Both the position numbers and the translations under genes were made by a program. From positions 1 through 36,844 of the forward strand of contig DASTUJ010000071.1 of the NCBI GenBank assembly GCA_035759705.1: DNA of 36,844 nucleotides. The letters are read 5' to 3'. The notes beneath the pieces are model-generated. The model searched no databases. It had not been told where the DNA came from and was given only the letters and a program-made list of their open reading frames with translations. Shown one piece after another: positions 1 through 36,844 of the stretch (the stretch's first letter is position 1; the number at the start of each line of letters is the position of its first letter). The DNA comes from Actinomycetota bacterium (GTDB lineage: Bacteria > Actinomycetota > CADDZG01 > JAHWKV01).

Positions 1-958
1 CCAGCGCTGCGGCGGCGTTGGCGAATTCGCCCTCCCAAAAGGCCAGGCTGCGGCCGACGTGGTTCTCCCACAGGCGGGACTGCGACTCGTCGACCCCCAG
101 CGACACCGAGGCCCCGATGGTGGTCTCCACCCAATCCTCTCGCTGGCCGAGGTGGTACATGCCGTGGCCCATCTCGTGCAGGGTGGCGAGGATCGCCTCC
201 TTGGGGTCGTCGGTCCGGACCCGGGTGGTGACCCGGGCGTCCCGGGGGCCCACACCCGAGGTGAACGGGTGGGCCGACAGATCGAGGCGGCCGGCCTCCA
301 TGTCGTAACCCATGCGGCCGAGGAGGCCGGCACAGTACTTGATGACTGCGTCCGCGTCGTAGGGCCCCGCCGGCAGGGTCCGGGTGCCGTCCTCCTTCTC
401 CGCAACCGCTTCGAGGGTAGGCGTGATGCCGGCGGTGACGGAGTCGAACATCGGCTGCAACTGCTCGGCAGTTGCGCCCCGCTCGAACAGGTCCAGGTGG
501 GCGTCGTAGGGCTCTCTGGCGTAACCGAGGTGCTCGGCCTGCTGCGCCTTCAGATCCAGCATCCGCTGGAGGAGGGGCTCGAAGATCGAAAAGTCGTCGG
601 CAGTGCGTGCCTGTACCCAAGCCGTCTGGGACCTCGAAGCCATCTCGGCCATCTCCCGGACCAGCGCCGGGGGCAGCTTGACCGCTTTGTCCCGTGACCG
701 TTTCGCCAGGTCGACCATGGCCCGGCGCTCGGCGTCCAGGTCCTGCCGGCCGAGCTCGTCGATGAGGTCGCCGTACTCGGTGCTGGTCAGCCGCTCGTGC
801 TCGATTGAGGCCAGGGTGCCGGTCGCCGCCGCGCGCCCGGGGGCCGCCTTGGGCGGCATCAGGGTCTGCTCGTCCCAGCCCAGCAGGCCGGCGATGCTCT
901 CCAGGTGGCGCAGCTCACGCATGCGGGCGCTGAACTTCTCCCAGGCGTCTTCGCTCAT
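1..958 (-). CDS. M32-family metallocarboxypeptidase (Taq carboxypeptidase-like), 3' end off the window
   Basis: Zinc carboxypeptidase that removes C-terminal residues from peptides in the cytoplasm (family knowledge). The first ~319 residues are visible, starting at an ATG whose codon ends at 958. The opening (MSEDAWEKFSARMRELRHLE, then a GLLGWDEQT segment) is typical of M32. The zinc site HEMGH is at residues 261-265 (codons near 164-178), followed by GMYHLG, then GVDESQSRLWEN, a strongly conserved M32 segment. Family members are about 500 residues, so roughly 180 C-terminal residues lie left of the window. It is 13 bases downstream of copA on the same strand, so read-through from the copper genes is possible, but no functional link is obvious. 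The assignment is firm; substrate preference cannot be seen. Confidence 0.93.
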   Translation of the reverse strand, partial: MSEDAWEKFSARMRELRHLESIAGLLGWDEQTLMPPKAAPGRAAATGTLASIEHERLTSTEYGDLIDELGRQDLDAERRAMVDLAKRSRDKAVKLPPALVREMAEMASRSQTAWVQARTADDFSIFEPLLQRMLDLKAQQAEHLGYAREPYDAHLDLFERGATAEQLQPMFDSVTAGITPTLEAVAEKEDGTRTLPAGPYDADAVIKYCAGLLGRMGYDMEAGRLDLSAHPFTSGVGPRDARVTTRVRTDDPKEAILATLHEMGHGMYHLGQREDWVETTIGASVSLGVDESQSRLWENHVGRSLAFWEGEFANAAAAL

Positions 959-971
959 TGGCCCAGCTTAC

Positions 972-3104
972 TTAGAAGTGGCGGAGGCGCAGAGCGTTGG
1001 CCACCACGCTGACGCTCGAGAACGCCATCGCGCCGGCGGCGATACCCGGCGAAAGCTTGCCGAAGGCCGCGAGCGGAATCGCGGCCACGTTGTAGGCGAA
1101 GGCCCAGAACAGGTTCTGGTGGATGACCCTCAGCGTCTTGCGGGCCAGCCCGATCGCGGCCGGGATTCGGGTGGGGTCGGCGCTGATCAGCGTGATGTCG
1201 GAAGCCTCGATTGCCACGTCTGCTCCGGTGCCGATTGCGATTCCGAGGTCCGCCTGGGTCAGGGCGGGGGCGTCGTTGATGCCGTCGCCGACCATGGCGA
1301 CGATCTTGCCCTCGGCCTGGAGCCGGCGGATCTCGTCGACCTTCCCGCCGGGCAGAACTCCGGCGATCACCCGGTCGATCTTCACCTCGCGGGCGATGGC
1401 CGAGGCCGCGACGTGGTTGTCCCCGGTGATCATCGCCACCTCGACGCCCGCCTTCTTCAGCTCGGCAACCGCCTCGATGGACCCCTTGCGGAGGCGATCG
1501 GACAGAGCTACCAGGCCCCGGGCCTCGCCGTCCCAGCCGACCGCAACGACGGTTTTGCCCTGCTCCTGCAGCGCCCGGGCCCGGTCCTTCAGCTCCTCGG
1601 ACCGAAGCAGCCCCCGCTCCTGGAGCAGCAGCGCCTTGCCGACTACCACCTCGCCGCCGCCGATCACACCGTGGACCCCGAATCCCGTCGACGACCGGAA
1701 TTCGGTGACCGGCAAAAGGGTGAGCCCCCTCTCGTTCGCCGCCGCAACCACCGCCCGGCCGATCGGGTGCTCGGACCCCGACTCAACCGAGGCTGCCCGC
1801 ACCAGGACATCGTCCTCGGTCAGGTCCGCGGTGGTCACCACATCGGTGACGGTCATCCTGCCTTCCGTAAGCGTGCCGGTCTTGTCGAGCACCACGGCGT
1901 CCAGCTTCCCGGACCTCTCGAAGACCTCGCCGCCCCGGATCAGCACGCCCATCTCGGCCCCCCGTCCGCTGCCGGCCATGATCGCTGTCGGCGTAGCCAG
2001 GCCCATGGCACACGGGCAGGCGATTATCAGGACTGCGATCGAGGTGATCAGGGCCAGCTCGGCACTCCCGGAGGACAGATACCAAGCGGCAAAGGTAGCG
2101 AGGGCGATCACCAGCACGACCGGGACGAACACCCCGGCGACCCTGTCGGCCAGCCGCTGGACCGGCGCCTTGGAACCCTGGGCCTGCTTGACCAGCTCGA
2201 CGATCTGGGCGAGGGCCGTCGCAGTCCCCACCCGGTTGGCAACCACCTCGAGCCGGCCCTGCTGGTTGAGGGTGCCGCCGAAAACCTCGTCGCCCTGGAC
2301 CTTGTCGACCGGGACCGGCTCACCGGTCAGCATCGACTCGTCCACGGCGCTGCTTCCGCTCATCACGGTTCCGTCGACGGCGACGCGCTCACCGGGGCGG
2401 ACCACCAGGACATCGCCCGGCATGACCCGCTCCACCGGCACGGTGACCTCCTCGCCGTTGACCAGGCGAGTGGCGTTCTTGGCCCCCAGCTCCACCAGAC
2501 GGGCGATGGCCCCGGAGGTCTGGCCGACGGCCCGGGCCTCGAAGTACTTGCCCAGCAGGATCAGGGTGATGATGGCCGCGGCAGTCTCGAAGTAAACCGC
2601 GTGGCCGCCGGTGAGCAGCGACCACGTGCTGAACCCGAAGGCGCTAAGGCTCCCGACGGCAATCAGAGTGTCCATGTTCGTCTGCAGGCGGCGGAGTCGG
2701 GCGGCGGCGGAGCGGAGGAAGTGCCACCCTCCCCAGAACTGCACCGGAGCCGACAGGATCAAGCCAAGCCAGGCCATCTGCGTGTGGTCCATGCCCAGCG
2801 CGGCGCCCAGCCGGGGGATGAAGTGGAGGACGACCAGCGGGAGGGTCAGCGCGGCCGACACAAGGAGGCGGGTCCGCAGCTTGGCGGCCTGGGCGTCGTC
2901 GTCCCGGCCCCAGGCCCCCTCGGGCTGAACCGCCTCCATGCCGTACCCCGCCCGCTCGGTGGCGGCGACCAGGTCGGCCGGTGCTACGCCATCTTTGAGC
3001 GACACCACCGCCTGGCCGCCGGCGTAGTTCACGAAGGCGCTTTCCACGCCGGGCACCTTGCTGAGGGCCTTCTCGACCCGCATCGCGCACGACGCGCACG
3101 TCAT
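972..3104 (-). CDS. copA: Copper-translocating P1B-type ATPase CopA
   Basis: ATP-driven exporter of Cu(I) across the cytoplasmic membrane. From the ATG at 3104 the product is 710 aa. It contains one heavy-metal-associated domain (MTCASC at the N terminus), the TGEP actuator motif, the CPC metal-binding motif in a membrane helix ([11 protein letters not shown]), the phosphorylated Asp in DKTGTLT, the [10 protein letters not shown] motif, TGDN and GDGINDAP. The C terminus LRLRHF is typical. The start is a problem: MTCASC is the metal loop itself, and the preceding beta strand (LTFRVSG) is encoded in frame upstream without any ATG, GTG or TTG. An ATC at 3195-3197, five bases after a GGGGAG, would give a natural 741-aa protein overlapping copZ by 10 bases. 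Copper rather than silver or zinc is inferred from CPC plus the adjacent CopZ-like gene and CsoR-type operator. Confidence 0.95.
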
Positions 3105-3187
3105 CCCCGAGACCCTGAAGGTCAGATCCGTTACTTCAGACCCGGACCCCCCGGAGTTTTCGGCGACGTGCGGTGCTTCGGGACTTC

Positions 3188-3439
3188 CTACGCTGATGGC
3201 TTCTCCCCGATCTGGTGTACCTGTGCTGCAGCGGGACCGACGCCGTACCCTTCGCCCTCGATGGCGGCGACGATGCTGGCCAGCTGCAGTGCTTCGTCGT
3301 TGTAGTTGACGGTGACGTCCTTACGGTCGAGGTTCACCTTCACCGACTCCACGCCGTCGAGCTTGCCTACTGCGCCCTCGATTGCGTTGATGCAGTGGTG
3401 GCAGCTGACTTCGGGAACTTCCAGCACTTTCTCGGCCAT
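3188..3439 (-). CDS. copZ: CopZ-like heavy-metal-associated (HMA) copper chaperone
   Basis: Small cytosolic metallochaperone, 83 aa, that would carry Cu(I) to CopA. It is one ferredoxin-like HMA domain with the metal-binding CHHC loop (residues 13-16 in [10 protein letters not shown]) and the usual [11 protein letters not shown] and EGEGYGV segments. The loop is C-H-H-C rather than the more common C-x-x-C with small residues. The ATG at 3439 is preceded by a strong AGGAGGAG ribosome binding site. It is first in a copZ-copA unit: its TAG (3188-3190) lies inside the in-frame upstream extension of copA. A CsoR-type palindrome lies about 40 bases upstream, so copper-responsive derepression is likely. 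Confidence 0.92.
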
Positions 3440-3476
3440 TTACTCCTCCTGAAACTAGGTTGAATACCAGTGTCAC

Positions 3477-3493
3477 ATACCCCCGGGGGGTAT
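3477..3493. promoter_or_regulatory. CsoR-type copper operator upstream of copZ-copA
   Basis: The palindrome ATACCCCCGGGGGGTAT (five C, six G, flanked by CATA/TATG) matches the TACCC-GGGTA architecture of CsoR-family copper repressor operators. It lies 38 bases upstream of the copZ start, where a repressor would block transcription. No csoR gene is in the window, so the regulator must be encoded elsewhere. Confidence 0.75.
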
Positions 3494-3495
3494 GC

Positions 3496-3528
3496 AAAGA
3501 GCAGGTCCCGGGACGGTCCCTGCTCTTT
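3496..3528 (-). terminator. Hairpin terminator between the surface-protein gene and copZ
   Basis: AAAGAGCAGG (3496-3505) pairs perfectly with CCTGCTCTTT (3519-3528), a 10-bp stem around a 13-base loop. It lies 22 bases past the stop of the minus-strand gene ending at 3551 and just before the copper operator, so it would insulate copZ-copA. On the minus strand the T run is short (CTCTTTGC), so efficiency is uncertain. Confidence 0.6.
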
Positions 3529-3550
3529 TCAACCTACGCCTTGCTTGCGG

Positions 3551-4132
3551 TTACATGCGCTCAAGGGAGGCCGCAGCGTCGTCCTGCGCCTGGCGCCGGC
3601 GGCGGGCGTAGAACCACAACAGCCCGGAGCTCAACAGGGCCAGCCCCACCCATCCGGCGGAGGACCCGTCGGACTGCTCGACGGCGGGGCTTGCTGCGAT
3701 CTCAAGGTCGGGAACTCCGTCGACGGCTTCGGAAACAACCGGTTCCTCGGCCTTGGGCTCCTGAACCTCGTAGTCGGGGGCGACTTTGGGATCCGGGTCT
3801 TCGTCTACGCCGGGCTCCGGGTCCACCGGGGGCTCCGGGTCCACCGGAGGCTCGGGGTCGGGGCCGGGTTCCGGCGCCTTCTCGTCAAGCTGGTCCTCCA
3901 CGCACTGAAGGCCGTTGGGCCCCATCTCCAGGTCGCACAGCTCTGCCTGCTTGGGCTGCTGCACGCACTGCGGTCCGTTCGGCCCCTGCTCCAGGTCGCA
4001 GATCGGGAAGGGAGCGGCCGAGGCGGCCGGCGCCAGGAAAAAAAGTGAGGCGATCGTCAGGCCGGAGCCGGTTGCGACGAAGTGGACAACCCGGTTGGCG
4101 GTGATTCGGGTCCTGCAGGTGATTGCGTTCAT
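3551..4132 (-). CDS. Secreted, membrane-anchored Pro-rich protein with twin CDLExGPNGxQCV repeats
   Basis: I do not recognise a characterised family. The 193-aa product starts at an ATG (4132) preceded by AGGAGA. It has a hydrophobic signal segment (about residues 20-40, ending AAASAA), then two copies of a 13-residue Cys motif, CDLEQGPNGPQCV (45-57) and CDLEMGPNGLQCV (66-78). A Pro/Asp/Glu stalk with PDPEPPVDPEPPVDPEP follows (about 90-115), then a C-terminal membrane helix (about 160-176) ending in ARRRRQ. This suggests an exported protein held by a C-terminal anchor with a short cytoplasmic tail; no LPxTG motif is present. The two Cys of each repeat could form a disulfide loop. It lies 82 bases downstream of the membrane-tethered sigma factor on the same strand, which suggests a shared transcript or a target of that factor (inference). 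Confidence 0.75.
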   Translation of the reverse strand: MNAITCRTRITANRVVHFVATGSGLTIASLFFLAPAASAAPFPICDLEQGPNGPQCVQQPKQAELCDLEMGPNGLQCVEDQLDEKAPEPGPDPEPPVDPEPPVDPEPGVDEDPDPKVAPDYEVQEPKAEEPVVSEAVDGVPDLEIAASPAVEQSDGSSAGWVGLALLSSGLLWFYARRRRQAQDDAAASLERM

Positions 4133-4214
4133 TTGAGGTCTCCTGTCCGTTGGTTGCTTACGGAGACAGGAGGCGCTGCGAGCAGAAACCCTTACAAAAA
4201 ATCCTGAATCTTTT

Positions 4215-5624
4215 CTACCGCGGGATGGGGTCCCGCGGAGGATCGTCGTCCCCGGGTTCGGTCGTTCGGGGATCTTCTTCGTCGTCCTCGCTCGGGACCC
4301 CGTCTTCTCCGTCCTCACCGGATGCCCCGGGCCGGCCCGGATCGCCGGGAGGCGGCTTTGGGCTGACCGACGGTGTTGGGGAGGGCCGCGGGTTGGGGTC
4401 AACGGCCGGCCGGGTCGAAGGAACCGGCTTGGGCTGGGGTTTGGGCAGGACAACCGGCTTGGGAGACATCTTTTTCTGGCCGTCGGCGGGCGCGGCCGCT
4501 TCGACCGAGACCTCGGGGCTCGGAGAGACCTCCGGGGTCTTTAGGACTTCGTCGTTGAAGACCAGCGGGTAGGAGGGGTCAAGGGTGGTCTTCACCTCGA
4601 CCAAAACCTTCTCCTCCGGAGCGCTGCCCATGAGCGCCACGGTCGGCACCGCCAGCAGCAGGACCAGGACGATCACCGCTGCCACCATCGCAGCCAGGGG
4701 CGGGCGGCGGCGGCGGGCCATCGGGGGCGGGAAACCGCCGTTGTTGGAGGGCCAGCGCTCCTTGCCGTAGTCGTTCTGGGCGTCGACGGAGTCCACGTCG
4801 CTCTCGAATCCCACGAGCTGCATCTTCTCCAGCACCGCCTCCCGGGCGTAGGCCGGGGCTGCGATCAACGGCACGGCGCCGAGCATGGCCGCCGGGCTCA
4901 CGATCCGCTTGCGGAGCTCTCCGCAGATCTCGCACCCGTCGACGTGGCGGGCGACCCGCTTGCGCCAGGTGGCGGTGAACCGGCCGTCCCAGGGCTTCAG
5001 GATCGCTTCGAGCTTGCGGCAGTCCTTGCTCCCCTGGCGGGCGACCATCAGGGCGCCGAGCGAACGCTCCACCTGGTCGCGCATCCGGCTGAGCATCACG
5101 TAGGCGTGGCCGGGGGTGACGCCGAGGGCGTCGCCCAGCTCCCGCCCTTCGAGTCCCTGGCGCAGGTGCAGGTCCATGACAATGCGGTCCTGGGCCCCCA
5201 GACCTTCGGCGGCCTCCTGGAAAAGGATCGCCAGCTCGCTCTGGGCGGCTACCTCCGAGGGGCCGGCGGAGGTGTCGGCCAGCTCGAAATCTTCGTCCAG
5301 GGGGTCCAGCTTGCCGGAGCGCTTCAGGCTCTTCATCGCGAGGTGGCGGGCGATGGCGTAAAGCCACGGCCGCAGCTTCTCGGGGTCCCGCAGCTGGTCC
5401 ATGCGCGCGGCTGCGGTAAGGAAGGTGTCCTGGAGGAGGTCGGCCGCGTCCTCCCGGTTCCGGACGACGGTGCAGAGGAAACTGAAGATCCGGTCCGAGT
5501 ACCGGTCGTAGATGTCTGCGAAGGCTTGTTTGTCGCCTTCGCAGGCCGCCCGTACAAGCGGTGCGTCATCCATTGCCAGATCATAGTAGTCCACCTTCCG
5601 CCCCCGGAATCGCTCGATTTCCAT
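4215..5624 (-). CDS. ECF sigma factor fused to a zinc-finger anti-sigma-like domain, membrane helix and Pro-rich extracytoplasmic tail
   Basis: A 469-aa fusion. Sigma region 2 spans about residues 34-102 (DIYDRYSDRIFSFL, DLLQDTFLTA, RPWLYAIARHLA) and region 4 about 135-190 (QDRIVMDLHLRQGLEGRELG, YVMLSRMRDQVE). A zinc-finger signature of ZAS anti-sigma factors follows (C202, then H227-x3-C231-x2-C234 in HVDGCEIC). A single membrane helix is at about 310-332, preceded by MARRRR (positive inside). The tail of about 135 residues is rich in Pro, Ser and Asp and should be outside. This implies a sigma factor tethered to the membrane and held by its own anti-sigma-like domain, perhaps released by proteolysis (inference). 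The ATG at 5624 was chosen; a TTG at 5636 is also in frame, and neither has a strong ribosome site. Actinobacterial ECF groups with fused zinc fingers and membrane segments are known (ECF52-like). Confidence 0.88.
   Translation of the reverse strand: MEIERFRGRKVDYYDLAMDDAPLVRAACEGDKQAFADIYDRYSDRIFSFLCTVVRNREDAADLLQDTFLTAAARMDQLRDPEKLRPWLYAIARHLAMKSLKRSGKLDPLDEDFELADTSAGPSEVAAQSELAILFQEAAEGLGAQDRIVMDLHLRQGLEGRELGDALGVTPGHAYVMLSRMRDQVERSLGALMVARQGSKDCRKLEAILKPWDGRFTATWRKRVARHVDGCEICGELRKRIVSPAAMLGAVPLIAAPAYAREAVLEKMQLVGFESDVDSVDAQNDYGKERWPSNNGGFPPPMARRRRPPLAAMVAAVIVLVLLLAVPTVALMGSAPEEKVLVEVKTTLDPSYPLVFNDEVLKTPEVSPSPEVSVEAAAPADGQKKMSPKPVVLPKPQPKPVPSTRPAVDPNPRPSPTPSVSPKPPPGDPGRPGASGEDGEDGVPSEDDEEDPRTTEPGDDDPPRDPIPR
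4218..4238 (-). other. GC-rich hairpin overlapping the sigma-factor stop codon
   Basis: On the minus strand the last codons of the sigma gene form a perfect 8-bp stem, CCGCGGGA / TCCCGCGG, with a 5-base loop, directly followed by the TAG stop. A T6 run occurs about 17 bases further on, too distant for a classical intrinsic terminator. It could attenuate or stabilise the transcript ahead of the surface-protein gene. Confidence 0.35.
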
Positions 5625-5712
5625 TGGCCGCCGCAACGGCGACAGAGGGTAGAGGCGGGAAGGCGCCAGAACTTACGACTTTCCGGCAACTTCTTTTGGG
5701 TAGATTCAAAGG

Positions 5713-6297
5713 ATGTCCCCCAACGACCCACCCGCCCGCTCCCATCGGGAGCTGATGCTCGCAGGCGAGCTCTACATCGCGGACGACCCGGATCTGGCGG
5801 CGGATAGCCGCCGGGCGCTGAAGTTGATGGAGCGGTTCAACCAGAGCTCGGTCGACGAGCCCGAGCTTCGACGCCAGTTGCTCGACGAGCTGCTGGGCGG
5901 GATCGGCGAAGGCTCGGAGCTAAGGCCGCCGTTGTATTGCGACTACGGCCGCCACATCACCATTGGCGCCCGGACGTTCGTCAACTTCGGGCTGACCGCA
6001 CTGGATGTCGCCCGGATCACCATCGGCGACGACGTGCAGATCGGCCCCAACGTCCAGCTGCTGACCCCGACCCACCCGGTCGAGCCCGGCCCCAGGCGGG
6101 ACAAGTGGGAGGCGGCCAAGCCGGTAGTCATCGAGGACAACGTGTGGCTGGGCGGCGGCGCGATTGTGCTGCCGGGCGTCACCGTGGGGGCCAACTCGGT
6201 CGTCGGCGCCGGCGCCGTGGTAACCCGCTCCCTGCCACCGAACGTCGTGGCGGTAGGGAACCCGGCCCGGGTTATCAGGACCCTTGACGGGGGTTGA
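5713..6297 (+). CDS. Maltose/galactoside O-acetyltransferase-like hexapeptide acetyltransferase
   Basis: Acetyl-CoA-dependent sugar O-acetyltransferase of the Maa/LacA family, 194 aa, close to the usual 185-200. The N-terminal maltose acetyltransferase segment is clear (RELMLAGELYIADDPDL, residues 11-27). It is followed by left-handed beta-helix hexapeptide repeats (ITIGARTFVNFG, ITIGDDVQIGPNV, VIEDNVWLGGGAIVLPGVTV, VVGAGAVVTRSLP). The catalytic His is in TPTHPV, and the C terminus GNPARVIRTL is typical. It diverges from the sigma-factor gene. There is no ribosome site at normal spacing before the ATG; a TAGATT about 7 bases upstream hints at a leaderless transcript, but no good -35 was found. 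Its 3' end overlaps the convergent oxidoreductase gene by 23 bases. The natural acceptor sugar is unknown. Confidence 0.92.
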   Translation: MSPNDPPARSHRELMLAGELYIADDPDLAADSRRALKLMERFNQSSVDEPELRRQLLDELLGGIGEGSELRPPLYCDYGRHITIGARTFVNFGLTALDVARITIGDDVQIGPNVQLLTPTHPVEPGPRRDKWEAAKPVVIEDNVWLGGGAIVLPGVTVGANSVVGAGAVVTRSLPPNVVAVGNPARVIRTLDGG

Positions 6298-6988
6298 AGT
6301 CCGACAGCATGGCAATCTTCTCTTTGTAGTTGTGGGCGCCCGCTGCCACCACTGCGTGGTCGGCCCCGAGCTCCACCAGGCGCTCCAGCTCTTCGACCGA
6401 TGCCTTCGGCGCCCCCCAGCCCAGCGGGATGTCCGGACCGGCCGCCCGGGCCCGCCGGAGGCGTTTCTCGAAGTCTTCGACCGAGCCCCAGTAGTTCCAC
6501 CCGTCCGCTTTGGGGATCAGGTCCATCACCCAGTGGCTGGCGCCCCCGACCCACACCGGCACTCCCGGCAGCTCCGCCCGAAACAGGTCCAGGTGCCGCT
6601 CCAGCTCGGCCGCCCGCTCGGCGGGCGGCGGGTACTCCAAACCGTAGGCGAGCTGCTCGTCGGCCGTCCGGTTGTCCCCGATTCCGAGGCCGACTACCAC
6701 CCGGCCCGGGGCGATCATTTCCATTGTCCCCGCCATGCTCAGCAGAACCCGCCGGTTCCGCAGGGTCGTCCGGAGCACCAGGCTTCCGACGGTGATGGTT
6801 TTGGTCGATGCGGCCACCGCGGCCAGGGCAGTCCACGCCTCCAGGACCGGACGGTCCCGATGGGGCACTCCCCACAGGTTGTCGAACACCCACACCGAGT
6901 CCAGCCCGGAGTCCTCGGCCAGCCGGGCGGCGCCCAGCAGGTCTTCGGGGCTGGTTTCGAACTGCGGAAGGATGATGCCGGTCTTCAC
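6275..6988 (-). CDS. LLM-class (luciferase-like) flavin/F420-dependent oxidoreductase
   Basis: TIM-barrel oxidoreductase of the bacterial-luciferase superfamily, 237 aa. Visible family features are the N-terminal strand KTGIILPQFETSPEDLL, LAEDSGLDSVWVFDNLWG, VGSLVLRTTLRN, the LSMAGTMEMIAPGRVVVGLGIG segment and PVWVGG. In actinobacteria most such enzymes use coenzyme F420, but the cofactor cannot be fixed from sequence alone. The start is the GTG at 6988, which forms a GTGA overlap with the stop of the membrane-protein gene upstream; in-frame sequence further upstream is a shadow of that gene. At 237 residues it is shorter than the ~300-350 common in the family, mostly at the C-terminal side. 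The last 23 bases overlap the convergent acetyltransferase gene. Confidence 0.85.
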   Translation of the reverse strand: MKTGIILPQFETSPEDLLGAARLAEDSGLDSVWVFDNLWGVPHRDRPVLEAWTALAAVAASTKTITVGSLVLRTTLRNRRVLLSMAGTMEMIAPGRVVVGLGIGDNRTADEQLAYGLEYPPPAERAAELERHLDLFRAELPGVPVWVGGASHWVMDLIPKADGWNYWGSVEDFEKRLRRARAAGPDIPLGWGAPKASVEELERLVELGADHAVVAAGAHNYKEKIAMLSDFNPRQGS

Positions 6989-7728
6989 GTCGTCACCAGC
7001 AGGTCGAGAATGAACTGCGCCGCCAGCGCGGTCAGCGAGGCGATGTAGAGCAGCCCGGTGGCCGACTGCGTCGAGCGGTCCCTGACCGTCGCCCGGACCA
7101 TCCCCATCAGCGCCGCGGTCGTCGCGAGAAGGAACAGCCAGGTCCACCAGTAGGACGACGAGGCGTAGGTCATGATCCCGGCGGGCACCGCCCCCTCGAG
7201 AAGTTCGGCCCGCGTGAGAATCCCGGCGGCTGCCGACAGCCCCAGCAGGGCGAAGATCACCCTGGTCTGCTCCTTAAGCGGCTCGATCGGCATCCGGGCC
7301 TGGTTGAGGTACCAGTGACCGAGGATCATGCCGTGCGTGACCCCGCCCAGCACCAGGGCCCCGAGCACGCTGTGGACGGTCCCGAAGGTGCACCCTCCCT
7401 CGCAGACCTCCCACCCGGCGGCGCCGATCAACGCCAGCGAGACGAGGGTCCCGAGGGCCCCGGTAAGCCACTCCAGAAGCGGCCGCTGGCTGTAGACGGC
7501 CAGAAGGAACAGCAGGTAGGCCGCGGTGGCGGCAAACGCCAGGAGCTCCAGGTAACCGGGCAGCACGAAGGCCAGCAGCAGCATCAGCGGCCACAGCACC
7601 CAGGTGGTCGACCGGTAGTAGCCCCGCTTGACCATCTTGTAGCGGAGGCTGGCCAGCCACATGAAGCAGAAGATCCCCGCCAGCAGCTGGATGGACGTGA
7701 GACTGAAAGCCCCCCGGGGGCCTGTCAT
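6985..7728 (-). CDS. Polytopic membrane protein of unknown function
   Basis: A 247-aa integral membrane protein with about seven hydrophobic segments; I do not recognise a named family. After a short N terminus come LTSIQLLAGIFCFMWLASL, then a basic loop RYKMVKRGYY, and further helices around WVLWPLMLLLAFVLPGYLEL, TLVSLALIGAAGWEV, SVLGALVLGGVTHGMILGHW and three near the C terminus. The motif THGMILGHWYLNQ places two His in or next to a helix, and a CEGGC pair sits in a loop before it; metal, heme or quinone binding is possible but unproven. The ATG at 7728 is used (a TTG at 7737 is also in frame). Its stop overlaps the GTG of the luciferase-like oxidoreductase by 4 bases, so the two are translationally coupled and may act together. 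Confidence 0.75.
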   Translation of the reverse strand: MTGPRGAFSLTSIQLLAGIFCFMWLASLRYKMVKRGYYRSTTWVLWPLMLLLAFVLPGYLELLAFAATAAYLLFLLAVYSQRPLLEWLTGALGTLVSLALIGAAGWEVCEGGCTFGTVHSVLGALVLGGVTHGMILGHWYLNQARMPIEPLKEQTRVIFALLGLSAAAGILTRAELLEGAVPAGIMTYASSSYWWTWLFLLATTAALMGMVRATVRDRSTQSATGLLYIASLTALAAQFILDLLVTT

Positions 7729-7749
7729 GAGATCCAAGGGTCGTCGGGG

Positions 7750-8145
7750 CTAGTGCTGTTCTGAGGGGTAGAGCGTCTTCATGAGCTGGGGAGGAACGAA
7801 CTCAACCGCTGTGCTCACAATCGAGCGGATCGAGTCCAGGACCGCCTGGTCGCCCTCCCAGTACTCGTCCAGGATTGCCTTGGGAGTGTGGTTCAGTATC
7901 GAGTCGATGCCGACACAGACCATGATGATGTCGTCCAGGCGGCCTATTCCGGGCAGCCAGTCCGGGATGAGGTCCACCGGCATGACGACGTAGGCCGCGA
8001 TCCCGGCAAAAATCAGCTTGTTGCGCTTCGGCACCCGGGGGTCCTTCGCCAGGCCCCTGGCCAGGCGGGCGATGTTCTGAGCATCCCGAGCGACCCGTCC
8101 CAACAGATCGGGCAGGTTCGCCTTCTTGACGATCTCAACCACCAT
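7750..8145 (-). CDS. DUF1232 (YkvA-like) small membrane protein
   Basis: A 131-aa protein with the DUF1232 signature: GIAAYVVMPVDLIPDWLPGI followed by GRLDDIIMVCVGIDSIL. The conserved P-x-D-L-I-P-D stretch and the acidic LDD are the family hallmark. The function of the family is not established; members are small membrane-associated proteins. The start at ATG 8145 is supported by GGAGAG nine bases upstream. It begins 11 bases inside the end of the ROK kinase gene, so it is probably cotranscribed and coupled to it. The C terminus (FVPPQLMKTLYPSEQH) is not diagnostic. Confidence 0.85.
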   Translation of the reverse strand: MVVEIVKKANLPDLLGRVARDAQNIARLARGLAKDPRVPKRNKLIFAGIAAYVVMPVDLIPDWLPGIGRLDDIIMVCVGIDSILNHTPKAILDEYWEGDQAVLDSIRSIVSTAVEFVPPQLMKTLYPSEQH

Positions 8146-9100
8146 GCGTCTCTCCGATCCCCCGGGCCGATGCGGCCTCGAGTGAAAGTTGGGCCGCCCC
8201 AACTACTCCGGCATCATTACCTAGGCTAGCCGATACCACGGGCGGAGGGTCCACCTGCCCCTTGTATCGGGCACCAAGCTCCTCACGGGCGGCACCAAGG
8301 ATCGACTCACCCTCCTCCAGCACTCCCCCGCCGACGACTATCAACTCCGGGTCGAAAGCTTTGGCCAGACCGGCCAGCCCGACGCCCAGCAGGGTCCCGA
8401 GGTCCCACAACAGCTCGATGGCGAACGGGTCGTGCGTGTCCGCCGCCCTCCCCACCGTCGCCCCCGTGATGTCCTCCACCCTGCCCTTCGCGATCCGCAG
8501 GACCTCCGAGTCCGGGTAGTCGACCACCCGCTCCCGGGCCATCCGGCCCAGCGCCGTCCCCGACGCCACCGCCTCCAGGCAGCCGCGCGACCCGCAGTTG
8601 CACGCCGGACCGTCGAGCGTCACCGGCATGTGACCGAACTCGGCCGCAAAACCCCGGCTTCCCCGGTACAGGCGGCCGTCCAGGACCACGCCGCCGCCGA
8701 TGCCGGTCCCCACGGTGACCATCAACATGTTGAGGCTGCCCCTGCCCGCTCCGAACCGATTTTCGGCCCATGCCGCTGCGTTGGCGTCGTTCTCGACCAC
8801 CACAGGCAGCCCGTACTCACGGGAAAGATCTTCCCCGATGTCGGGGTTGCTAAAGCTGAGGTTGGGGGCGAACAGGATCCGCCCCGACGGGTACTCGACG
8901 AACCCGGCCACCGCCAGGCCGATTGCCTCGATGGGCTTGGTCGCCTCCGCCAGGAACAGGTCGACCGCCTCGGGAAGCGCGTCCACGCCCTCTTCGCGGT
9001 CGGTGGGCACGCGGGTCTTGCTGATGATCGTGCCCTCTTCGTCGACGACCGCGCCCAGGATCTTCGTTCCGCCGATGTCGACTCCCAGGCTGTATCGCAC
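8135..9100 (-). CDS. glk: ROK-family sugar kinase, probable glucokinase
   Basis: Phosphorylates glucose (or a related sugar) with ATP, feeding glycolysis; 321 aa, normal for ROK glucokinases. Visible are the phosphate-binding DIGGTK (residues 8-13), ENDANAAA with the catalytic Asp105, GTGIGGGVV, and the ROK zinc motif: His157 in EFGHMPV followed by Cys167, Cys169 and Cys174 in CNCGSRGCLE. There is no N-terminal helix-turn-helix, so it is a kinase rather than a ROK repressor. It starts at GTG 9100, 18 bases after the AI-2E-family permease gene on the same strand. Substrate is inferred from the family; N-acetylmannosamine or fructose kinases share these motifs. Confidence 0.9.
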   Translation of the reverse strand: MRYSLGVDIGGTKILGAVVDEEGTIISKTRVPTDREEGVDALPEAVDLFLAEATKPIEAIGLAVAGFVEYPSGRILFAPNLSFSNPDIGEDLSREYGLPVVVENDANAAAWAENRFGAGRGSLNMLMVTVGTGIGGGVVLDGRLYRGSRGFAAEFGHMPVTLDGPACNCGSRGCLEAVASGTALGRMARERVVDYPDSEVLRIAKGRVEDITGATVGRAADTHDPFAIELLWDLGTLLGVGLAGLAKAFDPELIVVGGGVLEEGESILGAAREELGARYKGQVDPPPVVSASLGNDAGVVGAAQLSLEAASARGIGETHGG

Positions 9101-9118
9101 GCTGTCGATACTAATGGA

Positions 9119-10267
9119 CTACGTAGCGTCCTCCGCCGGCTTGGCCGTGGTCACGGGTTGTCTCGTCGACACGTCGGGGGCGGCCGGCGGCTTCAGTCGC
9201 CGCACCCGCTTCTTTGCGGAGGGCTCCAGGCGGTTGCGCAGCCAGAGGTCCCGCACGACGACCTTGGCAGCTGCCGCCAGCGGCAGGGCCAGGAGGGCGC
9301 CGACGAAACCGAGGATCGACCCGCCGATCAGCACCGACACGATGACCGCCGCCGGCGAAAGGTCCACCGCCTTCTTCATCACCCGGGGCGAGACGATGTA
9401 GTTCTCGATCTGCTGGTAAACGAGGATGTAGACCGCGGTGATGAGGGCGGTCGGGATGCTGACGAACGACGCTACCAGGATGCACAGCACCGCTCCGACC
9501 AGGGCGCCCACCGACGGGATCAGGGTGGTGATCGACACCCACATCGCCAGGGCGGCGGGGAACGGCAGGCCGATGATCAGGAACGCTATGAAAGCGCACA
9601 CCCCCGCGATCACACAAACAGTGATCTGGCCGGACGCGTACCCTCCGATCTTCTCGGTCGCCCGGTCCATGAGGTCCCGGTACTCGTCCCGCTTGGAGGG
9701 GGGGAAAAGCGAGGAGACGCCGTCCTCGAGGGTCGGCAGGTTGCTGGCGAAGTACACCGTCAACACCAGGAGGGTCAGCAGGCTGAACAGGCCGCTGGCG
9801 ATGTTCCCGAACACGCCCAGCACGGTTCCCACCGAGTTCTGGGCGATGTCCGGCGCCCGGTCGGCCAGCTTCTCCAGCTGCTCGGAGAGGTTGAACTGCT
9901 CCTCCAACTGTCCCACCGGACCGCCGACGTCCTCCAGGTGCTCGATGTAGTCCGGCACCCGGCGGGCAAAGGTCTGAACCTCGGCGGCGATCGGCGGGAT
10001 GACCAGGACGAAAAAAAGCACGAGGAACCCGAGCGAGGTCAAAAGGATGATCGCGGTGGCGGCGCCCCGGCCCATGCGGCCCCGTCGCTGCAGCACCCGG
10101 ATACCGGGGTCCATGCCCAGCGCCAGCACGGCGGCGATCACAATTAGAACCAGGACGCTGCGCGCCTGGTAGAGGGCTCCGATCAAGCCCACGACCAGGG
10201 CTACGCCGAACGCAAACTTGACGCCCCGCATCAACGTCGACTCCGGCTTATCGCTCACAACGGGCAT
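9119..10267 (-). CDS. AI-2E-family (PerM/TqsA-like) membrane transporter
   Basis: An integral membrane protein of 382 aa with the fold of the AI-2E exporter superfamily. It has paired N-terminal helices (GVKFAFGVALVVGLIGALYQ, VLVLIVIAAVLALGMDPGI) and an amphipathic middle region (residues about 95-150). The conserved helices follow: FIAFLIIGLPFPAALAMWVS, TTLIPSVGALVGAVLCILVA, then the signature YQQIENYIVSPRVM and GFVGALLALPLAAAAKVVV. Family members export autoinducer-2, act as Na+/H+ antiporters or are uncharacterised, so the substrate is open. The charged C-terminal tail is cytoplasmic. ATG at 10267; the gene diverges from the hydrolase gene at 10317 and probably heads the minus-strand run down to 6275. 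Confidence 0.88.
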   Translation of the reverse strand: MPVVSDKPESTLMRGVKFAFGVALVVGLIGALYQARSVLVLIVIAAVLALGMDPGIRVLQRRGRMGRGAATAIILLTSLGFLVLFFVLVIPPIAAEVQTFARRVPDYIEHLEDVGGPVGQLEEQFNLSEQLEKLADRAPDIAQNSVGTVLGVFGNIASGLFSLLTLLVLTVYFASNLPTLEDGVSSLFPPSKRDEYRDLMDRATEKIGGYASGQITVCVIAGVCAFIAFLIIGLPFPAALAMWVSITTLIPSVGALVGAVLCILVASFVSIPTALITAVYILVYQQIENYIVSPRVMKKAVDLSPAAVIVSVLIGGSILGFVGALLALPLAAAAKVVVRDLWLRNRLEPSAKKRVRRLKPPAAPDVSTRQPVTTAKPAEDAT

Positions 10268-10316
10268 TCTGTGTTAAACGATTGGGCAAAGCTAGTTAGG
10301 CGAGGAGGTACTGCCG

Positions 10317-11072
10317 GTGAAGCTGGGATACGACGAGGCGGGCGAGGGCAAGGTCCTGCTGCTGGTGCACGGCTTCCCGGCGGACCGCCGCCTCTGGGCG
10401 CACCAGGTGAGCGGCCTGTCGGACCTGCGCCGGGTGGTGGCCGTCGACCTCCGCGGGCGGGGAAAGAGCCCGGCGCCGGCCGAGGGCGGCTGGAGCATGA
10501 CCACTCACGCCGACGACCTGGCCGAAACCATCGAGTCGTTGGGGGTGGACCAGGTGGACCTTGGGGGCATCTCGATGGGCGGCTACATCGCCTTCGCCTT
10601 CGCCCACCGCTACCCGCACCTGCTGCGCTCCCTGATCCTGGTAAGCACCAGGGCCATCGCCGACCCCCCCGAGTACAAAACCGGCCGGATTACCACCGCC
10701 GAGCGGGCCCGTCGCTTCGGAACCCGGGCGCTGGCAGGCAGCATGCTCCCGAACCTGCTGGCCGAAGGGGCCTCGCAGGAGGTCCAGGACGAGGTGCTGG
10801 TGATGTTCGACGACCTGCCGGCCGATACCTCGGCGGAGGATTCGCTGTCGATGAAGGACCGCCCCGACTCCACCTCGCTGCTGCCGTCCATTGCCGTCCC
10901 GACGCTGGTGATCGAGGGCGCCGGGGAGCAACTGCTGCCCGCAGGAACGGCCAAGGCCATGGCCGAGGCGATCCCGGGGGCCCGGCTGGTGTCGATCCCG
11001 CGCGCCGGCCACTTCGCCCCGGTGGAGAACCCGGACGCGGTGAACGGGGCGATCAGGGGGTTCCTGAGCTAG
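10317..11072 (+). CDS. Alpha/beta-hydrolase
   Basis: A 251-aa alpha/beta-hydrolase-fold enzyme. The oxyanion motif LVHGFPADRRLW (residues 16-27), the nucleophile elbow GISMGGY with the catalytic Ser, and the terminal catalytic His in RAGHFAPVENPDAV are all visible, with PTLVIEGAGEQLLP providing the usual strand before the acid loop. The family includes esterases, haloperoxidase-like enzymes and C-C hydrolases; nothing here fixes the substrate. Start at GTG 10317, preceded by an excellent CGAGGAGG at about nine bases. It diverges from the AI-2E-family gene and converges with the glycosyltransferase, leaving 13 bases between the stops. Confidence 0.88.
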   Translation: MKLGYDEAGEGKVLLLVHGFPADRRLWAHQVSGLSDLRRVVAVDLRGRGKSPAPAEGGWSMTTHADDLAETIESLGVDQVDLGGISMGGYIAFAFAHRYPHLLRSLILVSTRAIADPPEYKTGRITTAERARRFGTRALAGSMLPNLLAEGASQEVQDEVLVMFDDLPADTSAEDSLSMKDRPDSTSLLPSIAVPTLVIEGAGEQLLPAGTAKAMAEAIPGARLVSIPRAGHFAPVENPDAVNGAIRGFLS

Positions 11073-11085
11073 AACTCGTCCGGTT

Positions 11086-12255
11086 TCAGCTCGGTACAGA
11101 GCGCGCAAACCGTCGCGCGATGATCTCCGCCACCTCGTCCGGCCCGGGCATGCGATCCATCTCGGCGGCGCCCCGCTCCGCAGCCTCGCGGAACTGCGCC
11201 TCGTTCAGCAGCCGGAGCGTCGCCTCCCGCACCGACCCCGCCGTCACCGCCCCGGGCATCAGGGTCAGACCCACGCCGGCATCGGCGCACGCCTGTGCGT
11301 TGAGGAACTGGTCCGCAGCCTGAGGCAGGCACAGCTGAGGCAATCCGTGGCTGAGCGCCGCGAGGAACGTCCCGGACCCGGCGTGCGAGATCACCGCAGC
11401 GCAGCGGCCGAGCAGAGCGGTCTGCGGGATGTACCGGGCGACGTGCACGTTGCCGGGCTGCCCACCGAGGTCGTCCGGGTCCCCGGCCGGGCCGACCGTC
11501 ACGACCACCTCGGCCTGCAACGACCCGGCGCCCTCGACCGCCGCCTTCAGCACGGAGATGTCCTGGGTGAAGACGGTGCCCATCGTGACGTAGAGCAGCG
11601 GTAGCGCGGGGTCGAGCTCGAACGGCAGCGGCTCCTGCGAAACCCCGGCGAAGGGCACCGGCCGGAGCGGCTGCACATGTGGAATGTAGGAGAGGTCTCC
11701 CGAGCTCAACCCCGGCGGGTAGATGTCGAGGTACAGGTGGTCGTAGCAACCGGCGTAGGGGCGGGGCTCCAGACCCATCTGCTCCCACAGCGGGTCGACG
11801 AACTCGCCCGCACGCTGCACCCGCTCGGCCGGCAGAACCGCCCCAAACCCGTGGTTGACGTTGGGGATGCCCAGGGACGCGGCAACCAGGGGCGCCGCCA
11901 GCTCCCCTGCGTCGCTGATCGTCAGGGCCGGCCGCCAGTCCCGGGCGGCCGGGAGCAGGTCCTGCAGCATCCCGGAAGCCAGTACAGCGCCGAAAAGACG
12001 GGAAAACGCAAATCCGGGGCGCTCCTCCGGCGGGAGTGCCGCTATCTCCGGAAACCGCTCGTACATCAACTTCAAGGCCTCGGAGATCTCGATGCCGGCA
12101 GGCGCCGTTCGTATCCCGGCCTCCTCGACCCGACCGCAGAGCGAAGAAGCGGTCGCCCAGAGAACTTCGTCGCCCCGGTCGAGAAAGGCTCGAGCCAGGG
12201 GCACCATCGGATGGACGTGGCCCCAGCCGGCAACGCTGCTGACGAGGATTCGCAT
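11086..12255 (-). CDS. Family-1 glycosyltransferase (UGT/macrolide-type, MGT-like)
   Basis: A 389-aa GT-B glycosyltransferase. The N-terminal domain opens MRILVSSVAGWGHVHPMVPL, with the Gly-rich loop and His typical of GT1 enzymes. The C-terminal nucleotide-sugar domain has LLYVTMGTVF, ARYIPQTALLGRCAAVISHAG and the donor signature HAGSGTFLAALSHGLPQLCL followed by PQAADQFLNA. The related enzymes glycosylate macrolides, sterols or other lipophilic acceptors with UDP- or dTDP-sugars; the acceptor is unknown here. ATG 12255 matches the family start. No biosynthetic cluster surrounds it. The 184 bases upstream, to the metallophosphoesterase stop at 12440, show no convincing signal. Confidence 0.88.
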   Translation of the reverse strand: MRILVSSVAGWGHVHPMVPLARAFLDRGDEVLWATASSLCGRVEEAGIRTAPAGIEISEALKLMYERFPEIAALPPEERPGFAFSRLFGAVLASGMLQDLLPAARDWRPALTISDAGELAAPLVAASLGIPNVNHGFGAVLPAERVQRAGEFVDPLWEQMGLEPRPYAGCYDHLYLDIYPPGLSSGDLSYIPHVQPLRPVPFAGVSQEPLPFELDPALPLLYVTMGTVFTQDISVLKAAVEGAGSLQAEVVVTVGPAGDPDDLGGQPGNVHVARYIPQTALLGRCAAVISHAGSGTFLAALSHGLPQLCLPQAADQFLNAQACADAGVGLTLMPGAVTAGSVREATLRLLNEAQFREAAERGAAEMDRMPGPDEVAEIIARRFARSVPS

Positions 12256-12439
12256 GCCGGAAATCAAACGCCAAACCTCACCGCCTACACAAGTGGAGCT
12301 TGGTTGTCTCGGAGTAGAGCTTTGAGGGCCCGACTCCCAGCCCCCTCGAGGCTGCGGCGGTTGAGGACGAACAGCCGCCTCCAGCACGCGCTCCCAAAGG
12401 CGCCTGGGCTTCGGCGCGATCGCTGCCGCCCTTCAAGTC

Positions 12440-13201
12440 CTACGCCAGCGTGATTGCCCGTCGGGTGTGCCGGAAGTAGCCTGCGTTCAGGCAGTGGGTC
12501 TTGCCGATGTGGGTCGACGAGCAGAGCGGCTGGTGGATGTGGCCGAAGAAGGCCCGCCGGGGCTGGACCCGCCGGATGTACTCGGCCAGGCCCGCCGACC
12601 CCCTCTCGTGCCGGTTGGCGATCACGTCGAAGGTCAGCTCGGGGATGTCCGGAGGGACGTGGGAGCAGATGACGTCCACCTCGCCCAGCCCGTTCAGCTT
12701 GGCGTCGTACTCCTCCTCCGGAATCTCGCCCTGGATCTTCAGCGGCGTGGGCAGGCCCCCGCCCACAAATCCGATGCGCATGCCCTCCAGCTCGATCACC
12801 TTGCCGTCGACCATCTCGACGTGTTCGGGCAGGAGCTCGTGGGCGACCGCCGGGCTGTCGACGTTGCCGAGGATCAGGTAGGTCTTTTTCGGGAGGGTGG
12901 CGAAGACCTCCCGGTACTGGTTGGCGAACGCAAGCTGGAACTTGGCGGCGATCTCCGCCTCCCGGCCTTTGCGGCGCAGCGCCATCACGCTGCGGGCCTC
13001 CTCGAAGCGCCGCTGCGCCCGAAGGCCGATCACCTCTTCGACCGCGTCGACCCCGAAGATCTCGACGAGGATGCCGTCCTTGGTGTGGTAGTCGATGACG
13101 TTGATCAGGTCGCCGAGCAGCAGCAGCGTGTCGTCGGGGTCGACCTCCGCCGCGATCGCCTCGTGGGCGCCGTGGAGGTCGGATATGACCTTGATGGCCA
13201 T
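12440..13201 (-). CDS. Calcineurin-like metallophosphoesterase at the end of the isoprenoid operon
   Basis: A 253-aa dimetal phosphoesterase with the full motif set: ISDLHG (Asp8, His10), LLGDLIN (Asp31), ILGNVDS, CSHVPPD and FFGHIHQPL. The middle contains an unusual charged helical insert (about residues 45-100) between motifs II and III. The ATG at 13201 lies 6 bases after the uppS stop, so it is the last gene of ispG-ispH-yjbQ-polyprenyl synthase-uppS. Position suggests a phosphatase acting on an isoprenoid or cell-envelope intermediate, for example dephosphorylating a polyprenyl phosphate, but this is only inference. Nucleotide or phosphoprotein substrates are equally possible. Confidence 0.85.
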   Translation of the reverse strand: MAIKVISDLHGAHEAIAAEVDPDDTLLLLGDLINVIDYHTKDGILVEIFGVDAVEEVIGLRAQRRFEEARSVMALRRKGREAEIAAKFQLAFANQYREVFATLPKKTYLILGNVDSPAVAHELLPEHVEMVDGKVIELEGMRIGFVGGGLPTPLKIQGEIPEEEYDAKLNGLGEVDVICSHVPPDIPELTFDVIANRHERGSAGLAEYIRRVQPRRAFFGHIHQPLCSSTHIGKTHCLNAGYFRHTRRAITLA

Positions 13202-13207
13202 AAAATG

Positions 13208-14002
13208 CTAGCCGCCGAAGCGGCGGATGCGGGCGGAGTACTCGAGAACCGTGTCCAGCACGTCCTGCTCCCGCAGGTCCGGAAACAGCTTGGGGGTGAA
13301 CACCATCTCGGCGTAGGTGGACTGCAGCGGCAGGAAGCCGGAGGAGCGCATCTCCCCGGAGGTCCGCCACACGATGTCCGGGTTGGGGTGCGGCTGGTTG
13401 GCGGTGTCCAGGAAGTCCTGGACGTTCAGCTCGGACGGGTGCTGGCCGGTCAGGCGGAGCTGGTCGTAAAGGCGCTCGATGGCCCGCTTGATCTCGTCGG
13501 CCCCGCCGTAGTTGATGGCCAGGTTCACGACGTTCTTCTCGTAGGAGCGGGTCTTCTGCTCGATGTTTATCAGCGCATCCCGCAGGCTCTCCGGCAGCCC
13601 GTCGGGGAAGCCGGCGGCGGCGGCCGCTTCCTGCGACCCGTCGGGAACACCCTCCAGGCGGCCGACGTGGATGACCCGCACCTGCTCGGAGATCGCCTCG
13701 TCCAGAAGGTCGGCGATCCACTCCTCGTAGAGGGCGAGCAGGGCCGAGACCTCCATCGGGGTGCGGCGCCAGTTCTCGGTCGAGAAGGCCCAGAAGGTGG
13801 CGGTGTGGATGCCGATCTTCCGGCAGAAACGGGAGAGCTGCTTGGCTACCTCAAACCCGGCCCGGTGTCCCGACGTGACCGACTCGTTCCGGGCCGCGGC
13901 CCACCGGCGGTTCCCGTCGGGGATGATCGCCAGGTGTTTGGGAATGCTGGCGCCGGCAGGAAGCTCAGCCTCGGCCTGAGGCGCCTCTGCGGCGCCTTTC
14001 AA
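13208..14002 (-). CDS. uppS: cis-Prenyltransferase (undecaprenyl/decaprenyl diphosphate synthase family)
   Basis: Adds isopentenyl units in cis to an allylic diphosphate, making the lipid carrier for peptidoglycan and wall polymers. The 264-aa product shows HLAIIPDGNRRWA (catalytic Asp29), SGHRAGFE, the FWAFSTENWRR substrate-clamp segment, LAINYGGADEI, and the C-terminal RTSGEMRSSGF, YAEMVFTPKLFPD and RRFGG. Compared with typical enzymes there is an insert of about 15 residues (EGVPDGSQEAAAAAGF) where the family usually has IGD plus a short turn. The start is a TTG at 14002 in a TTGA overlap with the polyprenyl synthase stop; there is no later canonical start before the first conserved motif. 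Product chain length (short Z-FPP versus long C50/C55) cannot be read from sequence. Confidence 0.93.
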   Translation of the reverse strand: MKGAAEAPQAEAELPAGASIPKHLAIIPDGNRRWAAARNESVTSGHRAGFEVAKQLSRFCRKIGIHTATFWAFSTENWRRTPMEVSALLALYEEWIADLLDEAISEQVRVIHVGRLEGVPDGSQEAAAAAGFPDGLPESLRDALINIEQKTRSYEKNVVNLAINYGGADEIKRAIERLYDQLRLTGQHPSELNVQDFLDTANQPHPNPDIVWRTSGEMRSSGFLPLQSTYAEMVFTPKLFPDLREQDVLDTVLEYSARIRRFGG

Positions 14003-14970
14003 GGGACGGGGACCCGATCAACGATCAACCGCGTCAGCCTTTCCAAAGTTGTCCGCGCCTCGCACTGCGGAGTCTTCTCGAGCGCCGCCAGCGCTTCGTC
14101 CACGTAAGCGGCCGCTTTGCCGATCGCCCGGTCGAACCCTCCGGTCCTGAAGGTGATGTCACGGAACCCGTCGACGTTCACCTCGGGCGACCCGAGCAGC
14201 TTGGCAACAGAGGGGTCGGCCTCCACGGCGTAGATCACGGGCAGGGTGTAGACGCCGTCCCTAAGGTCGGTGCCCGGCGGCTTGCCCAGCTCCTCCTCGC
14301 TTGCCGTGAGGTCCAAGAGGTCGTCCGCCACCTGGAACGCGTAGCCGAACGCCCAGCCGAAGTCCTTCAGCGCATCCACCGTCTCGTCGGAGCACCCGGC
14401 CAGGCGGGCGCCGAGCCGGACGGAGACCTCCAGCAGGGAGGCGGTCTTGCCGCCGATGGTGGTGATGTACTGCTCCTCGGTTCGGGTGGGGTCGTAGGTG
14501 GTCGAAAGCTCGTTGACCTGGCCCTGCACCACCTGGGCGATGGCGTCGGCCAGTGCCGCGGGCACCTCGCCCCCCACCTGGGCGGAGATCCAGGAGGCCC
14601 GGGCGAACAGGTAGTCGCCGGCCAGGATCGCGACCTTGTTGCCCCATGTCTCGTTGGCGCTGGGCACTCCCCGGCGCATGTCGGCCTCGTCGATGACGTC
14701 GTCGTGGTAGAGCGTGGCCAGGTGGGTCATCTCAATGGCGGCGGCCGTGATGTCGACGTTGTTGTTCGGACCGGAGCCGAAGTTGGCGCCCAGGATGCCC
14801 AGCGACGGACGCAGGCGCTTGCCGCCGGCCCGGGTCAGGTAGGTTGTCGACTCGGTCAAAAATGATGTTGCCGCCGAGGAGATGTCGTAGATGATCTCCT
14901 CGATCCTGGCCAGGTCCGGCGTGATGTCCGCCAGAACCGAACCGACTTCGTCTCTTGAGAGTGGCTCCAT
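13999..14970 (-). CDS. trans-Polyprenyl diphosphate synthase (hepta/octaprenyl type)
   Basis: A 323-aa all-helical E-polyprenyl diphosphate synthase, probably making the menaquinone side chain. The first Asp-rich motif is HDDVIDEADMRRG (Asp90, Asp91, Asp94) and the second is VADDLLDLTASEEELGKPPG (Asp216, Asp217, Asp220). GGKRLRPSL (residues 49-57) and GGKTASLLE are also standard. The residues before the first motif (TLY) are small-to-medium apart from the Tyr, so chain length is uncertain. Start ATG 14970, 24 bases after yjbQ. Its TGA overlaps the TTG of uppS, so the trans and cis elongating enzymes are translationally coupled. Confidence 0.93.
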   Translation of the reverse strand: MEPLSRDEVGSVLADITPDLARIEEIIYDISSAATSFLTESTTYLTRAGGKRLRPSLGILGANFGSGPNNNVDITAAAIEMTHLATLYHDDVIDEADMRRGVPSANETWGNKVAILAGDYLFARASWISAQVGGEVPAALADAIAQVVQGQVNELSTTYDPTRTEEQYITTIGGKTASLLEVSVRLGARLAGCSDETVDALKDFGWAFGYAFQVADDLLDLTASEEELGKPPGTDLRDGVYTLPVIYAVEADPSVAKLLGSPEVNVDGFRDITFRTGGFDRAIGKAAAYVDEALAALEKTPQCEARTTLERLTRLIVDRVPVP

Positions 14971-14994
14971 GCGCCTGCCTTTACCTAACGGGGA

Positions 14995-15441
14995 CTAAAC
15001 GCCGCAGACCTGGATCAGGACTTCCCTGTCCCGGGCGCGGTCGAACTCAACAAACATTACTCGCTGCCACTCGCCGAGCATCAGCGCACCCTCGCTCACC
15101 GGGATGTACTCGGACACCCGGCCGGCCATCAGGTACCGAAGATGGGCGTGGGCGTTCTTGGTCTCGTCGGGGTGCATGTTCTCGGTGCGGACGGTGAAGT
15201 CGTCGTGGAGGTAACCGTCGCCCGAGGGGACCAGCCGCTGCATCGTCGAGTCTATGTCCTTGAGCAGCCCGGATTCCTTCTCGTTGACCAGCAGCCCGCA
15301 GGTGGTGTGGGGCGAGTAGACCAGAGCGTAGCCCTCCTCGACACCCGAGGAGATCAGGGCTTTCTCGACGTCGGCAGTGATGTCGATCACATCAAATTCC
15401 TGAGCAGTCGCGATCTTTATGCGGTCTCGGTGGAATATCAA
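14995..15441 (-). CDS. YjbQ/UPF0047 family protein (secondary thiamine-phosphate synthase family)
   Basis: A 148-aa member of the YjbQ family. Hallmarks are YSPHTTCGLLVNE (residues 42-54), the His-rich HPDETKNAHAHLRYLM, and the C-terminal LGEWQRVMFVEFDRARDRE. Some members have weak thiamine-phosphate-synthase activity in vitro, but the true role is not settled. Here it sits between ispH and the polyprenyl synthase, 16 and 24 bases from each, which ties it by position to isoprenoid metabolism. The start is a TTG at 15441 with a weak ribosome site (GAGAAAG about 16 bases upstream), so it may depend on translation from ispH. Confidence 0.88.
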   Translation of the reverse strand: MIFHRDRIKIATAQEFDVIDITADVEKALISSGVEEGYALVYSPHTTCGLLVNEKESGLLKDIDSTMQRLVPSGDGYLHDDFTVRTENMHPDETKNAHAHLRYLMAGRVSEYIPVSEGALMLGEWQRVMFVEFDRARDREVLIQVCGV

Positions 15442-15457
15442 CGTTCGTTCGCTTTCT

Positions 15458-16384
15458 CTAGGAGACGCTTGCCGGCAGGGGAAAACGGATGTCCTCGGTG
15501 GCCACCCTTACTTCTTCGAGCTCAACGATTCCTTGGCTTGCAAGGTGGGCGATTACCCGGTCGACCAGAACCTCCGGGGTCGAAGCGCCGGACGAGATTC
15601 CGATCGTCTCGGCCCGGTCGATCCACGACTGGTCGATGCCGGCCTCGTTCTCAACCAGGTACGACTCCGCCCCCGCCTCCCGGGCGACCTCGACCATACG
15701 GTTGGAGTTGGAGGAGTTGGCCGATCCGACTACCAGTACCAGGTCGGACATGCCGGCGATTTTGCGGACTGCGACCTGCCGGTTCTGGCTGGCGTAGCAG
15801 ATGTCGTCCTTGGTCGGCCCGACGATCAGCGGGAACTTCTTCCGAAGGGCGCCGACGACGCTTTGCGACTCGTCGACTGAAAGCGTGGTCTGGGAGACGA
15901 AGGCCAGGTTCTCCGGGTCGGTGACCTCAAGGGCCGCGGCCTCCTCGGCGTTTTGGACGACGATCGTGCGATCCGGCGCCTGCCCGAAGGTCCCGTCGAC
16001 CTCCTCGTGGCCGTTGTGGCCGATGAGGACAATCGTCTTGCCCTGTTTGGAGAACCGCTGGGCCTCGACGTGCACCTTGGTCACCAGCGGACAGGTGGCG
16101 TCGATCAACGTTAGGTTGCGGTTGCGGGCGTTGGCGTAGACCGTGGGGGCTGAGCCGTGGGCGCTCAGGACGCACACCGAACCCTCCGGGATCTCCTCCT
16201 CGCTGTCCACGAAGACGGCGCCCCGGGCCTCCAGGCCCCGGACCACGTGGAGGTTGTGGACGATCTGCTTGCGGACGTAGACCGGCGACCCGTGCTTCTC
16301 CAGGGCTTTCTCGACGATCTCCACCGCCCGGTCGACGCCGGCGCACCAGCCGCGGGGAGCAGCGATAAGAATCTTCTTAGCCAT
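15458..16384 (-). CDS. ispH: 4-hydroxy-3-methylbut-2-enyl diphosphate reductase IspH (LytB)
   Basis: Last enzyme of the MEP pathway; an iron-sulfur reductase that turns HMBPP into IPP and DMAPP. At 308 aa it is full length. The three cluster Cys are Cys14 (PRGWCAGVDRA), Cys98 (DATCPLVTKVH) and Cys196 (DDICYAS). The catalytic Glu is in IGHNGHEEVDGTFGQ, and QTTLSVDES and GSANSSNSNRM are the expected substrate-binding segments. QIVHNLHVV supplies the conserved active-site His. Start ATG 16384 lies 8 bases inside the end of ispG, so steps six and seven of the pathway are translationally coupled. Confidence 0.97.
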   Translation of the reverse strand: MAKKILIAAPRGWCAGVDRAVEIVEKALEKHGSPVYVRKQIVHNLHVVRGLEARGAVFVDSEEEIPEGSVCVLSAHGSAPTVYANARNRNLTLIDATCPLVTKVHVEAQRFSKQGKTIVLIGHNGHEEVDGTFGQAPDRTIVVQNAEEAAALEVTDPENLAFVSQTTLSVDESQSVVGALRKKFPLIVGPTKDDICYASQNRQVAVRKIAGMSDLVLVVGSANSSNSNRMVEVAREAGAESYLVENEAGIDQSWIDRAETIGISSGASTPEVLVDRVIAHLASQGIVELEEVRVATEDIRFPLPASVS

Positions 16385-17546
16385 TCTTGGAGTCCGATCC
16401 CACGGCCACGGCCTCGGGCAGCGGTTTTACGGCCGCGGCGCCCGCCAGCTCTTTGGCGGCGGCGCTTTCCAGTGCGGCGTTCTCGGTGGCGACCTTGACC
16501 GCCTCGTCCAGAAGCGCGTCGACCATCTTGTCGGCGGGGACCCAGCCCAGCTGCTTGCCCCGGGAGAACAGCAGGCCGCGGCCCGGGCCGGCGGCGATGC
16601 CCACATCGGCGTCACGTGCCTCTCCCGGCCCGTTCACCTCGCAGCCCATGACTGCAATCTGGATCGGGGGGAGGTTCATCTTCTCCAGGCGCTCCTGCAC
16701 CTGGCGGGTGAGCTCGATGACGTCCATCTCGGCCCGTCCGCACGAGGGGCAGGCGACCAGGTCGAAGGTCGTCCGGCGCAGGCCCAGGGTCTGCAGGATC
16801 TGCTTGGCGACCTTGACCTCCTCCACCGGGTCGGCGGTCAGGGAGACCCGGAGGGTGTCCCCGATCCCCTCGGAGAGCAGGGTCCCGATGCCGATGGCCG
16901 ACTTCAGCGTTCCGTAGGGCGGGGGCCCTGCTTCGGTGACGCCGAGGTGCAGCGGGTAGTCGCACGCCTCGGCCAGCAGCCGGTAGGCGTCGATCATCTG
17001 GGGGACGTTCTGGTGCTTGACCGAGATCTTGATGGCGGTGAATCCGATGTCCTCCAGGATCTTGACCTCGTGGAGGGCGCTCTCGACCAGCGCTTCCGGG
17101 GTTGCTCCCCCGTACTTCGACAGCAGGCGCTTGTCCAGCGACCCGGCGTTGACGCCGACCCGGATGGGAACGCCGCGGTCGGCGGCCTCTTTGACGATGG
17201 TGCGGATCTGGTCGGCGTCCCGGATGTTGCCCGGGTTGAGCCTGAGGCCCGCGACGCCGGCCTCCAGCGCCATTATGGCCAGCCGGAACGAGAAGTGGAT
17301 GTCGGCCACGATGGGGACCCCGGCCTCCTGCACGATCAACGGCAGCGCTGCCGCGTCGCCCGGGTGGGGCACCGCAACCCGGACGATGTCGGCGCCCTGG
17401 GTGGCCAGTGCGTGGGCCTGGATCAGGGTGGCCTGGATGTCGTCGGTTTTGGTGGTGCACATCGACTGGATGGCAATAGGAGAGCCGCCGCCGATCGGCA
17501 CATTGCCCACCATGATCTTCTTTGAGTGACGCCTTGCTCTAATCAT
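16377..17546 (-). CDS. ispG: (E)-4-hydroxy-3-methylbut-2-enyl-diphosphate synthase IspG (GcpE)
   Basis: Penultimate MEP-pathway enzyme, an iron-sulfur protein converting MEcPP to HMBPP. The 389-aa product has the bacterial two-domain form: a TIM barrel (PIAIQSMCTTKT, RVAVPHPGDA, VADIHFSFRLA, LRLNPGNI, RVGVNAGSLDKRLL, HLGVTEAGPP) and the cluster domain with Cys266 and Cys269 (VACPSCGR), Cys302 and Glu309 (MGCEVNGPGEA). The C-terminal tail (after about residue 350) is Ala/Glu-rich and not conserved. ATG 17546 begins MIRARRHSKKIMVGNVPIGG, a normal family start. It is the first gene of the isoprenoid operon; an inverted repeat about 20-45 bases upstream may be its operator. Confidence 0.97.
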   Translation of the reverse strand: MIRARRHSKKIMVGNVPIGGGSPIAIQSMCTTKTDDIQATLIQAHALATQGADIVRVAVPHPGDAAALPLIVQEAGVPIVADIHFSFRLAIMALEAGVAGLRLNPGNIRDADQIRTIVKEAADRGVPIRVGVNAGSLDKRLLSKYGGATPEALVESALHEVKILEDIGFTAIKISVKHQNVPQMIDAYRLLAEACDYPLHLGVTEAGPPPYGTLKSAIGIGTLLSEGIGDTLRVSLTADPVEEVKVAKQILQTLGLRRTTFDLVACPSCGRAEMDVIELTRQVQERLEKMNLPPIQIAVMGCEVNGPGEARDADVGIAAGPGRGLLFSRGKQLGWVPADKMVDALLDEAVKVATENAALESAAAKELAGAAAVKPLPEAVAVGSDSKNG

Positions 17547-17566
17547 CTAAGTAAATGCTCGCAGCA

Positions 17567-17589
17567 CTCAGAAAACTGAGCAAATGCTC
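17567..17589. promoter_or_regulatory. Tandem inverted repeats upstream of ispG (possible operator)
   Basis: Two adjacent dyads lie 21-43 bases before the ispG start: CTCAG-AAAA-CTGAG (17567-17580) and GAGCAAATGCTC (17578-17589), sharing GAG. AAATGCTC also occurs at 17553-17560. On the minus strand a TTGACC (17613-17618) could be a -35 with a weak AGGATT-like -10 about 18 bases on, placing the dyads around the transcription start. A repressor site is plausible; no cognate regulator is in the window. Confidence 0.35.
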
Positions 17590-17804
17590 AAATCCTTGTT
17601 TGTCTCTCATGGGGTCAAGCGTAGGCGAAGAATTCTGGCGGTCTGAGCACGACTTGTGGAGATTTCGTGGAGGTCGCCGAGGCGGCGCGGAATACATCCC
17701 GGGCGGCTGAGGTTGGGGTTTTTGATAGTACGATTGGGCGATCCGATGCTTTTCGAGCCTGCTGGGTTCCGCCGGCCGGTAAAGCCGGAGAATACGGAGA
17801 AGAC

Positions 17805-18137
17805 GTGGAGATCATTCACCAGCAGGCAGACGGCGGCGGCGGCGACGGCCCGGAGTTCGTGTGGGACGGCAGCATGGAGGCGGGCCTCGTGGAGGCCATC
17901 AACGCCGAAGCCGAGACCGGACACGTGCACGGGCCTGACTGCGGGCACAGCCACCAGGTCGACCCCACCCCCGACATGGCCGAGCTGGAGGCCAACCTCA
18001 TCGAGGTTGCCCACGCCCTTTCAGAGCGTTACGGAGACGCCGGCCCCAACCCCGAGCAGGAGAAGGAGTTCATGCGTGACTGGCTTCTCGGCAAAGGCCG
18101 ATCGCAGGAGGAAGTTGACGCAATCCTCGCCGAGTAG
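17805..18137 (+). CDS. Small His-rich, probably metal-binding protein preceding folE
   Basis: A 110-aa protein of unknown family. From a GTG at 17805 (preceded by ACGGAGAAG) it reads VEIIHQQADGGGGDGPEFVW, then a short acidic helix. A strong metal-binding cluster HVHGPDCGHSH follows at about residues 42-52, then two predicted amphipathic helices ending in KGRSQEEVDAILAE. His/Cys clusters of this kind bind Zn, Ni or Co in metallochaperones and sensors (family-independent knowledge). It ends 12 bases before folE, whose enzyme and the next gene product both need zinc, so a metal-delivery or buffering role is conceivable. Upstream in-frame sequence to 17667 is not convincingly coding. Function remains unassigned. 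Confidence 0.7.
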   Translation: MEIIHQQADGGGGDGPEFVWDGSMEAGLVEAINAEAETGHVHGPDCGHSHQVDPTPDMAELEANLIEVAHALSERYGDAGPNPEQEKEFMRDWLLGKGRSQEEVDAILAE

Positions 18138-18149
18138 CGCTGTGGTGCG

Positions 18150-18749
18150 ATGAGCAAGAGCACTCATCGCTTGCTTCGCGCGGTCCCGGCGGGCCCCGGC
18201 ATCGACATCGAAGCGGCCGAGGACGCCACCCGCAAGCTTCTCGAAGCCCTGGGGTACGACACCACCGACGAGGTGCTGGACGAGACGCCGCGCCGGGTCG
18301 CTGCGGCGTACGCCCAGATGCTCACGCCTATCGAGTTCGAGTTCACCACGTTCCCCAACGAGGGTTACGACGAGCTGATCCTGGCCCGCTCCATCCAGTT
18401 CCACTCGCTTTGTATGCACCACATGCTGCCGTTCGTGGGGGTGGCACACGTCGGTTACATCCCGGACGACCGCATCGTCGGCCTCTCCAAGCTCGCCCGG
18501 GTGGTGGAGCACTTCGCCCGCGACCTGCAGGTGCAGGAGCGGCTGACGGAGCAGATCGCCAACTGCCTGCAGGAGCACCTGAACCCCAAGGGCGTGGGGG
18601 TGGTCCTGGAGGCGGAGCACATGTGCATGTCGCTTCGTGGGGTCCAAAAGCCGGGCGCCCGCACGGTGACCTCTTCGCTGCACGGCGCGATCCGGGACGA
18701 CGCCCGCACCCGGCAGGAGTTCATGGCGCTGGTCCGGGACGGAAGTTGA
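18150..18749 (+). CDS. folE: GTP cyclohydrolase I FolE
   Basis: Converts GTP to 7,8-dihydroneopterin triphosphate, the entry point to folate, tetrahydrobiopterin and deazapurine pathways. The 199-aa product is full length. Its zinc ligands are Cys88 and His91 (SLCMHHMLPF) and Cys159 (EAEHMCMSLRG). VGYIPDDRIVGLSKLARVVE and QERLTEQIANCL are the expected substrate and tunnel-fold segments, and GVQKPGARTVTSS is the family signature. ATG 18150 has only a weak ribosome site and follows the His-rich gene by 12 bases. Its TGA overlaps the TTG of the pyruvoyltetrahydropterin-synthase-like gene (TTGA), so its product may be channelled to that enzyme. Confidence 0.96.
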   Translation: MSKSTHRLLRAVPAGPGIDIEAAEDATRKLLEALGYDTTDEVLDETPRRVAAAYAQMLTPIEFEFTTFPNEGYDELILARSIQFHSLCMHHMLPFVGVAHVGYIPDDRIVGLSKLARVVEHFARDLQVQERLTEQIANCLQEHLNPKGVGVVLEAEHMCMSLRGVQKPGARTVTSSLHGAIRDDARTRQEFMALVRDGS

Positions 18750-19159
18750 CCGTCCTCGTCACCCGCCGGGAGAAGTTCAACGCCGGCCACCGGCTGTTCA
18801 ACCCGGAGTACTCCGACGAGCAGAACCGCGAGGTCTTCGGCAAGTGCTCCAACCCGTCGGGCCACGGCCACAACTACACGCTCGAGGTGACAGTCGCCGG
18901 TGAGATCGACCCGGAGACCGGCTACGTCATGGACCTCAAGATCCTCTCGGACGTGATCCAGAAACGCATCATCGAGGACGTCGACCACCGCAACCTGAAC
19001 GTCGACGTCGAGTGGATGCAGGGAAAGATCCCGACCGCCGAGAACATGGCCGACACCTTTTGGGAGCGCCTGGAGAGCCACCTGCCGGCCGGGTCGCTGT
19101 ACCGGGTCGTCGTCAAGGAGACCGACAAGAACTGGGCCGAGCGCAGACGCACGGTCTAG
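18746..19159 (+). CDS. 6-Pyruvoyltetrahydropterin synthase / QueD-family enzyme, eukaryote-like in sequence
   Basis: A 137-aa T-fold enzyme acting on dihydroneopterin triphosphate. Zinc ligands are His15 (FNAGHRL), His40 and His42 (SGHGHNY), and the catalytic Cys is Cys34 (VFGKCSNP). The run SDEQNREVFGKCSNPSGHGH, the segments GEIDPETGYVMDL, VDHRNLNVDV and TAENMA, and LYRVVVKETD follow the layout I recall for animal PTPS. QueD (queuosine) belongs to the same superfamily, and queC/queE are not nearby. The start is taken as TTG 18746 in a TTGA overlap with folE, because it sits right before the first beta strand. PTPS versus 6-carboxytetrahydropterin synthase activity cannot be decided from sequence alone. 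Confidence 0.88.
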   Translation: MTVLVTRREKFNAGHRLFNPEYSDEQNREVFGKCSNPSGHGHNYTLEVTVAGEIDPETGYVMDLKILSDVIQKRIIEDVDHRNLNVDVEWMQGKIPTAENMADTFWERLESHLPAGSLYRVVVKETDKNWAERRRTV

Positions 19160-19167
19160 CGTCGCCC

Positions 19168-20055
19168 ATGAACTCTACCGCCGAGCCCGGCGAGGGCCAC
19201 AAGATTCCCCGGGGTTACCGCTACCTGAACATCAGCACCCTCTGGATCCCCTACTACCGGCTGGTAATCCAGGCGTTCTACCGGCTCCACATCCGCCACG
19301 AGGTGGCGACGGCTCTGTCGATCGGCTGCGGGCTCACTGCAGCGTGGCTGATCGCCGGCCTTCCCGGCTCGGGCGCTTTCGTCGCGGCCGCGGTCCTGGT
19401 TCACCTGAAGGACGTCTTCGACGCAACCGACGGCGCGGTCGCACGCATGACCGGCACCGGGCACCGGTTCGGCAGGTTCCTGGACACCGTCGGCGACGGT
19501 GTGACCTTCACCGCCTGGATCGCCGCCTGCGCCTGGGTGATGGCGAAGGGGGGAACCGCCCCCTGGGCGGCGGCCGCCTGGGCCGTGGCCGGCTGGCTGT
19601 GCCTGTTCCTGCAGTGCTCCTACTTCAACTTCCACCACCTGCACTACGTCCGGATCGCCGGCGGTAGGTCGACGAGCCGGCTGGACGAGCGGGAGGCTCC
19701 CGTCGAGCCCGCCGACCGGGCCACCCGGTTCATGGCGGCCGTCTACCAGGGCTGGTTCGGCTGGCAGGACCGGCTGATCGCCAGGTTCGACAGGGCGCAG
19801 CGGACCTGGATCGGGTTCCCCGAGCGGGCCGAGGACCCCCGGTGCGACGCCTGGTACGCGGCTAAGCCGTTCATGGTCGCCAACTCGGCCCTGTGCTTCG
19901 GCACCCACACGTTCCTGCTGGTGGTCCTGCTGCTGGTCCGACGCCCCGAGTTGTTCGTGCCTTCGGTCGTGATCGGCATGACTGCGTATTGGGCGCTGAT
20001 CCTCCTGGCCCGCCGGGCGGCGTTCCGCCGGTCGGGCGTCGGGGTGACGGCTTGA
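19168..20055 (+). CDS. CDP-alcohol phosphatidyltransferase family membrane enzyme
   Basis: An integral membrane transferase, 295 aa, that would join a CDP-linked lipid or alcohol to an acceptor alcohol. The complete signature is present: DATDGAVAR, then GRFLDTVGD (D-x2-D-G-x2-A-R-x8-G-x3-D-x3-D). Hydrophobic helices flank it (ALSIGCGLTAAWLIAGL, FTAWIAACAWVMA, AAAAWAVAGWLCLFLQC), and two more are near the C terminus. It is larger than typical PgsA/PIS enzymes (about 200 aa), with a charged middle loop (about 170-225) including FNFHHLHYVRIAGG. The ATG at 19168 is 8 bases past the pterin-synthase stop, and its own TGA overlaps the dehydrogenase TTG. The substrate is unknown; why it sits in a pterin cluster is unclear. 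Confidence 0.88.
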   Translation: MNSTAEPGEGHKIPRGYRYLNISTLWIPYYRLVIQAFYRLHIRHEVATALSIGCGLTAAWLIAGLPGSGAFVAAAVLVHLKDVFDATDGAVARMTGTGHRFGRFLDTVGDGVTFTAWIAACAWVMAKGGTAPWAAAAWAVAGWLCLFLQCSYFNFHHLHYVRIAGGRSTSRLDEREAPVEPADRATRFMAAVYQGWFGWQDRLIARFDRAQRTWIGFPERAEDPRCDAWYAAKPFMVANSALCFGTHTFLLVVLLLVRRPELFVPSVVIGMTAYWALILLARRAAFRRSGVGVTA

Positions 20056-20768
20056 GCAGCTGGCTGGATGGCCGGGTCGGCGTTGTCACGGGAGCCAGCC
20101 GGGGCATCGGCCGGTCGACCGCCATCGCGCTGGCCGGGGCCGGGGCCCACGTCGTGGTGGCGTCGACCAACGAGCGGGCGATAGCCGGAGTCGAGGTGGA
20201 GATCACCGCGGCGGGAGGCAGAGCCACGGCGGTGGTATGCGACGTTTCGGACCCCGCTTCGGTCGACTCGCTGTTCGCCGCAGCGGCCGAGATCGGGCAT
20301 GTCTCGGTCCTGGTCTGCTCGGCCGGGGTGACCGTCAAAGGTCCGTTCGAAGGCCTTACCGCAGCGCAGTGGCAGCGCAGCCTGGGCGTCAACCTGACCG
20401 GGACATTTCTCTGCTGCCAGAAGGCGTTCTCGGTGATGAAAGACCACGGCGGGGGCCGCATCATCACCATCGCCTCCCTGTCCGGCGTCTACGCCACCGA
20501 GAAGTTCCCCGGGCTGGTGGCGTACAACGCATCGAAGTACGGGGTGGTCGGGGTCACGGAGGCTCTCGCAGTGGAGGGCAAACCCCACAACATCGCGGCG
20601 GTGTGCATCAGCCCGGGGGCCGTCGACACCGAGATGCTGCGGGAAGCCGCTCCCCACCTGAAGCCGGGCCTGGGACCCGACGACGTCGGCAGGCTGATCA
20701 CCGGCCTGCTGGGGCTGGACCTGCTCCCGGCAAGCGGCGCCAACCTGCCGCTGTTTTCGAACGAATAG
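20052..20768 (+). CDS. Short-chain dehydrogenase/reductase (SDR), NAD(P)-dependent
   Basis: A 238-aa classical SDR. The Rossmann motif TGASRGIG is at residues 13-20, the structural CDVSD at about 63-67, and the NAG-equivalent reads CSAG. The catalytic triad is Ser142 (IASLSG), Tyr158 and Lys162 (YNASK), followed by ISPGAVDTEM. It resembles 3-oxoacyl-ACP reductase-like SDRs, a fold that also includes sepiapterin reductase. It begins with TTG 20052 in a TTGA overlap with the CDP-alcohol gene and is the last gene of the folE cluster, so a reductive pterin step is possible but unproven. It converges with the HtrA gene, 5 bases apart. Confidence 0.88.
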   Translation: MSSWLDGRVGVVTGASRGIGRSTAIALAGAGAHVVVASTNERAIAGVEVEITAAGGRATAVVCDVSDPASVDSLFAAAAEIGHVSVLVCSAGVTVKGPFEGLTAAQWQRSLGVNLTGTFLCCQKAFSVMKDHGGGRIITIASLSGVYATEKFPGLVAYNASKYGVVGVTEALAVEGKPHNIAAVCISPGAVDTEMLREAAPHLKPGLGPDDVGRLITGLLGLDLLPASGANLPLFSNE

Positions 20769-20773
20769 GGTCC

Positions 20774-21904
20774 TTACTGCTCCTGAGGACGCTCGATCAG
20801 GGTTGCCGTCACGGTTCGTGAGTCCCCGCCGCGGTTGAAGGTGATCTCCACCTTGTCCCCCGGCTTCTTGGAGTTGATGACCTTGGAGACGTCGCCCGGG
20901 GCTACGGCCTCTTCTCCGTCGATCTCGGTGATGACGTCGTCCGCCTCAAGACCCGCCTGCGCCGCCGGCGACCCGGGGACCACCTCGACCAGCAGCACCC
21001 CTTCGTCCATGTCGATGTTCCTCTGGGATGCGATTGCCGGCGACAGCCCGACCATCTGAACCCCAAGGAACGGGTGGATGACCCGCCCGGTGGCGATCAG
21101 CTGCTCGACGATCGCCCGGGCCGGGGTGATCGCGATGGCGAACCCGATGTTCTGGGCGTCGCCCGCGATGGCCGTGTTGACCCCCACGACGTTGCCCGCC
21201 ATGTCGGTCAGGGCGCCGCCGCTGTTGCCCGGATTGATGGCGGCGTCGGTCTGGATCAGGCTGTCGAGCACTGCGCCCTGGGTGCGGATGGACCGGTCCA
21301 ACGCCGAGACGATCCCGGAGGTGACGGTCGGGCCGCCCCGGAGGCCGAGCGCCTGCCCGACGGCGACCACCGACTGGCCCACCACCAGGTCGTCCGAGTC
21401 GCCGAAGGACGCAACCTTCAGGTCGTCCGCATCGACCTTGATCACCGCCAGGTCGGTGTCGGTGTCCGCACCGACCAGCTCTGCCGTGCGCTCCTCGCCG
21501 TCGGTGAAGAGGACCCGGATCTCCCGGGCGTCCTCCACGACGTGCGCGTTCGTGAGGATGTGCCCGTCCTCGGAAGCGACAATTCCGGTTCCTGCGCCGC
21601 GGGTCGGGACGGTTTCGAAGAAGAAGTCGGTGGACAGCCCCTGCGTGAAGATCGCCACCACCGAAGGACTGACCTTCTCGACAACTGCAGGGATCGAGCC
21701 CTCCTCGGGCTCACGGGCCGGCTCGTCGCCGTCCTGCGCCCGGGGCAGGACCTCGGTGTCGTTTCCGTTACCGCCGCCGCCCGACTCGATCGTGCACTGC
21801 GTCAGCAGGCCTCCGGCAAGCAGTCCTGCCAGCAGCACCGCCAGCAGGAGAAGTGGGGAGCGCCTGCGGGCAGGTGCGGGCGCAGAGGGGCTTGGGTCAG
21901 TCAT
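20774..21904 (-). CDS. HtrA/DegP-like S1C serine protease with PDZ domain
   Basis: Envelope quality-control protease, 376 aa. A short cytoplasmic Pro/Arg N terminus precedes one membrane helix (about residues 16-36). A Gly/acidic linker follows, then the trypsin-like domain with the catalytic triad His121 (LTNAHVV), Asp151 (DTDLAVIK) and Ser228 (NPGNSGGAL). One PDZ domain is C-terminal (HPFLGVQMVGLSPAIA, GVLLVEVVPGSPAAQAGL, DDVITEIDG). Cys37 follows the helix, but the residues before it (LTQ) do not make a good lipobox, so anchoring by the helix is more likely. ATG 21904 fits the domain start, with GGAGTTCGC upstream. It diverges from the acyltransferase across 153 bases. Confidence 0.94.
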   Translation of the reverse strand: MTDPSPSAPAPARRRSPLLLLAVLLAGLLAGGLLTQCTIESGGGGNGNDTEVLPRAQDGDEPAREPEEGSIPAVVEKVSPSVVAIFTQGLSTDFFFETVPTRGAGTGIVASEDGHILTNAHVVEDAREIRVLFTDGEERTAELVGADTDTDLAVIKVDADDLKVASFGDSDDLVVGQSVVAVGQALGLRGGPTVTSGIVSALDRSIRTQGAVLDSLIQTDAAINPGNSGGALTDMAGNVVGVNTAIAGDAQNIGFAIAITPARAIVEQLIATGRVIHPFLGVQMVGLSPAIASQRNIDMDEGVLLVEVVPGSPAAQAGLEADDVITEIDGEEAVAPGDVSKVINSKKPGDKVEITFNRGGDSRTVTATLIERPQEQ

Positions 21905-22057
21905 GCGAACTCCTTGAGTTTCAGTGCCGGGCGGCGCGTCCGGATCGGCGGTTTTGCCGAGCTTTAGTTGCCCATTATTGGATAGGCCACACGTAAGAAG
22001 CATCCAAGGGCGGGGTTAGAACTGCGTAAGAGTCAAAGGTCACCTAGTATTCAGGCC

Positions 22058-22933
22058 GTGAAGGAGCCCGTTTACCCCGCAGTCATTCGCCTGGCGAAAA
22101 CCCTCCAGCTCTCAATGGGCTGGAAGGTGACGATCACCGGCGCCGAGAACGTCCCCACCGAGGGCCCGGCGATCCTGGCGATCAACCACGCCGGTTACCT
22201 GGACTTCGTCTTCTCCGCATGGGCCTGCGTCTTCGAGCGCAAACGCTGGGTTCGGTTCCTCGCCAAAAAGGAGGTGTTCGACAACGGCGTCGCCGGTCCC
22301 CTGATGCGGGGAATGCGGCACATCCCGGTCGACCGCCACAAGGATCCCGCGCGGGCCCTGGATCTCGCGGTCGAGGCCCTACGCCGGGGAGAGGTGGTCG
22401 GGACGTTTCCCGAGGCCACCATCAACCGTTCGTTCGTCCCGTCCAAGGGCAAAACCGGAACGGTGCGCATGGCGCAGGCCAGCGGAGCACCCATTCTGCC
22501 GGTCGCCGTGTGGGGGTCGCACCGGATCATGACCAAAGGCCGCCCCCGGAACATGCAGCGGGGGGTGGCGATCCTGGTGAAGATCGGCCCGCCGCTCGAG
22601 CTCAGCGCCGGCGACGACCCCCGGGAGGCCACCGAACGCCTGATGAAGGCGATCACTGCGCAACTCGAGGAGGCCCAGCAGGAGTACCCACAGAAGCCGG
22701 CGGGGGACGACGACCGCTGGTGGCTGCCCGCCCACCTTGGTGGCACCGCCCCCACTCCCGAGGAGGCCGAGGTGTTCATGGCCGAGGAGAGGGCCCGCAA
22801 AGCGGCCAAGGCGGGCGTTCGCCCGGCCGAGGCCGTGGTTGCCGACGCCGCAGTCTCCTCAGCGGGGCGCGGCGAGGCCGAGGTGCCCGTACCGGACGAA
22901 CCTTCGCAGTCCCAGACAGCCGAACAGCAGTAA
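22058..22933 (+). CDS. PlsC-type lysophospholipid (1-acylglycerol-3-phosphate) acyltransferase
   Basis: Membrane-associated acyltransferase of glycerolipid synthesis, 291 aa. The catalytic NHAGYLDF (His44, Asp49), the MRHIPVDR segment, the glycerol-phosphate-binding FPEAT (normally FPEGT; Ala replaces Gly) and APILPVAVWGS are present. The PlsC domain ends near residue 215. The last ~75 residues, including WWLPAHLGG and an Ala/Glu-rich stretch, are a low-conservation extension seen in many actinobacterial homologues. Start GTG 22058 has no strong ribosome site. A strong terminator lies about 100 bases past the stop. Confidence 0.9.
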   Translation: MKEPVYPAVIRLAKTLQLSMGWKVTITGAENVPTEGPAILAINHAGYLDFVFSAWACVFERKRWVRFLAKKEVFDNGVAGPLMRGMRHIPVDRHKDPARALDLAVEALRRGEVVGTFPEATINRSFVPSKGKTGTVRMAQASGAPILPVAVWGSHRIMTKGRPRNMQRGVAILVKIGPPLELSAGDDPREATERLMKAITAQLEEAQQEYPQKPAGDDDRWWLPAHLGGTAPTPEEAEVFMAEERARKAAKAGVRPAEAVVADAAVSSAGRGEAEVPVPDEPSQSQTAEQQ

Positions 22934-23029
22934 GCCTCTCGCCGGCCTAGTCCGAGCGTTCTAGACCTCACCCACTTACGGCATCGACGCCTTGCCGCCG
23001 CATTGCCCAAACGCACATCCCGCCAACGA

Positions 23030-23059
23030 CAAAGCCCCCGCTCGCAAGCGGGGGCTTTG
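23030..23059. terminator. Strong bidirectional intrinsic terminator
   Basis: CAAAGCCCCCGCT (23030-23042) pairs perfectly with AGCGGGGGCTTTG (23047-23059) around a CGCA loop, a 13-bp stem, with TTTG following on the plus strand and flanking A/T pairs on both sides. It lies between the convergent acyltransferase (stop 22933) and the Gly-rich gene (stop 23105), so it can end transcription from both. Confidence 0.9.
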
Positions 23060-23104
23060 TTTGCTCTGGGCCGGTGATTCCCCGGCTAAAGCTGTCCGAA
23101 GCTG

Positions 23105-23779
23105 TTAGCAGTCGTTGTTGTTGTCGGCATCGGCACAAACTTCGCCGCTGTCGCCGGTGTCGCCGCTGGCGCCGGAACGTCCGCCGTTGCCGGCGTTGCC
23201 CGAGTCTCCGCCAACGCCGCCGTCGCCGCCGTCGCCGGTGTCGGCTTCTCCGCCGTCGCCGTCGCCGCCTGCGCCGCCGGTGCCGTCGCCGCCGCCTGCG
23301 CCGTTGCAGCCTGCGGAGTCGCCATCGCTGGCGCTGCCGTCACATGCACCGTCGCCGCCTGCGCCGCCTGCGCCACCGCCGCCGTCGCCGCCACCGGTGG
23401 TTGCGCCCGAGTAGTCGCCGCTGCCGCCGGCTGCTCCGCCGCCGCCGCCTGCGCCACCGTTACCGCCGCCTGAACCGCCGTCGCCGCCGGCGCCTGCGCC
23501 GCCGCCGCCGCCGTTACCGCTGCCGCCGGTCGCCCAGCCGGAACCTGCACCGTCGCCGCCGGCTCCACCTTCGCCGGAATCGCCGCCTGCGCCGCCGGCG
23601 CCCGTGTCGCCGCTGTCGCCGGTGTCGCCGCTGACGAGGTCAAATGCCTGCTCGCAACCGGTTTCGTCCTGTCCCGGGCCGTTTGCGTCACAGTTGTTCT
23701 CTGCAGCCGCGGTCGGGATCAGCATTGCTGCGACCATCGCGCTGACTAGGAGTGAGATAAGCCCCTTCTTAAGCTTCAA
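23105..23779 (-). CDS. Secreted Gly-rich low-complexity protein (PGRS-like composition)
   Basis: A 224-aa exported protein. A Lys-rich N terminus and hydrophobic core (MKLKKGLISLLVSAMVAAML) give a signal peptide with a likely cleavage after TAAA (about residue 26). Mature sequence begins ENNCDANGPGQDETGCEQAF, then about 150 residues of GGxGGD/GAGG/DGGSGG low complexity, ending EVCADADNNNDC. Six Cys are spread as two pairs near the ends and one pair in the middle, suggesting disulfides. The composition resembles mycobacterial PE_PGRS tails or RTX-like Gly/Asp repeats, but there is no PE domain and no strict nonapeptide. The start is TTG 23779 behind a strong GGAGGT. The 147 bases upstream are unusually A/T-rich and probably hold its promoter and leader. 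Confidence 0.8.
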   Translation of the reverse strand: MKLKKGLISLLVSAMVAAMLIPTAAAENNCDANGPGQDETGCEQAFDLVSGDTGDSGDTGAGGAGGDSGEGGAGGDGAGSGWATGGSGNGGGGGAGAGGDGGSGGGNGGAGGGGGAAGGSGDYSGATTGGGDGGGGAGGAGGDGACDGSASDGDSAGCNGAGGGDGTGGAGGDGDGGEADTGDGGDGGVGGDSGNAGNGGRSGASGDTGDSGEVCADADNNNDC

Positions 23780-23926
23780 CGTCTACCTCCGATTCGTTGT
23801 TGGACCATTTGGCCATGCGGCCGAAATTCTCTAAAACAGAAAAACTGCACTACAGACCCACTCTATGTAATCGCCCGTAGGTAAGGCAATCGAATGGGGG
23901 TAAGTTCTTGCTGCGGGCGGATTGTT

Positions 23927-24682
23927 TTATTGCGCCAGCCCCGCGCGGACCCACTCCAGATCCTCGACGACGCCCGGCCAGGGCGTCTCCAGAATCAGGA
24001 CCGGCGCCTTGGAGGCGTCGATCATCGCCCGGATGACCTCGGGATCCATCTTGCCCTTGCCTATGTTGGCGTGGCGGTCGGCGCCGGTGCCCGGATTGTC
24101 CCGGGAGTCGTTGCAGTGGAGCACGTCGATGGTCCCCACGACCTTGAGCACCCTCTCGACGACGTCCACCAGGTCCTCCCCTGCCGCATGGGCGTGGCAG
24201 GTGTCGAAGCAGAAGCCGACCTCAAAGCCTTCGAGCTTCTCCCAGAGCCGTGCGATCTGGTCGACGTAACGGGCAACTGCGTTGTCGCCCCCCGCCGTGT
24301 TCTCGATCAGAACCCGGGCCGGGAACTGACGTTCCTCGAAGACCTTCCACCACCGGACAAACCCTTCCTCCACGTTGTCCTCGGCGTGGCCCCCGTGAAC
24401 TATCACCCCGGCCGCTCCGATGGCCGCCGCAGCGTCCACGGTCTGGGCCAGGGTCTTGCGGGAGGGCACCCGGATGCGGGGCGAAGGGTGGCAGGGGTTC
24501 AGCCGGTAGGGAGCGTGGACGTAGATCGGCACCCCGCTCGCCTTCAATTCTTCGGCGTCCGGCCTCGGGTCCGGCTTGGAGAAGCTCTGCGGATCCCCCA
24601 GGAACATCTGGACGGCGTCCAGGCCCATGGCCTTCGCGTCGCCGAGCGGGTCCTCCTGCCCTACGTGTGCGCCTATCAGCAT
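23927..24682 (-). CDS. nfo: Endonuclease IV (AP endonuclease)
   Basis: Zinc-dependent apurinic/apyrimidinic endonuclease of base-excision repair, 251 aa (family 250-300). The TIM-barrel metal ligands are visible in order: IGAHV, VHAPY, VIVHGGH, LIENTAGG, FCFDTCHAHAAG, LHCNDSR, then DRHANIGKG and LILETPW. All the Nfo signature segments are present, although the N terminus is a little short. ATG 24682 lies 25 bases after the adnB stop on the same strand, so it is probably cotranscribed with adnA-adnB, putting base-excision and double-strand-break repair in one unit. Confidence 0.93.
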   Translation of the reverse strand: MLIGAHVGQEDPLGDAKAMGLDAVQMFLGDPQSFSKPDPRPDAEELKASGVPIYVHAPYRLNPCHPSPRIRVPSRKTLAQTVDAAAAIGAAGVIVHGGHAEDNVEEGFVRWWKVFEERQFPARVLIENTAGGDNAVARYVDQIARLWEKLEGFEVGFCFDTCHAHAAGEDLVDVVERVLKVVGTIDVLHCNDSRDNPGTGADRHANIGKGKMDPEVIRAMIDASKAPVLILETPWPGVVEDLEWVRAGLAQ

Positions 24683-24707
24683 GAAAGGAAGACTATCCCG
24701 TGCGCAG

Positions 24708-27700
24708 TCAAAGCGACCCGGACAGCCGGGCGGAGAGTCGGTCCAGTGCGGCGTCTATCTCCCCCACCTCGATCTCCCGGGACAGCGACTCGCCGCTCGA
24801 CAGGTAGGCGTAAGTCAGCCGCAGGGTCTCGCCCAGCGGGATGTTCAACTTCCTTAATGCGGCGGCGTAGACCGTCAGCTGGTCCAGGTCCGGGTGTTCG
24901 GAACGGTCGCCGGTCTTGAAGTCGACGATCTCCAACCCGCCGTCCGGGTTTTCGTAGACGGCGTCCATACGCCCCCTCACCAGCTGGTCCCCGACCTTCA
25001 GGACAAACCGCAGCTCCGCCATCGGCTCACCTCCGGGGAGCGTGGCGAGGGTACGGGATGAGTACCTCTCCTCCCACGCCGCCTTCAGCATTGCGAGCCG
25101 GCCGGCATCCACGTGTGAACCTGCGGCGTCAAGACCTTCCTCGTCGGCCAGTCCGGTTAGGCCGCGAGCCCGCTCCTCGATCCAGCGGTGGATCTCCACA
25201 CCGATCCGCGCCGCTCCCGAGGGCCGCTGGGGAAGGGGCCGGGAAAGCTGGCGGTCGGTGATCCGACCCGCTGCCAGGGCCACCGCCTGGCTTGCGGTCA
25301 ACGAGAAGCTTTTTTCCTCGGTATTTACAAACCGCGCCTCCTCCTCGGCGCCTGATCCCAGAGCGGCAATCGTGCGGCGGTGGTCGGCAAGGATCCTCTC
25401 GGCGGCGGCCCGCTCCTCGGAGTCCAGGGCCTCGAACAGCTCGTCTGGGGTGCGCCGGCCCGCGAGGAGATCCTCCAGCGCATCCACCGGCCCGTGCGGG
25501 AAGGCCGGGGTGGACTCGAACAGGTTGCGCACCACCGGGGGCCACACGGCTCGAGCCTGCAGCTCGGCCATCAACGGGCTTTCGTCCGGCTGCTCCGCCG
25601 TGACCAGGTTTTCGACCGCGTCGAGAGCGGCAACCTCTTCGAAGAAGATCGATGGACCGTGCGGCCTGCGCTGGCGCTCGTACCACCAGGACGCCGTCAC
25701 GTAGAGACGCTGCCGGGCCCTGGTGAGGGCAACGTAGTACAGCCGGCGCTCGTCCTCGACCGCTCGCTCCTTCAGCTCACGGGTGAACTGGGCCTTCTTC
25801 TTGAGAACCGCGTTGCCCTTGGCGTCCTCGGTAAGGGGGTTCGGCAGGTGCTGGGCGTCCTCCCGGACACCGTACGGAAGCTGGCCGTAGCTGATCATCG
25901 GGTTGGAGGCCCGCTCGTCCGGAAAGATCGAGTACACCTTCTCCTGTTTTGCGTTCTCCGAAGCGGCGACCCCGGGGACGAAGACCACCTCGAACTCCAG
26001 CCCCTTGGCGCCGTGGACGGTGGTGAGCTTGACCGAGTCGTCGGCCGGCGTCACCTCCAGCTCCATGGTGTCCTCGGCGTCCTCGGCGGCATCGAGGTAC
26101 TCGAGGAACTCGGCCAGCGAAGGCTCCCCCGAGATCGGTGCGAAGTTGGCGACCAGGCTCACGAACTGGCGCAGGTTGCCCATCGAGGCCGCAGCGTCCT
26201 GCCTCGGGCTGGCGGCCAGGGCGTCGGCGATGCCGGTGAGGCTTACGATCCGCTGGACCAGGTCCAGCAGCGGCGCGCCGGCGTCGGCCCGAAGCTCCCA
26301 GAGCTCGGATCGCATGCGCAGCAGGCGCTCCAGCACGTCCGGGGGAAGTTCGGGGATCAGCTCGAGGTGGTCCAGGGCCTCGACCAGCGAGAACGCCACC
26401 TCGTCCGGCTCGAAGTCGGTTTCGTCCGGGACGGCGATCCCTTCGGCGTGGGGAAGCTCCTTCTTTTTGGTCTCGGCCAGGTCCCGGGTCCGCCCGGCGG
26501 CCCAGCGAGCGAGCACCGCCAGGTCCCGGTAGTGGATACGGAAACGGGGGCCCAGGAGGATCCGGGCCAGCCACCGGTTGCTCGAGGGGCCCGGTTCGGC
26601 CACCAGACGAAGCCAGGAGACCGTGTCCATGACTTCCGGCACCTGGAGCAGCCCGCCCAGCCCGGCGACCTCTACAGGGATCTCATGGTCCTTGAGGACC
26701 GAATAAAGAATGCCCATGTGGGACTTGCGCCGGACCAGGACGGCGAAGTCCTTCCAGCCGGTGACCGGCCGGCCGGGCGCCACAGCCTTTCCGTGGAACT
26801 TCAGGATCTCCCCGGCGATGAACTCGGCCTCGGCCCGCTGGTCGGAGAGCAGCGCGGTTCCCACGAACCCCTCCCCGTTGGAGGGCACGGATGCCAGCGG
26901 CTGCCCGGGGCGGCGATCCGGGGCGACCCGGTCGATGACTGCGTTGGCGACCTCGACCACCCGCGACCCGCTCCGGAAGTTGTCCGACAGGGACAGGTAC
27001 CGATGGGACTCGCCGCCGGCCCGCAGGAAGTGCTTGAGCGGGAAGTCGATCAGGTTGAACAACGTGGACCCGCGCCACTGGAAGATGTTCTGCCGGGCGT
27101 CGCCCACCGCCGTCACGTTGCTGCCGTGCGGCGCAAGCGCCTGCATCATCCGCCGCTGGGCGACGTTGGTGTCCTGGTACTCGTCCAGCAGGATGGCCGG
27201 GTACCGCTGCCGGAGCCCCTCGGCCACCGACTCCCACGTCTCCAGGATCTCCACCGCCTTGGTCACCTGGTCCCCGAAGTCCATACACCGCCGTCTGCGC
27301 TTCAGGTCCTGGTAGGCCCGTACCACCCGGGCGAGCTCTGAGCGGCGCCCCGAGTTCAGCAGGACGTCTCGTTCGTACGCGGCCTCCCGCTCGATGATCC
27401 GCCGGTCCTCCGCCGCCACCTGCTCCGGCGTGACGTAGTTGTTGGCGCACTGGTCGGCCAGCCCAAGGGCCATCTTGGTCAAAGAGGCGATGGAACGGGA
27501 GTCGATCGCGTCGAACGGCTCCACGTGGTTCAGCGACTCGGCAAGCAGCTGCCAGGTCTGCGCCTGCGAGAGCAGCGAGGACTCGGGGTCGACCCCCACC
27601 CGGACCCCCTCCTGGCGCACGATCCGGTCGGCGAACGAGTTGTAGGTGGACACGGTGGGGAGCTCGGTGGGCGGCGGGTCCATGCTGGCGAAGGCGAGCT

Positions 27701-27956
27701 CGATCCGCTCCTCGAGCTCCCGGGCCGCCTTGTTGGTGAAGGTCAGGCCGAGGATCTGCGACGGCCGGGCTATCCCCTCCTCGACCATCCACACCATGCG
27801 GGCGGCCATGATGGCGGTCTTGCCGCTGCCGGCGCCGGCGATGATGGCCAGCGGCTCGGGCGGGTGGGAGATTGCTCGCCACTGCTCGTCGGTGGGGTCG
27901 TTGCCCCGCATCGCCGCCCTGACCGCGGTGCTCGCACCTGCCAGCCTGAGGGTCAT
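24708..27956 (-). CDS. adnB: UvrD-like helicase with RecB-type nuclease domain, AdnB-like
   Basis: Large subunit of an AdnAB-type helicase-nuclease that resects double-strand breaks; 1082 aa (mycobacterial AdnB is of similar size). Superfamily-1 motifs: Q-motif region DPTDEQWRAISHP, Walker A AGAGSGKT (residues 40-47), Ia GLTFTNKAARELEER, Walker B LLDEYQDTN, motif III VGDARQNIFQWRGS, IV LSDNFRSG, V TVHGAKGLEFEVVF and VI YYVALTRARQRLYV. The C terminus carries a PD-(D/E)xK nuclease: GRMDAVYENPDGG, EIVDFKTG and QLTVYAAAL. There is no Cys cluster, unlike the partner. The ATG at 27956 overlaps the adnA stop (ATGA). All catalytic motifs look intact, so this should be the active motor. Confidence 0.92.
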   Translation of the reverse strand: MTLRLAGASTAVRAAMRGNDPTDEQWRAISHPPEPLAIIAGAGSGKTAIMAARMVWMVEEGIARPSQILGLTFTNKAARELEERIELAFASMDPPPTELPTVSTYNSFADRIVRQEGVRVGVDPESSLLSQAQTWQLLAESLNHVEPFDAIDSRSIASLTKMALGLADQCANNYVTPEQVAAEDRRIIEREAAYERDVLLNSGRRSELARVVRAYQDLKRRRRCMDFGDQVTKAVEILETWESVAEGLRQRYPAILLDEYQDTNVAQRRMMQALAPHGSNVTAVGDARQNIFQWRGSTLFNLIDFPLKHFLRAGGESHRYLSLSDNFRSGSRVVEVANAVIDRVAPDRRPGQPLASVPSNGEGFVGTALLSDQRAEAEFIAGEILKFHGKAVAPGRPVTGWKDFAVLVRRKSHMGILYSVLKDHEIPVEVAGLGGLLQVPEVMDTVSWLRLVAEPGPSSNRWLARILLGPRFRIHYRDLAVLARWAAGRTRDLAETKKKELPHAEGIAVPDETDFEPDEVAFSLVEALDHLELIPELPPDVLERLLRMRSELWELRADAGAPLLDLVQRIVSLTGIADALAASPRQDAAASMGNLRQFVSLVANFAPISGEPSLAEFLEYLDAAEDAEDTMELEVTPADDSVKLTTVHGAKGLEFEVVFVPGVAASENAKQEKVYSIFPDERASNPMISYGQLPYGVREDAQHLPNPLTEDAKGNAVLKKKAQFTRELKERAVEDERRLYYVALTRARQRLYVTASWWYERQRRPHGPSIFFEEVAALDAVENLVTAEQPDESPLMAELQARAVWPPVVRNLFESTPAFPHGPVDALEDLLAGRRTPDELFEALDSEERAAAERILADHRRTIAALGSGAEEEARFVNTEEKSFSLTASQAVALAAGRITDRQLSRPLPQRPSGAARIGVEIHRWIEERARGLTGLADEEGLDAAGSHVDAGRLAMLKAAWEERYSSRTLATLPGGEPMAELRFVLKVGDQLVRGRMDAVYENPDGGLEIVDFKTGDRSEHPDLDQLTVYAAALRKLNIPLGETLRLTYAYLSSGESLSREIEVGEIDAALDRLSARLSGSL

Positions 27957-30904
27957 ACGCCCACCTCCTGGCCGTCCGGGTAAAGCGGGCACAGGGGCCG
28001 CATCTTGCAGAAGTGGCAGTCGGCGCCCGGGCTGGGCCGGAAGTCCTCGGTGCGCACGGCGGCGATGATGTCGGGCAGCTTGGCGATGACCTTCTCGGCC
28101 TGCTCCGCGTTCTGGGTGAGCACCTGGTGCGACCCGTCCCGGCTGTAGGCGCCCGGGTAGACCAGCCGGGCCAGCTGGGGCTCCCCGAGGTCCTTCAGGT
28201 TCTCGTCCATCTTGGCGGCCAGGTGGTAGATGGCCAGCTGCAGGGAGCTCTGCGCCTCGACGTAGCTGGGCGCCCACTTGGCGGTTTTGTAGTCCGTGAG
28301 GATCACCGCCTTGCCCTTGTTCTTAAGGTCCATCCGGTCGATCCGCCCCCGAAGGACCGCCCCGGCGTAAGGGAAGGAGAACTGCCGCTCGGAGACGACG
28401 TTCGGTCCCGAGGCAGCCTCGTTCTCGTAGAACACCTTGAGCATCTTCAGCCCGTCCCGGTGGAACTGCCGGGCGATGGTGGAGTTGGGGAAGATCGTCT
28501 CGTCGAAGATCTTGGCGTACTCGGCCTGCAGGGTCCCCGGGTCCGAGATCCGGCCCTCGTGCCAGGCCTCGAACAGGGCGTGGATCCAGGTCCCGAACTT
28601 CATCGAGTAGGTGGACGCCGGGTCCAGGCCGAGCACCGACTGCAGCACGTACTGCAACCCGCAGTTCTCGAAGACGCTGAGCCGGGAGTAGGAGGTGCGA
28701 AGCTCCCCGTCGACCAGGGGATTCGCCCCGGCGGTCCAGCCGGCCCGGCCGTACCAGCCCGACGGGTCCGTCCCCGGGATCTCCGCCAGCGCGACAACGG
28801 CAGCTACTTTTTCGGCCTGGCTCGTGCTCCGGGTGGCGAGGCGCCGGCGCAGGTTGGCCGACAGCTCGGAATGGGTGAGAGGCGGGAGCTCCCCGGGAGG
28901 GGCCAGGGCGGGGGCTTCGCCCGAAAGCTCGATCAAAAAGCGGCTGGGCTTCGATCGCCCGCCGTTGGGCGGCGCGGCGGTGAAGATCGCCCGCTTCCGC
29001 GCCCGGGAAGCGGCCACGTAGAAGGTCCTGCGGTCCTCTGAGACCGCCGCCAGCTCGCGGTTGACCGCATCCGGCATCTGAAGCAGGTACGGGTCGAACA
29101 GTCCCTGGGCCCGGTGGCCCTTTGGGATCCAGGCGTCCAGGCAGCCTGCGACAACCACCACGTCCCACTCCCGGCCCTTGGCGCCGTGGAAGGTGGAGAT
29201 GGCCACGCCCTGTGCCCGGCGGGCCGACGGAGCCAGCCAGGGGTCCGCCCCGAAGTCGGCTCTAGCCGCCTCGTTCAGGTACTCGCCGATCGACCCGGCG
29301 CCCCGCCGGCGCTCGACGAAGCGCTCCAGGCCGTGGCTGAACGCCACCAGGGCGTCGATAGCTGCGTTCGCCGGGTCCAGCGGGTCGGCCAGAGCCCGCT
29401 CCTGGAGGCCCTGGTAGTACTTGGACTGCGAATACACCTGCCAGAAGCACTCGTCGGCCTGGCCCTGGAACTCCCGGACCAACTCCGAGAGCTTGGTGAG
29501 CTCCCCGGCTTCCGGGGCTTCGGAGACGACCTCCTCCAGAGTGCGGCGGGTGCGCCAGGCGTCCCTCTCGAACCCGCGGCGGGTGGGGTAGTCGAGGCCC
29601 ACCAGCGGGCAGGTAAGCAGGTCCGGGAGCAGGCGGGGCGTCGCCTCGCCCAGGGTGACCCGTACCAGGTCCAGGAAACACTTGACGACGGGCTCCAGCG
29701 CCAGCGGCCGGTCCCCCTGCATCGGCTGATAGGGGACGTCGCACTGCTCGAGCGCCCTCTGCAGCGGCGTAAGCAGGTAGCGGGGCTGCGACACCAGAAC
29801 GGCCATGTCCGACCACGCCACCTTGTCCAGAACGTGCATGCGCCGGAGCTCCCGGGCGATCGAGGAGGCCTCCTCCACCGTCGACAGGTACTGCCGGCAC
29901 TCGAACTCGGTTGGGTGGCCGGCAGGGACGGTGGGGCGGTGGGTGGCCAGCTCGTCGTTGTGCCGGATCAATTTCCCCAGCGCCGCCGCCAGCGGCGCCC
30001 CGACCCTGCGGTTTTCGTTCAGAACAACGGTGCGGTGCTCGCCGAACGACTTCCGGAACCCGAAGAGCCAGTCCGGCTGCGCTCCCCGGTAGGTCTCGAT
30101 CCCGCTGTCCGGGTCCCCGGCAACCACCAGGTTGGCGGTCTGCAGGTGCCCGAGCAGCGCGAGGTGGGCCTGGCCCATGTCCTGCCCGTCGTCGACCATC
30201 ACGTGCGGGAAGCGCTCGCGAAGAGCCGCCGCGACCGAAGGGTCCTGCTCCAGCAGGCGGACGGCCGATGAAATCATCTGCGCGTAGTCCATCCGGGAGC
30301 GGTTCCTGAGGTGGGCCCGGTAGACGTCGACAAACGCGACGACCTCCGACCAGTCCGGCTTGGTCCTGGTCAGGGCGGTCAGGCTTTCCGACGAGTGCAG
30401 GTCCTGCTCGACCCTCAGGCAGAAGTCGGCCACCTCATCGGCAAACGCCCGCTCCTTTAGCCGCTCGCCCCAGTGCGGCCAGCGGGCCGGGTCCTCGGAC
30501 TCCAGAAGCTCGCGCACCGCTCCCCACTGCTCGGGGGCGGTCAACAGGACCGGGGGCTCCGAGAATCCGAGGACCGGGTAGTAGCGGGTGACCAGGTGGT
30601 AGGCAAGGGCGTGCCAGGTGTAGACGGGGACCTCCACCGACGCCTCGTGCGGAAGGAGGCGCACAATCCGCTCCCGGGCCTTCATGGAGTAGCTGCGGTT
30701 GCTGCAGAGCAGCAGCATGCGATGCGGGTCCACTCCCCCGGCGGTGGCCAGGTGAAGGTAACGCTCCTCCACCAGGCGGGTCTTGCCCGTTCCCGGACTG
30801 CCCAGCACAAGCAGAGGCGTGCCGGTATGAGAAAGCACTTCCTCCCGTGGAGTCACCGAAGACATCCTTTGTTCGACTGGGGGAAGTGGGCTAAGGGTTT
30901 TCAT
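27953..30904 (-). CDS. adnA: UvrD-like helicase with Fe-S RecB-type nuclease domain, AdnA-like
   Basis: Partner of AdnB, 983 aa. Walker A is VLGSPGTGKT (about 33-42), but motif II reads DDGQD instead of DE-x-QD. Other motifs are VAGDPDSGIETYRGA (III), LNENRRVG (IV), FHGAKGREWDVVVVAG (V) and YVAASRARKRAIF (VI). The C-terminal nuclease has GRIDRMD, ILTDYKTAKW and SLQLAIYHL, and a likely iron-sulfur cluster: one Cys in VFENCGLQY plus C-x2-C-x5-C in CHFCKMRPLCPLYPDG at the end. This resembles AddB and Cas4-type Fe-S nucleases. The altered motif II fits the view that AdnA is the weaker motor. ATG 30904 is used; a TTG at 30916 is possible. It lies 72 bases after the SOS-controlled LysM gene. Confidence 0.9.
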   Translation of the reverse strand: MKTLSPLPPVEQRMSSVTPREEVLSHTGTPLLVLGSPGTGKTRLVEERYLHLATAGGVDPHRMLLLCSNRSYSMKARERIVRLLPHEASVEVPVYTWHALAYHLVTRYYPVLGFSEPPVLLTAPEQWGAVRELLESEDPARWPHWGERLKERAFADEVADFCLRVEQDLHSSESLTALTRTKPDWSEVVAFVDVYRAHLRNRSRMDYAQMISSAVRLLEQDPSVAAALRERFPHVMVDDGQDMGQAHLALLGHLQTANLVVAGDPDSGIETYRGAQPDWLFGFRKSFGEHRTVVLNENRRVGAPLAAALGKLIRHNDELATHRPTVPAGHPTEFECRQYLSTVEEASSIARELRRMHVLDKVAWSDMAVLVSQPRYLLTPLQRALEQCDVPYQPMQGDRPLALEPVVKCFLDLVRVTLGEATPRLLPDLLTCPLVGLDYPTRRGFERDAWRTRRTLEEVVSEAPEAGELTKLSELVREFQGQADECFWQVYSQSKYYQGLQERALADPLDPANAAIDALVAFSHGLERFVERRRGAGSIGEYLNEAARADFGADPWLAPSARRAQGVAISTFHGAKGREWDVVVVAGCLDAWIPKGHRAQGLFDPYLLQMPDAVNRELAAVSEDRRTFYVAASRARKRAIFTAAPPNGGRSKPSRFLIELSGEAPALAPPGELPPLTHSELSANLRRRLATRSTSQAEKVAAVVALAEIPGTDPSGWYGRAGWTAGANPLVDGELRTSYSRLSVFENCGLQYVLQSVLGLDPASTYSMKFGTWIHALFEAWHEGRISDPGTLQAEYAKIFDETIFPNSTIARQFHRDGLKMLKVFYENEAASGPNVVSERQFSFPYAGAVLRGRIDRMDLKNKGKAVILTDYKTAKWAPSYVEAQSSLQLAIYHLAAKMDENLKDLGEPQLARLVYPGAYSRDGSHQVLTQNAEQAEKVIAKLPDIIAAVRTEDFRPSPGADCHFCKMRPLCPLYPDGQEVGV

Positions 30905-30976
30905 CTTAGAACCCAACCTACTCCGCGGGTATGACAGAACTTCCGGCCGGCGCCCGAACAGGCACGAAAATAACGG

Positions 30977-31375
30977 TTACGGAAGGATCAGGGTCTGCCC
31001 CGGGAAGACTTGCGGTGACGAGAGGCGGTTGATCTCCAGCAGGTCGTCGACGTACGCCCGCGGGTCCCCTCCGTCGCCGTACTCTCCGGCGACCGCCCAC
31101 AAGGTCTCCCCTGATTCGACTACGTGGGTGCGGGGCTCGGAGACACTGGAGACCACCGAAACCATCCGCGGAACCAGCAGCATGGCCACCGTTGCGAGAA
31201 CGATGAGGAAAAGCGCAATGCGCCCGGGCACCAGCCGAAGCTGGGGAGCAGGAGGCGCAATCGCTCCCGCCGTGGCCGGAACCCGCCAGCCTCCGGCTCC
31301 CGAAGGTGCGCACCCGGCCGAGGAAGGCCGGCCGTAAACGGCTGAGGTCGTTGACTTCGAACGTGTGTTCTGCAT
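30977..31375 (-). CDS. Small LysM-domain membrane protein, likely SOS-induced division inhibitor/wall hydrolase (ChiZ/YneA position)
   Basis: A 132-aa protein with a cytoplasmic N terminus (MQNTRSKSTTSAVYGRP), one membrane helix (about residues 49-68, RIALFLIVLATVAMLLVPRM) and a C-terminal LysM domain outside (HVVESGETLWAVAGEYGDGG, VDDLLEINRLSSP, VFPGQTLILP). LysM binds peptidoglycan. A LysM protein divergent from lexA is the arrangement of Bacillus yneA and Mycobacterium Rv2719c (chiZ), both SOS-induced and slowing cell division; the same role is inferred here. The ATG at 31375 was preferred over 31426 because the promoter places transcription start about one base before it, so the mRNA is probably leaderless. 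An SOS box lies inside the first codons. Confidence 0.87.
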   Translation of the reverse strand: MQNTRSKSTTSAVYGRPSSAGCAPSGAGGWRVPATAGAIAPPAPQLRLVPGRIALFLIVLATVAMLLVPRMVSVVSSVSEPRTHVVESGETLWAVAGEYGDGGDPRAYVDDLLEINRLSSPQVFPGQTLILP

Positions 31376-31378
31376 AAT
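31351..31378 (+). promoter_or_regulatory. lexA promoter with SOS box in the spacer
   Basis: TTGACT (31351-31356) and CATAAT (31373-31378) are separated by 16 bases, a near-consensus sigma-70-type promoter reading toward lexA, with start expected near 31385. SOS box 1 fills the spacer. The -10 hexamer contains the complement of the lysM start codon. Confidence 0.65.
31358..31371. promoter_or_regulatory. SOS (LexA) box 1
   Basis: CGAACGTGTGTTCT matches the actinobacterial consensus CGAACRNNYGTTCG with one mismatch at the last position. It lies between the -35 and -10 of the lexA promoter and inside the first codons of the LysM gene. Confidence 0.85.
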
Positions 31379-31382
31379 TGGG

Positions 31383-31411
31383 ATGGTAGTGAGAACATGT
31401 GTTCGAGTCAA
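31383..31411 (-). promoter_or_regulatory. lysM-adnA-adnB-nfo promoter with SOS box in the spacer
   Basis: On the minus strand TTGACT (31411-31406) and TACCAT (31388-31383) are 17 bases apart, with SOS box 2 directly after the -35. Start is expected near 31376, one base from the LysM ATG, predicting a leaderless message. It interlocks with the lexA promoter. Confidence 0.6.
31392..31405. promoter_or_regulatory. SOS (LexA) box 2
   Basis: AGAACATGTGTTCG contains a perfect GAAC-N4-GTTC dyad and has one mismatch to CGAACRNNYGTTCG at the first base. It occupies the spacer of the leftward lysM promoter. Confidence 0.88.
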
Positions 31412-31419
31412 GCACCGAT

Positions 31420-31433
31420 CGAACATATGTTTG
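31420..31433. promoter_or_regulatory. SOS (LexA) box 3
   Basis: CGAACATATGTTTG matches CGAACRNNYGTTCG with one mismatch (position 13). It lies downstream of the lexA start point and just upstream of the lysM -35, spaced about 28 bases centre to centre from box 2. Confidence 0.85.
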
Positions 31434-31473
31434 TCCCGGGTCAGATGGCCCGCACGGCGGAAGGGACCTGTTG

Positions 31474-32136
31474 ATGGAGAAGACTTTGGACGGAACCGAT
31501 CTGACCCTCAAACAGAGGGCCATCCTGGACTTCATCGTGGCGACGGTGGAGACCCGCGGCTTTCCGCCTGCGGTGAGAGAGATCTGCGAGGCGGTGGGGC
31601 TCAGCTCCCCCAGCACGGTGCACGCCCACCTCGGCAGCCTGGAGGACCGCGGCTACATCCGCCGGGACCCCACCAAGCCCCGGGCAATCGACGTCCGCTG
31701 GGGCCGCCACTCTCAGGCAGCGCCGGCGCCTGTCGAGGACCGGTCGGTGACTGACCTGCCGATCTACGGGTCGATCGCCGCCGGGCCCACCTCGCTGGCC
31801 GAACAGAACCTCGAAGGGACCCTCCCGTTCCCGAAGGACTTCATCTCCGACACAAACCACTTCGTGCTCACCGTCAAGGGAGAGAGCATGATCGACGCGG
31901 GTATTCTGGATGGCGACCTGGTAGTCATCCGAGCACAGTCGGATGCGTCGAACGGCGACATCGTCGCTGCCCAGGTTTTTGGGGAGACAGGCGAAGCTGA
32001 GGCAACCATCAAACGGTTCCGGAGAGAGGGAGGCAGGATCCTTCTGGTTCCGGCCAACCCCACCATGGAGCCCATCCCGGCTCCGGCCGACCTCAAGATC
32101 CTCGGCAAAGCAGTCGCGCTGGTCCGTCGTATCTGA
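31474..32136 (+). CDS. lexA: LexA SOS-response repressor
   Basis: Repressor of DNA-damage genes, inactivated by RecA-stimulated self-cleavage; 220 aa. The N-terminal winged helix covers about residues 9-70 (TLKQRAILDFIVATVETRGF, PAVREICEAVGLSSPSTVHA, LEDRGYIRR). The cleavage site Ala103-Gly104 sits in GSIAAGPTSLAEQ, and the catalytic dyad is Ser138 (KGESMIDAGI) and Lys180 (ATIKRF). ATG 31474 has AAGGGA about eight bases upstream. Three SOS boxes lie 40-116 bases upstream, so it is autoregulated and controls the LysM-adnAB-nfo genes. The stop codon is embedded in a hairpin. Confidence 0.97.
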   Translation: MEKTLDGTDLTLKQRAILDFIVATVETRGFPPAVREICEAVGLSSPSTVHAHLGSLEDRGYIRRDPTKPRAIDVRWGRHSQAAPAPVEDRSVTDLPIYGSIAAGPTSLAEQNLEGTLPFPKDFISDTNHFVLTVKGESMIDAGILDGDLVVIRAQSDASNGDIVAAQVFGETGEAEATIKRFRREGGRILLVPANPTMEPIPAPADLKILGKAVALVRRI

Positions 32137-32158
32137 ATCACCCCGTTCGGGGAGATTC
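32135..32158 (+). other. Hairpin at the lexA stop codon, sequestering a ribosome-site-like GGGGAG
   Basis: GAATC-A-CCCC (32135-32144), loop GTTC, GGGG-A-GATTC (32149-32158): nine base pairs with one A/A mismatch. It overlaps the lexA TGA. No T tract follows directly, so it is a weak terminator candidate. It would hide the only Shine-Dalgarno-like sequence ahead of the lipoprotein reading frame. Confidence 0.5.
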
Positions 32159-33424
32159 CGCTTCCCGGTAGCTCTTTTCGCCCTGCTGTTCCTTCTGGGC
32201 GCCTGCTTCAGCCCGACCGCAGTCGTTCCCAAAAAGGATTCGGTCTCGGACCGGCTGGAGGAGTTCCTCGACCAACGCGTCGAGCTCTTGAAGGCCAAGG
32301 ACATCCAGGGCTTTTTGGAGCCCTCAACCCCCGCCGCCCAGGAGTTCGAACGGCCCATCGCCATCGGCGCCGTGGCGGTCCCGCTGACCGGGCTGGACAT
32401 GCGCCTGGACCGGGGCGCACTCCAGGAACAGGGAGATTCGCTGACCGGGGTCCGCGTGGACCTGGTCTACCGGTACGAAGGCCTGCCGGACGACAACTCC
32501 TTCCGCATCACCCTCAACTACGACTTCGCCGAGGTCGACGGCAAGTGGAGCGTTAGAGCCGCTCGCATGAAGCCCGGCGCCTCGCTGCCGGTCTGGGCCT
32601 CCGGTCCGATCCAGACCAAGCAGTCCGAGCACTTCCTGGCGCTGTACCGTCCCGAGCTGACCGACCCCGACCGCATCCTCCGTGAAGCCGAGGAGGCCCG
32701 CTCCCAGCTCGACGGCAAGATCACCTTCCCGCTCGAGGACAAGTACGTGATCCTGGTCGCCCGTGACGACGCCGAATACCAGACGATGTCGAGCGCCATG
32801 CTCGGCCCGGTGTCGGCGATTGCCCAGGTCGAGACGTCCTACGAAGTGACGCCCAACACCATCCGGGTGCTCAGCCGCCAGATGGTGATCAACGCAAAGA
32901 AGCTGCACGAGGACGGCACGGCGCTGGAGACGCTGCGCCACGAGCTCGGCCACCTGGCGGTCGCCCAGTACACCCGGCCCTTCACGCCGGCCTGGGTGAG
33001 CGAGTCGGCTGCGATGTACCTGGCCGGCACCCGTCCGGAGTCGATATGGCGCAACGGCCTCAGCCGGAACCGGTTCGACGGCATCAACATCGAGCGGCTG
33101 ACCAGGGCCTCCAACCTGGGCGAGCACGACTCCAGCCGGGAGGGCGCCTCCCTGGAGTACGCCTACTCGGCCGCCGCCGCCTGGTACCTGGTGGAGACCT
33201 TCGGGGCCGAGAGGTACTGGGAGTTCTACCGTTCATACGCCGATGTGCCGGCCAGGGACCTCTACGAACGGCTGCCGGAAAACGCCGGGGCGCCCGGGGG
33301 TGAGCAGGCGATCGAGGGGCTGGCCGTCACCACCACCGGCGGGTCGCTGCACCAGCTTTTCGCCCTGGACCAGGGAACCCTCGACCAGGCGATCCGCTCC
33401 TGGATGCAGTCCCAGGTCGCTTAA
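32138..33424 (+). CDS. Lipoprotein with HExxH metallopeptidase (peptidase MA-like) domain; start codon unclear
   Basis: Reading frame from just after the lexA stop; about 420 residues. The N terminus looks like a lipoprotein signal: RFRFPVALFALLFLLGAC, lipobox LGAC, with Cys at about 32195. A domain of about 130 residues follows (RVELLKAKDIQGFLEPSTP through SFRITLNYDFAEVDGKWSVR), like NTF2-type folds. Then comes a gluzincin-like domain with LRHELGHLAV (HELGH zinc site) and TPAWVSESAAMYLAG (third ligand Glu), as in the peptidase_MA family. No ATG, GTG or TTG occurs in frame between TTG 31979 (deep in lexA) and TTG 32288 (after the signal peptide), so the true start is unknown: a rare start codon or a sequence error. 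The likely role is cell-surface proteolysis. Confidence 0.7.
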   Translation, partial: SPRSGRFRFPVALFALLFLLGACFSPTAVVPKKDSVSDRLEEFLDQRVELLKAKDIQGFLEPSTPAAQEFERPIAIGAVAVPLTGLDMRLDRGALQEQGDSLTGVRVDLVYRYEGLPDDNSFRITLNYDFAEVDGKWSVRAARMKPGASLPVWASGPIQTKQSEHFLALYRPELTDPDRILREAEEARSQLDGKITFPLEDKYVILVARDDAEYQTMSSAMLGPVSAIAQVETSYEVTPNTIRVLSRQMVINAKKLHEDGTALETLRHELGHLAVAQYTRPFTPAWVSESAAMYLAGTRPESIWRNGLSRNRFDGINIERLTRASNLGEHDSSREGASLEYAYSAAAAWYLVETFGAERYWEFYRSYADVPARDLYERLPENAGAPGGEQAIEGLAVTTTGGSLHQLFALDQGTLDQAIRSWMQSQVA

Positions 33425-33452
33425 TAGCCGGATAACCGGGTAAAACCGGTCA

Positions 33453-34094
33453 ATGCGAGTAGTCCAATCCAAGTCCCGCACGCACGATGCGGACCCCGAT
33501 CGGGATGAGAGTTTCCGCCGCGTCCTGGCGGAGTCCATCGAGATCACCGAGAACAACGGCGTCCAGTACCTGGTCGGCGGGAGCCTGGCCTCCCTCACCT
33601 GGGGCCGCCCGAGCCGGACCGGCGACGTCGACCTGATCATCGACCCCCGCTCGGCCAAACCACTTTTGAAGGCGTTCGGGGAGGCCGGTTACCAGACCGA
33701 GGAGACCTTCCCCCAGTGGCTGTTCAAAGCCCGCAAGGACAAGATCACGGTCGACCTGATCTTCGAGATGGCGGGACCGCTCTATCTCGAGCCGCAGATG
33801 CTGGAGCGGGGAACCGTCGTGGAGATCCTCGGCACCAAGGTGCAGATGATCAGTCCGGAGGACTTCATCGTCAGTCAGGCAATGGCGTTCAAGGAGGACA
33901 CCGCGGTCTACTGGTTCAACGCCTTCGGCGTGATCGCCCGGCAGGACCTGGACTGGGACTACCTCGTGGAGATGGCCCAGCGCGGCCCCCGGATGTTCCT
34001 CTCGATGCTCCTCCTGGCCCAGGCCAAGGACCTCCCGGTCCCCGACTCCGTCATCCGCCGCATCTTCGCCGGGGCGTTCCCCGAGCACGAGTGA
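33453..34094 (+). CDS. Nucleotidyltransferase-fold protein (AbiEii/MNT-like)
   Basis: A 213-aa protein with a minimal nucleotidyltransferase signature: YLVGGSLASLTWGRPSRTGD with Gly42-Gly43-Ser44 and the metal-binding Asp58-x-Asp60 (TGDVDLIID). A C-terminal helical part follows (SPEDFIVSQAMAFKEDTAVY, LDWDYLVEMAQRGP). Similar folds occur in AbiEii-type toxins and in uncharacterised housekeeping proteins. The third catalytic Asp may be the one in KITVDLIFE. ATG 33453 has no strong ribosome site. No AbiEi-like antitoxin precedes it, so a toxin role is not supported. Its TGA overlaps the BON gene GTG, linking the two. Confidence 0.8.
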   Translation: MRVVQSKSRTHDADPDRDESFRRVLAESIEITENNGVQYLVGGSLASLTWGRPSRTGDVDLIIDPRSAKPLLKAFGEAGYQTEETFPQWLFKARKDKITVDLIFEMAGPLYLEPQMLERGTVVEILGTKVQMISPEDFIVSQAMAFKEDTAVYWFNAFGVIARQDLDWDYLVEMAQRGPRMFLSMLLLAQAKDLPVPDSVIRRIFAGAFPEHE

Positions 34095-34336
34095 GCTGCT
34101 CCGAGTACGACGCCGCCAAACTGTGCGACGCGCTGGCGCGCGACGACCGCACCGGTGAGCTCGGGATCGACGTCAGCATCACCGGGGGCAAGGTGTTCCT
34201 GCACGGCAAGGTTTCGACCCCCGACCGGCGGGACGCCATCGCCGAGGTGGCCGCCGAGTTCCTGCCCCACTGCACGGTCGTCAACGAAGTGACGGTTACG
34301 GAGCTGGCAGACCCGAACGTGGAGATGCTGCCGTGA
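34091..34336 (+). CDS. Small BON-domain protein
   Basis: An 81-aa protein made of a single BON-like domain: a helix (YDAAKLCDALARDDRTGELG), the strand pair IDVSITGGKVFLHGKVSTPD, a helix RRDAIAEVAAEFLP and the strand TVVNEVTVTEL. BON domains bind lipid or small ligands in osmotically regulated and secretory proteins, but this one lacks a signal peptide, so it is cytosolic. It starts with GTG 34091 in a GTGA overlap with the nucleotidyltransferase and ends in another GTGA overlap with the metallophosphoesterase. It is therefore the middle of a translationally coupled trio and may be a partner or regulatory subunit (inference). Confidence 0.78.
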   Translation: MSCSEYDAAKLCDALARDDRTGELGIDVSITGGKVFLHGKVSTPDRRDAIAEVAAEFLPHCTVVNEVTVTELADPNVEMLP

Positions 34337-35064
34337 TCCGGATCGCGGCGGTGGGCGACGTCCACTTCGGCCACGACAGCGCCGGCACGATGCGCCCGCA
34401 CCTGGAGACCATCGGCGAGCAGGCCGACGTGCTTCTCATAGCCGGGGACCTCACCCGCCACGGGCTGGCGGAGGAGGCCGCGGTGCTGGCCAAAGAGCTG
34501 CGAGACGTCAGCATCCCGGTGATCTCGATCCTCGGGAACCACGACTACCACTGCGACGAACAGGACGAGATCCGCAAGCTGCTCGAGGAGGCCGGGGTGA
34601 CCGTGCTGGAGGGTGAGTCGAGCGTCCTGCAGATCGGCAGTTGCACGCTGGGGGTCGTCGGCACCAAGGGGTTCGGAGGGGGCTTCGCCGGCGCGTGCGG
34701 GAGCGACTTCGGCGAGCCGGAGATGAAAGCCTTCATACGTCACACCAAAGCGCTTTCCGACCGGATCTTCAAAGAGCTGTCTTCACTGGACACCGACTAC
34801 AAGGTGGTTCTGCTGCACTACTCGCCGGTGGAGGACACCCTGGTCGGGGAGCGGCTGGAGATCTACCCGTTCCTCGGGAGCTACCTGATGGCGGAGGCGA
34901 TCGACTCGGCAGGCGCCGACCTGGCCATCCACGGCCACGCCCACGGGGGCAGCGAGAAGGGCCTGACCGCCAAGGGAATCGACGTGCGCAACGTCGCCCA
35001 GCCCATGCTCGGGCGCCCGTACACCGTGTACTGCCTGGGGTCGAAAGTCCTAGGAAAGACCTAA
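34333..35064 (+). CDS. Calcineurin-like metallophosphoesterase, third gene of a coupled trio
   Basis: A 243-aa cytosolic dimetal phosphoesterase. Motifs: VGDVHFGHD (Asp9, His11), IAGDLTRHG (Asp39), ILGNHDYH (Asn69, His70, Asp71), VLLHYSP and IHGHAHGG. A distinctive loop VVGTKGFGGGFAGACGSDFG follows the core motif III region. The C terminus has the usual strand VYCLGSK. It starts at GTG 34333 overlapping the BON stop. Substrate unknown; nucleotides or phosphoesters are possible. It is unrelated in sequence detail to the phosphoesterase at 12440. Confidence 0.87.
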   Translation: MIRIAAVGDVHFGHDSAGTMRPHLETIGEQADVLLIAGDLTRHGLAEEAAVLAKELRDVSIPVISILGNHDYHCDEQDEIRKLLEEAGVTVLEGESSVLQIGSCTLGVVGTKGFGGGFAGACGSDFGEPEMKAFIRHTKALSDRIFKELSSLDTDYKVVLLHYSPVEDTLVGERLEIYPFLGSYLMAEAIDSAGADLAIHGHAHGGSEKGLTAKGIDVRNVAQPMLGRPYTVYCLGSKVLGKT

Positions 35065-35154
35065 AATGGTGACCTGACGGTGGGACACTTCTAGTCCCCC
35101 GGATACCCGCATCCCGGGTCGGTAACAGCGCCTTCTCGAAATCTAGGATCGCCC

Positions 35155-36237
35155 ATGGCCCACGTGATGCATCGAACAACGCCCCGGCGCCTGAAGCGTT
35201 GGGGCCGATCTCTGGCGCTGCTCGGCGCCGCACTTGCGATCTTTGCGACGGCCGGGACCCGCCAGTCGGTAGCCGTGCAGGTCAACGGCCGAACCGTGTC
35301 GGTCTTCGACCGGACGCCGGTCGACGAGGCGCTGGGCCTGGCCGGGGTAGACGTGAAGGACGGGGCGCTCTACTCGGCCGGACAGGGGTTGCTGCTGGAG
35401 CGCAACTTCAACCCGCCGGGCCTCTGGGTTAACGGCGATCCGGCCAACCGGTCGACCGAGCTTAGAGCCAACGACCAGGTGAGGGCGGAGAACGGCCCCG
35501 ACGCCTGGGAGAAGGTCGAGGTCGAGAAGGTGGTCATTCCGTCCGGCCTCCCCGAGGTTGAGCACCGCCTGTGGAACCCGGGGCAAAACGGCATGGACGA
35601 GGTGGCGAAGGGCTCGCGGAGCGGAGAGGTGATCTCCAGAACCAACACGGTGGCGATGGTGCCGGCGGCCCCGGAGGCGGCCCCCGTGGTGGCGCTCACC
35701 TTCGACGACGGCCCCGACCCCCGCTGGACGGTGCCGATTCTCGAAAACCTGAAGCGAGAGGGCATCAAGGCGACATTCTGCGTGGTCGGAAGGCAGGCCA
35801 GGAAGTACCCGGAGTTGATCGCCCTGATCGTCGCCGAGGGCCACATGCTCTGCGACCACACCGAGACCCACCCGGAGGGGTTGAAGAGCAAACCCCGGGC
35901 GGAGATCGACCTGGAGGTCGGCTCCCCGTCGTTCTACCTCCGGTCGCTGTCGGGCGTGGCCCCCGGCTTCTTCCGGGCGCCGGGGGGGTCGATCAACGAC
36001 AAGGTGATAACGGCCGCTACCTCCCGGAACATGCGGATGTTGGGCTGGTCGGTGGACCCCCGCGACTTCAAAGGTCCCTCGCCGGAGGAGATCCAGCAGC
36101 GGGTGATGGAGGAGGTGAAGCCCGGCTCGGTGATCCTGCTTCACGACGGGGGAGGCATCCGCTCGAAGACGGTGGCGGCGCTTCCGGGCCTGATCACCCA
36201 GTTGAAGGCTGCGGGATACGGGTTCCGGACGCCTTAG
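35155..36237 (+). CDS. Exported polysaccharide deacetylase (NodB domain) with N-terminal DUF348-like domain
   Basis: A 360-aa enzyme predicted to remove N-acetyl groups from peptidoglycan or another wall glycan. A basic N terminus and hydrophobic helix (about residues 18-36, RSLALLGAALAIFATAG) export or anchor it. A ubiquitin-like DUF348-type region follows (about 38-115: VQVNGRTVSVFDRTPVDEAL, GLWVNGDPA), then the NodB domain with LTFDDGPDP (Asp184, Asp185), metal His235 and His239 in CDHTETHPEG, FFRAPGG, MLGWSVDPRDF and ILLHDGGG. The usual GNH of motif II is CDH here. ATG 35155 is preceded by TAGGAT. The 90 bases upstream contain a CCCGGaTaCCCGCATCCCGGG hairpin of unknown role. Confidence 0.92.
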   Translation: MAHVMHRTTPRRLKRWGRSLALLGAALAIFATAGTRQSVAVQVNGRTVSVFDRTPVDEALGLAGVDVKDGALYSAGQGLLLERNFNPPGLWVNGDPANRSTELRANDQVRAENGPDAWEKVEVEKVVIPSGLPEVEHRLWNPGQNGMDEVAKGSRSGEVISRTNTVAMVPAAPEAAPVVALTFDDGPDPRWTVPILENLKREGIKATFCVVGRQARKYPELIALIVAEGHMLCDHTETHPEGLKSKPRAEIDLEVGSPSFYLRSLSGVAPGFFRAPGGSINDKVITAATSRNMRMLGWSVDPRDFKGPSPEEIQQRVMEEVKPGSVILLHDGGGIRSKTVAALPGLITQLKAAGYGFRTP

Positions 36238-36301
36238 AAAATTCTTCGAAGGTTCCCCATCAAGCCGTTTTCTGTCACCCCTGGTCACTACCATCGAGCA
36301 C

Positions 36302-36844
36302 ATGTTCGAAAGGTTGGAGAACATCCTCAGCCAGTTGCAGGCCTTCGTCGAGGGCTTCGACGCCTCGGGCCTGGACCGGGCCCAGTCCCTGGAGCTGTAC
36401 GAGAGGCTTTGTGTCGGCGAGAGGATGATGCACGCGGCCAAGGCGCTGGCCGGAAAGCAGCTGGCGGACTGCAGGGCCTGGTACGAGACCGGTTACAAAT
36501 CAACCGCTCACTTCATGGCCGCGACTGCCGGCACCACATCTCGCACCAGTGCCACATGCTCGAGGTCGCCGACCTGCTCCCCGGGCTACCCGAGACCGAC
36601 AAGGCCTTCCGCTCCGGAGCGCTGACCGAAGAAGAGGTCATCGACCTGGCCTTTGCGGCCGCCTTGGACCCGGAGTCGGAGGAGGGTCTGCTGGTCCTGG
36701 CCGAGGCCGCCTCGCTCGAGGAGTTCCGGGCCGAGTGCGCCCGGGTCCGCCACGCCGCCTCCTCCGAGGCGCAGCGTCACGAAAGGGCCCACAAGCGCCG
36801 CTACCTAAAGCACTGGATCGACCTCGACGGTGCCTTTCGCCTCT
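36302..36844 (+). pseudogene. DUF222/13E12-type (HNH-endonuclease family) gene, frameshifted and running off the window
   Basis: The first frame gives MFERLENILSQLQAFVEGFD through YKSTAHFMAATAG, typical of the N terminus of DUF222 proteins, which often carry a C-terminal HNH nuclease domain. After about 36535 this frame turns into low-quality Ser/Thr/Arg sequence and stops at 36625. The family-like sequence continues in another frame: ISHQCHMLEVADLLPGLPET, LTEEEVIDLAFAAALDPESE, HKRRYLKHWIDLDGAF. One missing base near ACCACATC (36533-36540) explains the break. Whether it is a true mutation or a read error cannot be told here. The HNH part lies beyond the window. Confidence 0.75.

Follow-up and report, generated by a model that had tools for sequence, protein, structure and literature searches.

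How can a sigma factor be released from an anti-sigma domain that is part of its own polypeptide? The question is raised by a gene on the minus strand at positions 4215-5624 of the window, by which we mean the whole 36,844-nucleotide stretch of DNA analyzed here (contig DASTUJ010000071.1 of an Actinomycetota bacterium). Our preferred answer, to which we assign a probability of roughly two in three, is that the gene encodes a self-inhibited, membrane-tethered ECF sigma factor that would be freed by proteolysis and would then drive its own gene and an adjacent gene for a surface protein.

Domain order and topology of the fused protein

The ORF is uninterrupted and specifies 469 amino acids; by direct reading it runs from an ATG at 5624 to a stop codon at 4215-4217, with the exact start uncertain by a few residues. 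The initial annotation had proposed a one-piece sigma/anti-sigma protein that is tethered to the membrane and carries an outside tail, and this description was borne out by domain scans, hydropathy and a set of 35 fused homologues. Sigma region 2 occupies residues 38-104 (5313-5513, minus strand), where Pfam Sigma70_r2 matches with an E-value of 2e-11 and 44 bits against a cut-off of 24, and the NCBIfam model TIGR02937 (sigma70-ECF) covers residues 34-187 with 73 bits against a cut-off of 42.9. Region 2 thus scores above the curated cut-off, as is required of an ECF (sigma70 group IV) factor. An AlphaFold model of the full chain, made from an alignment of 6 sequences, was poor (mean pLDDT 56.6, pTM 0.40), and its docking of the ZAS domain onto the sigma part was set aside for that reason. 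A Foldseek search with this low-confidence model matched region 2 to that of E. coli sigmaE bound to the -10 element (4lup; TM-score 0.88 by target length, rmsd 1.6), which confirms region 2 alone.

Region 4, at about residues 125-190 (5055-5252, minus strand), is a divergent helix-turn-helix. It gives no Pfam match in the 469-residue protein, though it lies inside the TIGR02937 match, and Sigma70_r4_2 was matched at E<=0.01 in 6 of the 10 other family members scanned. In the alignment of fused homologues, 34 of 35 sequences conserve R180 of the helix-turn-helix, and the recognition helix does not follow the SRLHRAR pattern usually seen. The missing Pfam match and the unusual helix could mean that the protein is a degenerate sigma, no longer functional as such and turned to another purpose such as RNA polymerase sequestration. 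We regard this as very improbable, because region 2 scores well above its cut-off, D62 (33/35) and W87 (35/35) are conserved as well as R180, and a shared promoter-like dyad accompanies the gene at one relative's locus (L010, described below). A loss of DNA-contact residues of region 2 or 4 in homologues, which the initial annotation had named as grounds for doubt, is not seen for region 2, and region 4 has diverged and still reads as a helix-turn-helix.

The sigma part is followed by a probable ZAS anti-sigma domain at residues 198-263 (4836-5033, minus strand). The segment HVDGCEIC at residues 227-234 and an upstream cysteine together form a C-x24-H-x3-C-x2-C zinc site with C202, H227, C231 and C234 as ligands, so that both the Hx3Cx2C motif and the fourth upstream ligand of class I ZAS domains are present; this fourth ligand is a cysteine, as in RsrA. 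All four ligands are invariant in the 35 aligned fused homologues, a count that is biased towards fused forms because retrieval used the full-length query. When a profile built from 27 of the 35 sequences was compared with 177,635 PDB sequences, RsiW, 3hug_B and DdvA ranked first to third (E 0.18, 0.26 and 0.56, none significant alone), and the occupation of all three top ranks by anti-sigma factors suggests a ZAS identity. The PDB lists 3hug_B as a probable conserved membrane protein, and we take it to be RslA. Pfam zf-HC2 was weakly matched in 10 of the 27 ZAS segments (best E 0.0048) and was not matched in that of the 4215-5624 protein itself.

Hydropathy analysis of the chain reveals a single hydrophobic stretch, at residues 313-331 (4632-4688, minus strand; Kyte-Doolittle 2.92), with a proline at its center (AVPTVA) and RRRR before it. 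Positive charges flanking a membrane helix mark its cytoplasmic side (the positive-inside rule), and because RRRR precedes the helix we place the N-terminus inside and the tail outside. The predicted extracytoplasmic tail (4218-4631, minus strand) is Pro-rich (24% proline) and has an acidic end; its length is 138 residues rather than the 135 given initially. No Pfam domain scored above cut-off in this tail.

Fused homologues and their tails

The initial annotation had named the joining of two genes by an error of sequencing or assembly as something that would refute its reading. The same single ORF is found in two congeneric genomes, at L009 (73-76% identity; L015 is the same contig, and the two were counted once) and at L016/L043 (70% identity), and the same order of domains recurs across the family. 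Nothing was found in favor of such an error, and we give it practically no credence.

A search of the class at E<=1e-20 found matches in 4 of 24 genomes, namely the window's own, the two congeners and one (G011) in which the match is a short protein that lacks a tail. Among the 20 class genomes with no match is a fourth genome of the genus (G005), which is 97% complete. Across the phylum, at E<=1e-25, 25 of 396 Actinomycetota genomes had a match, the window's own and its two congeners included. The set of 35 fused sequences comprises 29 from genomes and 6 from plasmid records, the latter drawn from 19 plasmid records with a match. Left out were ECF proteins with a zinc finger and no membrane helix (L017, L011), short ECFs (L012-L014, and L002-L007 from the window's own genome) and one protein of the ECF52 type (L085). 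A membrane helix is predicted in 34 of the 35; the exception, L067, is on a contig that ends before this point, and it was still counted.

Across the family in Actinomycetota the order sigma-ZAS-TM-tail is kept, and the tails vary freely in length and domain: some are Pro-rich only, and others carry BACON, PASTA or CAP domains. One fused sigma (L059, 5440-6999, plus strand) has PASTA domains in its outside tail (Pfam E 1.5e-17); the PASTA fold is known for binding wall precursors. By analogy with the PASTA, CAP, BACON or NPCBM tails of relatives, wall sensing by the outside tail of the window protein is plausible.

Several other arrangements were seen. The fused plan is not confined to Actinomycetota, since a Thermomicrobium roseum plasmid (NC_011961.1) encodes a fused ECF/ZAS/TM protein (L075, 3923-5233, plus strand). 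Two fused sigma/anti-sigma genes lie in tandem in one f27 genome (G091; L045, 7788-10772, plus strand). Soluble one-piece forms, in which an ECF sigma has a C-terminal Hx3Cx2C and no membrane helix, occur in a Myxococcota MAG (L011, 5965-6777, plus strand) and in the window's own class (L017).

In a tree of 44 rows, the window, L009 and L043 proteins form one clade (support 100/100), adjoined by L010 from the Propionibacteriales (90/76). L085, the sole ECF52-type row, falls outside a 36-row clade (96/82) and groups with unfused ECFs on a branch 2.35 long. It has the plan of SCO4117, with sigma, zf-HC2 and NPCBM in the protein and a TetR gene adjoining, and we take its NPCBM domain to be the Pfam counterpart of smart00776. 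Placement among the ECF groups therefore speaks against ECF52: the window protein probably is not a member, because its tail has no carbohydrate-binding module detectable by Pfam, the method that found NPCBM in L085, and, less firmly given the long branch, because L085 lies outside the clade. ECF48 is a possible home, given that the nearest rows are L010 and the f27 genomes, which appear to be mycobacterial.

The adjacent gene and a candidate promoter motif

Downstream of the fused sigma gene, at 3551-4132 on the minus strand, lies a gene for a 193-residue secreted protein that is its probable target or partner. A signal peptide opens the product and a C-terminal membrane helix followed by RRRR closes it, with two CDLE-x-GPNG-x-QCV repeats and a stalk rich in proline and acidic residues in between; NCBIfam LPXTG_anchor and MYXO-CTERM match it with 17.3 and 18.5 bits. 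We rejected it as a sortase substrate, as it has no LPXTG motif. The Cys-pair repeats (3902-4003, minus strand) vary in number, with two in the window and four in L009 (7449-8099). The link between the fused sigma and this gene, raised in the initial annotation, has gained support: wherever the genus has this gene, in three genomes (the window's, L009 and G004), it adjoins the fused sigma gene, both genes are absent from G005, and the two upstream regions jointly match a relative's candidate promoter motif with a shuffle p of 0.003 (see below).

On its other side the 3551-4132 gene is divided by an inverted repeat near 3496-3529 from genes for a copper-type P-type ATPase and an HMA-like small protein (972-3104 and 3188-3439, both minus strand), which are preceded at 3477-3497 by what we take to be a CsoR-like operator, ATACCCCCGGGGGGTATGC. 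This setting bears on a second way of opening the protein, in which the zinc site would itself be the sensor: cytoplasmic redox change or metal loss would open the ZAS domain, as in RsrA, and the tail would be a mere anchor or wall-attachment stalk. The region of the sigma gene adjoins the copper operon, and the zinc ligands never vary among the 35 homologues whereas the tails vary freely. However, the copper genes look separately controlled by the CsoR-like operator, relatives bear outside binding domains (PASTA, CAP, BACON), and zinc motifs in membrane-bound anti-sigma factors may be structural, as in RsiW (partial text of PMC7406223). We thus think a zinc sensor improbable.

The locus of L010 offers a different set of neighbors. 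Genes downstream of its fused sigma gene encode a sortase (Pfam E 3.7e-21) and an anchored secreted protein. A sortase could not be linked to the window's own system, since its genome has four sortase matches and G005, although without a fused sigma gene, has five. Judged by a crude rule for signal peptides, secreted proteins are modestly enriched near fused sigma genes (24 of 63 near ORFs versus 72 of 323 others, at 18 of 35 loci); the same rule missed the window's own 3551-4132 partner. Directly upstream of two fused sigma genes are L,D-transpeptidase (YkuD) genes with lipoprotein-like signal peptides (L062, 6199-6999, plus strand; L065, 8243-9025, minus strand), which are another link to the wall. 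In L009, from the OFTM18 MAG, the fused sigma gene has a CBASS-like operon (1448-5314, minus strand; SMODS nucleotidyltransferase, patatin, ThiF/E2 fusion) as its immediate upstream neighbor, in place of the genes that the window and G004 carry at this position.

A promoter motif is most apparent at the L010 locus, where TTGCAAGG-N16-CTCCTAC stands upstream of each of three genes; the candidate consensus is TTGYAAGG-N16-CTCCTAC. The exact dyad occurs three times in the 3.6-Mb genome of L010 (G396), and all three copies belong to the fused-sigma locus, where they precede the fused sigma gene, the sortase and the anchored secreted protein. The sole site with one mismatch in that genome lies about 46 nt before a gene for a similar secreted anchored protein, with a signal peptide, GCFTGCDLPE, a Pro/acidic part and a C-terminal membrane helix. 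When as many as two mismatches are allowed, the pattern has 6 sites and its reversal 8, and weight can therefore be given to the exact and one-mismatch sites only. In 396 other Actinomycetota genomes the exact motif had no match and its reversed control had two.

Related sites are found in the window. Before the 3551-4132 gene, the candidate promoter TTGTAAGG-N17-CTCCTGT (4166-4197, minus strand) agrees with the L010-derived motif at 12 of 15 positions (shuffle p 0.0035), and all three orthologues retain its GTAAGG. For the fused sigma gene itself, the upstream site TCGTAAGT-N15-CTCTAC (5649-5678, minus strand) is a candidate for an autoregulatory promoter, and a three-way alignment shows its GTAAG and CTCT conserved. 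Taken by itself it does no better than shuffled sequence, 23 of 200 shuffles being as good, and when the same upstream region is scored with the strict L010 motif the best match is a different one, at 10 of 15 (p 0.255). The three orthologues conserve GTAAG(G) and CTC ahead of the sigma gene as well as the partner gene, and when both upstream regions are scored jointly with the strict motif the window has a shuffle p of 0.003, L009 one of 0.0015 and L043 one of 0.04. A test for a shared dyad that makes no use of the L010 motif passes, among 17 loci, only in L010; shuffles were as good in 36 of 40 cases for the window, 14 of 40 for L009 and 1 of 40 for L043.

Searches with the pattern did not exceed their reversed controls in the window's genome (2 sites versus 3) or in the four genomes of the genus (13 versus 14). 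The motif is mostly absent upstream of other family members, and a scan for Sigma70-type promoters found nothing. A site before a bPH_6-like gene next to hisF is kept in two genomes and overlaps the hisF stop codon, which makes it a weak candidate. Taken at the level of sequence, these data suggest that the fused sigma may recognize the TTGYAAGG/CTCCTAC motif. The candidate promoter code and the predicted surface-protein targets are what may be new here; we found no literature that ties fused ECFs to sortases or anchored surface proteins, in a search that covered mainly open-access papers.

Proposed release of the sigma part and comparison with known systems

In the proteolytic reading that we prefer, the cytoplasmic sigma2-sigma4 part would be held in cis by the adjoining ZAS domain, and the chain would span the membrane once, to its outside tail rich in proline. 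A signal at the surface would act on this tail and cause it to be trimmed; cleavage by a site-2 (Rip1/RseP-like) protease would follow and free the sigma part. Through promoters of the TTGYAAGG/CTCCTAC type, the freed sigma would activate its own gene and the adjacent 3551-4132 gene, with its secreted, membrane-anchored product. The best M50 protease in the window's genome is an HEFGH protein adjoining a dxr-like gene, presumably a Rip1/RseP-like site-2 protease; the mycobacterial Rip1 gene likewise adjoins dxr. A site-2 protease gene in the same genome makes proteolytic release possible, and its presence says little because M50 proteases were found in 14 of 14 control genomes.

The initial annotation held that release must involve cleavage or conformational change, and this is the published model for such fused sigma factors (partial text of PMC8999054). 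If the conformation alone were to change, the tail would pull on or refold the ZAS domain and the sigma would work while still tethered, in the manner of membrane-bound one-component regulators. Since ZAS covalently adjoins sigma4, a small shift might suffice, and release of this kind has been described for ECFs with C-terminal extensions such as ECF41 and CorE (partial text of PMC8999054). Nevertheless, the roughly 75 residues that link ZAS to the membrane would restrict the search for promoters, and the one tested membrane-tethered fusion, IutY, needs Prc and RseP (partial text of PMC5411451). We therefore judge conformational release unlikely.

If the proteolytic reading is correct, the wider meaning may lie in the targets. 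It is conceivable, and we offer it only tentatively, that the proteins form an unnamed group of one-piece switches within a closed surface-maintenance circuit, in which the tail reads the wall and a private promoter code, TTGYAAGG-N16-CTCCTAC, delivers the response. The sigma would then control itself, a sortase (in relatives) and small Cys-rich anchored proteins, and the latter may be what the tail senses; such sortase and anchored-protein targets suggest that the purpose of these switches could be upkeep of the cell surface. The family supplies compact examples in which a promoter is predicted and a probable target gene lies next door, and for this reason release, cis-inhibition and regulon are testable with one plasmid and one reporter.

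The one-piece architecture is not novel, being known from related bacteria, and both the fused membrane architecture of ECF48, ECF52 and ECF53 and release by proteolysis are already in print (partial text of PMC8999054). ECF48 and ECF53 of the Actinobacteria resemble the window protein in having a C-terminal ZAS-like zinc finger and one or two membrane helices, with predicted proteolytic activation (same source). The ECF52 protein SCO4117 of Streptomyces coelicolor shares the plan of sigma, zinc finger, membrane helix and Pro-rich outer region in one chain; proteolytic release has been proposed for it, it is autoregulated, and its sigma part alone kept some function and activated its own gene (partial text of PMC5826349). 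Its group differs from the window protein in ending with a carbohydrate-binding module (smart00776), and the published motif CSGYN-17-SRHA differs from the candidate motif described here (same source). The SCO4117 gene is adjoined by atrA, as the L085 gene is by a TetR gene.

IutY of Pseudomonas putida (ECF243) is likewise a single membrane protein with both a sigma and an anti-sigma part, and Prc and RseP bring about its release (partial text of PMC5411451); it is described as the only one-piece sigma/anti-sigma with proven proteolytic release (partial text of PMC8999054). In contrast to the window protein, its anti-sigma part is a periplasmic domain of the type used in cell-surface signalling, partnered by an outer-membrane receptor, in a Gram-negative host; the text seen of PMC5411451 mentions no ZAS. 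The class I anti-sigma factors RsiW, RslA and ChrR have an Hx3Cx2C zinc domain that clamps an ECF sigma, as the ZAS domain of the window protein would, but they are separate proteins, whereas here the zinc domain sits on the sigma chain. Carbohydrate-sensing anti-sigma factors of the RsgI type carry an outside sensor on a membrane anti-sigma that is a separate protein, is paired with SigI rather than an ECF sigma and has no ZAS. The likeness to RsgI drawn in the initial annotation is thus only an analogy.
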